From Desulfuromonadales bacterium (GTDB lineage: Bacteria > Desulfobacterota > Desulfuromonadia > Desulfuromonadales > BM103), in contig JACZKE010000004.1 of assembly GCA_014860225.1 (NCBI GenBank), forward strand, positions 1-58,363: a DNA stretch of 58,363 bases. The letters run 5' to 3'. This document shows, piece by piece, positions 1-58,363 of this stretch. Position 1 is the stretch's first letter. Each line of letters opens with the position of its first letter. The notes below the pieces were generated by a model that was given only the letters and a program-made list of their open reading frames with translations, was not told the DNA's origin and searched no databases. The position numbers were made by a program, and so were the translations under genes.

Positions 1-2403
1 GTTTCTGATCCAGAGCTGGCTCTTGAGGTTGATCTCGCCGCCGACCTCGAAAACCACGATACGAGGGCCCGACGCCTGAACGGCATCACGAAACGAACCT
101 GTCCCTGAATCATTGAGGTTGGTTACCTTGATGACTTTGCCACCCCGGCCCGCGATCGTAACCGCGCCAAACCCTTGGGCACCCGGGAAGACTTTCACAG
201 GACCTGAGATTACCGGGGATTCGGGTGTGGGCGTTGTCTCTTCTGCCTGCGCACAGATAACGTTGGATGCCGGGAACTGACTGGGATCAGCCTGGGTCCA
301 GCGCGCTTCGAGCATGAAACAGTGCTCGACGCCGGATTGCAGGCCGCTGACAATCGTGGAGTTGCCGGTATGATGCAAGTTGTCGTCGACGCCGTCGGTG
401 AAAAGGTCGTAGCCACCTTCGGGCTGACCGTAAGCGGTCTCAGGCAGTATCCAACTAACGACGAAATCCGACCCGTTGACTTCAACCGATTCCAGAACGG
501 GTGCCATGTATTCAGCCGGAGCAATCTGTATATCGACGGTCAGGGATACAGCAGCTGAAGTTACAACATTGCCTGCCACGTCATAAGCCTTGGCGGTAAA
601 GCTATGAGAACCTTTATCAACGTCAGTAATTGACCAGTCGTAGCTGTATGGCGTACTGGCGTCGGTCGCCTTCAGGACAGAACCCTCGTAGAACTCGACT
701 TTGCTGACGCCGATATTGTCCTGAGCGGACGCGACAATCGATACCGTCTGCTCGGAGGTATACTGTGCACCGGAAGCTGGACTGGTGATTGATATGGTCG
801 GCGCCGAAGTATCAGCAGGGGCCGCAGCCTGGGCGCACAGGGTGCTGGATGCCGGGAAAACCGACGGGGAGGCCTGTGTCCAGCGGGCTTCAACCTGGAA
901 ACAGTGCTCGACGCCAGCCTGCAGTCCGTTGACGACCGTGGAGTTGCCGGTGTGATGCAGGTTGTCATCAACGCCGTCAGTAAATACGTCGAAACCACCT
1001 TCGGGCTGGCCATATGCGGATTCGGGCAGCAACCAGCTGACGACGAAGTCATTGCCATTGGCCTGAACCGACTGCAGCACCGGAGCGGTGTATTCAGCCG
1101 GAGCAGTAGGCGTTGCTGCGATATCGACGGTCAAAGTCACCGCGCTTGACGTGGCAACATTACCAGCAGCATCATATGCTTTGGCGGTGATGCTATGCTG
1201 ACCGTTGTCAGCCTCACTGACTGGCCAGGAGACGGAGAACGTGTTGGTCGTGTCCGTTCCGATCAGGGTGGTTCCGTTGTAGAACTCTACCTTGGTCACA
1301 CCCGAGTCATCCTGGGCACTGGCGACGATCACGACGGTCTGATCACTGTTATATGAGGCATTCGTTGACGGGCTGCTGATGGCAACGGTCGGCAAGGTAG
1401 TGTCTGCAGTATCTTCGATTTGAGCACACATGGTGTTAGACGCCGGGAAAACCGACGGGGAGGCCTGTGTCCAGCGGGCTTCAACCTGGAAACAGTGCTC
1501 GACGCCAGCCTGCAGGCCGTTGACGACCGTGGAGTTGCCGGTGTGATGCAGGTTGTCATCAACGCCGTCAGTAAATACGTCGAAACCACCTTCGGGCTGG
1601 CCATAGGCGGATTCGGGAAGCGACCAACTGACGATGAAGTTATTGCCGTCGACCTGGACTGACTCCATTACCGGGGCCGTATATTCAGAGGGTACAGGTG
1701 CGACCGCATCCTGGATATCAACCGTTAAGGTAACTGCAGTTGAAGTTGCAACGTTGCCAGCAGAATCGTGCGCCTTGGCTTGCAAACGATGCTGGCCATT
1801 ATTCGTGGCTGAAACAGCCCATGCCATTTCATAAGGATGGGCATTCGAAGTACCGACAAGATTATCGTTCCGGTAGAAATCAACTCGTTCGATACCGAGA
1901 TCATCAAAAGCATCGGCCGTCAGGTCGATAGTCTGCTCTGTTGATATAATGGTATTGTTGTCCGGGTTGATCAAAGTGACAGACGGCGGCGCAGTATCTA
2001 CTGCCCCCGATGCGATCACATCGGCGAACTCAACACTGGAATACTGCGAGTAAGCGGTATTCTTGCCATTCGTGTAGGCCCGGATCCGATAGTAGTATCC
2101 TTGTCCGGACTCGACTCCCTGATCGACAGTCGATGTCGTTTTTTGGTTGGTGGTCAGCAGAACATTGAAGCCGGTAAACGGATCGAGACTGCGCTCGATC
2201 TCATAACCGGAAATTTTTACCTGCTCATTCAGTGTCCATTGCAATGAGACCTGCGGCCCATCCTGAACAATTGATTCCAATTGAGGGGTAACGGCTGAAA
2301 GCTCAACGGCTTGAGCAGTGCCGGGGAGCAGCAGTCCGGCAAGAATTGCCAGACCGGTTATTATGGAACATAAGGGTTGGGAAATTTTGCGCATTAAAAT
2401 CAT
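1..2403 (-). CDS. Secreted FnIII/Ig-repeat protein with pectate-lyase-like domain (3' end outside window)
   Basis: The frame is open from the ATG at 2403 to the window edge (801 codons seen), so the C-terminus is missing. AGGAG lies 6 nt before the ATG; a second in-frame ATG at 2394 is further from it. Residues 1-32 are a Sec signal peptide ending near GTAQA. Then comes an FnIII-like module (VSLQWTLNEQ...), followed by alternating Ig-like modules (each starting like PPSVTLINP or LPTVAISSP) and FnIII-like modules (VMESVQVDG...CFQVEARW). The last visible part, FPGAQGFGAVTIAGRGGK then TNLNDSGTGSFRDA, matches the start of pectate lyase (PL1-like) beta-helix domains. Likely role: an exported enzyme or adhesin acting on extracellular polysaccharide. 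The substrate cannot be told. It sits behind a c-di-GMP riboswitch, which fits a surface or biofilm function. Confidence 0.8.
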   Translation of the reverse strand, partial: MILMRKISQPLCSIITGLAILAGLLLPGTAQAVELSAVTPQLESIVQDGPQVSLQWTLNEQVKISGYEIERSLDPFTGFNVLLTTNQKTTSTVDQGVESGQGYYYRIRAYTNGKNTAYSQYSSVEFADVIASGAVDTAPPSVTLINPDNNTIISTEQTIDLTADAFDDLGIERVDFYRNDNLVGTSNAHPYEMAWAVSATNNGQHRLQAKAHDSAGNVATSTAVTLTVDIQDAVAPVPSEYTAPVMESVQVDGNNFIVSWSLPESAYGQPEGGFDVFTDGVDDNLHHTGNSTVVNGLQAGVEHCFQVEARWTQASPSVFPASNTMCAQIEDTADTTLPTVAISSPSTNASYNSDQTVVIVASAQDDSGVTKVEFYNGTTLIGTDTTNTFSVSWPVSEADNGQHSITAKAYDAAGNVATSSAVTLTVDIAATPTAPAEYTAPVLQSVQANGNDFVVSWLLPESAYGQPEGGFDVFTDGVDDNLHHTGNSTVVNGLQAGVEHCFQVEARWTQASPSVFPASSTLCAQAAAPADTSAPTISITSPASGAQYTSEQTVSIVASAQDNIGVSKVEFYEGSVLKATDASTPYSYDWSITDVDKGSHSFTAKAYDVAGNVVTSAAVSLTVDIQIAPAEYMAPVLESVEVNGSDFVVSWILPETAYGQPEGGYDLFTDGVDDNLHHTGNSTIVSGLQSGVEHCFMLEARWTQADPSQFPASNVICAQAEETTPTPESPVISGPVKVFPGAQGFGAVTIAGRGGKVIKVTNLNDSGTGSFRDAVQASGPRIVVFEVGGEINLKSQLWIRN
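239..1670. repeat. Three internal direct repeats encoding FnIII-like modules
   Basis: Inside the secreted protein gene, about 175 bp recurs almost unchanged at roughly 850-1020 and 1437-1612, with a more diverged third copy at about 255-425. The repeats encode the module ending HCFQVEARWTQASPS. The near identity of the first two copies at DNA level, including silent positions, suggests recent duplication or gene conversion. Confidence 0.85.
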
Positions 2404-2496
2404 CTTTTTCTCCTGGGTTGTTTGACCGATAGGTCTGTTGGGTGACGTAAGTCCAGGGGATTGGATTGCGCAAAAGAAAGCGCCCCTTTTCAGCCG

Positions 2497-2527
2497 AAAA
2501 AAGACGCCATGCTCAAATGGTCATGTC
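2497..2527 (-). terminator. Intrinsic terminator of the riboswitch expression platform
   Basis: On the minus strand a hairpin made of GAC..CCAT / ATGG.GTC with a small internal loop is followed directly by six T. It lies just downstream of the c-di-GMP aptamer and about 95 nt before the start codon, where a GEMM expression platform is expected. The stem is short and bulged. Confidence 0.5.
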
Positions 2528-2532
2528 TTATA

Positions 2533-2604
2533 TCTTCGGCAACCCGGCTATCCATTAAGGATCCGTGGCTTTGCGTCACCAAATTTCTCTGGTTTTGCCT
2601 TTGT
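2533..2604 (-). promoter_or_regulatory. c-di-GMP-I (GEMM-I) riboswitch aptamer
   Basis: Read on the minus strand the segment has the GEMM-I signature: AAAGGCAAAACC, a short stem, TGACGCAAAGCCACGG, a second stem-loop around GATCCTTAATGGATAG, then AGCCGGGTTGCCGAAG. The GACGCAAAGCC core and the AGCCGGGTUGCC tetraloop-receptor side are the conserved elements of this class. The A after GGAUAG/ACGG positions and the sole downstream gene (secreted polysaccharide-lyase-like protein) suit c-di-GMP; the related cGAMP variant (GEMM-Ib) common in Geobacter cannot be excluded by eye. Confidence 0.88.
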
Positions 2605-3238
2605 CGTTAAAGACCCGGTTCGCTTGGGAACCGGTAATTTACGGCGTATCTCCTCTAAAGTAATTGGTTCTCGTCCGGAGTTTCCGGATGGACACTGATT
2701 ATTGTGTTCTTGTTTCGCACCGTGCGTACCGTGCTCTGTTCTAGCCAACACCTGACTGCACAGCCGATGCCAAAACCTAACATATTGATTTGCCGTTTTT
2801 TTCTTGCATATGTGCAACGAAATATGCGTAAAAACAACACACAAACTTCATACTTTTAACGTAATGATTCAGACGATTTAGTGAGAGTGGAAAAACTTTG
2901 GTTGGAGATGAAGTGTGACATGCATACCACAGTAATCCGGGTATTATTTTTTTGAAACGGATGAAAAGGAAGCCATAAAAAGCGACCTTACAACCAAGGT
3001 CTACTATGAATCAGTCATGAGTGACATAATTTTTACCATTGATTCAGTGTAAACACGGACCAGTGCAGATATAAGGGATTTTTCAGGCAATATTACACAA
3101 GAGAGCAAACAGAAATGAGGATGACAACAATTAGTTGATGTGTGAATGAACAGAAACTATAACTAAAGATTGAATAAGAAGTAACCATAAGTTTTATACG
3201 TCTTGCTCAGACAGTCGGTGCTTTCACGTAATCGGCAT
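2605..3238. other. Intergenic stretch without a recognisable gene
   Basis: AT-rich DNA between the riboswitch and the tRNA terminator. I see one hairpin just upstream of the aptamer on the minus strand (ACCGGTTC / GAACCGGGT, about 2612-2637) and one copy of a short repeated motif TCCGGAGTTTCCGGA at 2674-2688. Short frames here show no recognisable protein and no good ribosome binding site. The promoter for the riboswitch transcript must lie here but I could not place it. Confidence 0.5.
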
Positions 3239-3276
3239 CAAAAAAAGCGGGAAAGGCCATCGCCTTTCCCGCTTTC
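3239..3276 (-). terminator. Rho-independent terminator of tRNA-Pro
   Basis: On the minus strand AAAGCGGGAAAGGC and GCCTTTCCCGCTTT form a perfect 14-bp stem with a GATG loop, ending in a run of T. It starts 8 nt after the tRNA CCA end. Confidence 0.93.
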
Positions 3277-3282
3277 TCGAAT

Positions 3283-3361
<79 letters not shown>

Positions 3362-3370
3362 ACGGACAGG

Positions 3371-3399
3371 ATTATTGTTTATAACACCCCATTTGTCAA
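3371..3399 (-). promoter_or_regulatory. Sigma-70-type promoter of tRNA-Pro
   Basis: On the minus strand TTGACA (3399-3394) is separated by 17 nt from AATAAT (3376-3371), with the tRNA 5' end 9 nt beyond the -10 box. Confidence 0.6.
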
Positions 3400-3543
3400 G
3401 CACTAATCCTGTGCTGAACAAAGACTAAAATGTATTTACAAAACAGGTAGATAGGTGTTTGTATATTTGCCATCATCGCTGAAATTACGATTAACTTTTC
3501 CCTCATGGCTCGGCATGGCAGCAAGCCCTGCCAAGGGCTCTGC

Positions 3544-3975
3544 TTAGAGCTTGTAAAGTCGATCGCCAGCGAGAATGTTTACGCCCTTCTCCCGCAAGGT
3601 ATTGATCGCAGCGTCTGTCTCATCAAAGCGGCAGATTATGACTGCGTTGTCGGCATTGCGTTCAGCAAAAGCGTACATATATTCAACATTGATCCTGGCG
3701 TCATCCAGCACCTGCAGAATTTTATACAGACCACCGGGTTGATCAGGAACCTCGACTGCGATGACTTCGGTCTTGCTGACGGTAAAGCCGCTCTCCTTCA
3801 AAGTAGCCAGAGCAAGATCGGTGTTGTCGACGAGTAAACGCAGAATACCGAAATCGGAAGTGTCCGCCAAGGATAGAGCACGGATGTTGACGTTCTTTTC
3901 TCCAAGGACACGGGCGACTTCTGCAAGACGCCCTGATTTATTTTCAATAAAAATGGAAATCTGCTCAACTTTCAT
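3544..3975 (-). CDS. Tandem ACT-domain protein
   Basis: A 143-residue protein made of two ACT repeats: about 1-70 (MKVEQISIFIENKSGRLAEV...) and 71-143 (AVEVPDQPGGLYKIL...). ACT domains bind small ligands, usually amino acids, at their dimer interfaces. It has no catalytic domain, so it is a stand-alone sensor. It lies 18 nt after paaK, an arrangement I know from other Deltaproteobacteria and anaerobes, often with indolepyruvate ferredoxin oxidoreductase. It probably tunes aryl-acid activation in response to aromatic amino acids (inference). GGAAGGG lies 6 nt before the ATG. Confidence 0.85.
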   Translation of the reverse strand: MKVEQISIFIENKSGRLAEVARVLGEKNVNIRALSLADTSDFGILRLLVDNTDLALATLKESGFTVSKTEVIAVEVPDQPGGLYKILQVLDDARINVEYMYAFAERNADNAVIICRFDETDAAINTLREKGVNILAGDRLYKL

Positions 3976-3993
3976 AATGATCCCTTCCTTCTG

Positions 3994-5295
3994 TTATATC
4001 GGGCGATTATCGATGACCCGCTGTGCTTTGCCCTCGCTGCGCGCGATCGTCTTTGGTTCAACCAGGCGAATGCGGCAACTGATGCCGAGCAGATCCTTGA
4101 TCTCCTTCTCGGTCCGACGCGAAAGGCTCTGCAGGACCTTGATTTCATCGGAGAAGACCTGCTCATTGACTTCCACCTGGACTTCCAGGGTATCCAGAGA
4201 GCCTTCACGATCGACAATCAGTACATAATGCGGTTCGATCCCGTCGATACCCATGAGAACGCTCTCAATCTGCGACGGGTAGACATTCACACCACGGATG
4301 ATCAGCATGTCGTCAGAACGGCCGCACATGCGCGCAAGGCGCCGATGGGTTCGTCCGCAGATACAGGGTTCAGCGATGATACGGGTGATGTCGCGGGTGC
4401 GGTAACGAATCATCGGAATCCCTTCTTTGGTGATCGTCGTGATGACCAGCTCGCCTTGTTCACCCTCCGGCAGCACAACGCCGGTGTTCGGATCAATAAT
4501 CTCCGGAATGAAGTGATCCTCCCAGATATGCAGACCGCTCTGGGCTTCTATGCATTCAACACCGACACCGGGCCCGAGAATCTCCGACAGGCCATAAATG
4601 TCGATTGCCTTGATACCGACTTTGGCTTCGATTTCGTTGCGCATCTTTTCCGACCAGGGCTCGGCGCCGAGAATGCCGATACGCAACTTGAAATCGCGGA
4701 TATCGACCCCCTCCTCTGCTGCCGCTTCGGCAAGATAAAGGCTGTAGGATGGGGTACAGGTGAGTATGGTGGATCCGAAGTCCCGCATGATCATGAGCTG
4801 CTTCTTGGTGTTGCCTCCAGACATGGGAATAACCGAGGCTCCTATCTTTTCTGCACCGTAATGCGCACCAAGCCCGCCGGTAAAGAGCCCGTAACCATAG
4901 GCATTGTGCAGGATATCACCGCGATGAGCTCCGGCTGCGACAAACGAACGTGCCATCAGTTCAGTCCAGTTCTCGATGTCACGGCGGGTATAGCCGACTA
5001 CGGTCGGTTTGCCAGTTGTTCCTGAAGAAGCATGAATCCTGACGATCTGGTCGAGCGGCTTGGCAAACAGGCCATACGGATAGTTGTCACGCATATCCTG
5101 CTTGAGCGTAAACGGCAAACGCTGCAAGTCATCGAGCGACCTGATCTTCTCAGGCTTGATGCCGGCTGCGTCGAAGTGTTGCTGGTAAAAAGGTACCGTG
5201 GCATAAACCCGCTCGACAACGCGCTGCAGGCGTTTTGCCTGAAGGGATTCGAGGGCTTCACGCGGCAGTGTTTCAAACTCGTCATTCCAGATCAT
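3994..5295 (-). CDS. paaK: Phenylacetate-CoA ligase
   Basis: Adenylate-forming enzyme of 433 residues, the usual PaaK length. It activates phenylacetate, or a similar aryl acid, to its CoA thioester with ATP. The AMP-binding P-loop-like motif [16 protein letters not shown] and the adenylation motif [11 protein letters not shown] are present, with the C-terminal cap domain (YPSQIESVL..., ending [10 protein letters not shown]) intact. I chose the ATG at 5295 ([13 protein letters not shown]), which has AAGGA 7 nt upstream. A longer frame reaching 5376 would overlap the upstream gene's end. With the ACT gene this fits catabolism of aromatic amino acids through aryl acetates. Confidence 0.93.
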
Positions 5296-5356
5296 GGCTG
5301 CATCCTTATCGTTTTGATATAAAATTCTACCGGGAGGCTCCTGGATAGTCCGAACG

Positions 5357-6283
5357 TCAACTGTGACTGACTTCATTGTGCAGGGAGATCAAAAGCCCCT
5401 CCAGAATGCCGAAATCACTGACAGTCAGACTGTCCGTATTTATTTGTTGCATCAGGCAAAGCATGATCTCCAAGCCGGACAGGATGAGATCACCGCGGCC
5501 TGACTCAATACCGGGCAAGGCTTCGCGTTCTTCGGTATTCAATGAGATCAGCATGGATTGCCAGTGCTGTATTCGCGAAAACGGCAAATAATAGTTATTA
5601 ACCCGCTGCCAGTCATATTCTGCCATCTGCATATCCAGGGCAGCCAGAGTTGTTACAGTGCCTGCGGTACCGATCAGAGTCAGACCTGAGAAATCAATGC
5701 CGAGAGCATGACAGGTTTTGACAAGTTCAGACGTTAACTCCGCCAGAGTGCGATCGATAATTTTTTGACGCCTTGATGAAGACGTAAACTCTTCAGTGAG
5801 GCGTACCACCCCCAGAGACAGGCTACGTGACCAGACAACCTTTTGATGTAAACACAGAACAAACTCCGTGCTGCCGCCGCCGATATCGACAATCAGGGCC
5901 TGGGGTGGCATCGGATCGAGTGCACTGAGAACACCGGTCGCCATATACTCGGCTTCCTCATCTCCGCTGATAATTTCAAGGGGCAAGCGGGTCGCTTCCC
6001 TGATCTCGGCGACGAAAGCTTCACCGTTGATTGCCTGACGAAAAGCTGCTGTGCCAACCACCCTGACCTTTTGAACGTCTGATTGTCGACAGGCTTCGGC
6101 AAGTTCCATAAACGCAAAGAGAGCCCGTTTTCTGGCTGCAGGGGACAGCCCCCCTTCACTTGAAAGTTCACCGGCCAGCCGACAGATGCGGCGCAGGTAC
6201 AATTCCGGAATAACCTTGCCGTCTGCAACCCTGCCAATCAACAAGCGGAAAGTATTGCTCCCTGCGTCAATTGCAGCCAGCAT
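5357..6283 (-). CDS. Ppx/GppA-type phosphatase
   Basis: A 308-residue member of the exopolyphosphatase / guanosine pentaphosphatase family (actin-like ATPase fold). Visible are the phosphate-1 motif [15 protein letters not shown] at the N-terminus, [11 protein letters not shown] (about 75-85), ISGDEEAEY, the phosphate-2 motif [12 protein letters not shown] (about 138-149) and [12 protein letters not shown]. It has only the two-domain catalytic core and lacks the C-terminal HD-like extension of E. coli Ppx. Its start overlaps the stop of the Na/Pi transporter gene (TAATG), so they are probably translationally coupled. That pairing links phosphate uptake with polyphosphate or (p)ppGpp turnover. 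Which substrate it prefers cannot be told. Confidence 0.9.
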
Positions 6284-7974
6284 TATTTATTACCTACAAC
6301 GGCTTTAGCGACGTTGAAAGTGTGGTCACCAATTTTTTCAAAGTTATGCAGCATATCGATATAAATCAGACCGGAGTTTACTGTGCATTCGCCGGTATTA
6401 AGGCGTTTGATGTGGTTGTTGCGCAACCTTTCCTCGAGATCGTCGATGGCATCTTCGAGGCGGTATGCTTCGTCATATACCTCTGTGTTTTTCTGAATGA
6501 GGGCGGCAACAACCGTTGCGAGAAAACTGCTGGTCAATTCCGAAATGTCGGCGATCTCGTTCATGGCTATCTCAGAGAAGGTGATCCGTTGAGCAAGTTT
6601 TCGCTGATTCAGGTTCCAGAGATTTTCACAATGGTCACCGACGCGTTCAAGGTCGTTTATCATATTCATCATGGAGGCAATTTCTTTAAATGCTTCCTGA
6701 TCAATAGATTTCTGTGACAAGGCCACCAGAAAGTCGGTGATCTCTTTTTGCAGGACATCTGTCAGATTCTCTTTATTTTGCAGGTCAGGAATCCTTTTCA
6801 GGTCATTGTCCTGCAAAAAACGAAGGGTCTCGTCGACCATTTCCTGAGCAATCTCAGCCATGCGTCGGGTTTCTGAGCGTGCCTGGGCAAGAGCAATGGG
6901 AGGCGTGCTCAGGACCCTGTTGTCTAGATATTTAAGGTAAAAGTCCGTTTCCTTCTCATGTCCCCTGATTGCAAACGTACTCAACTTGGCCAGCAGGCCG
7001 ACCATGGGCAGGAAGATGATCGTATTAACAATATTGAACATGGTGTGAGTATTTGCAATATGCCGGGCAATAAACGGTTTGTCGCCGATCTCACCGCCCA
7101 TACGAGCAATCTGTTCCTGGGTTTGTATGACAAAGTCAGCGTCCCCGGGAGTTAGAGCAGAGACAAACTGGAGAAAAAGCGGAAAGAGCGCAAGCATGTA
7201 GCAGACACCGAGCGAGTTAAAGAGGAAGTGTGCAAACGCTGTGCGACGTGCAGCCAGGTTGGTGCCAATGGCCGCCAGGTTGGCAGTCATGGTTGTGCCG
7301 ATGTTTTCTCCAAGTATCAGGGCAACGCTTGCCTCAAATGACAGGAGACCAGTGGATGCAAGGGCGATTGTAATACCTATTGTTGCACTGCTGCTCTGCA
7401 CGACCACGGTCAGAACAGCGCCGATCAGTACGCCAAGCAAGTGATTGTTGCCGACAACCATAAAGACCTGACGGAATTCTTCACTCGCCTTCAATGGGTC
7501 GAATGCGCTCTTCATGACGCTCAATCCGAAGAAGAGCAAGCCGAAACCAAGCAGGATTTCGCCAAAATAGCTCCACTTCTTGTTCCTGGAAAAGAGCTTG
7601 AATGCGGCTCCAATGCCGATTGCCGGCAAGGCGTACTTGGTTATCTTGAAGGCGATCAGTTGCGCCGTTACTGTCGTGCCGATATTCGCTCCCAGGATGA
7701 CGCCTATCGACTGCACCAAAGACATTAAACCGGCATTGACAAAACCGACGACCATGACCGTCGTTGCACTTGATGACTGGATAATCGCCGTGACTGCGAT
7801 TCCAACCAGGGCACCGACGACGCGGTTGTTGGTCAGTGCTGCGAGAATTTTCTGCATCCGGTTACCAGCAACCTTCTGCAAACCTTCGGACAGAATTTTC
7901 ATGCCGAAGAGAAAAAGCCCAAGGCCACCTATCAGGCCAAAGATGAGTTTTTGATTTAGCAGTAATTGCAGCAT
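6283..7974 (-). CDS. Na+/phosphate cotransporter with C-terminal PhoU-like domain
   Basis: A 563-residue inner-membrane protein of the Na/Pi cotransporter II family. Residues 1-320 hold the two inverted repeats, each with the QSSSAT signature (AIIQSSSATTVMVV about 65 and VVVQSSSATIGITI about 195) followed by LGANIGTT or LGENIGTT. Residues 340-563 form a soluble helical PhoU-like domain (two three-helix bundles, FEKIGDHTFNVA near the end). Known relatives import phosphate with sodium; some act in efflux or signalling. CAGGAG lies 7 nt before the ATG. It is preceded by a hairpin-rich leader ending in a terminator and followed with a 1-nt overlap by the Ppx/GppA gene. Confidence 0.92.
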   Translation of the reverse strand: MLQLLLNQKLIFGLIGGLGLFLFGMKILSEGLQKVAGNRMQKILAALTNNRVVGALVGIAVTAIIQSSSATTVMVVGFVNAGLMSLVQSIGVILGANIGTTVTAQLIAFKITKYALPAIGIGAAFKLFSRNKKWSYFGEILLGFGLLFFGLSVMKSAFDPLKASEEFRQVFMVVGNNHLLGVLIGAVLTVVVQSSSATIGITIALASTGLLSFEASVALILGENIGTTMTANLAAIGTNLAARRTAFAHFLFNSLGVCYMLALFPLFLQFVSALTPGDADFVIQTQEQIARMGGEIGDKPFIARHIANTHTMFNIVNTIIFLPMVGLLAKLSTFAIRGHEKETDFYLKYLDNRVLSTPPIALAQARSETRRMAEIAQEMVDETLRFLQDNDLKRIPDLQNKENLTDVLQKEITDFLVALSQKSIDQEAFKEIASMMNMINDLERVGDHCENLWNLNQRKLAQRITFSEIAMNEIADISELTSSFLATVVAALIQKNTEVYDEAYRLEDAIDDLEERLRNNHIKRLNTGECTVNSGLIYIDMLHNFEKIGDHTFNVAKAVVGNK

Positions 7975-8006
7975 TGTTGACTCCTGAAAAATTGCTGCTA
8001 CTCCAT

Positions 8007-8031
8007 AAAAAAAGCCCCCGAAGACGGAGGC
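8007..8031 (-). terminator. Terminator or attenuator upstream of the Na/Pi cotransporter gene
   Basis: On the minus strand GCCTCCG TCTT CGGGGGC is followed by seven T. It ends about 30 nt before the cotransporter ATG. It may end transcription of the upstream cyclic-nucleotide-binding gene or act as an attenuator for the cotransporter operon. Confidence 0.8.
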
Positions 8032-8097
8032 GACCGTGCCGTTAAAGGCTATACTCCCTGGCTGCTAGGGTCTCGGCAAAAGCTACGTTGTCAGGGA
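8032..8097 (-). promoter_or_regulatory. Candidate structured leader of the Na/Pi cotransporter gene
   Basis: On the minus strand the 66 nt before the terminator can fold as TGCCG...CGGCA enclosing ACCCT AGCAGCC AGGG(AGT). Two stems immediately upstream of an intrinsic terminator and then a transporter gene is the layout of a riboswitch or attenuator. I do not recognise it as a known class, and folding is by eye only. Confidence 0.35.
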
Positions 8098-8123
8098 AGA
8101 GTAGCATGCGCACCCCGCTACTT

Positions 8124-8600
8124 TCAGGCTTTCTGCAACGACCAGATCAACATGTCACGGTATTCTTCATTCGCTTCGCGTACACGCTTGCTGAATACCC
8201 TGACGACATTAGTGATCAGCTTAAGAGCCAGAGCGGCATCGTCTTGAGAGAGTCTCTCCAGATCCTTTTTTTTAATACTGATCAGCTCGGCATTCTCGGC
8301 AACTCGAGCAGTGGCGGAGCGTGGCAAACCGTCAATGACTGCCATTTCACCGAAGATGTCTTCAGGCCCGAGAACGACAAGCGTCTTCTCGTCTCCTTCG
8401 GCAAACATCTTGGAAATGCGGATGGTTCCCTTCTTGACCAGAAAAAGCGATTCACCCGGCATGTTTTCAATAAACACCGTGGTCCCCTCACCCATTTCTC
8501 GAATTTCGCAATAAACAGCGAGTTTGCTCAGGTCTTCGTCAGAAAAACCCTGCAGCATGGAACTGTTTTTAATCGTAGAAAAGTCCTCTGCTGTAACCAT
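8124..8600 (-). CDS. Cyclic-nucleotide-binding-domain protein without DNA-binding domain
   Basis: A 158-residue protein that is essentially one cNMP-binding beta-roll (about 15-125) plus a helical tail. The phosphate-binding cassette FGEMAVIDGLPRSATARV is intact, with the Glu and Arg that contact ribose and phosphate in CRP. There is no helix-turn-helix, so it is not a CRP-type regulator by itself. It may act as an effector or partner subunit. The stop lies about 150 nt upstream of the cotransporter ATG, with a terminator between them, so cotranscription is partial at best. Confidence 0.85.
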   Translation of the reverse strand: MVTAEDFSTIKNSSMLQGFSDEDLSKLAVYCEIREMGEGTTVFIENMPGESLFLVKKGTIRISKMFAEGDEKTLVVLGPEDIFGEMAVIDGLPRSATARVAENAELISIKKKDLERLSQDDAALALKLITNVVRVFSKRVREANEEYRDMLIWSLQKA

Positions 8601-8927
8601 AGCGGGTAACTCTCATTTGATTCGGCAACAGGTTAATAAATGAACGGTTAAGCGTTGGCCGACTTTTATCGGAAGTGACAAACAGTCTTTTTTACCGTCA
8701 CGAGAGAATAAAATCAACCAATCTCGGCCGAGAATTTTCTGATATCGAATTTAGCGTTCGTCAATGGATTGCATATTACAGCATTCATCATCAGAAAGTA
8801 TTCATTTTTACTCGGCCCGGGTTGCCCATGACCAGCGAACACAGTGGGATTTGCGTGCCGGGAGCGACAATTGTGTAAGCATCAAGCAATGAAGAAGGTA
8901 AAGCACCGGGAAGTAAGCAGGTACAAT
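8601..8927. other. Intergenic stretch without a recognisable gene
   Basis: Between the HU gene and the cyclic-nucleotide-binding gene. No frame here resembles a known protein. It should hold the promoter of the 8600-8124 gene on the minus strand, which I could not pinpoint. Confidence 0.4.
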
Positions 8928-8962
8928 AATGCCGGGAAAACATTGAATGTTTCCCGGCATTG
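8928..8962. terminator. Stem-loop after the HU gene
   Basis: AATGCCGGGAAAACATT / AATGTTTCCCGGCATT form a long near-perfect hairpin starting 24 nt after the HU stop. There is only a weak T tract on the minus strand, so it may work as a terminator or mRNA 3' stabiliser. Confidence 0.6.
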
Positions 8963-8985
8963 ATACAGTTATAACATTGCGTTTT

Positions 8986-9267
8986 TCAAGCTTTGCTATT
9001 GACCTTGTCTCTCAGTTCCTTGCCGACCTTGAAAAAAGGCAGCTTCTTAGGCTTGACCTTGATCACTTCACCGGTCTTCGGGTTGCGTCCCATATACTCC
9101 TGGTAATCCTTGACTACAAAACTGCCGAATCCACGTATCTCAATACGCCCGCCAGATATCAGGGTCTCTGACAAGGAGTCAAAAACAATGTTGACGATTT
9201 CCTCCGCTTTTTTGTAGGTAAGGCCGTTACGTGAGGCCAGGGCTTCCACTAGTTCTGACTTGTTCAT
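8986..9267 (-). CDS. HU/IHF-family DNA-bending protein
   Basis: A 93-residue histone-like protein. It shows the family signature region with RIEIRGFGSF and GRNPKTGE in the DNA-binding beta arms (proline intercalation site in the NPKTG tip). The RIEIRGFGSF form is closer to IHF-beta than to HU, but I cannot settle the subtype by eye. I chose the ATG at 9267 (MNKSELVEAL) with GGAGG 7 nt upstream. A frame extending upstream adds 22 residues with no family match. It acts as a nucleoid architectural protein. Confidence 0.93.
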   Translation of the reverse strand: MNKSELVEALASRNGLTYKKAEEIVNIVFDSLSETLISGGRIEIRGFGSFVVKDYQEYMGRNPKTGEVIKVKPKKLPFFKVGKELRDKVNSKA

Positions 9268-9441
9268 ATATACCTCCAAACACAGCATTTTACGCCAGGT
9301 CAGGTCACTTGGATCACGACAGTTCCAGAACATGAACCCATAGAGCTATACCCATCTTACAGCGACATTATAGGCTGTCAAGCCCATCATCCAGTATTTT
9401 CAGTGGGTTGTAGCGTTGAGGTCTGAATTTGGCTTGGCAAG

Positions 9442-10008
9442 TCAGATGGTTGTGAATGGAGACAAGGTCCAGATGATGCGTGCATCTTCATTCCCGACAT
9501 TGTCCCAACGGTGTGGCAGGTGCGACTTGAAGGAAAGACTGTCACCGGCGGAGAGAGAATATTCCTCTCCAGCAATGGTTACCTTGAGCAGGCCTTCGAG
9601 TAGGAAGATCAGCTCATCACCAGGATGATACATGTGTTTCTGGCCGCTGGTGCCACCTTTAGGGACGATACAGAGAAATGACATGAACTGCGGGTCGCGC
9701 AGGCCGGATGTGAACGACTCCGTATGCATGTTCTTCTCATCGTCATAAACTGTAGTGTCCCGCTGCCCGGGTGAGGAGTAAACAATCTCGTGAGTCGTTG
9801 AAACCTCTTCAATAAAATAATTGATACTTTTATCAAAAACAGCGGCGAGTTTCATCAGAATCTCAACCGATGGTATTGTCAACCCGCGCTCAACCCTGGA
9901 TATCATGTTTGATGAAACCTTGGATTGTGCTGCCAACGCCTGAATTGTCATGCCTCTGTTGAGACGTATTGTTTTAAGCTTTTTGCCAACAATCTTTTTA
10001 AGTTTCAT
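9442..10008 (-). CDS. XRE-type HTH regulator with C-terminal cupin
   Basis: A 188-residue regulator. Residues 8-65 form an XRE helix-turn-helix (TIQALAAQSKVSSNMISRVE). Residues 115-185 form a cupin_2 barrel (HPGDELIFLLEG, HRWDNVG). Proteins of this build (PuuR or SutR-like) sense small metabolites in the cupin and repress transport or catabolic genes. It is the downstream member of a tandem pair with the 10657-10094 gene. The two are the same length, with closely similar HTH regions. The ligand is unknown. Its ribosome binding site is weak. Confidence 0.9.
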   Translation of the reverse strand: MKLKKIVGKKLKTIRLNRGMTIQALAAQSKVSSNMISRVERGLTIPSVEILMKLAAVFDKSINYFIEEVSTTHEIVYSSPGQRDTTVYDDEKNMHTESFTSGLRDPQFMSFLCIVPKGGTSGQKHMYHPGDELIFLLEGLLKVTIAGEEYSLSAGDSLSFKSHLPHRWDNVGNEDARIIWTLSPFTTI

Positions 10009-10093
10009 ATTGTATACTCTAGCTTATTGTTTCATTTCCGGTTTGAAAACCCTTTCGCGCCAATCCGTAGCTTCGCTTGGACGCTATCCAGGT

Positions 10094-10657
10094 TCAGTTC
10101 AGGCTGGGTGCAGGAGAAACAACCCACAGGACATTGGTCTTACCCGGATGGAGGTTTCGCCAACGGTGCGGCAGTGAGGCCTTGAAGACGATGGAGTCGC
10201 CTTCTTCAAGTTCGTAGCGATCTCCCTCAATTACAAACTCCAGGGAGCCCTCAAGAACAAGGGCAAACTCCTCGCCGGTATGGACCATACCACCATCTCC
10301 ACTGCTGCAGCCCTGCTCTATGGTGTCAAAAAATACGGTAAAATTCGGGTCGCGAAGGCCCTGTGTCAAGCTGATGATCTGATGCTTGTCTTCAAAGAAA
10401 AAAATAGGCTCACCCTGACCTTTTTTGGTGTGGATGATGGTGGAGCCCTTTTCGGCTTCTTCGACAAAGTAGTTGATGCTCATGCCAAAGGCATTGGCAA
10501 GCTTAACGATGATTTCTACTGACGGTGTCGTGAGACCACGTTCTATTCTGGAGATCATATTTGAAGAGACACCGGAACTCACTGCGAGTTCCTGTATAGT
10601 CATATCATTGCGTAATCTTGTGGATTTGAGTTTTCTTCCGATCAATTTTTTAACCAT
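10094..10657 (-). CDS. XRE-type HTH regulator with C-terminal cupin (paralogue)
   Basis: A 187-residue paralogue of the neighbouring regulator with the same order: HTH at about 8-65 (TIQELAVSSGVSSNMISRIE) and cupin at about 115-183 (HTGEEFALVLEGSLEF, LPHRWRNL). GGAG lies 10 nt before the ATG. It is divergent from bioB across 186 bp and has its own -35/-10 pair. The central linker differs strongly from the paralogue, so the effectors probably differ. Autoregulation and control of nearby genes is an inference from the divergent layout. Confidence 0.9.
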   Translation of the reverse strand: MVKKLIGRKLKSTRLRNDMTIQELAVSSGVSSNMISRIERGLTTPSVEIIVKLANAFGMSINYFVEEAEKGSTIIHTKKGQGEPIFFFEDKHQIISLTQGLRDPNFTVFFDTIEQGCSSGDGGMVHTGEEFALVLEGSLEFVIEGDRYELEEGDSIVFKASLPHRWRNLHPGKTNVLWVVSPAPSLN

Positions 10658-10693
10658 AATCTTTGAGCTCCACTGTGTTCAAAATGAAATATC

Positions 10694-10722
10694 GTTCTAG
10701 CATTCAGGTGCCAGAATGTCAA
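10694..10722 (-). promoter_or_regulatory. Candidate promoter for the HTH-cupin gene
   Basis: On the minus strand TTGACA (10722-10717), a 17-nt spacer and TAGAAC (10699-10694) lie about 36 nt upstream of the start codon. The -10 box is 4/6. Confidence 0.45.
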
Positions 10723-10760
10723 CGAATATGTACCAGAAATAACATAAGTAGTACAAGGTA

Positions 10761-10791
10761 TCGTCAACCTGCGCATTGAGTGGGTTGACAA
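10761..10791. promoter_or_regulatory. BirA-type biotin operator
   Basis: TCGTCAACC (10761-10769), a 13-nt spacer and GGTTGACAA (10783-10791) form an inverted repeat matching 8 of 9 positions and resembling the BirA box (TTGTTAACC...GGTTAACAA). It overlaps the bioB -35 box, a position where bound BirA would block RNA polymerase when biotin is plentiful. Confidence 0.65.
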
Positions 10792-10813
10792 TCGTTGTGT
10801 CATCAAAGATAAT
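10785..10813 (+). promoter_or_regulatory. Sigma-70 promoter of bioBD
   Basis: A perfect TTGACA (10785-10790) with a 17-nt spacer to GATAAT (10808-10813), 30 nt before the bioB start. It overlaps the right half of the BirA-like site. Confidence 0.8.
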
Positions 10814-10843
10814 CGGCTCCTAAATCAATCAAGAGGAGCTTTT

Positions 10844-11833
10844 ATGAATTATTGGCAGGATGTGCAGCAGTTTGTCGATCTGGTTGTTGCAGGTCAATCA
10901 CCGTCACGCACTCAGGGTCTGAATATCCTTCGCTCCAGTGGTGCTGAATACTCGGCATATATGGCGGGAGCCCATTATTTAAAAGAATGCGCTTTCGAAA
11001 ATAAGGTTCAGCTGTGTTCGATAATCAACGCCAAGTCCGGTCGTTGTCAGGAAAACTGTGCCTTCTGTGCACAGTCAGCTCACCACCAATCGTCGCCGCC
11101 GACATACCCCCTGAAAAACAGGGAAGAAATCATCGATGGTGCACGACGGGCGCAGGAAGAAGGCTCCCATTGCTATGGGATCGTAACGAGCGGCACGCAG
11201 CCTGAAGCTGGCAAGGAATTCGACACGATTCTTTCTGCCATTCGCGAGATACGCGATCGTTTCGATATCGAGCCCTCGGCATCATTGGGCCTGTTGACGC
11301 AGGACCTGGCGCAAGCTCTGGCCGATGCGGGCTGCGTCACCTATCATCACAACCTGGAAACCGCCCGCTCCTATTTCCCGCATATCTGCACCACTCATGA
11401 TTATGAAGAAGATGTCAATACCGTCAGGCTGGCCAAGGCCTCAGGAATGAAAGTCTGCTGTGGCGGCATCTTTGGCCTGGGTGAATCAGACGAACAAAGA
11501 GTGGAGCTGGCAGAGACATTACATGAGCTGGATGTAGACTCCATCCCCTTGAATTTCCTCAACCCGATTCTGGGAACTCCGCTGGAAAACCAAAAATCTT
11601 TATCCCCCATGGACTGTGTTCGTGCCATCACCATGTTCCGCTATTTCCTGCCTGATAAACCGATCAGTGTCTGCGGTGGACGTGAAACCAACTTGCGCGA
11701 GTTGCAATCATGGATCTTCATGGCCGGCGCCAGCGGCACCATGGTTGGCAATTATCTAACGACGGCCGGCCGGGACCGCGAAGTCGACATGCAGATGTTT
11801 GCCGATATCGAGGTTAAAACGCATGGCTGCTGA
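10844..11833 (+). CDS. bioB: Biotin synthase
   Basis: A 329-residue radical-SAM enzyme that inserts sulfur into dethiobiotin, the last step of biotin synthesis. The 4Fe-4S/SAM motif RCQENCAFCAQ carries Cys 68, 72 and 75. Also visible are the biotin-synthase signatures TYHHNLETARSYFP and VCCGGIFGLGE, and the C-terminal SVCGGRE region. The length is normal for the family. AGAGGAG lies 6 nt before the ATG. bioD follows with an 11-nt overlap. Confidence 0.97.
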   Translation: MNYWQDVQQFVDLVVAGQSPSRTQGLNILRSSGAEYSAYMAGAHYLKECAFENKVQLCSIINAKSGRCQENCAFCAQSAHHQSSPPTYPLKNREEIIDGARRAQEEGSHCYGIVTSGTQPEAGKEFDTILSAIREIRDRFDIEPSASLGLLTQDLAQALADAGCVTYHHNLETARSYFPHICTTHDYEEDVNTVRLAKASGMKVCCGGIFGLGESDEQRVELAETLHELDVDSIPLNFLNPILGTPLENQKSLSPMDCVRAITMFRYFLPDKPISVCGGRETNLRELQSWIFMAGASGTMVGNYLTTAGRDREVDMQMFADIEVKTHGC

Positions 11834-12554
11834 AAAACTGTGCCCGTCAATCTTCATAACCGGAACAGATACCGGCGTCGGAAAAACACTTGTTGCCGCC
11901 GCCCTGGCTCGCCACTTCTCCTCACAAGGCCTGAATGTCGGTATCATGAAGCCGATTGAAACAGGCGTAAAGGATCCCGCAGGGTTAGGAGCAGATGCTG
12001 ATTTGCTTCGCTGGGCTGCCGGGTCGACAGATGACAAAGAGCTTATTTCGCCGTATCGTTTACCACAACCTGTGGCGCCCTGCCAGGCGGCCACAGCAGC
12101 TCAGGAACAGATTGATCCGGACAAAATTGCCGCAGCCTATAATGACCTTCGACATGATAAAGACATTGTGTTTGTTGAAGGTGCTGGCGGGCTGATGGTC
12201 CCCATTCATGGTGGATACATCATGGCAGACCTTGCCAGGCAACTCGGGATGCCGCTGCTGGTTATCACTCATCCGCGGCTCGGAACCTTGAATCACACTC
12301 TTCTGACAACCTTTGCTGCACGTGCCATGGACCTTGAGCTTAGTGGTTTCATTATTAATAATATGCCTTCCAACCCGAGCGAAGCAGAGCAGGAAACTCC
12401 TCACCTGCTCTCTTCTTTGGCCTCAGCAGACTTGCTGGGAGTCCTCCCTGAAGTAAAGGGGACCGAACGGGAGAAAGTCATGGCACTGGCAGGAGAGATA
12501 GAAAAAATGCCGGCTTACCAATGGTTGTTGACAGGTCTGGGTCTGCTGCCCTGA
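11823..12554 (+). CDS. bioD: Dethiobiotin synthetase
   Basis: A 243-residue ATP-dependent enzyme that closes the ureido ring of dethiobiotin from diaminopelargonate and CO2. The P-loop is FITGTDTGVGKT at the N-terminus. VEGAGGLMVPI (about 117-127) is the second nucleotide/substrate motif. I chose the ATG at 11823, which gives the family's usual N-terminus. A start at 11799 would add eight residues deeper in bioB. The overlap with bioB suggests coupled translation. bioF and bioA are not in this window. Confidence 0.95.
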   Translation: MAAEKLCPSIFITGTDTGVGKTLVAAALARHFSSQGLNVGIMKPIETGVKDPAGLGADADLLRWAAGSTDDKELISPYRLPQPVAPCQAATAAQEQIDPDKIAAAYNDLRHDKDIVFVEGAGGLMVPIHGGYIMADLARQLGMPLLVITHPRLGTLNHTLLTTFAARAMDLELSGFIINNMPSNPSEAEQETPHLLSSLASADLLGVLPEVKGTEREKVMALAGEIEKMPAYQWLLTGLGLLP

Positions 12555-12578
12555 TTTTCCTGCGGCGAGTCAAACACA

Positions 12579-12615
12579 AAAAAGCCGGAAGCTGCCCACA
12601 GGCACTCCCGGCTTT
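12579..12615. terminator. Bidirectional terminator between bioD and prc
   Basis: A hairpin AAAGCCGG..GCTGCC / GGCA..CCCGGCTTT between convergent genes. On the minus strand it ends in six T, making it a strong terminator for prc. On the plus strand the tail CTTTCTCTC is weaker. Confidence 0.82.
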
Positions 12616-12643
12616 CTCTCAAGGACCTGCTCAGCCACTTCTT

Positions 12644-14794
12644 TTACTCGTACTTTTTTACGGCAACGGCAGTTTGCTGAGCAGCCAGGTCGGCGAGAAT
12701 CGCCATGGATTCCTTGGCATAAACATCTTTGAGCACGTTTTCAATCAACCTTTCCGTAGCATCCAGTTGATCTTCTTCCTGCTTCTTCTCTTCAACATCA
12801 AGCTCGTCAATTTCGCCGAGGCCTGAAGCATGTGGGCCTGTATCCACGCCAAGCAAGTCGTCTCTTTCTCGTAAGACATCATCGATCAACAGCGACTGGC
12901 GCGTCTTTTTGATACGTTCGCCTATTGCGTCAGCGACGCGCTGGATTTCAATAAAATCCTCATTTTTGGCAACTCTCTCCCGGCTTCTGGTCTGCAGTTC
13001 GGCACGATCAACCGGCGGCCATTCCTTGTGTTCTACTTCTTCAATGCGGTCCCAGGGGAGACTGTAATCCAGATAACGTTCTCCATATTCATTGTAACGA
13101 CTGCGGTCAGGCAGGATAATATCCGGAATAACTCCACGATACTGGGTTGAATCGCCGCTGACACGGTAAAATTTCTGGGTTGTCACTTTAAGGGCGCCGA
13201 GAGGCAGATACTCGCGCATGTTCCTTAAGGCTACACTTTTGTCCAGATCCATAATAACCTGTACAGTTCCTTTGCCATGAGTATGCTCGCTACCGATAAT
13301 CACGGCACGGCCATAGTCCTGCAGAGCCCCGGCAACAATCTCAGAGGCCGAAGCGCTGAACTGATTGACCAGCACAATCATCGGGCCATGATACACGACC
13401 GTTTTGTTGTGGCTGTACAAAACCTTGGCATCGCCATCACTGTTACGGACCTGTACGACAGGACCTTCACCCAGGAACAGCCCGGCGATACCGACTGCAT
13501 CCGTCAAGGCACCACCACCATTGTTCCGCAGGTCCAGGATCAGCCCATCCATCTGCTTTTCGTCAAAAGCTTCAAGTGCCGCTTTGACGTCATCAGTCGA
13601 GTTTCGCCCCTCACCTCCATCACGAGTCGTTTCAAAATCGCGATAAAAACTCGGGATTTTAACGTAACCATAACGATTTCCCGATTGTGGTTCAGTCACC
13701 AGGGCGGATTTGACAAAAGACTCCTCAATAATCACTACATCACGAACGATTGCGATGACAAAAGGCTTAAGGCCCAGCCGTCGGACGGTTAATCTTACCT
13801 CCGAGCCTTTCTTGCCACGGATCAGAGCGACAGCATCTCGCAGGCGCATGTCAGTTATATCGACAGGCTCTTCATTACCTTGGGCAACAGCGAGAATGAC
13901 ATCGTCGGCACTCAGTTGGCCTTGCCTGTTTGCTGCACTGCCGGGTATGACTTTGACGACTTTGATGTAACCGTCTTCCTCCCGCAATGTGGCACCAATC
14001 CCTTCCAGGGATCCACGCATACTGATGTCAAAATCCTCTTTGGACTGGGGGGGCATATAAGACGTATGCGGATCAAAAGCACGGGAAAATGCATTCAGGT
14101 ATCGATCATAATGATCTTTGTTGGTCTCTTTTTTCAGTCTCTCGAAATATTCAGAATACTGCTTGCGAACTTTTTCCCGAGCCTCAAGCTCAGTTTCCAT
14201 ATGCAGCTCAGCGGTTGCTTTGAGCGGGTCCTCGATACCGGCATCCTCAAGCAGCTTCAGATAACGATTTAAAGTACGAAATTTGAGATCACTGCGCCAG
14301 CGCTCTGCAAGTTCTGCTTCTGTTTTGCAGAACGTCAATTTTTCAGGGTCCGTCTCGTAGTCTTCGGCGACATCGAAACTAAATGGTTTCTCCAATGCTT
14401 TTTCTACTATTTTTTCGACTCGTGCAATGCTGTTGTCAAGCAGACGGAAAGCCAACGGCGCGAGAATGACCCGCCCACTATTGATCTCATCATCGATACG
14501 ATCTTCGAAAATTTTCAACTGATCAACTTCGTCAGCAAGCAGCAGCCGTTTCTGATAGTCCAGCTGTTTGATGAAAAGATTAAAAGCGGCACGGGAAAGG
14601 TCATTGTCTATAGCCTTGCCGCTAAAATGGTTTTCGACCTGACGGCTCAAGACGTAAGCGAGGAGACGGGCACGGTTCTGATCCGATTCTTCAGTTGCTG
14701 TTGCGCTCATTGGAGCCGGCACAACAAACACAGCGGCCAGTATTAACGTCAAGCTCACAAGAAGAGCACGAAACCAACGTTTTGTTATAAACAT
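12644..14794 (-). CDS. prc: Tail-specific (C-terminal processing) periplasmic protease
   Basis: A 716-residue S41 serine protease. The order is signal peptide (about 1-30), N-terminal helical domain, PDZ (about 230-320, MRGSLEGIGATL), S41 catalytic domain and the Prc-type C-terminal helical domain. The catalytic Ser/Lys dyad is visible in NQFSASASEIVAGAL (Ser) and EHTHGKGTVQ (Lys). Prc degrades or trims periplasmic proteins, including lipoproteins and cell-wall hydrolases. I chose the ATG at 14794 with AAAGGTG 8 nt upstream. A TTG two codons earlier is possible. The length fits the long Prc form, not the short CtpA form. Confidence 0.93.
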   Translation of the reverse strand: MFITKRWFRALLVSLTLILAAVFVVPAPMSATATEESDQNRARLLAYVLSRQVENHFSGKAIDNDLSRAAFNLFIKQLDYQKRLLLADEVDQLKIFEDRIDDEINSGRVILAPLAFRLLDNSIARVEKIVEKALEKPFSFDVAEDYETDPEKLTFCKTEAELAERWRSDLKFRTLNRYLKLLEDAGIEDPLKATAELHMETELEAREKVRKQYSEYFERLKKETNKDHYDRYLNAFSRAFDPHTSYMPPQSKEDFDISMRGSLEGIGATLREEDGYIKVVKVIPGSAANRQGQLSADDVILAVAQGNEEPVDITDMRLRDAVALIRGKKGSEVRLTVRRLGLKPFVIAIVRDVVIIEESFVKSALVTEPQSGNRYGYVKIPSFYRDFETTRDGGEGRNSTDDVKAALEAFDEKQMDGLILDLRNNGGGALTDAVGIAGLFLGEGPVVQVRNSDGDAKVLYSHNKTVVYHGPMIVLVNQFSASASEIVAGALQDYGRAVIIGSEHTHGKGTVQVIMDLDKSVALRNMREYLPLGALKVTTQKFYRVSGDSTQYRGVIPDIILPDRSRYNEYGERYLDYSLPWDRIEEVEHKEWPPVDRAELQTRSRERVAKNEDFIEIQRVADAIGERIKKTRQSLLIDDVLRERDDLLGVDTGPHASGLGEIDELDVEEKKQEEDQLDATERLIENVLKDVYAKESMAILADLAAQQTAVAVKKYE

Positions 14795-14924
14795 TATCAA
14801 TTCACCTTTGGGGTTATTAACACAGGCTTTACATAGGTTTTTTCATATAAAAGTAATGTAACCCAGTTACATGCTGTTTGGCAATCACCTTGGCAATTTC
14901 ACGCTTGCACCTTGTCATAACACA

Positions 14925-17900
14925 TCAGTAGCCGGTTTCGATCCAACCGTCAAACATAGGGAAGTATAAAGCCGTACAGAGAGTCTGGTCCGGCTCCAGC
15001 TGTTTAAAAAGAGCAGCATAGAGCTGCAACTGATTACGATAACGCTCTGCCTCATTGTCCATAAAGCGGCCATGATCTTCACCGGACGCAGGACTGCTCG
15101 TTTTGTAGTCGATGAGCCATCGAAGCCCGTCATTGTCAATAAAGGTCCTGTCAATGGTCGCACGGACGAGTTCGCCGTCGATCATTCCGTTGAGCGCCAG
15201 TTCACTGCCGGCGCTCCTATGACAAGACAGGAGCCATTGGCCCCGTTTGCTCAAAACGGTGTTGATGAGACAGGACAAAATCATGGACGAACCTGCTTCG
15301 AGCCTGGACAGCGGCAGACCACGCATGTTCAGTTGAGCCTTGAAGTTGCCGGTTTGGGCCTTAATTGCAGTTTCAGGCCAGCGGTTCAGACCATCGGCCG
15401 CAATACGCTCCAGCCACAAATGAACAAGGGTGCCGATGACCCTGCCCTCTTCAGTGCGGCGAGACTCAACGGTTTCTGTTCGGGAGTGTCCAACTGCGGA
15501 CGCAAGCTGCACTGTAGTCACCTTAAAAACCAGTTTCTCGGCTAATTGCGGCAGCAGCCATTCTCCCGGCAAACGTTTCAACTTTGACACTGGCAGTTCA
15601 TGCTGGGCTTCATCCGCTGCGGTGATCGTGTTTTCTGAAAACTCACGGCCATAAGCAGGCCAGGCAACTGACAAAAGCGATCCGGAAAGTGGTGCCAGCT
15701 CATTATTCTGGTTGAGCTTTGCATGACCCAGCAGGTGTAAACGTGATTTGGCCCGAGTCGTGGCAACATACAAAAGACGTACTGTTTCAAGGTCATCCTT
15801 CTCCTTCAGGATGTGACCGATTGCCTGATAAGTCGGATCTTGCTGATCATTGAGCAAGGGAGGTATCGGTGCCAGCAGAAGTTCATAGTCGGGGTGCTCC
15901 ACCCAGCGCAGCAAGGCGCGCTCACGGGCTCTCACCCCGCGACCAAGACCCGGCAGGATGACGGTGTCAAATTCCAGGCCTTTGGCTTTGTGAATAGTCA
16001 TCAACTGGAGTTCCGGTCCGGCCTGAGGATCCGGAGCTGCATAAAGTTTACCGAGCTGTCTTTCCAGATCTTCGAGAGTCCCTTCAACATCAAAATCTTC
16101 AAGCAACGCAAAGAACTGCTTAACATCCAGCAAGTCGGCCTCTTCGACACATGCAGGTCCACCCAGTGACAACCAGGTTGATTCTACCAGGTGCCTCAGA
16201 CTCAGGCGTCCCCGCATTTTCAGGGCGCGGTCAAGGACAGGTATTAGGCGATTCAGTCGTTGCCTGCCGTCCGTGCTGATTTGATCGAACATCTCAACCT
16301 GTTTCACAGGTTGCGTCAATAACTGCCAGACCGTAGACCGGGAGTCTTTGCCGCACAGCATGTTGAGATCGTCCAGGATCAATCCGCACCATGGAGCTCT
16401 GAGCACAGAAAGCCAGGCGATGCGATCGGCAGGGTGCTGCAGTGCGCGTGTCAATGAGAGCAGATCCTGAACAACGGGACGATCGACCAATGGATCAATG
16501 TCCTGCGACTGGAAGCGGATGGCGGCTTTTTTTAAGGCAATAACGATTTCCGATAGATGGTTTCGAGAACGCACAAGGATGGCAATGGTGCCTTCGGCAT
16601 GACTCTCTCTGGCCCTGCAGACCAGGTCAACAATGGTCTTCGCCTCAGCAACATCCTGCCTGTTCACGAAGCAGTGTGCAGTCACTTCAGCACCATTCTC
16701 ACTTTGATCGAATGCCATGGCCGGCGCGAAACGCACAGCACCACGAACTTCATCCTCAATTGCGGGGAATAGTTCGCAGAAGCTGTTGTTAACCCAGTCA
16801 ACAAGTTTTTTTCGGGAGCGGAAGTTTGTGCTCAGACCAATACGTTCCATCGGCAGACCGTCCAAACCACGCTGACAAACACGCAGGTAGAGGCCGACTT
16901 CCGCCTCTCGAAAGCGATAAATCGATTGCATCGGGTCACCAACGACAAAGAGTGTTCTTCCGTCGCCGGGTTCCCATCCGCCAGTCAGGCAACGCAGCAG
17001 GTCATATTGGGCATAAGAGGTGTCCTGGAATTCATCGACCAGGATATGGCGGATACGGCTGTCCAATTGCAGCAGAAGATCTTCCGGTTCAGCAACCGAA
17101 CCGAGTGCTGCATGCGCCGCCCCGGCAATTTCGATAAAGTCGACCTGGCCCTGAAGCCGAAAAACACCCTGAAGCTCTACCACGGCAAGGGGCAGCAGCT
17201 CTATCAACGACTCCAGGATACACCATTGATCTGAAGTGTAGCAGTTTGCTGGCAGTTGCCGCACGCCCTGCAGGGCTTCTGTAGCTGCACGATTTACTCT
17301 GACCTGCTCAAAAAGGCTCAGCGCGCGGGTTTTCATTTCCCGGGATTGAGGAGACTTGTCACCGGGGAAGCCGTTGGCCTTGTTGACACTTTTTCTGACA
17401 TCTCCCGATGCCGTGAGCATCAGGTCCACCAGGGCCAGCCATTGCCTGAGTGACTCAGGGTCCTCTTTTTCCTGCAGCAAGGCGTTAAACGGGTGGTCCG
17501 GTTGCCCTTCTGACAGATTCACTGCAGCGAACCTGGCCAGCGTTCTGAGTTCACAATATGCGTCGTCGCCAAGCGCATCGCGTGTGTATTTCAGAAAAGT
17601 CGCCGTATAGAGTTGCAAACCTGATTCAAGCACCTGGCGCGGCTGTTTGTTGCGCTGAGCCATGAGGTGACGCAACCATTGATCGCGCCTGCCGAGCATG
17701 GCTACCAACAGGTCGCGCAAAAGCGTCAGGCGGTTGTCCAGGTGGGTCAACAGTCGTTCAACGGCATTTTGACCTGCACCGCCTTTTTCCAATCTGGACA
17801 GTAATGCTTCTGCGGCTATGAGATACAGGTCAGCGGGATCGTCAGTCACTCCGGGTTGGTCGCCAAAACGCGCCAGCCATGGCATTCTGCGGGTCAGGAA

Positions 17901-18287
17901 GGCACACAAGCTGTCTATTGTCATCAGCTGCAAGCGGGCTGGATTCTGTAACAGGGACCAGCCCCTCTCCCGGTCCCTGGCGAGTACAGCACGGGCTCTC
18001 TGCCAGGTTTCTACTGCGTGCGGGGCCTCAGGAGGTTGATCATCGCAGGCACGTTCCAACGCCTTCAACAGGCGCAGCTTCATCTCGCCGGCAGCTTTAC
18101 GGGTAAAGGTGATGGAGAGGATTTCCTCTGGAGAATCAACGACAGCCAGCAGTGCCAGGATACGCTGCACAAGCAGCTCGGTCTTGCCGGAACCGGCAGG
18201 CGCCTGAACGATGCAGGAGCGATCGATGTCGACTGCGTTCTGCCTTTCCTTACAATCCGGTGGCTGAATGGGCTGTGTTTTAATCAT
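14925..18287 (-). CDS. addA: UvrD/RecB-family helicase-nuclease (AddA-like)
   Basis: A 1120-residue superfamily 1A helicase with a C-terminal PD-(D/E)XK nuclease. Motifs in order: Walker A APAGSGKT (Lys35), Ia SITFTRKAAGEM, II HILVDEFQDTS, III VVGDPMQSIYRFREAEV, IV LSTNFRSRKKL, V MTIHKAKGLEFD and VI LLYVATTRAKSRL. The nuclease core is IDRTFIDNDG...WLIDYKTS. This build processes double-strand breaks for RecA-dependent repair. It overlaps by 8 nt with the upstream partner gene, a clear two-subunit operon. Family databases may label it exodeoxyribonuclease V beta-like; AddA is the better domain match. Confidence 0.87.
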   Translation of the reverse strand: MIKTQPIQPPDCKERQNAVDIDRSCIVQAPAGSGKTELLVQRILALLAVVDSPEEILSITFTRKAAGEMKLRLLKALERACDDQPPEAPHAVETWQRARAVLARDRERGWSLLQNPARLQLMTIDSLCAFLTRRMPWLARFGDQPGVTDDPADLYLIAAEALLSRLEKGGAGQNAVERLLTHLDNRLTLLRDLLVAMLGRRDQWLRHLMAQRNKQPRQVLESGLQLYTATFLKYTRDALGDDAYCELRTLARFAAVNLSEGQPDHPFNALLQEKEDPESLRQWLALVDLMLTASGDVRKSVNKANGFPGDKSPQSREMKTRALSLFEQVRVNRAATEALQGVRQLPANCYTSDQWCILESLIELLPLAVVELQGVFRLQGQVDFIEIAGAAHAALGSVAEPEDLLLQLDSRIRHILVDEFQDTSYAQYDLLRCLTGGWEPGDGRTLFVVGDPMQSIYRFREAEVGLYLRVCQRGLDGLPMERIGLSTNFRSRKKLVDWVNNSFCELFPAIEDEVRGAVRFAPAMAFDQSENGAEVTAHCFVNRQDVAEAKTIVDLVCRARESHAEGTIAILVRSRNHLSEIVIALKKAAIRFQSQDIDPLVDRPVVQDLLSLTRALQHPADRIAWLSVLRAPWCGLILDDLNMLCGKDSRSTVWQLLTQPVKQVEMFDQISTDGRQRLNRLIPVLDRALKMRGRLSLRHLVESTWLSLGGPACVEEADLLDVKQFFALLEDFDVEGTLEDLERQLGKLYAAPDPQAGPELQLMTIHKAKGLEFDTVILPGLGRGVRARERALLRWVEHPDYELLLAPIPPLLNDQQDPTYQAIGHILKEKDDLETVRLLYVATTRAKSRLHLLGHAKLNQNNELAPLSGSLLSVAWPAYGREFSENTITAADEAQHELPVSKLKRLPGEWLLPQLAEKLVFKVTTVQLASAVGHSRTETVESRRTEEGRVIGTLVHLWLERIAADGLNRWPETAIKAQTGNFKAQLNMRGLPLSRLEAGSSMILSCLINTVLSKRGQWLLSCHRSAGSELALNGMIDGELVRATIDRTFIDNDGLRWLIDYKTSSPASGEDHGRFMDNEAERYRNQLQLYAALFKQLEPDQTLCTALYFPMFDGWIETGY

Positions 18288-20958
18288 TATTGCCTTCCAG
18301 AGAGGCAGTGTCCCGCTCCAGGATTCGACAGAAGCCAGTTAAATCACAGTATTGACAAGCGAGCTTTGGATCAACCGGGTCGACAGATGCATCTCCACGG
18401 GCAAAAGCATCGCCCAGGACAGGTAGAGTACTGCTCCAATGAGCCAGAACATCTTTCAAAGTGCCCCAGCCCTTCTCATCAAGACGTGTTGCAAGTGCGC
18501 GTGATTTTGCGCCTGGCCAGGCTTCGTCCTTACGAGCCAACCCGCGGAAGCCACTTTCTTTCACCTTGCCGCGTACTACGGCGAACATCACTGCACCGAT
18601 CTGTTCCTGGGACAAACCCAGGCAATACGCAGGCAGCTGTGGCTCAGTAATCCGGTCGTCCAGCCATTGCAGAGGTTCGGCACGTCCTGTTTTGTAATCG
18701 ATAATGGCACAGGTGCCATCGTCCAGTTCGTCAATCCGGTCAATCCGGGTCCGGATAGCCAGCTGGCCGATCTTGACCTGGTGGTTCTGTTCAGAAGCCA
18801 CGACGCGAAAACGGCTTCTTTGACGCTCAAATTCAAGCCACTGCAGCAAAAGAGAGATTAAACGTTGTTGCTCGATGTGCCGTTGCCGTGCAGGCAGATC
18901 ATATCGTCGCTCTTTTTCCAATCGACCGAGGGCGCCATTGACGGCTTCATCCAAAAGCTTCTTGAGTGTGGTTTCATCAAGGGACAAGAGGGTGTCCTGG
19001 TCGACAACTTTGCCCCAGAACAACTCGAGAGCTATATGAGCAAGAGAACCGCGTGCCATGTTGTCGATACCGATATCCGGAACATCCAGGTGTTCAGCCC
19101 TGAGTCTGTGATGGGCGAAGGCACGAAAAGGACAGAGAGCCTGATCCTTGATAATGCCGGTTCCGCCGGTAAACGGCTTGCGGGTGGATATCGGTGGTCC
19201 TTGACAGTCAGATATCTCTTCAAGGCTTGTTCGCTCCTGCCAGATGATCCTGGCCGGGGCGCATGATTCAGCCAGTAATGGCTGCCCGTCGGAAATCTCC
19301 CTGATGAAAGAACTCGGTCTTTGCTCTGCGCCGTTATCCTGGGCCGGCCAGCTGAGCACGATATCAGGAGCCGCAGAGAACAGGCGCGTCGAAATCTGTT
19401 CGGCAAAGAGATACTCACGTTCTGCATCAGAGCGTTTCATGCGATATCGACGTTGAACAGGCAGTGGGATGAAGGGATTCGGACTGGGTGGCTTGGGCAA
19501 TGCTGAGTCATGCAGCCCGAGAACCCAGAGATGATCAAACACCAAACCGCTTGATTCCAGTTCACCGAGAACCTGAACCGGACCATCGACACCTTCCGGC
19601 TGAAACTCCAGCGAAGTGATATTGCGAATCAGAATTCTGACGGCGGCGGAACGATCAATAGGCGACGAGACTCCATCCAGACTGGCAAGCTCAGCCAATG
19701 AGCTCCTGAAATGCTGTACAGCCTGATACTCACGACTTGACAGGCCACGCTCTCCCGGCCAGCCGACTTTACCGAGATAGGTCGCGAAATATTCAGCCCA
19801 GAAACCCGGCATGCGTTTCGCTGGCTGGTATAAATCAGCGGCAATGATTTCAATCATTTTGATGAAATCCGGCACAGCAATCGCGTATTTTGTCGAGAGT
19901 CCCTTCAAGGTCCTGGCAAGACGAGGCAACGACCAGTCAAAACGCCTTAAACTACGTAATTCACGATCCATTTGCGCCCGGTTGGCAGCCTCTTCGAGTG
20001 AACCTCTGATATATGGCGTGCATAAAAGCCAGCTGATCTCAGCATGATCGATCCGCATGCCAAGCCGCAACAAGCGAAGTGCCGCGTGAATCACCCCTTC
20101 CCTGTCCAGGCTATGGCCCAGCGAAAGGTTGAACACATGCTGCGTCTCTTCACCGGCAAGCATTGCTTTCGGGTCCAGCTCTGCTGTGAACTCCTGTTCA
20201 ATCAGGGACTGGTAAACTTCAAGTCGCGGTGCAACGACACCAATGCTTACATCCGGATTTTTGGTCAGGAGAGATCTGATCCATCGGGCACATCGATTGA
20301 CTTCATCAGTAGGGTCGGCAGCTGCGACACGTTGACGCCGAACATTTTGACATGGCTGTGGATGCCAATACTCGATACAAACGCCATATTTGTTCATAAC
20401 ATCGCACAAATGCAGCACATCAGGTGTGATCTCGTCGAACCCGGCGATAATAATTTTTCCGGGCAGGGGGATGTGCTCTCTATTAATTGCTTCTGATAGC
20501 AGCCAGGGCGTCTCAACAGGATCGTGCCAGCCCCTTTCAATGGCCCGGCTCTGCCATGTTTTTCGCCAACGCAGAAATGCCCTGTGATCTTCGGCGGCTT
20601 CACCCCTGTCGAATTCTACAGAATAGCGAATCAATAACTGGTGTGCCTGCAAAGCTCGACGTGCCGTCTGTGGAACCTGTAGAAGATAATTGCCGGACTG
20701 TTCAGCATCAGACTCGACAATGATCTCCCAGGCATGTTGCAGCTGAGCATTGTTCAGGAATAAAAGCGTTCCTGGAATCAGTAGCTGACATCGGCATAAC
20801 CATGCAGAAATGCTTAAGATGTCAGGACGCAACCATGCTGCAAGCCCCAGTCGCTGCTGCTCGCTGTCATATTGTTGTAAGAGTTCTCTTGCCAGACGGT
20901 CGTTGACCGTCAGGATGAGACTTCCCTCACCGGCCGCAGCATACAGAATTTCATCCAT
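18280..20958 (-). CDS. AddB-like nuclease subunit with Fe-S staple
   Basis: An 892-residue partner of the AddA-like helicase. The C-terminal third is a PD-(D/E)XK nuclease (TRIDRIDELDDG...IIDYKTG). It carries the AddB-type iron-sulfur staple: one Cys upstream (CPFRAFAHHRL, about 605) and three near the end (ACQYCDLTGFC). The N-terminus (AAAGEGSLILTVNDRLAREL) lacks a GxxGxGK[ST] Walker A, so this subunit probably does not hydrolyse ATP. It matches the family often called 'probable DNA repair protein'. Its start overlaps the VanZ-like gene by 8 nt. Confidence 0.82.
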   Translation of the reverse strand: MDEILYAAAGEGSLILTVNDRLARELLQQYDSEQQRLGLAAWLRPDILSISAWLCRCQLLIPGTLLFLNNAQLQHAWEIIVESDAEQSGNYLLQVPQTARRALQAHQLLIRYSVEFDRGEAAEDHRAFLRWRKTWQSRAIERGWHDPVETPWLLSEAINREHIPLPGKIIIAGFDEITPDVLHLCDVMNKYGVCIEYWHPQPCQNVRRQRVAAADPTDEVNRCARWIRSLLTKNPDVSIGVVAPRLEVYQSLIEQEFTAELDPKAMLAGEETQHVFNLSLGHSLDREGVIHAALRLLRLGMRIDHAEISWLLCTPYIRGSLEEAANRAQMDRELRSLRRFDWSLPRLARTLKGLSTKYAIAVPDFIKMIEIIAADLYQPAKRMPGFWAEYFATYLGKVGWPGERGLSSREYQAVQHFRSSLAELASLDGVSSPIDRSAAVRILIRNITSLEFQPEGVDGPVQVLGELESSGLVFDHLWVLGLHDSALPKPPSPNPFIPLPVQRRYRMKRSDAEREYLFAEQISTRLFSAAPDIVLSWPAQDNGAEQRPSSFIREISDGQPLLAESCAPARIIWQERTSLEEISDCQGPPISTRKPFTGGTGIIKDQALCPFRAFAHHRLRAEHLDVPDIGIDNMARGSLAHIALELFWGKVVDQDTLLSLDETTLKKLLDEAVNGALGRLEKERRYDLPARQRHIEQQRLISLLLQWLEFERQRSRFRVVASEQNHQVKIGQLAIRTRIDRIDELDDGTCAIIDYKTGRAEPLQWLDDRITEPQLPAYCLGLSQEQIGAVMFAVVRGKVKESGFRGLARKDEAWPGAKSRALATRLDEKGWGTLKDVLAHWSSTLPVLGDAFARGDASVDPVDPKLACQYCDLTGFCRILERDTASLEGNND

Positions 20959-21388
20959 GATCTTTTTCCAGAGCTTTATGTCGTGAACACATTAACCCGG
21001 AGAATTGACGTAATATGACATATGCGATGAAAGCACCGACAGCATCCGCGAAAAGATCCCACCATTCGGCAATGCGTCCTGTCTGTGCCAATAGCTGCAG
21101 GACCTCCATCAGAGCGCCGAAACAGATGACCACCAGCCATGTAACCCACCAGATTTTATTGAGCTGAAGAGGCAAGCAGAAGAGAAATTGAGCAACCAGA
21201 AGGAACAACAACCCATAAGCCCCTGCGTGGAGGAGTTTGTCCCAACCCAGCACTCCGGAGAGTTGTGGCGGCGTGGGAATCAAAGACAACCATAAGATAA
21301 TGATGCTCCAGGAAAGAGGGAGACATAAGCGCAGGACAAATTCGATGATGTTTGGAGTTTGGATTTTGAGTGTATTCCAGGCAGTCAT
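20951..21388 (-). CDS. VanZ-like membrane protein
   Basis: A 145-residue protein with four predicted membrane segments. The VanZ-like hallmarks are DKLLHAGAYGLLFLL, GALMEVLQ and the AEWWDLFADAVGAF loop. VanZ confers low-level teicoplanin resistance in enterococci, but most homologues have no known role. It overlaps the AddB-like gene by 8 nt and so is transcribed with the recombination genes. No good ribosome binding site precedes the ATG, so the start is tentative. Confidence 0.85.
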   Translation of the reverse strand: MTAWNTLKIQTPNIIEFVLRLCLPLSWSIIILWLSLIPTPPQLSGVLGWDKLLHAGAYGLLFLLVAQFLFCLPLQLNKIWWVTWLVVICFGALMEVLQLLAQTGRIAEWWDLFADAVGAFIAYVILRQFSGLMCSRHKALEKDHG

Positions 21389-21483
21389 AATGACGGACAG
21401 GTTACTCTAGTTTGCAGTATAAAAAAAGACTTTGGATGCCACCTTAAGTCTCCATCAGTCTGCAGGCGTTGTCTCCAAAATAA

Positions 21484-21507
21484 CCGGGGGCCGCAGAGCG
21501 GCCCCCG
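21484..21507 (-). terminator. Terminator after the Met/His-rich protein gene
   Basis: A perfect CGGGGGCCGC / GCGGCCCCCG hairpin, then GGTTATTTT on the minus strand, starting 7 nt past the stop at 21514. Confidence 0.85.
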
Positions 21508-21513
21508 ATCTGC

Positions 21514-22068
21514 TTACATGTTATGAAACATGACCGAAAACTGGCGTTTTTTGCCGTCTTCAAGCTTGGTTCCGACCTCAAATGTATGCATACCTTCTTC
21601 CAGTGAAACATCGGCGCCGAATCCTGTCCCCATCTGCATCATCATGACGGGCTTGGCTTCTTTGCCTTTCACCTTGAGTGCGACCTGGCCGCCGGCAATA
21701 TCATTACCGCTCTTTTCGTCAGCGAAGAAAACCATAACGTGATGGGTTGCATCCATACCCATTTTCGCCATGGAAGCCATGGTCTTTTCATCATAAGTCT
21801 TGACCTTGACTGTAGCGACAACGCCTTCTTGTGTGTCCTTGCCGATTTCCAGGAAGTCATCGTCCTGACCAGCCATGTCGTGGCCTTTATGCATATCAGT
21901 TGACATCTCTTTGGCATGGTCCATATCCATGTCGCTGTGTTGTTTCATGTCTTCGGTCATCTTCTTGCTGCTGTCAGCGTGGTTCTCGTGACTCATTGCC
22001 GCAGCGATCATTGGCATGCCCATAGCGATAACCAGGGTTAGCAGTACGATTGTCATCTGTTTCATCAT
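21514..22068 (-). CDS. Exported Met/His-rich protein, candidate copper binder
   Basis: A 184-residue protein with a Sec signal peptide (about 1-24, ending AAA). After it comes a Met/His/Asp-rich segment (residues 25-70: MSHENHADSS, MKQHSDMDMDHAKEM, MHKGHDMAG). A small beta-rich domain follows (about 75-184, with MGMDATHHVMVFFADE and KKRQFSVMF). Methionine plus histidine clusters are typical of periplasmic Cu(I)/Cu(II) handling proteins. The C-terminal domain looks like a small beta sandwich such as YtkA-type domains. I cannot assign it to a named family. It is a tandem paralogue of the 22677-22192 gene. AGGAG lies 9 nt before the start. Confidence 0.72.
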   Translation of the reverse strand: MMKQMTIVLLTLVIAMGMPMIAAAMSHENHADSSKKMTEDMKQHSDMDMDHAKEMSTDMHKGHDMAGQDDDFLEIGKDTQEGVVATVKVKTYDEKTMASMAKMGMDATHHVMVFFADEKSGNDIAGGQVALKVKGKEAKPVMMMQMGTGFGADVSLEEGMHTFEVGTKLEDGKKRQFSVMFHNM

Positions 22069-22191
22069 GATTTAAGCTCCTGTTTTGAGATTTTGGTCAG
22101 CCTGTCGCTGACGTTGAATGATTTCCATGAACATATCGTCATATTTTTTGAATAAACCGGGGCGCAGGGTGTGCAACTCGGCAAGTAAAGG

Positions 22192-22677
22192 TTACCTCAA
22201 TTCGAAGTCATATTCGAACTGGCGTTTTTTACCGTCAGTCAGCTCGGTGCCAACAACAAAATGATAATGACCTGGCTCGGGAAGAACGATGTCGGCGCCG
22301 AAATGTCCCTGCATAACCATCAACCTGGTCGTTTCCTCTTGCTTACCGTCCGCCTTTTTCACCTTGATAGCTGCGGTCCCTGATTCCAAAGGCAGGCCGG
22401 TTGCCACATCAACGAACATAACCATGATATGATGGGTTGGCTTCATTCCCATCTTGACCATCGCATCCTTGACATCCTTGAGATGAGCCATAGCCTTGAC
22501 ACCATCCTGGACCGAATTACCAATCATGATCATGTCCCCTTCCATATTCATGCTTGCATGATCCGTCTTGCTATGGTCCATATTCGCGGCTCCGGATCCA
22601 TGTTGCATGGCTTGTACTGCCAGCGGCAGAACGACCAGCACAACCAGGGTAACAAAGATTTTACGCATGATTTTCAT
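22192..22677 (-). CDS. Exported Met/His-containing protein (paralogue)
   Basis: A 161-residue paralogue of the next gene. It has a signal peptide (about 1-23), a shorter Met/His-rich linker (MQHGSG, MDHSKTDHASMNMEGDM) and the same C-terminal domain (MGMKPTHHIMVMFVD, GTELTDGKKRQFEYDF). Both share the MKPTHH/MDATHH element and the GKKRQF motif near the C-terminus. GGAG lies 8 nt before the ATG. The pair is probably co-transcribed (123-nt gap). A metal-binding or metal-sensing role is inferred from composition only. Confidence 0.72.
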   Translation of the reverse strand: MKIMRKIFVTLVVLVVLPLAVQAMQHGSGAANMDHSKTDHASMNMEGDMIMIGNSVQDGVKAMAHLKDVKDAMVKMGMKPTHHIMVMFVDVATGLPLESGTAAIKVKKADGKQEETTRLMVMQGHFGADIVLPEPGHYHFVVGTELTDGKKRQFEYDFELR

Positions 22678-23133
22678 AGAAAGTGCTCCATGGTCGAGGA
22701 TCCGGATATCAGCGGGATCTTCAGAATTAGTGCTCTTGGTGTCATAAATTACTCTTTGAATCAGAAAGGCTCCTTATACTCTTACATGGAGCATGCCAGT
22801 TTTCTATACAGCTAATAATACAACATATTTTCATTCGGTGGCATTCAACCAAGCACATAACGAAGGATATCCTACAGTAAGATGGGGATTATTCGACGAT
22901 ATGAAGAGACGATTAAGAAAACAGACGGAGGGATTGGAGGTGTGCCTTTGCAGGCTTTCCTTGAAAGTTACGGGCGTATCTGTTCACTCGAACGAAAACG
23001 GAAATAAAGCGACAATATGATATTCTTGACTAGGGACCTGTTTGACTTGGGAAGTCCAACTTTCTGCACCTCAGTCGTCAATCCAGATGGCGCAGCACAA
23101 CGGAAGCCCAACACATAGACTTCAAGGTAAGCA
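22678..23133. other. Divergent intergenic region, no recognisable gene
   Basis: 456 bp between the Met/His-rich genes (minus) and glgP (plus). It must hold both promoters. Short frames such as 22793-23020 have no family resemblance and no convincing ribosome binding site. I found no clear operator or riboswitch. Confidence 0.4.
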
Positions 23134-24846
23134 ATGAGCGATTGGAGACGTTATACTGAAATTTCACGCATCGCATATTTTTCAATGGAAATCGGCCTGA
23201 CTACAGAAATCCCCACTTACAGCGGCGGACTGGGAGTCCTGGCTGGTGACACGATCAAAAGTGCTGCGGACCTGAAGCTTCCCCTCGTAGCTGTCACCTT
23301 GCTTAGTCGCAAAGGCTATTTTAAGCAAACGTTCAGTGCCGAAGGCTGGCAACAGGAGAGTGATGTTGACTGGAAACCTGAGGAGTTGCTTGAGCTTTTA
23401 CCAAGCAAGGCCCTGGTGAATATAGAGAATCGCGATGTCAAGGTCCAGGCCTGGATGTATCGTGTCAAAAGTCCGACCGGCGGAGACCTGCCGGTGCTCT
23501 TTCTTGATACCGATATCCCTGGCAACCTTCCGGAAGACAGACAGATTACCGACCATCTCTACGGTGGAGGCAGAGATTATCGGCTGAAGCAAGAGGTTGT
23601 TCTCGGTATCGGAGGTGCACGCCTGTTGCAGATCCTTGGTTTTCAGGTCCGCAAGTATCATATGAACGAAGGCCATGCCAGCCTGCTGACCCTGGAATTA
23701 CTCAATCACCACCGTCGTCCCGTCGAAGACACCTGGGATGAGCGCGCCTCGTGGAATGTTGCCCAAGTACAGGAGAAATGCGTCTTTACCACCCATACGC
23801 CGGTGGAGGCAGGGCACGATCGCTTTACCTATGACATGGTTGAAAGCATCATGGGAGAGGTAATTCCTCTGGATCTGCTAAAAGAACTCGGGGGCAAAAC
23901 TGAACTCAATATGACCATGCTGGCCCTGAACCTATCGTACTATGTCAACGGAGTTGCCAAGAAACATGGCGAAGTTTCCCAGGCCCTCTTCCCTGGATTT
24001 GAGATTCATGCCATCACCAACGGCATTCATCCGTTCACATGGGCCTCCCCTTACATAATGACACTTTACGACAAGTATCTGCCTGGCTGGGCTAACGAAC
24101 CAGAGTTGTTGGTCAGGGTGGACATCATCCCGGATCAGGAACTTCATGACGCCCACGCCGGTGCCAAGGCCTATCTCTTTCAATACATTGAGGAAATAAC
24201 CGGTGTCAGACTCGACCCGGACATCCTTACCATCGGCTTCGCCCGCCGGGCCACTGCATACAAAAGAGCGAACATGATCTTTACTGACAAGGAACGTTTA
24301 CTTGAAATCGGCGGTGGCAAACTACAGCTGGTCTTTGCCGGAAAAGCTCACCCTCATGACAACTATGGCAAAAAGATGATTCAGGAAATTCGCCAACAAG
24401 CTGATTACTTTGGAGACAAACTGAAGATTGTCTACCTGCCAAACTACAACATGGATGTAGCGAGCCGCCTGATTCCGGGTGTCGATCTTTGGCTGAACAA
24501 CCCCCTGCGCCCCCTGGAAGCTTCAGGCACTAGCGGCATGAAGGCCGCCTTGAACGGTGTACCGAATTTCAGCGTGTTGGATGGCTGGTGGATTGAAGGA
24601 CACATCGAGGGGGTGACCGGTTGGTCAATCGGTCCACCGTCGACCGAGACGACGACGAACGTCAACCATTCCGACGAGGATGTTAAAGACCTTTACAAAA
24701 AGCTGGAAGAAACGATAATTCCGCTCTACTACAAGGATCGCGCAGGCTGGATCAAGTTGATAAAAAACGCGATCGGCAAGAATGCTTATTATTTTAATAC
24801 GCATGTCATGATGCGACGTTATGTAACAGAGGCTTATTTGCGCTAG
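23134..24846 (+). CDS. glgP: Alpha-glucan phosphorylase (GT35)
   Basis: A 570-residue glycogen/maltodextrin phosphorylase of the short bacterial-archaeal type, which releases glucose-1-phosphate from alpha-1,4-glucans. It starts with the family signature IAYFSMEIGLTTEIPTYSGG. It then shows YHMNEGHASLL and FTTHTPVEAGHDRF, FARRATAYKRANM (phosphate/PLP region) and GTSGMKAALNGVPNFSVLDG, which carries the PLP-binding Lys. AAGG lies 7 nt before the ATG. The TAG stop is formed by the first bases of an R2 repeat. It stands alone here; no other glycogen gene is adjacent. Confidence 0.94.
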   Translation: MSDWRRYTEISRIAYFSMEIGLTTEIPTYSGGLGVLAGDTIKSAADLKLPLVAVTLLSRKGYFKQTFSAEGWQQESDVDWKPEELLELLPSKALVNIENRDVKVQAWMYRVKSPTGGDLPVLFLDTDIPGNLPEDRQITDHLYGGGRDYRLKQEVVLGIGGARLLQILGFQVRKYHMNEGHASLLTLELLNHHRRPVEDTWDERASWNVAQVQEKCVFTTHTPVEAGHDRFTYDMVESIMGEVIPLDLLKELGGKTELNMTMLALNLSYYVNGVAKKHGEVSQALFPGFEIHAITNGIHPFTWASPYIMTLYDKYLPGWANEPELLVRVDIIPDQELHDAHAGAKAYLFQYIEEITGVRLDPDILTIGFARRATAYKRANMIFTDKERLLEIGGGKLQLVFAGKAHPHDNYGKKMIQEIRQQADYFGDKLKIVYLPNYNMDVASRLIPGVDLWLNNPLRPLEASGTSGMKAALNGVPNFSVLDGWWIEGHIEGVTGWSIGPPSTETTTNVNHSDEDVKDLYKKLEETIIPLYYKDRAGWIKLIKNAIGKNAYYFNTHVMMRRYVTEAYLR

Positions 24847-24908
24847 CAGCCTGTCGGACTATCCATGAGCCGGCTGCAAATTCGGCCCGTATAGTCCGAC
24901 AGACTGCT
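24845..24908. repeat. R2 repeat, short form (perfectly formed MITE-like hairpin)
   Basis: 64 bp with near-perfect 18-bp terminal inverted repeats, AGCAGCCTGTCGGACTAT and ATAGTCCGACAGACTGCT, around a 28-bp centre. It overlaps the glgP stop (TAG at 24844-24846). It can form a long hairpin that may terminate both glgP and the convergent tesA. Confidence 0.85.
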
Positions 24909-24932
24909 AATGCCTGAATATCGGGTGTGATT

Positions 24933-25577
24933 TTACTTGTTCACTGTTTCGAGTACAGACACCAGCACAGGCAGCATCCTGTCGACGATCACCCCAACTC
25001 CAGCTGAGTTTGGATGAATACCGTCAGCCTGATTAAGTGCTGGATCAAGGGCAACACCATCAAGAAAGAACGGATAAAAGCTGACCTTGTGCTTGCTGGC
25101 AAGTCGAGTGTAGATCTGGTTAAAGGCCGTTGTGTAATCGACGCCAAGATTGCGTGGAGCCTGCATTCCGGTCAGTATGATGCAGACACCGGCGGTGTCG
25201 AGTCGCTCTAGAATGGCATCCAGGTTGGCAAATGTCTCTTCCGGGGGCAAACCGCGCAAAGCATCATTGCCACCGAGTTCAACGATTACCAGCTGTGGAT
25301 CATCTCTCAAAGCCCAATCCAGTCGTGCCAGACCCCCGGCGGTTGTATCACCGGAAACGCCGGCATTGATGACTGTAACGTTATGACCAGCCTGTTGCAG
25401 GGCCCTTTCCAACTGTTCCGGGAAGGTCTCCCCTGCTGCCAGTCCGTGACCTGCAGTAAGGCTGTCTCCCAGGACCAGAAGACGTTTCATGGGTTCTGCT
25501 GTACTATTGGCCAGTAGAGGTTGAACACTGCAGGTTGCAGCAAGCAGCAGTAGTAAACAAATTTTTATCAAGCGCAT
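24933..25577 (-). CDS. tesA: Arylesterase / lysophospholipase L1 (SGNH hydrolase)
   Basis: A 214-residue periplasmic esterase of the GDSL/SGNH family. A signal peptide spans about 1-22. Block I is VLGDSLTAGHG (catalytic Ser), block III is VELGGNDALRG and block V is DGIHPN (catalytic Asp and His). It hydrolyses thioesters, aryl esters or lysophospholipids. I chose the ATG at 25577 (MRLIKICLLL), which gives a proper signal peptide. Upstream extension of the frame is only the antisense of the ABC gene. The start codon overlaps the divergent ABC transporter region, the same tesA/ybbA arrangement known in E. coli. Confidence 0.93.
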   Translation of the reverse strand: MRLIKICLLLLLAATCSVQPLLANSTAEPMKRLLVLGDSLTAGHGLAAGETFPEQLERALQQAGHNVTVINAGVSGDTTAGGLARLDWALRDDPQLVIVELGGNDALRGLPPEETFANLDAILERLDTAGVCIILTGMQAPRNLGVDYTTAFNQIYTRLASKHKVSFYPFFLDGVALDPALNQADGIHPNSAGVGVIVDRMLPVLVSVLETVNK

Positions 25578-25587
25578 GAGAGAGCCT

Positions 25588-26265
25588 ATGGTTGAAATTA
25601 AAAATCTTTGTCTCAGTTTAGTCGGTGGAGCCGGGCCGGTCAATATTCTGCGCGGTATCGATCTGTCTATTGCCGCTGGCGAAACTATCAGCATTGTTGG
25701 CCCATCAGGGGCCGGCAAAACAACCCTCTTGATGGCCCTCTCTGGTCTGGAGAAGCCGACTTCCGGGCTGATCCGGGTCGCCGGCATAGATCTGACTGCT
25801 ATCAATGAAGACGGCTTGGCCCGTTTCAGACGCGAGCATGTCGGCATCGTTTTCCAGTCGTTCCATCTGGTGCCGACAATGACAGCCCTTGAGAATGTCG
25901 CCCTGCCACTTGAGTTCGCCGCGGTCGAAAATCCTGCTGGGCAGGCAAAAGAAGCCCTGGAGAAGACCGGGCTTGGCAGCCGTCTCGGTCACTACCCGGG
26001 GGAACTCTCCGGCGGCGAGCAACAACGGGTGGCGCTGGCCAGAGCCTTTGTCGCCAAACCGTCATTGCTCCTGGCCGACGAACCGACAGGTAACCTCGAC
26101 CATGAAACCGGTCAGATGGTCATGGACCTGCTCTTTGATCTGCAGAAAGAGCATAACACAACCCTGGTCCTGGTCACCCACGATAAGACCCTCGCCTCGC
26201 GCTGTCATCGTTGCGTCCATATGCTTGATGGTCAACTCAATGATTATGCCGGAGGCGTTGCATGA
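25588..26265 (+). CDS. YbbA-type ABC transporter ATPase
   Basis: A 225-residue ATPase of the MacB/LolD-like group. Walker A is [11 protein letters not shown], the Q-loop region is [16 protein letters not shown], the signature is [14 protein letters not shown] and Walker B is [12 protein letters not shown], followed by the H-loop VTHDK. I prefer the ATG at 25588 ([10 protein letters not shown]); an in-frame ATG at 25576 adds four residues and overlaps the tesA start. The permease gene overlaps its stop (ATGA). With YbbP it probably forms a mechanotransmission-type complex that acts on lipids or lipoproteins, not a classical transporter. Confidence 0.9.
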
Positions 26266-28790
26266 GCGAACCTCGCATTCTTAAGCAAGCTTTGCGCCTG
26301 GTCAGGCGTGAACTGCGCGGGGGGCTGCGTGGTTTTGGCGTCTTTTTAACCTGCCTTTTCCTGGGCGTTTTTGCGATAAGCGCGATCGGTTCTTTTACCG
26401 AATCTGCAAAATCAGGTTTGCTTGCAGATGCCAGTACACTATTGGGCGGTGATTTTGAAGTCCGTCTGCCTCATCGGCAATTGCCTGCTGAAGTCATAGA
26501 TTTTCTCAGCAAGCGTGGTGACCTGTCACATGTTATGAGCATGCGAACCATGGTTGCTGCCGAAAATAAATCCAAACGGGTTCTTGCTGAGCTGAAAGCA
26601 GTTGACATTGCCTATCCGCTCTATGGCCGGATCGGCATCGATCCGCAACAATCAATCGCTGAGGCGCTGCAGAGCAGCGATGAATTCGGCGCTCTGGTCG
26701 AACAGCCTTTGCTGACCCGACTGAATATCAAGACAGGTGACCTGGTCAGGATCGGTTCAGCAGAGTTTCGAATCCGCGGCATCATCACGACCGAACCTGA
26801 TCGAACTCTGAACGCCTTCAACCTGGGCCCACGCCTCATGACCAGCCTTGCCGGCCTGTCTGCCACAGGCCTGGTGCAGCCCGGCAGTCTGATTTACCAC
26901 GCCTATCGTCTGCGTTTACCTGATCGCACGACTGCTGACCAGCTGAAAGAAGATCTGCAATCTCAATTCCCTGAAGTCGGCTGGCGCTTGCGCACCTGGC
27001 GTGAAGCGTCACCACGAATACGGTTCTTTCTCGACCGGATGAATCAAAATCTGACTCTGATAGGGCTCTGCGCCCTGTTGGTCGGAGGTCTTGGTGTTTC
27101 CGGAGCGGTTCGCGGCTACCTGACCGGCAAGATTAACCACATTGCAACGATGAAATGTCTTGGTGCCCCGGGGAAGCTGATATTTACGACCTACTTGATC
27201 CAGGTTCTTTTTCTGGGCGCTCTTGGATCAGTGGCAGGCCTGATCTTTGGGGCAGCCCTGCCCTACCTCCTCAAGTGGCTCATTGGTGAGCACCTGCCGA
27301 TACCACTGGCTCCTGCTATTCACTGGTACGTATTATTGAGAGCGGGCATGTTTGGCTTATTGATTGCCCTGGTTTTTTCCCTCAAGGCGCTCGGGATTAC
27401 CAGAAAAGTCTCTCCAGCGGTATTGTTCCGCAGTTACAGCGACAGCACTGACATAGATCCCGGCCGCGGTATCCAGGTAACCATTGTTATCACCGCCATC
27501 GGTCTTGCAGCACTGGCGATATTAACCAGTGCAGACCAGAAACTGGCTTTCTGGTTTATTTGCGGAGCAACCCTCTGTTTCGGCATCTTCCGTGTTGTCT
27601 CAGCCGCAGTTGTCAGATTAGCCAGGTATCTGCCGAGGCCAAACAATCCCTCATTACGCCTTGGACTCGGCAACATCCATCGACGCGGTTCCCCTGCCGG
27701 GAGTGCTCTTTTTTCTCTGGGGCTTGGCCTGACAGCCCTGGTCATTGTTGTATTGGTTCAAGCCAATCTCGGCGACATGGTCAATGAAACAGTTCCCGAT
27801 GAGGCACCCTCTTTCTTCTTTTTCGATCTGCAATCTCATCAAATTGCAAGCTTCCGGGAAACCGCAGGCAGCTTGCCCGGCATTCGCAAGATAGAACATT
27901 ATCCCACCTTGCGCGGACGTATTACGGCCATAGCCGGCATACCGGTCAGCATGGCAAAAATCGCAGAGGAGGTTCGTTGGGCAGTGCGAGGCGATCGCTT
28001 CTTGAGTTACGCGGCAGAAATGCCAGCTGAGACAAAGATTGTCAACGGCGAATGGTGGCCCGACGATTATTCAGGTGGTCCACTGGTTTCGATTACCGCA
28101 GACATCGCCAGAGGATTCGGTGTTACTGTCGGTGACACCCTGACTGTCAATGTCCTTGGACGCGAAGTCACGGCGAAAATCAGCAGCCTGAGAGAAGTGG
28201 ATTGGTCGACCCTGGACCTGAATTTCGCCGTTTTGCTTTCACCAGGCGTACTCGAAGATGCTCCGCAGACGCATATTGCAACTATACAGGTGCCGCCTGA
28301 CCAGGAAGAAACTGCTGTTACCACAATCACCGGGAAGTTTCCGAATGTCTCCGCCATCAGCACCAGGGAAATCCTGAAAAACGTATCCAATACCCTTGAC
28401 CGGATCGGCATTGCCTTCCGAAGCATGGCAGCTATTGCCTTGTTTACAGGCTTTCTGGTCCTGGCTGGAGCCGTTTCTGCTGATCAACATAAGCGTATAC
28501 ATGATGCCGTGATCTTCAAGGTCTGCGGGGCGACCCGCTTCGACATCCTGGCCGCTTTCGGCGCCGAGTTTATGATGCTTGGCCTGATTGCCGGTACAAT
28601 CAGCGCTGTGGTCGGCAGTCTGGCTGCCATGGGGATTCTGCGTGGGTTGATGAAGATGTCATTTGTCCTGCATCCTGGCACAATCATCTTGACGATTCTG
28701 ACAGGTATTGTATTGACTCTGTTGCTGGGATTGATAGGAACATGGAAGGCTCTGGGGAAGAAGCCTGCAACGTATTTGAGGGGGGAGTAA
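26262..28790 (+). CDS. YbbP-type FtsX-family ABC permease
   Basis: An 842-residue membrane protein. One N-terminal membrane segment (about 25-45) is followed by a periplasmic domain, then FtsX-type four-helix cores at about 265-400 (GGLGVSGAVRGYLTGKI) and at the C-terminus (about 710-835, VSADQHKRIHDAVIFKVCGA). A second periplasmic domain lies between them. The double-FtsX layout is the YbbP arrangement. Overlap with the ATPase gene (ATGA) indicates translational coupling. The length is normal for the family. The substrate is unknown; proximity to the esterase TesA hints at export or clearance of lipid-like compounds. Confidence 0.9.
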   Translation: MSEPRILKQALRLVRRELRGGLRGFGVFLTCLFLGVFAISAIGSFTESAKSGLLADASTLLGGDFEVRLPHRQLPAEVIDFLSKRGDLSHVMSMRTMVAAENKSKRVLAELKAVDIAYPLYGRIGIDPQQSIAEALQSSDEFGALVEQPLLTRLNIKTGDLVRIGSAEFRIRGIITTEPDRTLNAFNLGPRLMTSLAGLSATGLVQPGSLIYHAYRLRLPDRTTADQLKEDLQSQFPEVGWRLRTWREASPRIRFFLDRMNQNLTLIGLCALLVGGLGVSGAVRGYLTGKINHIATMKCLGAPGKLIFTTYLIQVLFLGALGSVAGLIFGAALPYLLKWLIGEHLPIPLAPAIHWYVLLRAGMFGLLIALVFSLKALGITRKVSPAVLFRSYSDSTDIDPGRGIQVTIVITAIGLAALAILTSADQKLAFWFICGATLCFGIFRVVSAAVVRLARYLPRPNNPSLRLGLGNIHRRGSPAGSALFSLGLGLTALVIVVLVQANLGDMVNETVPDEAPSFFFFDLQSHQIASFRETAGSLPGIRKIEHYPTLRGRITAIAGIPVSMAKIAEEVRWAVRGDRFLSYAAEMPAETKIVNGEWWPDDYSGGPLVSITADIARGFGVTVGDTLTVNVLGREVTAKISSLREVDWSTLDLNFAVLLSPGVLEDAPQTHIATIQVPPDQEETAVTTITGKFPNVSAISTREILKNVSNTLDRIGIAFRSMAAIALFTGFLVLAGAVSADQHKRIHDAVIFKVCGATRFDILAAFGAEFMMLGLIAGTISAVVGSLAAMGILRGLMKMSFVLHPGTIILTILTGIVLTLLLGLIGTWKALGKKPATYLRGE

Positions 28791-28881
28791 CAGGTTTCTG
28801 TCAGGAAGAGGTCCTTTGCCCCGATTTCTGTGTAAAATTAAATGTCGATGAAAAATTTCAATCCTTTGCAAACATATAATT

Positions 28882-29223
28882 TCAAACTTTCTTTACAAAC
28901 TCCGATTTCAACTTCATGGGGCCGATGCCGTCAATTTTGCAATCGATATCATGATCGCCATCCACCAGGCGGATATTCCTGACCTTCGTTCCAACCTTGA
29001 CCACCAGTGAAGAGCCCTTGACTTTGAGGTCTTTGATCACAGTAACGGTATCACCATTTTCAAGCACATTGCCGTTGGCGTCTTTAATGGCCCTCACCTC
29101 TTCGACACTCTCACCGGCAGTATTCATGCTCCATTCATGTGCGCACTCAGGACAAACATACAGAGCTCTGTCTTCGTAGGTGTACTCTGAACCGCATTCC
29201 GGGCATTTTGGTAGATCGCTCAT
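28882..29223 (-). CDS. yjdM: YjdM (PhnA-family) zinc-ribbon protein
   Basis: A 113-residue protein with an N-terminal zinc ribbon ([21 protein letters not shown], Cys 8, 11, 26, 29) and a C-terminal small SH3-like barrel ([17 protein letters not shown]). It matches the YjdM family, formerly called PhnA. The old name alkylphosphonate utilisation protein is not supported by known biochemistry. It stands alone and is convergent with ybbP. The upstream ribosome binding site is weak. Confidence 0.9.
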
Positions 29224-29520
29224 ATTCTATAATTCACTTTCTCTTTGATTGACAAAACGATTAAACACAAAAGATAAGCTTTTTCCATTAGTAGCTGATT
29301 CTCTTTTATCTCTACAGCAACATTGGCGCAACCATATACATGCCTTCGATGGTCGCGACAGGATTGCGCATATCCAGAGATGATCTCAATGCGCTCCACT
29401 GCATCGGCAACCAGTTCCTAGTAGCCTACGCTCATGGGCTATTCTTTTCCTTGTAGTTGTATGTTCGGATTCCAATATACCAACAAACCTGCCGTAACAG
29501 GAAGACTTTAGAACAATTAA

Positions 29521-30426
29521 TCAGATTTGCCGGGCTCTTAAAGACCTGCGGCAGATCAATGGCCAGACTTCAGAGACAATCATGCCGGCAACTATCATGC
29601 AACCTCCAAACCAACCGACTGTTGTTAAACGATCTCCGGCCAGCCAGACTGAAAAGATCGTTGCGAAAACAGGTTCTAGTGTATAGATCAGTGCCGCACG
29701 GGTCGGTGTAGTACGATTTTGAAAAGTGGTCATTGCCCAGAATGCATAGGCTGTCGCGAAGACCGAAGTGATAATGAACGCAAAAACCAGTGAACTGGTC
29801 CATGTCTGCGGCCAGGATACCGGCTCAAACACCAGACTGCCAAAACAACCGAGCACTGCCATAGTGGCAATTTGTACAAAAGTCAGAGCCCGGGCATCGT
29901 AACCTTTGGTAAAGGCATCGAGCCCGATGATGTGCAGGGCAACAAAGCCAGAGCAGATCACGACCAGAAAATCACCGAAGCTGATCGTCCAGGGGGTATG
30001 CCAGGTCAACAGGAAGAGGCCGAGCAAAGCCAGGCAGACGCCGACTTTCGAACCGAATGCAGCCGGTTTTTTCAACAACGGACCGGCCATAAGCGGCACC
30101 CAAACCACACCGAGTGCTGTCAGAAACCCGGTATTGGCCGAGGAAGTGCGCTCCAGGCCAAAAGTCTGAAAGAGATAAGAGAAAAACAGTAAAGTCCCGA
30201 GCAGAACGCCGATACGCCAGCCGCGCCGATCGAGAGAAGTAAGGCCGCGGCGGCCGGCAACAAACGCCAGAAGGATGGCCGCTATGGCAAATCGCACCCA
30301 GAGAAAGGCCATAACCGGCATCTCATTGATGGCATCCTTGACGATCGGAAAAGTCGCTCCCCAGAAAAGTGTGACAGTTGCCAGCATGAATTCGGCAAAA
30401 AGCTGTTGTTTGCTTTTCTGATCCAT
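29521..30426 (-). CDS. EamA-family drug/metabolite exporter
   Basis: A 301-residue inner-membrane protein with ten predicted helices in two EamA repeats: about 12-140 (TLFWGATFPIVKDAI) and 155-290 (ALIYTLEPVFATIFSVWLAG). The motif LEPVFA in the second repeat is typical of DMT transporters, which export amino acids, metabolites or drugs. The substrate cannot be told. A second EamA exporter lies at 46631-45750. About 297 bp with no recognisable gene separate it from yjdM. Confidence 0.87.
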   Translation of the reverse strand: MDQKSKQQLFAEFMLATVTLFWGATFPIVKDAINEMPVMAFLWVRFAIAAILLAFVAGRRGLTSLDRRGWRIGVLLGTLLFFSYLFQTFGLERTSSANTGFLTALGVVWVPLMAGPLLKKPAAFGSKVGVCLALLGLFLLTWHTPWTISFGDFLVVICSGFVALHIIGLDAFTKGYDARALTFVQIATMAVLGCFGSLVFEPVSWPQTWTSSLVFAFIITSVFATAYAFWAMTTFQNRTTPTRAALIYTLEPVFATIFSVWLAGDRLTTVGWFGGCMIVAGMIVSEVWPLICRRSLRARQI

Positions 30427-30478
30427 GCAAAATCACTGAAAAACGGTTAGGAGTATTTATGAGCTGCAAACGAGCTAG

Positions 30479-30616
30479 TTTTCGTCCGGAAACGGCCCTT
30501 TTCCGCAATCTCTGCGTCAATCGGCGGATTTGATTGTGCGGCGTAAAATACTACGCCTCCGCTCAAATCCTTGATTTCCTTGACCTTGCGAAAAATTGCT
30601 CGTTTCCGGACGAAAA
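30479..30616. repeat. R1 MITE-like repeat, copy a
   Basis: 138 bp bounded by perfect 16-bp terminal inverted repeats TTTTCGTCCGGAAACG and CGTTTCCGGACGAAAA. No coding capacity. About 94 percent matches copy b by eye, in inverted orientation. It is followed at 30632-30644 by the short motif TGGAGTTTCCGGA also found beside copy b. Confidence 0.85.
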
Positions 30617-30673
30617 CTGTGCATCTGTAACTGGAGTTTCCGGATGGCAACGAGCTAGTTTCCGTATGGACGT

Positions 30674-30737
30674 GAGCTAAAATCTGTTCTCAAACAACCA
30701 ATTTTTCGTTTCAGCCCGTATAGTCAACAGACTCCTG
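30674..30737. repeat. R2 repeat, partial copy
   Basis: GAGCTAAAATCTGTTCTCAA...CGTATAGTCAACAGACTC corresponds to the right-hand part of the full R2 at 57361-57525. The left half is missing and it lies directly behind the R1 copy. Confidence 0.7.
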
Positions 30738-30834
30738 AGTCAGCTACGGTCTTGTTTCGAACGAAGGCGCTATGGTATAAGCAGAGGTCATTGAATTCAA
30801 TAGTTATTTCACTTAAGTAGCGTGGGAGCTTGTC

Positions 30835-30990
30835 ATGGATCGTGTCAAGCGTGAACCGATCGAAGTCATTTGTCCAAAGTGTCGCTATACAGAGATTATT
30901 TACCTGCCGATCGAGGACCTGCCCCGCTGCCCTCATTGCAACGTGCAGATGTCTATCTCGGAGCTTCTCGATGAAGGCAAGTCATATTAA
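30835..30990 (+). CDS. Small zinc-ribbon protein (51 aa)
   Basis: ATG at 30835 with GGGAG 7 nt upstream, stop TAA at 30988-30990. The 51-residue product has two CxxC knuckles (ICPKCRYTE and RCPHCNVQ, Cys 13, 16, 32, 35) spaced like a rubredoxin-type or other single zinc ribbon. Charged N- and C-termini surround it. I do not recognise a named family. It lies 60 bp upstream of the amino-acid-binding protein gene in the same direction, and a small hairpin separates them. A regulatory or metal-binding role is possible but unproven. Confidence 0.72.
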   Translation: MDRVKREPIEVICPKCRYTEIIYLPIEDLPRCPHCNVQMSISELLDEGKSY

Positions 30991-31000
30991 ACATTTAACT

Positions 31001-31015
31001 GCCGAACCGTTCGGC
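31001..31015 (+). terminator. Small hairpin between zinc-ribbon gene and binding-protein gene
   Basis: GCCGAA CCG TTCGGC, a perfect 6-bp stem 10 nt past the stop. The T run comes 14 nt later, so termination is probably partial. Confidence 0.4.
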
Positions 31016-31050
31016 TGAACTATCCTTATTTTTTTCCAGGAGGAACAACC

Positions 31051-31851
31051 ATGAAACAAGTCAAACTTCTGATCGCCTGCCTGCTGGCACTGTGTGTGCT
31101 TCTTCCCGGCTTGGCCACGGCTGACACCCTCGACGACATTCTTGAGCGCGGTACCCTGCGTGTCGGCATGGAGCCTGGTTACATGCCCTTTGAAATGACC
31201 AACAAAAGAGGTGAGATTGTTGGTTTCGATGTCGACATGGCCAAACGTATGGCAAAGGCCATGGGCGTCGAATTAGAACTGGTCAGCACTGCCTGGGACG
31301 GCATCATCCCGGCCCTGATCACCAAAAAATTCGACATTATCATGAGTGGCATGACCCTGACCCAGGAGCGCAACATGAAGATCGGCTTTGCCGATCCTTA
31401 TATTGTGATTGGGCAAAGCATTCTGGTTGACAAGAAACTGGCCGGCGAAATCAAGTCTTACAAGGATCTGAACAACAAAAAGTACAAGGTCGCCTCTAAG
31501 CTCGGCACTACCGGTGAGCAGGCCACCAAGCGCATGATCCCGAACGCAACTTATATTTCTTTCGAGACCGAACAGGAAGGCGTCATGGATCTGCTTAACG
31601 GCAAAATCGACGCTTTCATTTATGACCTCCCCTTCAACGCCATCGCTTTTGCTGAAAAGGGCCAGGAGAAACTTGTTTTACTCGATGAACCTTTCACTTA
31701 TGAGCCATTGGCCTGGGCAGTCAACAAAGACAACTTCAACCTCGTCAACTGGCTGAACAACTTTCTGGTTCAAACCAAAAATGATGGGACCTACGACAAA
31801 ATCTACAAGAAGTGGTTCCTGAGTGACGAATGGCTTAAAGACCTTCAGTAA
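31051..31851 (+). CDS. Amino-acid ABC transporter substrate-binding protein
   Basis: A 266-residue periplasmic binding protein of family 3 (GlnH/HisJ-like). A signal peptide (1-24, ending TATA) precedes the mature protein, which begins TLDDILERGTLRVGMEPGY. The hinge and ligand features include GFDVDMAKRMA, WDGIIPALITKKFDIIMSGM (about 81-100) and VASKLGTTGEQ. Strong AGGAGG lies 8 nt before the ATG. It delivers a polar amino acid, perhaps glutamine or another, to the permease encoded 3'. The gene is bracketed by inverted R1 repeats. Confidence 0.93.
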   Translation: MKQVKLLIACLLALCVLLPGLATADTLDDILERGTLRVGMEPGYMPFEMTNKRGEIVGFDVDMAKRMAKAMGVELELVSTAWDGIIPALITKKFDIIMSGMTLTQERNMKIGFADPYIVIGQSILVDKKLAGEIKSYKDLNNKKYKVASKLGTTGEQATKRMIPNATYISFETEQEGVMDLLNGKIDAFIYDLPFNAIAFAEKGQEKLVLLDEPFTYEPLAWAVNKDNFNLVNWLNNFLVQTKNDGTYDKIYKKWFLSDEWLKDLQ

Positions 31852-31863
31852 CATGAACTGACA

Positions 31864-31903
31864 ATGGCGGGGCAGTTGTTTTTTTTCAGAACAACCCCGC
31901 CAT
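31864..31903 (+). terminator. Hairpin between binding-protein and permease genes
   Basis: ATGGCGGGG..GTTGTT / AACAAC..CCCGCCAT form a long stem 12 nt after the binding-protein stop, followed by CTTTCT. Such structures usually let binding protein be made in excess over the membrane parts. Confidence 0.6.
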
Positions 31904-31954
31904 CTTTCTGCCTGAAACGTTACCACCCGGAAACTCCGGACAACATAGGCACAG

Positions 31955-32093
31955 TTTTCGATCTGGAAACGAGCAATTTTTCGCAAGGTCAAGAAAATCA
32001 AGGATTTGAGCGGAGGCGTAGTCCTTTACGCCGCACAATCAAATCCGCCGATTGACGCAGAGATTGCGGAAAAGGGCCGTTTCCGGACAAAAA
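31955..32093. repeat. R1 MITE-like repeat, copy b (inverted)
   Basis: 139 bp, inverted relative to copy a at 30479-30616. The terminal repeats are slightly degenerate (TTTTCGATCTGGAAACG and CGTTTCCGGACAAAAA). It lies between the binding-protein gene and the permease gene and is read-through open in the permease frame, which falsely lengthens that frame by 36 codons. Confidence 0.85.
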
Positions 32094-32113
32094 CTGAAAC
32101 AGGAATTGACACG

Positions 32114-33073
32114 TTGAAGACTAACAAAAGCGTCTGGCCCTGGCATTTTCTTACGATCGCCATCCTCTTCATGATGGTCGCGGGCCTGTGGGTCGCCACC
32201 AAAAAAATTGATTACACCTGGCGCTGGAACCGCATTCCCCAGTACTTTTTCTATCATGACGAGACCCTGGTCCCGGCACCGTTTGATGGCCGCGTTGCAT
32301 CGTTATCGCAAAATGGCAATACAACGCAAATCAAGCTGACCGGTGAAGATGATGAAGAAAAAGTGTTTCGGGTAGACAGCGAATCCGTGCAGGTCAGTGA
32401 AAATGATGACCTGTTTCAGGGTGATTCCCTCGGCTCGACGTTCCAATGGCGCGCCGGTCCGCTCATGGTCGGCTTGTGGAACACCCTCTGGATTTCTGCG
32501 GCAGCAAGTGTTATCGGCATGATTATCGGTCTGGTCACCGGCTTGTGCCGGGTCTCCAACAACCCGACCCTGCGCAGTCTCTCAATCACTTATATTGAGT
32601 TGATTCGCGGTACCCCGCTGCTGGTACAGATATTTATTTTTTATTTCTTCCTCGGTACCGTACTGGACATCAGCCGGATTATTGCCGGCATCAGTGCTCT
32701 GGCTATCTTTGCCGGGGCCTATGTCGCAGAGATTATCCGCGCCGGCATCCAGTCGATTCCCAAGGGGCAGATGGAAGCCGCCCGCTCTCTCGGCATGAAC
32801 GTACCCCAGGCCATGGTGCATATTGTCCTGCCACAGGCCTTTAAGCGCACCCTGCCGCCATTGGCAGGTCAATTCATCAGCCTGATCAAGGATTCGTCAC
32901 TGGTTTCAATTATTGCCATTACCGACCTGACCAAGAGTGGCCGGGAAGTTATTACCTCAACCTTTGCTACCTTTGAGATATGGTTCGTCGTCGCCCTCCT
33001 CTATCTTATGATGACGTCGGTCTTGTCCCAGGTGATTGCATGGGTTGAACGGAGGCTTGCAATCAGTGATTAA
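32114..33073 (+). CDS. Amino-acid ABC transporter permease with periplasmic insertion
   Basis: A 319-residue permease of the GlnP/HisMQ type. I chose the TTG at 32114 (product begins [12 protein letters not shown]) with AGGAA 8 nt upstream. An open frame reaches 32006 but that part is R1 repeat DNA. TM1 is about 9-29. Residues 30-115 form an unusual insertion ([32 protein letters not shown]) before the standard permease core ([17 protein letters not shown] loop at [13 protein letters not shown]). The insertion looks like a beta-rich barrel of the lipoyl/HlyD type and should face the periplasm. The ATPase gene overlaps its end. Confidence 0.88.
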
Positions 33074-33800
33074 GACAGTCGACCTGAAAAAAACGTTTAT
33101 CGGCCGCGGTCAGACGGTGTACGCTGTCGACGGCGTTACCTCTCATATCAAGCCCAGTGAAGTTGTGGTCGTCATCGGCCCGTCGGGTTCGGGGAAATCA
33201 ACATACCTGCGCTGCCTCAACGGTCTCGAAACCTTTACCTCCGGTCACATCATGATCGATGGAATCGACCTTGCGTCCAAAAAGACTGACCTTAACAAGG
33301 TTCGCCGGGAAGTCGGGATGGTCTTTCAGCAATTCAACCTTTTTCCACACAAGACCGTCCTTGAAAACATTGTCCTGGCTCAGAAAGTGGTGCGCAAGCG
33401 TAAGCGTGCGGAAGCCGAAGAGAAGGCCCGTATGTTGCTGCAGAAGGTCGGTATTGCCGAGAAGGAGAATGAGTACCCGATTCGCCTTTCCGGCGGCCAG
33501 CAGCAACGCGTTGCCATAGCACGAGCGCTGGCCATGGATCCGAAGATAATGCTCTTTGACGAACCGACCAGCGCACTCGACCCCGAGATGGTTGGCGAAG
33601 TACTGGAAGTCATGAAGCAGTTGGCCCGCGAAGGGATGACCATGGTCGTTGTCACCCATGAAATGGGGTTTGCCCGGGAAGTGGCCGACCGTGTGCTCTT
33701 TATGGACCAGGGGAAGGTGGTTGAAGAAGGTACTCCGGAACACTTTTTTACAGCCCCCCAGGAAGAACGTACCAAAGCTTTCTTGAGGCAGGTTCTTTAA
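33066..33800 (+). CDS. Amino-acid ABC transporter ATPase (GlnQ-like)
   Basis: A 244-residue ATPase. I chose GTG at 33066 (product [11 protein letters not shown]) with GGAGG 9 nt upstream, overlapping the permease stop by 8 nt. Walker A is [11 protein letters not shown], the Q-loop is [16 protein letters not shown], the signature is [19 protein letters not shown], Walker B is [14 protein letters not shown] and the H-loop is VTHEM. It powers polar amino-acid uptake together with the two genes upstream. A terminator follows at 33826. Confidence 0.94.
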
Positions 33801-33825
33801 CAGTGCGGCAACAGAATGCATTGAC

Positions 33826-33848
33826 AAGGGCGCTTTCGGGTGCCCTTT
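33826..33848 (+). terminator. Terminator of the amino-acid ABC operon
   Basis: AAGGGCGC TTTCG GGTGCCCTT followed by TTCT, 25 nt after the ATPase stop. Confidence 0.75.
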
Positions 33849-33890
33849 TCTACATTTTGTCCTCGCCATTCACGGTAAAGACAAACATTT

Positions 33891-34586
33891 ATGAATGACA
33901 CCAACAAGCTGATATGGCGACGGGGAGCAGCGGCGGCCTGGCCAATCTGCCTCGGTTATTTCCCCATCGGTCTGGCCCTCGGCGTCCTGGCACAGAAAGC
34001 CGGTCTGCCATGGTGGGCTGTGGCCATGATGTCGGTGATGGTCTTTGCCGGCAGCGCACAGTTTATCTGCGTTGCCATGATAGCCGCCGGAGCGACGACT
34101 CCGGCCATCATTCTGACAACCTTCGTGGTCAACCTGCGGCATGTATTGATGAGTTCGGCATTAGCCATCTATCTAAAGGGAGTGAATCGTAAGTTTCTGG
34201 CAGTCTACGCCTACGGCGTGACCGACGAGAGTTTCGCTGTCAACCTGACCCGTTTTCGCGAGGGTCAATGGGATAGATGGCGGGCCCTGATCGTCAACCA
34301 TGTCGCCAATTCCGTCTGGATTCTGGCAACGGTCTGTGGAGCCCTGGCGGGTCAGTTTGTTCCTCAGGGAGCATTAGGCATCGACTATGCCCTGACCGGG
34401 ATGTTCATTTGCCTGTTGGTCTTTCAGCTGCAGGGAGGAATCTACATCATCACCGGAATGCTTGCTGCAGCGTTTTCAATTTTCTGGTTCCTGTTGATCC
34501 CTGGAGACTCCTATATTGTAGGCGCCTCAATGAGCGCAGCAACCATTGGATACCTTTTGAAGAGGCTCTATCGGAGGGACAATTGA
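33891..34586 (+). CDS. azlC: Branched-chain amino-acid exporter large subunit AzlC
   Basis: A 231-residue inner-membrane protein of the AzlC/YgaZ family. It has about seven helices, with PICLGYFPIGLALGVLAQKAG near the N-terminus and VFAGSAQFICVAMIAAG (about 61-77) as the family signature. With AzlD it exports branched-chain amino acids or methionine. The ATG at 33891 has a weak ribosome binding site. The azlD start overlaps its stop. Confidence 0.93.
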   Translation: MNDTNKLIWRRGAAAAWPICLGYFPIGLALGVLAQKAGLPWWAVAMMSVMVFAGSAQFICVAMIAAGATTPAIILTTFVVNLRHVLMSSALAIYLKGVNRKFLAVYAYGVTDESFAVNLTRFREGQWDRWRALIVNHVANSVWILATVCGALAGQFVPQGALGIDYALTGMFICLLVFQLQGGIYIITGMLAAAFSIFWFLLIPGDSYIVGASMSAATIGYLLKRLYRRDN

Positions 34587-34903
34587 GCTTCGGCGATTAC
34601 CTGATCCTCTTCGGCGGAATGGGCCTGGTTACCTACCTTCCCCGGTCCCTGCCGCTGCTCTACCTGGCTCACAAGAGGATGCCGCAGTGGTTGATTGATT
34701 GGCTCGGTTTGATTCCTGTGGCGATTCTCAGTGCCCTGCTTGCCCCCTCGCTGTTTACCGATGCAGCAACACGCAGTCTTGCCTTCGGCAAACTGGAATT
34801 GCTGGTGGCTGTTCCAACACTGATTTTTGCCCTGAAAACCCGTAGTCTTGGCGGGACGGTCCTGGTGGGAATGCTGCTTTATTGGTTGGGTGGGATAGTT
34901 TGA
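34583..34903 (+). CDS. azlD: Branched-chain amino-acid exporter small subunit AzlD
   Basis: A 106-residue protein with four short hydrophobic helices. It starts at TTG 34583, overlapping the azlC stop (TTGA), with GGAGG 5 nt upstream. The AzlD features YLPRSLPLLYL and SALLAPSLF are present. The frame stays open upstream inside azlC, but that extension is not related to AzlD. Confidence 0.92.
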   Translation: MSFGDYLILFGGMGLVTYLPRSLPLLYLAHKRMPQWLIDWLGLIPVAILSALLAPSLFTDAATRSLAFGKLELLVAVPTLIFALKTRSLGGTVLVGMLLYWLGGIV

Positions 34904-34912
34904 ACGTCGGGG

Positions 34913-34962
34913 GCTGGAGGCTGGGGACTGGTTTTTGCCGTTGCCAGCCCCCAGTCTCCAGC
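34913..34962. terminator. Large hairpin between convergent azlD and SDR genes
   Basis: GCTGGAGGCTGGGGACTGG and CCAGCCCCCAGTCTCCAGC are inverted repeats matching at 17 of 19 positions, placed between convergent stops. It probably terminates both. The GGCTGGAGGCTGG motif is echoed as tandem CCAGCCT units at 45713. Confidence 0.65.
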
Positions 34963-35726
34963 TACCGCTTCTCCCTATGTATAGCAAAAGGCCCCCAAGC
35001 CTGATCGATAGACATGACCTCAAGACTGTTGATATTCACATGAGCAGGCCGGTTGACTACCCAGGTCACTGTCTCGGCAACATCGGTAGCGGTCAAGGGC
35101 TCAGTGCCGGCGTAAACCTGGGCCGCCTTGCCTTCGTCCCCCTTGAAACGTACGTTGGAAAATTCAGTTTCCGCCATGCCGGGCTGAATGCAGCTCACCC
35201 TCACCCGTGTGCCGAGCAGATCAGCACGCAGGTTGCGAGAGAATTGTGAAACGAAGGCTTTGGTGCCGCCGTAGACATTGCCGCCGGGATAGGGCCAGGA
35301 GGCCGCCGTGGAGCTGATGTTGACAATGTGGCCCCGATTGCGCTCCACCATGCCCGGCAGAATGGCCCGAGTGCAGTACATAAGCCCCTTGATATTGGTA
35401 TCGACCATTATATCCCAGTCTTCAATGGCAACCTGGTGAGCCGGCTCAAGACCAAGGGCTAGCCCGGCATTATTGACCAGCACATCAATTTTGCGAAAAT
35501 CTGCGGGCAGAGACGCGACAGCGGATTCGACTGCTTCGTGATCGCGCACATCAAGTTGCATAATGTGAACCGCGGCTTCCCCCGCGAGTTCGTCACGTAT
35601 TTTTCTTAATTTCTCTTCGCGGCGGGCCGTAAGAATCAAGCGGTTGCCTTCTGCTGCAAAAGCGCGGGCACAGGCTTCACCAAAGCCTGCTGACGCCCCT
35701 GTGATAAAAATAGTTTTTACAGACAT
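34962..35726 (-). CDS. Short-chain dehydrogenase/reductase (YdfG-like)
   Basis: A 254-residue classical SDR. The cofactor-binding motif is FITGASAGFGEACARAF (Rossmann TGxxxGxG). The NNAG motif is VLVNNAGLALG and the catalytic triad is Ser in NISSTAASW with Tyr/Lys in YGGTKAF. It resembles YdfG-type 3-hydroxy acid / malonic semialdehyde NADP dehydrogenases; the real substrate is unknown. AAAGGTG lies 5 nt before the ATG, inside the end of the upstream selenoprotein gene. The two genes are 2 nt apart and so are co-translated. Confidence 0.92.
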   Translation of the reverse strand: MSVKTIFITGASAGFGEACARAFAAEGNRLILTARREEKLRKIRDELAGEAAVHIMQLDVRDHEAVESAVASLPADFRKIDVLVNNAGLALGLEPAHQVAIEDWDIMVDTNIKGLMYCTRAILPGMVERNRGHIVNISSTAASWPYPGGNVYGGTKAFVSQFSRNLRADLLGTRVRVSCIQPGMAETEFSNVRFKGDEGKAAQVYAGTEPLTATDVAETVTWVVNRPAHVNINSLEVMSIDQAWGPFAIHREKR

Positions 35727-35728
35727 GA

Positions 35729-35956
35729 CTACACCTTTCTGTTTGCTATTTGTTTCAATAGCAGCATTTCATCAGGGAAGGTTCCGGTAGTTTTTTTTGA
35801 GTAGACAAGCTCATCATCAACCACCACTTCAAAAACTCCACCGCTCGATTTGATCAATTTCACTTCAGCGTCACAATGTTTCTTTAAAATGGCTGCCAGA
35901 CTGACAGCTCGGACTTCATAGCCTCACATGCCACAATATTCGATGCTCGCCTTCAT
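35729..35956 (-). CDS. SelW/Rdx-family selenoprotein with in-frame TGA (Sec11)
   Basis: ATG at 35956 with GGGAG 7 nt upstream, TAG stop at 35731-35729, 75 residues if TGA at 35926-35924 is read as selenocysteine. The product reads IEYCGM-U-GYEVRAVSL, giving the Rdx/SelW CxxU redox motif (Cys8, Sec11). The conserved GGVFEVVVDDELVYSKK and TGTFPDE follow, the normal SelW-like thioredoxin fold to the C-terminus. Coding similarity continues on both sides of the TGA and a SECIS-like hairpin follows it, so this is a selenoprotein, not a pseudogene. The operon is 35961 gene - selenoprotein - SDR. Its substrate is unknown; relatives are thought to act in thiol redox. Confidence 0.88.
35892..35908 (-). 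promoter_or_regulatory. SECIS-like hairpin for the UGA at 35924
   Basis: On the minus strand, 15 nt after the TGA, GCTGTCA GTC TGGCAGC forms a 7-bp stem. Its apical CAGTCUG resembles the GCAGGUCUGC loop of the E. coli fdhF SECIS that SelB binds. The loop and spacing fit a bacterial SECIS by eye. Confidence 0.65.
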
Positions 35957-35960
35957 TACT

Positions 35961-36242
35961 TTACTCCCGGGAAGAGTCAGGGCTTTCCTTCAACTTTTCT
36001 TCAAACCGGCAGATGGTTCCCTCAAGGATTAAATTATTCACCCCCATGCCGATATAACCGGTTTGACCGTATGTATCGTAAAGTCCCAGCTGTTCGATCA
36101 ATTCTTCAACCTCTTCTTGCAGGGGTTTTCCGTTCTGTAGTTGATCTGCAATTGCAAAGATGCGAACTGCCAGGTAATCAGGAAGATCGTCCTCCTGCTG
36201 AGCCCGTACTGTTGCCATGTTTAATCGAGTCAAAGAATCCAT
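35961..36242 (-). CDS. Conserved-looking hypothetical protein (93 aa)
   Basis: A 93-residue acidic protein, predicted mostly helical (QEDDLPDYLAVRIFAIADQL, EEVEELIEQLGLYD), with no signal peptide or membrane segment. I do not recognise it. I chose the ATG at 36242 with GAGG 9 nt upstream; a TTG at 36257 would add five residues. The stop TAA overlaps the ribosome binding site of the selenoprotein gene, so the two are an operon and may work together. Confidence 0.65.
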   Translation of the reverse strand: MDSLTRLNMATVRAQQEDDLPDYLAVRIFAIADQLQNGKPLQEEVEELIEQLGLYDTYGQTGYIGMGVNNLILEGTICRFEEKLKESPDSSRE

Positions 36243-36527
36243 AGAACCAATCCTCAATCGCCTTCTTCCGCGACTCTGTCTCCGGTTTATTGCAAGCGGA
36301 GATTTAGCAATAACAACGGAAACAAGTCTTTAAATGTATAACATGAAGAGACGCGCAAACCAAATATTGAGACGTGGGAATGGCTTGATTCATTGGGTTG
36401 TCCCTGAATTTTTGGATGTTATTGCATCAGCCTTTTGGTCTTCATGCCCTGGTTTCTACAACGAAACAGGTGTTCAGGTTATAATATCGTAAAGTTGCCG
36501 CCATGAATGGCCAGTAAAGGAGGGTTT

Positions 36528-36923
36528 ATGTCTGTAGCCTATCCACTCACAATCTTCTACGATGGTGCTTGCGGCGCCTGTTCTAAAGAAATGAGCTACT
36601 ATCGCTCAATCGCCGATCAGCGTGTTCAGTTCGTCAATATCGCAGCAGATGATTTCGACGCAGAATCTTTCGGCAAGACCATTGATGATTTTCAGAAGCA
36701 GCTGCATGCACGTGATGCAAACGGACAATACTTCGCTGGTGTAGAAGCGTTCCGTCAACTCTGGGATGCACTACCTTCTCCCATCTACCCGTTGCTCTCA
36801 ACGGTTATTGGTCTGCCAGGCATCAACCTTGCCGCTCGAACCGGCTACGCCGTTTTTGCCAGGTTCAGGCATTTGCTGCCGTCCAGCCACTCTCCCAGCT
36901 GCCCGCTCGACAAAGATCAGTAG
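36528..36923 (+). CDS. DCC-family thiol-disulfide oxidoreductase-like protein (DUF393)
   Basis: A 131-residue protein with the DCC signature FYDGACGACSKEM near the N-terminus (DGxCxxC). A redox role is presumed. I chose the ATG at 36528 with AAAGGAGGG 6 nt upstream. The C-terminus ends LLPSSHSPSCPLDKDQ. It is divergent from the hypothetical-SelW-SDR operon across 285 bp, so two redox-type genes share this regulatory region. Confidence 0.85.
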   Translation: MSVAYPLTIFYDGACGACSKEMSYYRSIADQRVQFVNIAADDFDAESFGKTIDDFQKQLHARDANGQYFAGVEAFRQLWDALPSPIYPLLSTVIGLPGINLAARTGYAVFARFRHLLPSSHSPSCPLDKDQ

Positions 36924-37098
36924 CAAAGGTTCTTTTTGATTTGAGCACCTTTGAGGACCATGATGTTTCCCTGGTTGATACGGGCAAGGTGAGAACCTGG
37001 AAAAGAGTATGGGACGACAGACCCGCCTGCCCGGTCTGACCTGGTCTGGTTGGCAAAGCGTCGGTGAGATCAAAGCGACAAGGAGGTGATCAGCCGAA

Positions 37099-39387
37099 TC
37101 AGCTGTTCCCCAGGATTTGACCTAAAACATCTGACAATTTTCTTGGGCTGTACGGCTTTGAAGCAACGCCTTTGAAACCGTAGTCAGCGTAGCTTGCCAT
37201 CACCGGGTCATCGGCATAACCGCTGGAAACGATGATCTTAGCCTCCGGATCCATCTGCAGAATCTCTTTCGCAGTTTTCTGCCCGCCCATTCCCCCGGGG
37301 ATGGTCAGGTCCAGAATGACAACAGCGAAGGACTCTCTGTTATCCATGGCCTGCCGATACAGTTCTATCGCCTGTCGGCCCTCGGCCGCTGTTTCGACCG
37401 CAAAGCCTAATTCTTTCAACAGATCCCGAAGCAGGCTGCGGATCATCTCTTCATCATCCATGACCAGAACTCTGAAGGTCTGCTGCAGTGACGATGAAGT
37501 GGCTAAAGATTGCCTGGATGATGTCTCCGTTAATGCAGTAGCGGGCAAATAGAGGGTAAATGTCGTTCCTTCACCGGGTGGGGATGTGACACTTATATGT
37601 CCCTTGTGTTTATTGATAATGGAATAGGTTGTTGCCAGGCCGAGGCCGGAGCCCGTCTGTTTGGTAGTGAAATAAAGATCGAATAACCTGTCCAGGTGTT
37701 CTGGAGCGATGCCGGTACCCTCATCGGTCACGGTAATGCGCAGATATTTCCCCCGATCGAGGCCACGTATCACGTTGACGGCAACCTCTGTATTCTCCAT
37801 GGTGACATACAGATGCCCGCCGTCGGGCATGGCCTGCCTGGCATTGGTTGTCAGGGTTGCGAACACCTGCTTTATCTGCCCCTGATCTACCTTGGCCATC
37901 CACAGGTTGTCTGCCAGACTAATCACCGGCTTTACATTGCTGCCGGACAGGTTGAAATTGACAACGTCTTCGACCAGGTCCCCCAGACTCAAACTTTCCA
38001 TAACCGGCGCTCCACCCTTGGCAAAGGTCAGCAACTGATTGGTAAGGAAGGTTGCCTTGCCCATCGATTTTTCCGCAACTTCGAGAAAACGGAATCCAGG
38101 ATGATCGCTGGCAAGCTTCATTTTGGCAAGGGCAACATTTCCGTACAATCCGGTCAGGATGTTGTTGAAATCATGGGCAATGCCTCCGGCCAGCGTACCG
38201 AGACTTTCCAGTTTCTCCAGCTTTTGATGCTCTGCTTCGACCCGCTTACGTTCGGTGATGTCGCGAAATTCTACCAGCCGCGCTTCATGTCCTTTATAGG
38301 TGACTTTTTTCCCTCTTATCGCCAGGGGGTAAACGGAACCATCCTTGCGCGCGCCCACAACTTCATACTGTTGGTCATAACTTTTCTTTATATATTTCTT
38401 CACCAGATCATGAAAATCAGGCGCAATAAGCTTGAGTCCATCGAAGCCGACCAGTTCATCATGGCTAAAGCCTGTTATATCGGTCAATCTCTGGTTACAA
38501 TCCATAATCAGGCCCTTAACATATATGAAGACACCGCCAAAAGAGGCTTCATTAAGCACCTTGAAGCGCTCCTCACTTTCTTTCAGCAGCCTCTGGCTGG
38601 TCTCATATTCTTTGATTTGAATCCGTAACAACTCTTGAGTCCTCTCAATTTCCGAAATATCACGAAGGGATCCTATGAGCTTCACAGGTATATCCTGACT
38701 GTCTCTCACCAACATGACAGTTATCAGGCAGAGATGTTGCAAACCAGTTTTATCTTTTAGATGAATTTTATGATCTTTAACCCTTTCCTTTTCCAAAACC
38801 AGTTTTAAAAGATCATCGCGTTCTTTTGTGTCCGCATAAATGTCAAGAATCGATTTCCCGATTAACTCTTTCCTCGTATAATGAGTAAGTGATTCGATTG
38901 AAGAGCTGAATTCTAAAATAGTTCCGTTTAGACTTGTTTCATAATAGACCTCTTGCAGATGATCAAATATTTTCTTATATTTTTCTTTACTTTCCAGCAA
39001 GTTCTTCTCGGCCCACTTGCGCTTAGATATGTCGCGCCAGACAGTGTGCAATTGCACGTCGTCTTCGGATTCAATCGCCGTAAGAGAAACCTCCACCGGA
39101 ATAATTGACCCGTTTTTCCTGAGATGGTCCCACTCGAACCGATGGCTTCCCTTGTCTCTTGCCATCTGCATCATCTCGACAGCCTTATCGAAGGATGAGC
39201 GACCGTCCGACTGAAATTCCGGAGACAGCATGAAAGGAGGCATATTTATGAGTTGTTCTTTCTCGTCATAGTTGAGCATAGTCACTGCGGCAGAATTGCA
39301 GTCCACGAACTCACCGTTTTTGATGATGAGCATTGCATCAGCCGAATTTTCGAAAAAAACCCGATATTTTGTCTCGTCTTTACGCAA
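37099..39387 (-). CDS. Cytosolic PAS-PAS-PAS hybrid histidine kinase
   Basis: A 762-residue soluble hybrid kinase with no membrane segment. PAS domains lie at about 5-120, 135-250 and 275-385 (each ending DISKR, DISE, DITER). The HisKA H-box is LAGGIAHDFNN (His405), the N-box LTTNARQAMPDGG (about 512-524) and the G-boxes GTGIAPEH and TGSGLGLATTYSI. The C-terminal receiver has its phospho-acceptor Asp693 in ILDLTIPGGM. The start is TTG at 39387 with GAGG 8 nt upstream. It follows the 42078-39571 kinase by 183 nt. No DNA-binding response regulator is adjacent, so output is likely by phosphotransfer to a distant protein. Confidence 0.9.
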   Translation of the reverse strand: MRKDETKYRVFFENSADAMLIIKNGEFVDCNSAAVTMLNYDEKEQLINMPPFMLSPEFQSDGRSSFDKAVEMMQMARDKGSHRFEWDHLRKNGSIIPVEVSLTAIESEDDVQLHTVWRDISKRKWAEKNLLESKEKYKKIFDHLQEVYYETSLNGTILEFSSSIESLTHYTRKELIGKSILDIYADTKERDDLLKLVLEKERVKDHKIHLKDKTGLQHLCLITVMLVRDSQDIPVKLIGSLRDISEIERTQELLRIQIKEYETSQRLLKESEERFKVLNEASFGGVFIYVKGLIMDCNQRLTDITGFSHDELVGFDGLKLIAPDFHDLVKKYIKKSYDQQYEVVGARKDGSVYPLAIRGKKVTYKGHEARLVEFRDITERKRVEAEHQKLEKLESLGTLAGGIAHDFNNILTGLYGNVALAKMKLASDHPGFRFLEVAEKSMGKATFLTNQLLTFAKGGAPVMESLSLGDLVEDVVNFNLSGSNVKPVISLADNLWMAKVDQGQIKQVFATLTTNARQAMPDGGHLYVTMENTEVAVNVIRGLDRGKYLRITVTDEGTGIAPEHLDRLFDLYFTTKQTGSGLGLATTYSIINKHKGHISVTSPPGEGTTFTLYLPATALTETSSRQSLATSSSLQQTFRVLVMDDEEMIRSLLRDLLKELGFAVETAAEGRQAIELYRQAMDNRESFAVVILDLTIPGGMGGQKTAKEILQMDPEAKIIVSSGYADDPVMASYADYGFKGVASKPYSPRKLSDVLGQILGNS

Positions 39388-39570
39388 TGGTCATACCTCG
39401 GATGGGCGATCGAATAATCTCAACTTGGCAGGAACAAATAAAAACAGGTCGGATATTGAAAAAAACGGCCTGCGTGAGAGGAACTCAGGATGTGAATACA
39501 ATTATAATCCTATGGAAAACAGCTGGACTGGTCAATAAAATAACCTGGAAGAGTATCATACTCCTTCACT

Positions 39571-42078
39571 TCAATTCTCCAGAGCTGCCCTGACCTCATT
39601 AGCAAGGGCAGTGATTGAAAACGGTTTCTGGATAAAGCATACACCTTCGTCCAATACTCCGTTGTGGGCGATCACGTTGGCTGTATAACCGGACATGAAC
39701 AAGCGCTTGAGGTCCGGGTAAAGGGATTGCAGGCGTTGCGACAGAACCAGTCCATTCATCTCTGGCATGACTACATCGGTCATCAGCAGGTGAATGTAGC
39801 CTATATTTTTTTGGGCCAAACTGAGAGCCTCGTCAGGACCACCCGCGGCCAACACCCTGTAGCCCAGCATTTCCAGCATGGCCTTGTTCAGATCCAGGAG
39901 TTCAGGCTGGTCCTCCACCAGGAGTATGGTTTCATGACCGCGGGGTTGCTCTCCCGGCAGGGTGTCGATTTTAAGCGGATGCTGCCGACCGTGATGTCGA
40001 GGCAGGTAGATCTTGAAGGTGGTACCTAGCCCGGGTTCACTGTAAAAGTTGATGAAACCAAGATTCTGTTTGACGATTCCATAGACAGTCGCCAGTCCCA
40101 AACCGGTGCCTATACCTGTCGCCTTGGTGGTAAAGAAGGGTTCGAAAATTTTGTCCTGGGTCTTTTTGTCCATTCCACAACCGTTGTCGCTGACGGCCAG
40201 AAGCACATATTCACCGGGAACAGCCCCCAAATGGCTGGAACTATAGGCGTCGTCGAGGATGACGTTCGCCGTCTCGATAGTGACTTTGCCCACGTCGATG
40301 ATTGCGTCCCGCGCATTGACGCAAAGATTCACCAGGATTTGGTCAATCTGAGTGGGATCCATTTTGATCGCCCACAGCACTGCATCCGGCTTCCAAATCA
40401 AATCAATATCCTCACCGATGAGTCGCGTTAACATCTTGAGCATTCCTTCCACGGTCTCATTCAGGTCGAGCACCTTCGGTGCGATGGTCTGTTTGCGGGC
40501 AAAGGCCAGCAGTTGGCGTGTGAGGGCGGCGGAGTGCTCGGCAGCTTTATGGATTTCGAGGAGGTCTTGATAGTATGGCTGGGCTGGATTCATATGCAGG
40601 AGCATCAGCTCTGCACGGCCAAGGATCACGCCCAGCATGTTATTGAAATCATGTGCTACGCCGCCGGCCAGTTGTCCGACCGATTCGATTTTCTGGGACT
40701 GGTGAAATTGTCTTTCAAGCTTGCCCCGTTCTTCTTCGGAACGCTTCATTTCGGTGATATCTCTTGCTGTACCGGCAAAACCAATGATTGTACCGTCTTC
40801 ACCATACTCTGCACGGGTCGACCACGCCATCAGATGTTCACGATTATCGGTGCTGACCAGGCGGTTTTCAAGGGTGAAGACTTCTTCTCTACCCTTCATC
40901 CAACCATTGAAAGCCTTTATCGTCGCTTCTCGATCCTCAGGGTGGATAAAATCAAATGCCAGGCGGCCAACGCAATCTTTTGGTGACAATCCAAAAATCT
41001 TATTTGCCGCATGATTCACGAATGTAAAACGTCCCATTGTATCGACCCTGGTGATGAGGTCCGGCGTCCCCTCCACCAGATCGTGATATTGTTTTCGGCT
41101 TTCCTGCAATTTACGTTCTATTTGATTGCGCTCGGTGATATCCCGTATAAATGCCACGTATTGTCCACCCTCAAAGGCTAGGGGTTGGATGCTGATTTCA
41201 ACGTCAAAGGCAGTTCCGTCCTTGCGCCGATGTCGAGACTCAAGCCGATACGTTTTCTGTTTAATTGCCTTCAGAATGCAGGCAATTTTGTCTTCGGCTT
41301 TCGGAACGTCTTCCAGGTCGGAAATATGCATTCTCAGCAACTCTTCTCTGCTGTAACCACTCATGCGGCAATAGGCCTCATTCACCTCGATCAACTGCCC
41401 TTGCCTGTCCATCCGCCAGATTCCGTCCATGGCCGTTTGCAGGATGGTCCGGTGCAGTTCCTCACTTGCGATCAAATCTTTTTCATGCCGATATCTCTTC
41501 TGTTGTCTGACCAGCAGGTTCCCCAATAGTGCAGTACATGATGGATAAATGATGATGACAGGCAAGACCAGTGACCTGATCGTTCTTTGCATAATTTCCT
41601 GTGGCAGCAGAAACATGCACAGGATCATGACGATATGCACAATCACACCGAACAGATACAATTCAAACAGCGACAGCTCTTTTGACTCACGGCAACGGTA
41701 GTGTCTCCAGGCCAGGCCGATCAAACCAGACGACATAATGGTAGCAATTCCAGCGAATACTCCCGCGCCTCCAAGATTAAGTCGATAGGCGAGCGCGATT
41801 ATCATAGCCGTAAGCGTTGGAATAATGCCGAAAAAGAGGCCCGTCAGGCCAAGCAGGATGGTACGGGTATCAAAGATGATGCCTGAAGTCCATTTGGCCG
41901 GGACCATCATCAGGAGAATGGACACCATACCGATGATGATTCCAAAGCGTATCTGGTTTGTGGGGGGACTGGCCACTCGCTTGCTACGAAAAAAAACATC
42001 ATAGATCAGGCCCAGCGAAAGCAGCATCGCTGCATTACAGACAAGACTGAGAAACAAATCATTACTCATGATGTGCAT
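39571..42078 (-). CDS. Membrane hybrid histidine kinase with LytS-type 5TM sensor
   Basis: An 835-residue hybrid kinase. Residues 1-190 form a 5TMR-LYT-like sensor ([43 protein letters not shown]). PAS domains follow at about 205-320 and 330-445. The H-box is [11 protein letters not shown] (His476), the N-box LCVNARDAI (about 584-592) and the G-boxes [10 protein letters not shown] and [12 protein letters not shown]. The receiver has Asp768 in [11 protein letters not shown]. 5TMR-LYT domains in LytS-type kinases respond to cell-wall or membrane signals. The start is the first ATG; a second in frame three codons later is equally possible. A short repeat motif lies just upstream at 42092-42108. 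Confidence 0.9.
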
Positions 42079-42091
42079 TTATCCAGTGTTT

Positions 42092-42108
42092 ATCCGGAAA
42101 CTCCGGAT
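42092..42108. repeat. Short palindromic repeat ATCCGGAAACTCCGGAT
   Basis: A 17-bp motif upstream of the LytS-type kinase gene. Close copies occur at 2674-2688, 30632-30644 and 31926-31940; the middle two flank the R1 elements. Confidence 0.6.
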
Positions 42109-42411
42109 GGGCTCGATGCAGATTTTAATCTGAAACGAGAAATTTTCATCACTTAGGACATATAAAGTAGAGCAGGAATAAATCTACTCTATAATGAAAG
42201 GCAGGTAAAGGCTGACTCCTCCATGCGATGATATGCGATGACAAAATGACCAAAGCAACATTCTGTTGGCACCAGAATAAAGGTCAAAGAAAGTGCTGCG
42301 AAGGAACGAAATACAAAACTTTTACCTTCAATTTTCTTCTATGAGTGCATAATGACAACTGTGAGATTTAACATAAACCTTTTAAAACCCCAGGCGGTCT
42401 CGTACCGGAGA

Positions 42412-43074
42412 ATGAAGTTGCCCAAGCATACAGATACTCCCAACTACAGCATCAACGAAGAGATCGCCAACAGTATCACTCATGGCATCGGTTTGATCCT
42501 GGCCATCGTCGGCCTTGGTGTTCTGCTCTCATTTGCCGGTCGTCTTGGCAACGGCTGGCATGTGGTCAGCTGCATCGTCTTTGCAACAACGCTGATTCTG
42601 CAATACACGTTTTCAACGCTTTACCACAGCATTCAGCTACCGCGTGCCAAGCGTGTCATGCGTCTGCTTGATCACTCAGCGATCTTCCTCCTGATCGCCG
42701 GTACCTACACCCCATTCATGCTTGTCAACCTGCGCGGCGCATGGGGTTGGACGCTTTTTTGCGTCGTCTGGAGTCTGGCTTTGTTCGGCGTTCTCTTCCA
42801 GGTCTCCCTGTTGCGCCGTTGGCAAGGGATTTCTCTGGCACTCTATATCGGGATGGGCTGGGTCGTGGTGGTTGCTATCAAGCCGATGTTCGATGCGGTT
42901 GCACCTGGTGGATTACTACTGCTGCTGCTTGGCGGGTTGGCATACACCTCAGGTGTGGGCTTTTATCTATGGGAGAATCTGCGCTTCAACCATGCCATCT
43001 GGCACGGCTTTGTCCTGGCCGGTAGTATTCTGCACTTCTTTGCCGTGCTCTTTTATGTGATTCCTCTGGCCTGA
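42412..43074 (+). CDS. trhA: Hemolysin III family membrane protein (TrhA/YqfA-like)
   Basis: A seven-helix membrane protein of the PAQR/hemolysin III family. Conserved zinc-site residues are visible in FSTLYHSIQL, RLLDHSAIFLLIAGTYTPF and the C-terminal IWHGFVLAGSILHFF. The start is uncertain: ATG 42412 (220 aa, the usual family length) has GGAG only 1 nt away; TTG 42418 has GGAG 7 nt upstream; ATG 42352 gives 240 aa without a ribosome binding site. The family affects membrane fluidity homeostasis in E. coli. It is convergent with arginase; an R2 remnant lies between them. Confidence 0.85.
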   Translation: MKLPKHTDTPNYSINEEIANSITHGIGLILAIVGLGVLLSFAGRLGNGWHVVSCIVFATTLILQYTFSTLYHSIQLPRAKRVMRLLDHSAIFLLIAGTYTPFMLVNLRGAWGWTLFCVVWSLALFGVLFQVSLLRRWQGISLALYIGMGWVVVVAIKPMFDAVAPGGLLLLLLGGLAYTSGVGFYLWENLRFNHAIWHGFVLAGSILHFFAVLFYVIPLA

Positions 43075-43078
43075 CAAC

Positions 43079-43121
43079 CGAATTTGCGGCCGATTCATGA
43101 AGAGTCCGACATACTGTCTAG
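43079..43121. repeat. R2 repeat remnant forming the arginase stop codon
   Basis: Read on the minus strand, TAGACAGTATGTCGGACTCT followed by TCATGAATCGGCCGCAAATT is a decayed R2 end. Its first bases, TAG, are the arginase stop (43120-43118). It fills the gap between convergent trhA and arginase. Confidence 0.7.
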
Positions 43122-44008
43122 ATGATGCTCTTGCCAAACAGCGACATCGTCAGTTCCACCGCCGTCTGTGCCGTCTTGTTGCGGCTATCGAGGATCGGGT
43201 TGATTTCAACGATATCGAGGGAGCTCAATCGACCGGAATCGGCGACAATCTCCATGAGTAATTGAGCCTCCCTATAAGTCAGCCCACCCGGAACAAGGGT
43301 CCCGGCACCCGGTGAAACCTGAGGATCAAGAACATCTATATCCAGGCTGACATGCAGCCGCTCACGATGACCGAGTCTGGCCAGGGCATCACCAGCAATC
43401 GCACCCATCCCCCGCTCATCAACATCACGCATCGTATATACGGTCAAGCCACTCTCACGGAGATTTTTTCGTTCACCTGTGTCGAGATCGCGTACTCCGA
43501 CCAGAACCACATCCTCAGGTTGCAGAGTTGCATGCGGTCCACCGATTTCAACCAGTTCCGGATAACCGCGACCGAGAAGAAGCGCCAGGGCCATACCATG
43601 GATATTGCACGATGGAGAAGAATCACCGGTATGAAAATCACCGTGAGCGTCAATCCAGAGAACTCCAGACGGCTGCTGTTGAGTGACGCCGGCAATGGTG
43701 CCGACAGAGATCGAATGATCACCGCCGAGAAAGATCGGGATCCGTCCTTTGCCGACGGCCTTCTGCCCGGCCAGGCAAGCTGCCTCACAGACCTTGCGGA
43801 TAGATGGCAGGTAATGCGATTGACGTTCATGAGCAAGCGATTCACGGACAGGTACCGGCAGGTTTCCCGAATCATGCACTTCGTAGCCGAGTTCTTCCAG
43901 TCGCGCTGTCAGGCCTGCGTAACGCAAGGCTCCCGGTCCAAGGTCCACACCGCGACGCGACTGACCCAAATCAATCGGCACGCCGATAATCTGCACAACT
44001 TTCTTCAT
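43118..44008 (-). CDS. rocF: Arginase
   Basis: A 296-residue ureohydrolase that splits arginine to ornithine and urea. Metal-binding motifs are FLGGDHSIS (His), [11 protein letters not shown] (Asp-x-His-x-Asp; most arginases have DAHxDxNT, so His replaces Asn here) and [11 protein letters not shown]. The substrate-specificity helix [12 protein letters not shown] is also present. The C-terminus SLFGKSII is full length, although its stop codon is supplied by an R2 repeat. It follows the ornithine cyclodeaminase-like gene by 22 nt, so arginine carbon is probably channelled to proline. Confidence 0.95.
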
Positions 44009-44030
44009 GGCATTACCCGGCAGGAGAAGC

Positions 44031-45122
44031 CTATTTCTTAAGATTGTTCCAGAGGTTGACGGTGAAATCCTGCGCGTTTGTCAGAATCGCCACGGCCTGA
44101 GCCGAGCCGCGATTAGCCAGCTTGTCAGCACTGAATTCCGTCATGTCAACAATATAGAAAAACACCGGCCGTACATTGTTTCCCTCCATTACCCGGTAAC
44201 TGGGAACCATATTCCCGAAGGCGATGGAGTGCAGCTGTGTTGCCAGAGCAACTACAGTGGTCGCCTTTCTGGCGTGCGCGCGCATGGCATCCTGAGCCTG
44301 GTAAACATCTGAGATAACTTCCGGCAACGGCCCGTCATCGCGGATCGATCCGGCCAGGACATAGGGGACCTGCTGTTTCTCACAGGCATAAATAATACCA
44401 TCGTTGAGCTTTAATTCTTTGATTGTTCGTGAGATCGAGCCGCGGCTGCGCACCTCGTTGATAATGTCGAGATGGTTATAATGGCCAAGCGGCTTCAATG
44501 TCTGCGAATAGATATCCTGTCCCAGTCCGGTCCGGAAGAGCGCCGCCTCGAGGTCATGAACGGCCAGCGCATTACCCGCCATCAGACCGTGGCAGTAGCC
44601 GTTCTCGATCAACCCCTGCATGGCATCACGACTGTCCTTGTCAAAGGCAACCGCCGGGCCGAGCACCCAGACAATATGTCCGTGGTCGCGATCATGACGC
44701 AAAACGTTGTAGAGGTCATCATAGCAGCGCGAGAAAGGCGTCTCGCGTGTCCCGCGCGTACGGAAGGAGAACTTGTCGACGGCAGCCTCTTCCAGCGGCG
44801 TAAAGCCGTCGATGTGTATGTAAATCCCCTCTTCTCCGTTTTCTGTTCGGCCGATGACCACCGAATCGCCTTTTCGCACCCGTCGAGCTTCCACCACGTC
44901 AATGGTTTCACCCTTGAGTACTATAACCGCATCCATGCGGCTCTCGGGGGCAAGCAACCAGTGATTATCGCCGAGGTGGAGGTATTCGGGATGATTGGAG
45001 GTCCCGTGAAAGTTCTTCGGTACGACACCATCAGCTGGTGCTGCTTCGACAGTCACGGCTGGAGCCTCGACCAGGCTCGGAATTGTGAAATCCGGGGGGG
45101 TGTAAGCGGGGATAACGGACAT
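44031..45122 (-). CDS. ArgZ/AgrE-type ornithine cyclodeaminase domain protein (TIGR00300-like)
   Basis: A 363-residue cytosolic protein of the LOR/SDH-related family represented by archaeal ornithine cyclodeaminase and by the C-terminal half of cyanobacterial ArgZ/AgrE. Conserved stretches include VWVLGPAVAFDKDSRDAM, MAGNALAVHDLEAALF (NAD-type Rossmann region) and VYQAQDAMRAHARKATTVV. Known members convert ornithine to proline and ammonia with NAD bound. The arginine dihydrolase half of ArgZ is absent; here arginase next door could supply ornithine. I chose the ATG at 45122 (MSVIPAYTPPD) with AGGAG 10 nt upstream. Confidence 0.82.
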   Translation of the reverse strand: MSVIPAYTPPDFTIPSLVEAPAVTVEAAPADGVVPKNFHGTSNHPEYLHLGDNHWLLAPESRMDAVIVLKGETIDVVEARRVRKGDSVVIGRTENGEEGIYIHIDGFTPLEEAAVDKFSFRTRGTRETPFSRCYDDLYNVLRHDRDHGHIVWVLGPAVAFDKDSRDAMQGLIENGYCHGLMAGNALAVHDLEAALFRTGLGQDIYSQTLKPLGHYNHLDIINEVRSRGSISRTIKELKLNDGIIYACEKQQVPYVLAGSIRDDGPLPEVISDVYQAQDAMRAHARKATTVVALATQLHSIAFGNMVPSYRVMEGNNVRPVFFYIVDMTEFSADKLANRGSAQAVAILTNAQDFTVNLWNNLKK

Positions 45123-45233
45123 GGCAAAGGATCTCCTGTTTATAAAAACGGCGAGGTAACTCACATCATGTCAAGATCGGAATGGATGTCAAGCAACCTC
45201 TATGTTATTAATCCGCGGAGAACCAGATAACGT

Positions 45234-45605
45234 TCAGCCTCTTTCGACAACCTTCTTGACAGCAAAATAGTTGGCCCACAGAACCAGGACCAGGACCAGT
45301 ATACCGACAGCTCCCAAGGGGCTCTTCATCTCGGCGTTTAGCATGTCCATGATAAAAATGCCGAGGTAGCACATGGCAATAAATTTACTCGCCACGGTCG
45401 ACCACGCGTCACGACTGCCCCAGGCAACGCTCAGTATGGCGATATTGGCGAGTCCGTAGGCGGTGGTGACATAGGCAAAAATCATGACTCCTCTCGACTC
45501 AATGTCTGCCATGATAATACTCATGCCATAGAAGATGAACAGGAAAGAAGTCAGAGCACTAAGGACGATCAGGCCGATCAAAAAAAGGGTATCTTGCGTC
45601 TTCAT
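45234..45605 (-). CDS. Four-helix membrane protein of unknown function
   Basis: A 123-residue protein with four hydrophobic segments (about 7-30, 37-58, 70-85, 93-113). I chose ATG 45605 (MKTQDTLFLIG) with AAGG 7 nt upstream; a longer frame to 45665 adds an unrelated segment. No family recognised. It lies upstream of and in line with the cyclodeaminase and arginase genes, 111 nt apart, so co-transcription is possible. A transport-related role in arginine use is only a guess. Confidence 0.65.
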   Translation of the reverse strand: MKTQDTLFLIGLIVLSALTSFLFIFYGMSIIMADIESRGVMIFAYVTTAYGLANIAILSVAWGSRDAWSTVASKFIAMCYLGIFIMDMLNAEMKSPLGAVGILVLVLVLWANYFAVKKVVERG

Positions 45606-45712
45606 GGATATGCCTTGAGATTGGAGGTTGACGGTTAATCCGCAACAAACTTTATATTTATACAATCATCGACATCAAAAGTGCATCGATTTTATTTATT
45701 CACCTCACACTT

Positions 45713-45740
45713 CCAGCCTCCAGCCTCCAGCCTCCAGCCT
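45713..45740. repeat. Tandem CCAGCCT heptamer repeat (4 copies)
   Basis: Four perfect consecutive CCAGCCT units just before the 3' end of the EamA gene on the minus strand. Related GGCTGGAGGCTGG sequence occurs in the hairpin at 34913-34962. Confidence 0.9.
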
Positions 45741-45749
45741 CACTTCCAT

Positions 45750-46631
45750 CTACTTGCGTGTCGCCAGGTATATCCCCAGACCTATCAACGTTATCCCCAA
45801 GCCGTGATACCAACAAAAAATCTCACCGAGGAAAAAAACCGCCATCAGACTGCCGAAAACCGGCATCAGGTGGATAAAGAGCCCTGCACGGTTGGCGCCG
45901 ACCAGTTCGACGCCACGGTTGTAACAGAGGTAGGAAATAATCGAGGGGAAGACCATGACATAACCTATGACCATCATAGTCGCAGGGTTGAGTTCGAGCG
46001 TCGCAACTGTCAACGTTTCCCATAGATAAAAAGGAACAATTATCAGGGAACCGAGCCAGAAGGTCGTGGCAATAAAGGCAAGTGGATGAACGTCCGGGCG
46101 CTTGCGCAGCATCACCGTGTAACCTGCATAGCAGACAATCGCTGTAAAAACCAGCAGATCACCACGATTGATCGATAGGGAAAACAAGATTTTGATCTCG
46201 CCTCTGGCGATGATGGCTACCGCACCACAGAGCGACACCAGGATGCCAACAATCTGCAGCTTTGTAACCCTTTCACGAAACAGCATGAATGACAGCAACA
46301 CAATCAGCACCGGCATCAACGACTGCAGCAGAAAGGCGTTGATCGCCTCGGTGTACTGCAGACCACTGTAGGCCAAAGTGTTGAATGCAGCGATCCCCAG
46401 GGTTGCCAGCAACAGGATCACCTGCCAGTGTTGATAGAGGGCTCGACGATCGCGGCGCAGGTGAGGCAGTGCAGGCACAGTCACCAGCAGTGCCGCTCCC
46501 ACCCAACGCCAGAAAGACAGAGCCACAGGCGGGATTTCATTGTGGAAGGCGCGGCCGAGGATGAAGTTGCCGGACCAGAAGAGTACGGCCAGGGTCAGCA
46601 GCAGATAAGGACGATCCTTGAATTTTCTCAT
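45750..46631 (-). CDS. EamA-family drug/metabolite exporter
   Basis: A 293-residue DMT transporter with ten predicted helices in two EamA repeats (AVLFWSGNFILGRAF about 14-28; NRAGLFIHLMPVFGSLMAVF about 240-260). The substrate is unknown. The ATG at 46631 has no Shine-Dalgarno sequence and begins 3 nt after the stop of a degenerate DnaQ-like fragment, so it may have inherited its expression from that lost gene. It is distinct in sequence from the 30426-29521 exporter. Confidence 0.88.
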   Translation of the reverse strand: MRKFKDRPYLLLTLAVLFWSGNFILGRAFHNEIPPVALSFWRWVGAALLVTVPALPHLRRDRRALYQHWQVILLLATLGIAAFNTLAYSGLQYTEAINAFLLQSLMPVLIVLLSFMLFRERVTKLQIVGILVSLCGAVAIIARGEIKILFSLSINRGDLLVFTAIVCYAGYTVMLRKRPDVHPLAFIATTFWLGSLIIVPFYLWETLTVATLELNPATMMVIGYVMVFPSIISYLCYNRGVELVGANRAGLFIHLMPVFGSLMAVFFLGEIFCWYHGLGITLIGLGIYLATRK

Positions 46632-46634
46632 GAT

Positions 46635-46775
46635 CTAAGAACGGTTGCCGGGATTCGTCAAATCATGGACACGGTCGGCAATCTCCCCTCCCCTGAGCAT
46701 AAACATTCCGATATCAATAGTCTGGTCGCCACAGCCAGGCGCGATCCCGCTGGTTTCAAAATCAATAACAATGGC
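46635..46775 (-). pseudogene. Truncated DnaQ-type 3'-5' exonuclease fragment
   Basis: On the minus strand a 46-codon open stretch encodes AIVIDFETSGIAPGCGDQ followed by TIDIGMFML and DRVHDLTNPGNR, then TAG. This matches the start of DEDD exonuclease domains (DFETTG...IEIGA...NPG), as in DNA polymerase III epsilon-like proteins, then breaks off. The 5' side runs into an R2 remnant and has no start codon. The rest of the domain is gone. I infer a deletion remnant. Function lost. Confidence 0.6.
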
Positions 46776-46782
46776 CTCAGAA

Positions 46783-46826
46783 CAGCCGAATTTGCAGCCG
46801 GTTCATGGATAGTTCGACAGTCTCCT
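46783..46826. repeat. R2 repeat remnant
   Basis: CAGCCGAATTTGCAGCCGG then TTCATGGATAGTTCGACAGT matches the left end of the full R2 copies. It abuts the truncated DnaQ fragment and may mark the breakpoint. Confidence 0.7.
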
Positions 46827-46958
46827 AAGGGAGTTATAAAGGGGCGTGCACGCTTTGGCAAGAAATAAGCAACCGGAACTGGGCGTACCAAAAAAGTGCA
46901 GCTAGTAAGCCTTTGTGCGGATTCTCGCCGGAATCTCCAGACTTACCCAGATTTACCC

Positions 46959-47002
46959 TTGACAATAGTCTCGTTTATATATAAATGTCCAAAGATGTCC
47001 AA
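46959..47002 (+). promoter_or_regulatory. Promoter and tandem direct-repeat operator of the EIIA regulator gene
   Basis: TTGACA (46959-46964) is followed by overlapping -10-like candidates (TATAAA 46980-46985 or TAAATG 46982-46987). Two exact ATGTCCAA units at 46985-46992 and 46995-47002, one helical turn apart, sit at the start site. This is a good candidate binding site for the HTH protein encoded 36 nt downstream. Confidence 0.5.
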
Positions 47003-47037
47003 TGCAGATGAAGACTATTAAAAGCGGTGGAGCACTG

Positions 47038-47727
47038 ATGAATCTTTCAGTAAAAGATGCAGCGAAGTTACTTACAGTTTCGGAAAAAACCATATACCGG
47101 TGGATCAAACAGAACGTCGTGCCGGTTTACAAGGTTCACGAAATTTACCGCTTCAACCGGGCCGAGCTTCTTGAATGGGCAACTTCGCGGCGGATGGGGG
47201 TGGCCGCTGATGCTTTCAGCGAACCGGAGTCGGTCACAGAGACACTGCCGACCCTGTATGACGCGCTCGAAGGCGGCGGTGTTTTCTATCGGATTGAGGG
47301 AAAGACCCGAGAAGAGGTGCTGGTCGATGCAGTCGACCATGCACGCCTGCCTGATGAAGTCGACCGTGCTCACCTGGCGCAAGTACTGATCAGTCGTGAG
47401 CAACTCGCTTCAACCGCTCTCGGCGAGGGTATTGCCATTCCCCATCCACGCAGTCCCGGCTTGTTGAATATTACCAGACCAAAGGTGACTCTCTGTTTTC
47501 TGGAAGAACCGGTCGATTTTTTTGCTCTAGATGGCCGTCTGGTAAACATCCTGCTGTTAATTATCGCTCCGAATCTGCGCGCCCACCTGCACTTGTTGTC
47601 CCGCCTGGGATTTGTGCTTCGTGATCGCAAATTCCGTAAGGCACTGGATGATAGTGAGAGCCGGGAAAATATTTTTGCCGCATTAGCCTCTGCCGAAGAG
47701 AAAATCAAGGTTAGACATGTGTCATGA
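47038..47727 (+). CDS. HTH regulator with C-terminal PTS EIIA (PtsN-like) domain
   Basis: A 229-residue protein. Residues 1-52 are an excisionase/MerR-type helix-turn-helix (MNLSVKDAAKLLTVSEKTIY, then RWIKQNVVPVYKV). Residues 70-225 are a fructose/nitrogen-type EIIA domain with the phosphorylatable His136 in GIAIPHPRSP. I chose ATG 47038 with GGAG 5 nt upstream. It lies 39 nt before the first Ehr gene. I infer a phospho-state-dependent regulator of this operon, with the tandem repeats upstream as possible operator. PTS-Ntr phosphorylation status would report cell energy or nitrogen state. Confidence 0.85.
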   Translation: MNLSVKDAAKLLTVSEKTIYRWIKQNVVPVYKVHEIYRFNRAELLEWATSRRMGVAADAFSEPESVTETLPTLYDALEGGGVFYRIEGKTREEVLVDAVDHARLPDEVDRAHLAQVLISREQLASTALGEGIAIPHPRSPGLLNITRPKVTLCFLEEPVDFFALDGRLVNILLLIIAPNLRAHLHLLSRLGFVLRDRKFRKALDDSESRENIFAALASAEEKIKVRHVS

Positions 47728-47766
47728 GCGTTGCTTTTTCCGCATGCAAAAGTCAGAGTTGAGTCG

Positions 47767-49758
47767 ATGAACTTGTTGCTCTCGGCATTGCTGATTTTGT
47801 TCGGCGGCAGTCTGATTGCACTGTCGGTCCGCAGTTCCACCCTGGCGACTCGGGTGGGCATCTTGTCGGTTCTGGTTGCTGCGCCGATGGCCGGTTACGT
47901 TGCCCTGAAAGTTTTGCTCAGCGGTCAGCCCCTCTCTTTTAGCGCACCCTGGGCGGTTCCCGGTGGTGAGTTCTCTCTGCTACTGGATCCTCTGGCAGCC
48001 TTTTTCGTGCTTCCTATTTCAATACTCTCGCTGTTCTGTGCGCTCTATGCCGGACCCTACATGGCACACGCAGGTCAATCCCGTTCTCTGGCCCCCCACT
48101 GGTTTTATTTCAATATTATGGTGACGGCCATGTTGCTGGTGGTAATTGCAGCCAACGCCTTGCTGTTTCTGGCAGCGTGGGAAATCATGACCATCTCTTC
48201 CTTCTTTCTGGTGGCCTGGGACCATCACCGCGAAGACGTGCGCAAGGCTGCCTGGCTTTACCTGTTTGCAGCTCACCTCGGCATGATGCTGCTGCTGCTC
48301 ATGTTTCTCCTCGCCGGTAGCTATTGTGACGGTTTCAATTTCAATAATTTCGGTCCTTTGGCCCAGCTGCCGATTGGTAGCGCCTCATTAATTTACCTGC
48401 TGGCCTTGTTCGGCTTCGGGGTCAAGGCTGGTCTCTTCCCTGTCCATATCTGGCTGCCGGATGCCCACCCGGCAGCACCCAGCCATGTTTCGGCATTGAT
48501 GTCCGGCGTCCTGATCAAAACAGGAATCTACGGGATTCTGCGTATTTTGAGTCTACTGCCGCCAGCCCCGGCCTGGTGGGGATGGCTGATGGCTTTGCTC
48601 GGAGCAGGCGGTGCCCTCTATGGAATCTCTCTGGCGGCGCAGCAGCGGGATATCAAGCGTTGCCTGGCCTATTCAACGGTAGAGAATATCGGCATCATGT
48701 TGTTAGGTCTCGGTTTTGGCATGGTTGCGGCAGCACATGGGCATCCGAAAATTGCTCTGCTCGCCTTCGCCGGGGGTCTGTTGCATATTTGGAATCACGC
48801 TCTGTTCAAAGGGGTGATGTTTCTCGGTGCCGGTGCCCTTGTGCACGCCACCGGCACTCGCGATATGAACCGTATGGGTGGCCTATTGCGCCGCATGCCT
48901 CTTGTCGGTCTGCTCTGGATTGGCGGCAGCCTGGCTATCAGCGCTCTGCCGCCACTTAACGGGCTGATCAGTGAATGGTTGATCTACCTCAGCCTGGCCC
49001 AGGCTGGTACGGCCCTGGACGGCTTTGCCGCTTTGGTCCCTTTGTTACTGTTCGGCCTGCTCGGCATGGTCGGTGCCCTGGCTCTGGTCACCTTCTCCCG
49101 ACTGATCGGCATCTGCTTGCTCGGCGAACCTCGCGATCCGGCCGCCGCCAACCCCCATAAAGTGGCCCCGGCCATGCTGGTCAGCATGGGATCTTTGCTC
49201 GCCGGTTGCCTGATGATCGGAATTTTCCCGCAGGGGACGTTGCGACTGACGTCGACAGCGCTTTCCCAAGTGGCCCGGTTGCCTGTTGGCGCAGAACTTG
49301 GTCGAGCCGTTACCCCTCTGGGTCTGGGGGCCTTGCTGCTGATGGCTGTGCTGATCATACTTGGTGGATTGTTCGCATGGCTGCGTCTTTTTCGACTGCA
49401 GACGCAAACGTCCACCTGGGGTTGTGGTTATCCTATGCCAACGGCGCGCATGGCCTACACCGGCGAAAGCTATGCGGAGTTCGTCTCGCATCACTTAATG
49501 CCAAAGATCATGCGCCCCAAAGTGAGTGGCGGCAAGGTCAGCGGGTTTTTCCCCATCTCCAGCAAACTGGCTCAATCATCTACCGACCTGGTACTGATGC
49601 GTTTTCTGCAGCCTCTGTTCGTGGCTCTCGCTGATCGATGTCAGCGACTGCGCTGGTTGCAGCAGGGCCAGTTACCTGTCTACCTGGTTTATATCTTTGT
49701 CGCCAGCGCGGTGCTTATGGTCTGGAGTCTCTGGGCCGGTGGACACGGGGGAAAGTGA
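47767..49758 (+). CDS. Ehr complex antiporter-like subunit (HyfB-like, first copy)
   Basis: A 663-residue inner-membrane protein of the NuoL/M/N-like proton-translocating family. About 16 helices. The key proton-path elements are the helix with WEIMTISSFFLVAWDHH and the lysine-bearing FGFGVKAGLFPVHIWLPDAH, with HP-AAPSHVSALMSGVLIKTG next. The C-terminal STWGCGYPMPTARMAYTG motif is HyfB-type. I chose ATG 47767 (MNLLLSALL). It opens a same-strand block of seven membrane and redox genes (to 57212). The next gene is a paralogue, and the spacing is 1 nt. Confidence 0.9.
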   Translation: MNLLLSALLILFGGSLIALSVRSSTLATRVGILSVLVAAPMAGYVALKVLLSGQPLSFSAPWAVPGGEFSLLLDPLAAFFVLPISILSLFCALYAGPYMAHAGQSRSLAPHWFYFNIMVTAMLLVVIAANALLFLAAWEIMTISSFFLVAWDHHREDVRKAAWLYLFAAHLGMMLLLLMFLLAGSYCDGFNFNNFGPLAQLPIGSASLIYLLALFGFGVKAGLFPVHIWLPDAHPAAPSHVSALMSGVLIKTGIYGILRILSLLPPAPAWWGWLMALLGAGGALYGISLAAQQRDIKRCLAYSTVENIGIMLLGLGFGMVAAAHGHPKIALLAFAGGLLHIWNHALFKGVMFLGAGALVHATGTRDMNRMGGLLRRMPLVGLLWIGGSLAISALPPLNGLISEWLIYLSLAQAGTALDGFAALVPLLLFGLLGMVGALALVTFSRLIGICLLGEPRDPAAANPHKVAPAMLVSMGSLLAGCLMIGIFPQGTLRLTSTALSQVARLPVGAELGRAVTPLGLGALLLMAVLIILGGLFAWLRLFRLQTQTSTWGCGYPMPTARMAYTGESYAEFVSHHLMPKIMRPKVSGGKVSGFFPISSKLAQSSTDLVLMRFLQPLFVALADRCQRLRWLQQGQLPVYLVYIFVASAVLMVWSLWAGGHGGK

Positions 49759-49759
49759 G

Positions 49760-51727
49760 ATGATCTGGCTTTTGTCAGGGATCGTGTTGACCTCGTTTGC
49801 CGGTGTTCCCGGGCTTTTCTGCAACAGGGAAAGCCTTCGCGGAGAGCGTCTTGCCTGCATATTGACATTGACCGGCGCCGTTTGTGGCCTGATCGCCGTG
49901 GCGTTGGTCCTGAACTCCGGTGGAGAAACATATCTCGATCTGCCGTGGTCAATACCCGGTGGCACCCTGGCTCTGCGCCTTGACCCGCTGGCAGCAGTTT
50001 TTATGCTACCGCTTTTTCTGGTGGTGGCGACCGGCTCTGTCTATGGTCTCCGCTATTGGCCGCAGCGCGAAAATCCGGGTAACGGCCGTAAATTGCGTCT
50101 GTTTTATGGCCTGATCAGCGGAGCAATAATGCTGGTCCTCACGGCCCGCAACGGCATGCTGTTCCTGATGGCTTGGGAAGTGATGGCCCTCTCCGGGTTT
50201 TTCCTGATCACCACCGAGGAGAATAAAGAAGAGGCCCGTCGCGCCGGGTACATTTACCTGATTGCTACGCATACGGGCACCCTGGCCTTATTCGCTTTGT
50301 TTGCAATGCTCGATCATACGTCCGGATCCCTGATATTTCCGGGCGCAGGAACCCTGCCAGCAGCGGGCAGCGGCCTGATGTTCCTCCTCGGCCTGTTCGG
50401 TTTCGGCATGAAAGCGGGGCTGATGCCGCTGCACATCTGGCTGCCCGGAGCCCATGCTGCCGCTCCCAGCCATGCGTCTGCGCTCTTGTCCGGAGTCATG
50501 ATCAAGACCGGTATCTATGGCCTGGTGCGATTTACTTCCTTTTTTGCCGAGATTCCGGCCTGGTGGGGGTGGACCCTTCTGCTTCTGGGCGCTATTTCAG
50601 GAATACTTGGTGTGGCATTAGCAATCGCCCAGCATGACATTAAGCGGCTGCTGGCTTACCACAGTGTTGAGAATATCGGCATCATCGCGCTGGGTTTTGG
50701 CCTGGCCCTGCTCGGCCGAAGCTACGAGCAGCCGGCCCTGATGATACTCGGTCTGTCCGGCTGCCTGCTGCACGTCGTCAACCATGGCCTGTTCAAGTCA
50801 CTGCTCTTTCTGAGCGCCGGCTCGGTAATCCATGCTGTCGGAACCCGCGAGATCGATCAGTTAGGCGGTGTTCTCAAGCGTCAACCTTGGACTGGAGCCC
50901 TGTTCCTTGGCGCAGCGGTAGCGATCAGCGGGCTACCGCCCTTTAATGGTTTTATCAGTGAATGGCTGATTTATCTCGGAGCGCTTCAACCTTTAAAGCA
51001 TCCGACTTCAGCTCTCGGCCTGGCTGTACTGACCGCCCCGGCCCTGGCCCTGATCGGCGCGCTGGCGCTGGCCTGTTTCGTCAAGGTTTTCGGCATCGTC
51101 TTTCTGGGTGAAGCGCGCAGCAAAGCTGCAGTCCAAGCCCATGAAGCACCACTATCAATGCTTGTTCCCATGGCACTGCTGCTGGTCGCCTGTGCCTGGA
51201 TCGGTCTGCTGCCGACTACCCTGGTGCCGTTGCTGCGCGGGGCTGTCGAAAATTGGGCCGGGATAGATGGCGGCACTATGCTGGGCGGTAGTTTCGCCCC
51301 GCTGGGCTGGGTCAGCCTGATCGGTTGGTTGTTGCTGGCGCTCCTTGCTGCTGTTGGTCTCTGGTTAAGTCGCATTAGCCGCAAGGTTCCACGTGCGATC
51401 GGCACCTGGGGCTGCGGCTTCCAATTTTCTGCCCCGCGTATGCAGTACACGGCAAGTTCATTTGCCGACTTCCTGGTGCGACTTTTTCATTTTGGACTTT
51501 GGAGTGAACGTCATGGTGGAAAAGTGACCGGCCTGCTCCCGGGCGTGACGCGATTTTCCAGTCACACTCCCGACACTGTCCTTGACAGGGTGCTGTTCCC
51601 TATTTTCCTCGGTGCAGCCTGGTTATGCCGTCTACTGCGTGCTTGCATTCACAATGGGGTGATAGCCTTCTACCTGCTCTACATCGCCCTGACCGTTATT
51701 GTTCTGCTGGCGTTATTTATACTTTGA
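49760..51727 (+). CDS. Ehr complex antiporter-like subunit (HyfB-like, second copy)
   Basis: A 655-residue paralogue of the preceding protein with the same architecture: WEVMALSGFFLITTEENKE, FGFGMKAGLMPLHIWLPGAH and the C-terminal GTWGCGFQFSAPRMQYTASS. Tandem HyfB-like copies, plus the HyfF-like protein downstream, give three antiporter-like modules, as in complex I (NuoL, M, N). The ATG at 49760 starts 1 nt past the upstream stop, so translation is coupled. It should add a third proton or sodium channel to the complex. Confidence 0.9.
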   Translation: MIWLLSGIVLTSFAGVPGLFCNRESLRGERLACILTLTGAVCGLIAVALVLNSGGETYLDLPWSIPGGTLALRLDPLAAVFMLPLFLVVATGSVYGLRYWPQRENPGNGRKLRLFYGLISGAIMLVLTARNGMLFLMAWEVMALSGFFLITTEENKEEARRAGYIYLIATHTGTLALFALFAMLDHTSGSLIFPGAGTLPAAGSGLMFLLGLFGFGMKAGLMPLHIWLPGAHAAAPSHASALLSGVMIKTGIYGLVRFTSFFAEIPAWWGWTLLLLGAISGILGVALAIAQHDIKRLLAYHSVENIGIIALGFGLALLGRSYEQPALMILGLSGCLLHVVNHGLFKSLLFLSAGSVIHAVGTREIDQLGGVLKRQPWTGALFLGAAVAISGLPPFNGFISEWLIYLGALQPLKHPTSALGLAVLTAPALALIGALALACFVKVFGIVFLGEARSKAAVQAHEAPLSMLVPMALLLVACAWIGLLPTTLVPLLRGAVENWAGIDGGTMLGGSFAPLGWVSLIGWLLLALLAAVGLWLSRISRKVPRAIGTWGCGFQFSAPRMQYTASSFADFLVRLFHFGLWSERHGGKVTGLLPGVTRFSSHTPDTVLDRVLFPIFLGAAWLCRLLRACIHNGVIAFYLLYIALTVIVLLALFIL

Positions 51728-51741
51728 AAGGGGAGCTTCTC

Positions 51742-52656
51742 ATGATTATCAGGCTGATTCTGCATCTGGCCCTTTTACTTTTATTTGCTCCTATGCTTAA
51801 TGGAATCATCATCAAAACCAAAGCACTTTTTGGCGGTCGAATCGGCGCTCCGCTGCTGCAATCCTACTACGATCTGGCCCGTCTCTGGCGCAAAGGATTC
51901 GTTTTCAGCCGTACCACGACCTGGGTCTTTCTTGCAGGACCGGTCGTCGGCCTGACGGTCCCCCTGTTGGCATCCCTGCTTATCCCCTTCGGGGCGTTAC
52001 CGGCTCCGATTTCATTTGAAGGGGACCTGATTCTGTTCGTCTACCTCTTTGCCTTGTCCCGTTTTTTTACCGTGGCGTCGGCTCTTGACACCGGATCGAG
52101 TTTTGAGGGCATGGGAGCCGCGCGCGAAGTGACCTTCTCCTGTCTGGCCGAACCGACCCTGCTGTTTGTATTGCTGGTACTGGCGCGCCTTTCCGACGGG
52201 CTCTCGCTGGACACGCTGCTCGGTTCACACCTGTTGACTGCCTGGCACAGCGATGCCGGCGCATCCCTCGGGTTGATCCTGGTCTGCCTGTTCCTGGTGC
52301 TGCTGGTGGAAAACTCACGTATCCCCTTTGATGACCCCAACACTCATCTTGAGTTGACCATGATCCATGAAGTTATGGTTCTTGATCACAGTGGACCTGC
52401 CCTCGGCATGATTCTTTACGGAGCCGCGCTCAAGATGATGGTGATGGGGGCACTTCTGGTGCGCTTGGCCTTCCCCTGGCAGACGGGCTGGTGGCTGAGC
52501 GATGCACTGATGTTTCTGGCAGGCCTGGCTGGCCTCGCCGTGCTTATTGGTGTCGTCGAGTCGATCATGGCGAGGTTGCGCCTGCCGCGTGTGCCGCAAG
52601 TGCTGGTCGGCACTATGCTGTTGTCGATCTTCGCTTTGGTATTGGTGTTGCGATAG
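51742..52656 (+). CDS. Ehr complex NuoH-like subunit (HyfC/HycD-like)
   Basis: A 304-residue membrane protein of the NuoH/HyfC family with about eight helices. It carries the acidic-loop motif GSSFEGMGAAREVTFSCLAEP and ENSRIPFDDPNTHLELTMIH, which lines the quinone/NiFe-side cavity and the proton entry region in complex I. I chose ATG 51742 with GGAG 7 nt upstream; a frame opening at 51625 overlaps the preceding gene. It anchors the peripheral redox arm to the antiporter subunits. Confidence 0.93.
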   Translation: MIIRLILHLALLLLFAPMLNGIIIKTKALFGGRIGAPLLQSYYDLARLWRKGFVFSRTTTWVFLAGPVVGLTVPLLASLLIPFGALPAPISFEGDLILFVYLFALSRFFTVASALDTGSSFEGMGAAREVTFSCLAEPTLLFVLLVLARLSDGLSLDTLLGSHLLTAWHSDAGASLGLILVCLFLVLLVENSRIPFDDPNTHLELTMIHEVMVLDHSGPALGMILYGAALKMMVMGALLVRLAFPWQTGWWLSDALMFLAGLAGLAVLIGVVESIMARLRLPRVPQVLVGTMLLSIFALVLVLR

Positions 52657-52769
52657 ATAGCTGGTTTCCTGACGGGAACTTCATTTAAACCGTTTTGAAC
52701 TTGTGAATGGGTAATTGCTTGTGATGTTGCCAGAGGGTCTTTGATGTTAATGCTGCTGGAGAAAAAACC

Positions 52770-53408
52770 ATGATGGAATTGATCAATCCTTTGCTGCTCG
52801 CGGTGATCCTGATCAACTTTTACACGCTCGGCAGCGCACGACTGGTGGCCTGTATCCGTGTGGTTGCGATACAGGGAGCCCTGTTGGCCCTGTTGCCCCT
52901 TCTCAGCCATGGGATGACCTTCCACGCTATGCTGCTGGCGGCCGAAGCCTTCTGTTTCAAGGGGGTTGTAATCCCCTGGCTGCTGCTGCGGGCTATTCGC
53001 AGGGTGCGCATCCGGCGTGAGATGGAGCCTATCGTCGGCTTTGTGCCGACCCTGATCCTTGGTGTGCTGACCACCGTCGGCGCCTTTTTGTTTGCCGATT
53101 TGCTACCATTAGCCCCTGAACATCATGACGGGATGTTCGTGCCTACAGCCCTGGCAACCATGTTCAGCGGCTTTCTGTTGCTGATCACCCGGCGCAAGGC
53201 GATCACCCAGATTCTCGGCTACCTGATGCTGGAAAATGGCATTTTCATCTTCGCCGTGCTGCTTTCCGCCGCCATGCCAGTCATGGTTGAGGCCGGAATT
53301 CTGCTCGACCTGCTGGTCGGCGTCTTCGTTATGGGCATTGTCGTCAACCAGATCAGCCGGGAATTTTCAACCATCAACACTGAGCGCCTGACAGCACTGA
53401 AGGAATAG
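52770..53408 (+). CDS. Ehr complex NuoK-like subunit (HyfE-like)
   Basis: A 212-residue membrane protein with about six helices, resembling HyfE (fused NuoK-type plus extra helices). The conserved Glu in LGYLMLENGIFIF sits in a central helix. GGAGAAAAAACC precedes the ATG. A 113-bp gap separates it from the NuoH-like gene and 3 nt separate it from the next. It links the NuoH-like and antiporter parts in group 4 type complexes. Confidence 0.87.
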   Translation: MMELINPLLLAVILINFYTLGSARLVACIRVVAIQGALLALLPLLSHGMTFHAMLLAAEAFCFKGVVIPWLLLRAIRRVRIRREMEPIVGFVPTLILGVLTTVGAFLFADLLPLAPEHHDGMFVPTALATMFSGFLLLITRRKAITQILGYLMLENGIFIFAVLLSAAMPVMVEAGILLDLLVGVFVMGIVVNQISREFSTINTERLTALKE

Positions 53409-53411
53409 ACC

Positions 53412-54839
53412 ATGTTGTTACTGCTGATTCTGTTTCCGCTGGCCGTGGCCCTGCTGGCTCTGCTGCTTCCCTGGTACCAGGCACGTTCCTGGCTGCTGCC
53501 GGTCAGCGGAGGGTTGCATCTTTGTTTAGCTGGAATATGCGTTGCCGGATCAGATTACGCGTCCAGCCCCTGGATCGGCCTCGACGCCCTCTCCAGACTG
53601 GTTTTGATCGTAACCAGCCTGCTCTATGCCGGCTGCGCCGTTTACGCAGTCGGCTATCTCAACCTGCGCCGGGACCGTGGCAACGAGACCATTGTCCCCT
53701 GCCTGCTGGTCTTTCTCTCGGCAATGACCCTGGCAATTGCCGCCCGCCACCTCGGTCTGCTGTGGATGGCGGTCGAAACGACTACCCTCGCCAGCGCACC
53801 GCTGATCTACTACAACCGCAATCGATTATCAATAGAGGCAACCTGGAAATACCTGTTGCTCTGCTCGGTCGGTATCGCTTTGGCTTTGCTCGGTATACTG
53901 TTTATCGCCTACGCCGCCCTGGTCGGAGGCGATATGCCGATCAGCCTGCAATTAGACACACTGCTCGCCAACGCCAGCCAACTCTCCCGACCCTGGCTGC
54001 ATGCCGGTTTTGTCTTTCTGCTGGTCGGCTTTGGCACCAAGATGGGACTGGCACCACTGCATTCCTGGAAGCCTGATGCTTATGGCGAGGCTCCGGGGAT
54101 GGTCGGGGCACTTCTCGCCGGTGGCCTCACCAGCGTCGCTTTTCTTGCTATCCTGCGTGCCGTGCAGCTAATGACCGCAGCCGGAGATGGCGCCATGGCC
54201 CGCCAGGCACTGCTCGGTATGGGACTGCTGTCATTATTGCTCGCAGCCATTTTCATGGTGCGTCAACCAGACATCAAACGGCTGCTGGCGTATTCCTCAG
54301 TCGAACACATGGGAATCCTCGCCATAGGTGTTGGTATCGGTGGGCTGGCAACATTCGGCGCCATGCTGCACCTGGTCAACAACGCACTGACCAAAGGCTG
54401 CCTGTTCCTCTCTGCGGGTAACATCCAGCGTGCCTATGACAGTAAACGGCTCTCCAAGGTGCATGGAGCGCTCGCCACCTTGCCGATTTCCGGCGGTGTG
54501 TTTCTGGCCGGGTTCCTGGCGATTACCGGTTCGCCTCCTTTTGGTCTCTTCATGAGCGAGTTTACCATTCTACGCGGCATTTTCGGCAACGGTCAGTTCT
54601 GGATCGGCCTGCTGATGATCCTGTTGCTGGCAATGGTTTTTATCGGCATGGGGGCGACGGTACTCACCGCCACCCAAGGAGAACCGGTTAAACTTGAGTC
54701 GGCTTACAAGGACAGTTTTCTACTGGTCATCTCACCGCTGCTCTTCCTGCTGATGGTTTTGCTGCTCGGCGTCTATCTCCCCGAGCCATTGCAGAGGGCT
54801 CTGCGCGAGGCAGCAGCCCTGCTGGAGGTGCAGCCATGA
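53412..54839 (+). CDS. Ehr complex antiporter-like subunit (HyfF-like)
   Basis: A 475-residue proton-channel subunit with about 14 helices. Key motifs are WMAVETTTLASAPLIYY (helix with Glu) and GFGTKMGLAPLHSWKPDAYG (Lys-bearing segment); LLAYSSVEHMGILAIG follows. It is shorter and different from the two HyfB-like copies, fitting HyfF. The following large-subunit gene overlaps its stop by 4 nt. Confidence 0.92.
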   Translation: MLLLLILFPLAVALLALLLPWYQARSWLLPVSGGLHLCLAGICVAGSDYASSPWIGLDALSRLVLIVTSLLYAGCAVYAVGYLNLRRDRGNETIVPCLLVFLSAMTLAIAARHLGLLWMAVETTTLASAPLIYYNRNRLSIEATWKYLLLCSVGIALALLGILFIAYAALVGGDMPISLQLDTLLANASQLSRPWLHAGFVFLLVGFGTKMGLAPLHSWKPDAYGEAPGMVGALLAGGLTSVAFLAILRAVQLMTAAGDGAMARQALLGMGLLSLLLAAIFMVRQPDIKRLLAYSSVEHMGILAIGVGIGGLATFGAMLHLVNNALTKGCLFLSAGNIQRAYDSKRLSKVHGALATLPISGGVFLAGFLAITGSPPFGLFMSEFTILRGIFGNGQFWIGLLMILLLAMVFIGMGATVLTATQGEPVKLESAYKDSFLLVISPLLFLLMVLLLGVYLPEPLQRALREAAALLEVQP

Positions 54840-56356
54840 ACAACGCGAAGCCACTCCGTTTCCGCAATGGTTTTGTCGTACCTCTGGTAGAACTGCCGCA
54901 CCTCGATTACGCCGAATTCAGCGAGTCTTTGCTGGCAGAAGTGGCAGCCGATGCCCGGATAGCCAGTTATTTCGGTCGTCCACTGGCAGACGGTCTGGAG
55001 ATTTACGCAATCCTTGCCCACGACTGGAATGGGGAATTGAGCCTGTTGCGCACTCAGGTGAATGGATCCTTTCCGTCATTGACACCGCTGTGTCCGCAAC
55101 TGCACCTGTTTGAGCGCGAACTGGCTGAACAGTATGGCGTGCGTCCTGACAAGCACCCCTGGTTGAAGCCGGTACGTTTCCACAAGACCTGGATCGACGC
55201 CGCCGACATCTGGGGGCGGCCGCATGGGAAGCATCCGGTTCCCGGTGATATGGAGTTCTATCGGGTCGATGGCGAGGAAGTCCACGAAGTTGCGGTCGGT
55301 CCGGTTCACGCCGGCGTCATTGAACCGGGGCACTTTCGTTTTCAGTGCCACGGCGAGGAGGTTATGCACCTCGAGATATCCCTCGGCTACCAACATCGTG
55401 GCATCGAGCAGATGCTGATCGGCGGTCCCCACCCGTCGACTATCTATTTGCTTGAAACCTCAGCCGGAGATACCACGGTTGGCCATGCAACCGCCTATAG
55501 CCAGCTTCTGGAGAGTCTTGCCGGGTGCGAATCACCGCTGCGAGCCCAGGCCATTCGGGCCCTCGCCCTGGAACTGGAACGGTTGGCTAACCATGTCGGA
55601 GATATTGGTGCGCTTGCCGGCGATGTTGGTTTTTTGCCGACAGCCTCTTTCTGCGGCCGCCTGCGCGGCGATTATCTGAACCTGACCGCCGAGCTTTGCG
55701 GTAGCCGCTTCGGCCGTGGTCTGGTACGACCGGGTGGAGTCGGTTTTGACCTTGATGGAACTTTGCCGCAGACATTTGTCGAGCGGCTCAAGATCTTGAA
55801 ACGGGAGACCCGTGGCGCCATTGATCTCTGTTTCGATGCGCCTTCGGTGCTGGCACGCTTCGAAGGAACGGGGCTGGTCCGAACTGATGACGCCGAGGCG
55901 CTTGGGATGGTCGGGGTGGCGGCGAGAGGCTGCGGGCTGGTGCGTGACGCCCGCCTTCATCACCCATTCGGCATCTGGGAGGGGGGCTTCGACACCCCGA
56001 TAATCGAACTCGATGGCGACGTCTTCGCCCGCGGCAATGTACGCAGGCGCGAAATCAATGCGTCACTCGAGCTGATCAATCAGCTTCTCAGAGGCCTGCC
56101 ACAGGGACCGATCTCTCAACCTCTTGGCCCGCTTGCCGCCGATAGCCTGGCGCTTTCCCTCTGTGAAGGTTGGCGCGGCGAAGTGGTGCATGCGGCGATT
56201 ACCGACGCGGTCGGCCGGATCGATCGATACAAAATTGTCGATCCCTCGTTCCATAACTGGAGCGGCCTGTCAATGGCCATGCGTGGCCAACAGATTTCTG
56301 ACTTTCCGCTGTGCAACAAAAGTTTCAATCTCTCGTATTGCGGCTTTGACCTGTAG
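54836..56356 (+). CDS. Ehr complex large subunit (HyfG-like, NuoC-NuoD fusion) without NiFe ligands
   Basis: A 506-residue fusion of a NuoC-like domain (about 1-150, LAEQYGVRPDKHPWLKPV) and a NuoD/HyfG-like catalytic domain (150-506). In group 4 NiFe hydrogenases the site metals are held by RxCGxC and DPCxxCxxR motifs. Here the matching places read TSAGDTTVGHATAYSQ and VDPSFHNWSG; none of the four cysteines is present. So it cannot bind a standard NiFe centre. This is the mark of Ehr (energy-converting hydrogenase-related) complexes, whose electron donor is unsettled. The TAG stop is the first codon of an R2 repeat. Confidence 0.9.
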   Translation: MNNAKPLRFRNGFVVPLVELPHLDYAEFSESLLAEVAADARIASYFGRPLADGLEIYAILAHDWNGELSLLRTQVNGSFPSLTPLCPQLHLFERELAEQYGVRPDKHPWLKPVRFHKTWIDAADIWGRPHGKHPVPGDMEFYRVDGEEVHEVAVGPVHAGVIEPGHFRFQCHGEEVMHLEISLGYQHRGIEQMLIGGPHPSTIYLLETSAGDTTVGHATAYSQLLESLAGCESPLRAQAIRALALELERLANHVGDIGALAGDVGFLPTASFCGRLRGDYLNLTAELCGSRFGRGLVRPGGVGFDLDGTLPQTFVERLKILKRETRGAIDLCFDAPSVLARFEGTGLVRTDDAEALGMVGVAARGCGLVRDARLHHPFGIWEGGFDTPIIELDGDVFARGNVRRREINASLELINQLLRGLPQGPISQPLGPLAADSLALSLCEGWRGEVVHAAITDAVGRIDRYKIVDPSFHNWSGLSMAMRGQQISDFPLCNKSFNLSYCGFDL

Positions 56357-56441
56357 CAGCCTGTCGGAGTATCAATGAACTGGCTGCAAATTCGTTCATT
56401 TGCCCAATTTTCGCTTCAGCCCTGCTCGTCCAACAGGCTGC
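56355..56441. repeat. R2 repeat inside the Ehr operon
   Basis: 87 bp with terminal repeats AGCAGCCTGTCGGAGTAT and CTCGTCCAACAGGCTGC. It sits between the large- and small-subunit genes, fully in their 97-nt gap, and makes the large subunit stop codon (TAG 56354-56356). The hairpin may lower read-through to the last gene. Confidence 0.8.
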
Positions 56442-56453
56442 CATGGAGTTCTT

Positions 56454-57212
56454 ATGCTGACAATTATCCGTGAACGCCTGCGCCAGGGGCACCGCACCGG
56501 CAAGTACCCAAAAGTTGAACCGATTATGCCGGAACGCTTCCGCGGTCTGCCGCAGCTTGCGCAGAATCTTACTCCGCAGAGCTGTGCAGACGCCGTGGCC
56601 AGCTGCCCCTTTACTGCTCTCAGCAGCAACGGCGGAAAACTGCAGCTTGATCTTGGCCGTTGCCTGTTCTGTGCCGACTGTCCTGCGGCTGCCGATCATG
56701 CTGCGTTGGCCTTCAGCAACGACTACCGCCTGGCGACAAGCCGGCGAGAAGATATGTTCCTCGACGATAATGTCTATCACGTTGCCGGAATGCTGAACAA
56801 GAGCATGCGCAAACTCTTCGGCCGCTCGCTGAAGTTGCGGCAGGTGTCTGCTGGCGGGTGCAACGCCTGCGAAGCGGACCTCAATGTTCTGAGTACCCTG
56901 GTCTTCGATCTTGCCCGCTTTGGCATCCAGTTCGTTGCGTCACCACGCCATGCCGACGGCATCATGGTCACAGGTCCGGTCACCGAAAACATGAAGAGCG
57001 CTCTGCTCGACACCTACGCCGCCATTCCCGAGCCGAAGCTGGTCATTGCCTCCGGTGCCTGTGCGATCGCAGGCGGACCTTACTGCAACAGTCCTGAAGC
57101 TCACCAGGGGATTGGCGATCTGCTTCCGGTCGATCTGTACATCCCGGGCTGCCCGCCTCATCCTTATACGGCCCTGGATGGGCTGCTGCGGATGCTCGGC
57201 CGGATTGAATAA
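56454..57212 (+). CDS. Ehr complex small subunit (ferredoxin-like plus NuoB/HyfI-like domain)
   Basis: A 252-residue fusion. Residues 1-110 resemble an HyfH-type two-cluster ferredoxin domain but carry few cysteines (SCADAVASC, then RCLFCADC), so probably one cluster or a partial site. Residues 130-252 are the NuoB/HyfI domain with all ligands of the proximal 4Fe-4S cluster: GGCNACEADL (two Cys), ASGACAIAGG and IPGCPPHPY. Thus electrons can still be wired to the large subunit although its metal site is lost. I chose ATG 56454 with GGAG 6 nt upstream. This is the last gene of the operon. Confidence 0.9.
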   Translation: MLTIIRERLRQGHRTGKYPKVEPIMPERFRGLPQLAQNLTPQSCADAVASCPFTALSSNGGKLQLDLGRCLFCADCPAAADHAALAFSNDYRLATSRREDMFLDDNVYHVAGMLNKSMRKLFGRSLKLRQVSAGGCNACEADLNVLSTLVFDLARFGIQFVASPRHADGIMVTGPVTENMKSALLDTYAAIPEPKLVIASGACAIAGGPYCNSPEAHQGIGDLLPVDLYIPGCPPHPYTALDGLLRMLGRIE

Positions 57213-57360
57213 AGGACTGCACAGGCTGGCGACTCCAGCCAAGCAGCTGCTGCCTTGCCACACTGATCAACCGGCAGGGATGTCTATGTCGAATTCAAGA
57301 GGGGGGTGCGCATGAACGGGAAGGAACATACTTCTTTGACTTTTCAGGTTCATAGAGCCA

Positions 57361-57525
57361 AGCAGTCTGTCGGACTATCCATGAGCCGGCTGCAAATCCG
57401 GTTGTTTGGCCCATATTTCAGCTCCTTTTTGGTCCATAGCTACGGCTATGATCCTGCAAACGAGCTAAAATCTGTTCTCAAACACCCGAATTTTCGCTTC
57501 GGCCCGTATAGTTCGAAAGGCTGCT
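57361..57525. repeat. R2 repeat, full-length copy
   Basis: 165 bp with imperfect terminal inverted repeats AGCAGTCTGTCGGACTAT and ATAGTTCGAAAGGCTGCT. It contains the internal palindrome CATAGCTACGGCTATG. No coding capacity. An inverted copy at 58217 closely matches it; the two bracket the DUF4019 gene. Confidence 0.88.
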
Positions 57526-57544
57526 AGCTTCTGCAGTCCGACCC

Positions 57545-58000
57545 TTATCTGAGGAAATACCCGGCCACCTGCCACTGATCATTACTGTCAAGCATCAAGG
57601 TAATGGTTTCTATCACGCGTTCCCTGAGTTCGAACCTGGAAATGAAGGTCATCACCACATACTCGCCAGCAGGCACTCCCGTTGCCGAATCCGTATAGGA
57701 GATATCCTGATGAATCCGTTCAACAATCGGCCCCAGAAAAGAGCGGATTTTCGCGATCTGTTCGTTCCAGGCTTTCTGTGTCAGCATCATTTTAAGATGT
57801 TCCGAAGTAGACTCCCAACTCTTCGCGTACTCTTCGGTATCGACCAGAAAAAGAAACTGGGCAGCCGCAATCACTGACTTCTCTGTAACCTCTTGCGTGG
57901 GTGTCTTGTTCAGAACAGGAACAATAATCAGCAGAAGACTTGTGAAGATCAGGAACAGGTGTATGCGCGTATTTCGTGAAAGAAGCTGGACTTTTTTCAT
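57545..58000 (-). CDS. DUF4019-type exported protein
   Basis: A 151-residue protein with a short N-terminal membrane anchor or signal (about 12-32). The rest matches the DUF4019 pattern: AAQFLFLVDTEEYAKSWES, then a TPSF-like helix pair, ISRFELRERVIETITLML and a C-terminal DQWQVAGYFLR. Function unknown. GGTCC/GGAGG-type sequence precedes the ATG (AGGACCCC region). It lies between inverted R2 repeats and does not belong to the Ehr operon (opposite strand). Confidence 0.8.
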   Translation of the reverse strand: MKKVQLLSRNTRIHLFLIFTSLLLIIVPVLNKTPTQEVTEKSVIAAAQFLFLVDTEEYAKSWESTSEHLKMMLTQKAWNEQIAKIRSFLGPIVERIHQDISYTDSATGVPAGEYVVMTFISRFELRERVIETITLMLDSNDQWQVAGYFLR

Positions 58001-58216
58001 GGGGTCCTCCTGTCATAATCAAGAGGAAGAAGCATCACGTTTATTTTTTAATTCTAATCCCATCAAAGCCATAGCGCAACGCGTCGCACCTGTTTTTTTT
58101 TGAAAAATGCACTCTAAAAAAAACCGTCTCACGCAGAAAGTGCTTCATGGTCGTAAAGTCAGGACCCAGCATTAACAGGAACGCAACCCGCCGGTTTTGA
58201 CTGATGCTTATTAGCT

Positions 58217-58363
58217 AGCAGTCTGTCGGACTATACGGGCCGAAGCGAAAATTTGGATGTTTGAGAACAGATTTTAGCTCATTTGCAGGTTCATAGCCGT
58301 AGCTATGGACCAAAAAGGAGCTGAAATATGGGCCAAACAGCCGGATTTGCAGCCGGCTCATGG
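58217..58363. repeat. R2 repeat, full-length inverted copy (cut by window end)
   Basis: Begins AGCAGTCTGTCGGACTATAC and runs to the window edge. It aligns, inverted, with 57361-57525 over nearly its whole length with few differences. Confidence 0.88.

Follow-up and report, generated by a model that had tools for sequence, protein, structure and literature searches.

The locus considered here raises the question of whether a reading frame that contains an in-frame TGA can be a gene in its own right and, if so, how that codon is read. It lies in a 58,363-nt stretch of DNA from a Desulfuromonadales bacterium (the whole of which is called the window below), where a preliminary description, made from the letters alone, had proposed a hidden selenoprotein gene of the SelW/Rdx family. 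The coordinates it gave were right, and the strand, which it left out, is the minus strand (Table 1). The minus-strand translation begins MKASIEYCGMUGYEVRAVSLAAILKK and runs to 75 residues, with U at position 11, before the TAG; the plus-strand reading of the same interval contains an internal stop (not TGA) and is nonsense. That description was correct in almost all respects, and the details of the frame also stood up to direct reading. The one in-frame TGA, at codon 11, occupies the second redox position of a CxxU motif (C-G-M-U), the claimed ribosome binding site is a GGGAG with a 7-nt spacer to the ATG, located within the 3' end of the upstream gene, and the ATG of the next gene (35726) follows the true stop by 2 nt. 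We consider it almost certain that this is a genuine SelW-like selenoprotein gene, the middle one of a three-gene cluster, with its UGA decoded by the Sec system. The basis computed here comprises homology, selection, hairpin covariation, the presence of Sec machinery and the predicted fold, while what is known of the family would lead one to expect that this organism inserts Sec and that the product carries out thiol/selenol exchange.

Table 1. Features of the selenoprotein locus, in window coordinates.
Feature	Position	Strand	Remarks
SelW-like (Rdx family) selenoprotein gene	35729..35956	-	75 residues including Sec11; stop TAG
In-frame TGA, predicted to be read as selenocysteine (CGMU)	35924..35926	-	codon 11
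Shine-Dalgarno-like GGGAG	35964..35968	-	7 nt before ATG; direct reading
Putative bacterial SECIS hairpin	35892..35908	-	7 bp, loop GUC, begins 15 nt after UGA; covariation
Upstream gene, GSU3529 family protein	35961..36257	-	98 aa; NCBIfam NF045727, 80 bits (cut-off 44)
Downstream gene, short-chain dehydrogenase/reductase (SDR)	34962..35726	-	best NCBIfam YdfG, 361.8 bits (below cut-off 411)
Divergent neighbour, DCC1-like thiol-disulfide oxidoreductase	36507..36923	+	kept in testable genus loci

A CxxU frame by itself is weak evidence, because nine such frames of at least 75 codons occur in the window. They were counted in a chance control over all six frames, in which 1065 TGA codons lie in frames with an upstream start and 56 of these pass a loose motif-and-length filter. 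Such numbers would suit the explanation that the present frame arose by chance with a CxxU-like motif, or through sequencing error, but the Pfam Rdx profile aligns straight through the TGA over positions 3-73 of 74 (62.2 bits, E-value 1.9e-16), bearing out the earlier remark that family-typical sequence lies on both sides of it, and eight further genomes of the genus carry this TGA as well. Judged by these sequence comparisons, the chance or error explanation appears already refuted by homology and keeps a negligible probability. The profile match through the TGA, together with selection and the covariation of a hairpin, therefore establishes the UGA-containing gene as real, and a simple gene finder would miss such a gene.

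Family membership was assessed with C written for U, by the comparison with Rdx/SelW proteins that the preliminary description had recommended. The product scores above the curated cut-offs of both PF10262 (70.4 bits versus 22.6) and TIGR02174 (60.6 bits versus 34.2); with the SelTWH_Campy model NF041051 it reaches 73.9 bits (E-value 8.9e-21), below the equivalog cut-off of 88, so that it is not filed as that equivalog. Across 277 genomes from its class, 109 Rdx matches were obtained in 97 genomes, and all were extracted except one (G023:C41), which covers profile positions 40-73 only and sits in an 824-aa frame. According to the preliminary description, homologues with a stop or an unrelated residue at position 11 would have counted against selenocysteine; the Sec column instead holds TGA in 107 of the 108 extracted loci and Cys in the other one, and Cys also occupies this column in the solved homologues 2fa8 and 2ljk. 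One row in which Tyr replaces the first Cys (L129) was kept. In a phylum sample of 395 genomes, TGA was found in 54 of 59 matches, counted anywhere in the match (one of these also has a TAG), and no stop in the other five; seven of the 59 are common to the class set. Five loci were taken from named records, two of them at 78-79% identity (a Deltaproteobacteria isolate and a Desulfuromonadales MAG), one at 58% (a Desulfuromusa MAG) and two at 55-57% (actinobacterial MAGs). All five carry TGA at the Sec column. Among the 11 genomes of the genus, two gave no Rdx match (G010, 59% complete, and G016, 91%).

As TGA is a stop in translation table 11, the locus could also be read as a pseudogene or a 10-codon ORF, with everything past the true stop a mere remnant. 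We hold this to be very improbable, considering that the same TGA recurs in those 107 of 108 loci across the class, that the sequence past it is under purifying selection and that the hairpin described below covaries at synonymous sites. Over the 52 codons past the TGA, pN/pS between the window gene and 11 genus or family orthologues was 0.14-0.27, a ratio given uncorrected because several pairs are close to saturation at synonymous sites, dS not being computable for four of the 11 orthologues. On these substitution ratios, the codons past the TGA are under purifying selection, and the segment is conserved as protein.

The putative SECIS hairpin extends from +18 to +34 (with the U of UGA as 0), and all seven pairs form in the window gene. 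Covariation was used because single-sequence folding after the UGA is not significant: minimum-energy folds of longer stretches of the window sequence with 5' flank prefer another structure over the 7-bp hairpin, single-sequence folds compared with shuffles are unremarkable (z from -1.89 to +0.14 for three lengths), and the minimum free energy of the window gene alone gives a z of -0.65 against synonymous controls. Rows were laid codon on codon from the UGA, leaving 106 distinct rows once the Cys row (L112) and one duplicate were set aside; two rows that apparently have one extra codon before the hairpin (L127 and L128) were left in unshifted. Across these rows 92.9% of the cells of the 7-bp hairpin are paired, compared with 74.1% (sd 1.1, maximum 77.6%) in 500 synonymous-codon controls drawn from the family's own codon pool. 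Pairing falls to 19-58% when one arm is slid by 1-3 and to 18-67% when the whole hairpin is shifted in codon steps. The mean minimum free energy is -13.9 kcal/mol versus -10.9 kcal/mol in the synonymous controls (mean z -1.0), and 91 of the 106 rows fold below the mean of their own controls.

At +20/+32 the hairpin brings two third-codon positions together. Where both codons encode Ala (99 rows), this pair forms in 96, as CG (27), TA (24), AT (20), GC (14), TG (10) or GT (1), whereas in 10,000 shuffles, which ignore relatedness, the number of paired rows averaged 42.7 and never exceeded 59; among representatives under 80% identity, 58 of 61 pair. The apical loop is GUC in 85 and GUU in 16 of the 106 rows (101 together), so that the SECIS hallmarks of a hairpin downstream of the UGA with a G in its small apical loop were recovered through covariation. 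Covariation at synonymous sites of this kind, as seen in the aligned sequences, is difficult to account for without RNA structure.

The genome also appears equipped to decode the codon. The preliminary description had noted that a genome lacking Sec machinery would contradict its proposal, and a search found selA (617.7 bits), selB (394.4), selD (362.4) and tRNA-Sec (74.9), each above its own cut-off; ARAGORN likewise calls a tRNA-SeC with anticodon tca. The three protein genes lie together on contig 41 and the tRNA gene on contig 56. selD follows selA and selB (L135 4672-5703, plus strand, G000:C41) and itself has an in-frame Sec-type TGA at SGUAAK. The selectivity of these profiles is imperfect. 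Below the cut-offs there are 11 more selB and three more selD matches in this genome, which presumably represent related proteins, and an additional tRNA match that narrowly exceeds the tRNA-Sec threshold (48.2 versus 47 bits) is presumably an ordinary tRNA. Of 14 control genomes, one gave a match above the cut-off for selA, two each for selB and selD and five for tRNA-Sec. Decoding of the TGA outside the Sec system, whether by near-cognate readthrough, a reassigned code or insertion of a different residue, found no support in the analysis and has to contend with this complete machinery, with the Sec/Cys exchange at the redox position and with the SECIS-like hairpin, and we rate it as extremely improbable.

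The reading of the gene as a selenoprotein of the SelW type also agrees with its predicted fold. An AlphaFold model built with six sequences has a pLDDT of 89.7 and a beta-alpha-beta-beta-beta-alpha topology, with the CxxU motif (C8-G-M-U11) near the N-terminus, directly after the first strand (predicted at residues 2-8). SelW-related proteins make up the 21 best-matching PDB chains, with TM-scores of 0.79-0.90 by query length, followed by MIEN1 and mouse SelW (0.73) and then by thioredoxins; by comparison with 2fa8, 2ojl and 2npb, the model has the thioredoxin-like SelW fold. In the mechanism that we propose, SelB with Sec-tRNA(Sec) would decode the UGA at codon 11, guided by the SECIS hairpin that closely follows it within the coding region, and the product would be a small thioredoxin-fold protein in which Cys8 and Sec11 form the CxxU redox site.

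The gene sits between the GSU3529-family gene, which ends 4 nt before its ATG, and the SDR gene in a tight cluster. The SDR, GSU3529-family and divergent DCC1-like genes are found in the same arrangement at L047, L050, L052, L053, L130 and L131, that is, in all four genus loci of the class search with 1.5-kb flanks plus L130 and L131, whose protein sequences suggest that they may come from the species of L053 and L050; other genus loci, with 150-nt flanks, fall outside this comparison. A tblastn search of 35 loci with flanks of up to 3 kb found no SDR or GSU3529 homologue in the remaining loci, and outside the genus loci a DCC1-like homologue only in L038. With an SDR and a DCC1-like gene as neighbours, a redox role is plausible for the product. 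A literature search for GSU3529 found no paper. The cluster of GSU3529, SelW and SDR with the divergent DCC1-like gene, kept in the genus loci tested, offers a modest lead on the function of the family.

Two further features of the window were recorded. A 134-nt repeat is present at 30477-30610 (plus strand) and 31962-32095 (minus strand) as an inverted pair, 96% complementary, which surrounds the gene for an amino-acid ABC-transporter binding protein. At least 40 near full-length copies, including this pair, occur across the genome (40 of 160 candidates scored), the others being 95-99% identical. The repeat, which overlaps 26-nt inverted arms (30468-30493 and 30636-30661) and whose edges fade in a 14-copy alignment, may be MITE-like. 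In addition, a c-di-GMP-I-GGC riboswitch was detected at 2534-2608 on the minus strand (Rfam, 70.7 bits).

The same genome contains a second Rdx/SelW-like gene (L002 1501-1707, minus strand, corresponding to G000:C44:94626-94832, with an ATG at L002 1713), which has two in-frame TGA codons, one at the usual Sec column and one three codons later. In 108 rows of relatives, the column of the second TGA holds mostly Arg (38), Gln (32) or Glu (13), and two in-frame TGA codons were not reported in the other 160 distinct matches (109 from the class and 59 from the phylum, with seven shared). In a tree built from few columns, with weak and partly open forks, this copy is placed apart from the window gene and has a branch length of 0.39. 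It could conceivably encode a functional SelW with two Sec residues in a CxxUxxU site, given that the frame is intact past the second TGA and that pN/pS against eight clade members is 0.28-0.53, near their own mean of 0.37 (range 0.21-0.67). Nevertheless, we consider this unlikely: the gene is the only two-TGA match in the class and phylum sets, its hairpin keeps five of seven pairs, the distance to that hairpin is 9 nt shorter for the second TGA than for the first, close relatives (L045 and L051 among them) stop about 30 codons earlier than this frame, a fragment of an IS110-like transposase is found nearby (24.5 bits, short of the Pfam cut-off of 29), and local GC is 0.57-0.60 versus 0.45-0.55 around. 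Most likely this is a copy in decay, or else one that was hit recently or misassembled; the same picture would arise from a recent mutation or an error of assembly. The open-access literature searched yielded no two-Sec or multi-Sec SelW. The selenoproteome of an Olavius algarvensis symbiont was reportedly the subject of a 2007 paper. The two-TGA copy would be of interest only if translated. Its surroundings include a CheR-like neighbour, for which no homologue beside an Rdx gene was found in the 35 loci searched. The stretch holding both genes has a higher GC content, and they are flanked by a 20-nt palindromic sequence (L002 330-349 and 1892-1911, 1562 nt apart) which, if up to two mismatches are allowed, matches three places in the genome.

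As SelW-like selenoproteins have long been known in bacteria, the window gene is another sequence of an already described type, in keeping with the statement of the preliminary description that the class is not new. A 2006 bacterial survey lists them for deltaproteobacteria, including Geobacter sulfurreducens and Desulfotalea psychrophila (PMC1794560). In a 2005 paper on the Sargasso Sea set, SelW-like is the most abundant selenoprotein family, with 48 genes, and its function is called unclear (PMC1088965), and the GOS study counts 427 SelW-like sequences with a CxxU motif (PMC2398784). NCBIfam models for the family already exist (TIGR02174 and NF041051). In the test genomes of a 2025 paper, NCBI annotation was correct for 195 of 298 bacterial selenoprotein genes (PMC12013277). 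For Campylobacter jejuni SelW, translation past the UGA was shown by Ribo-seq and proteomics (PMC11955535). That protein is a small SelW homologue with UGA as Sec, as is the window product, which is a predicted one and which the Campylobacter model matches below cut-off.

As for structures, the Cys-containing SelW-related proteins 2fa8, 2ojl, 2obk, 3dex, 2p0g and 2oka and mouse SelW (2npb) share the fold of the predicted model and the same place of CxxC or CxxU, 2fa8 having Cys where the window gene has TGA. In summary, the prediction is ordinary and correct, adding one more sequence to a large known family, and its value is that of a clean example, in which a UGA-containing gene recognised in the bare sequence was afterwards confirmed by hairpin covariation at synonymous sites. 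Within the accessible parts of the sources cited, we found no difference of substance from the known SelW-like bacterial selenoproteins, with which the window gene shares the family, the CxxU motif, the in-frame UGA, related taxa and a downstream hairpin with a G in its small apical loop.
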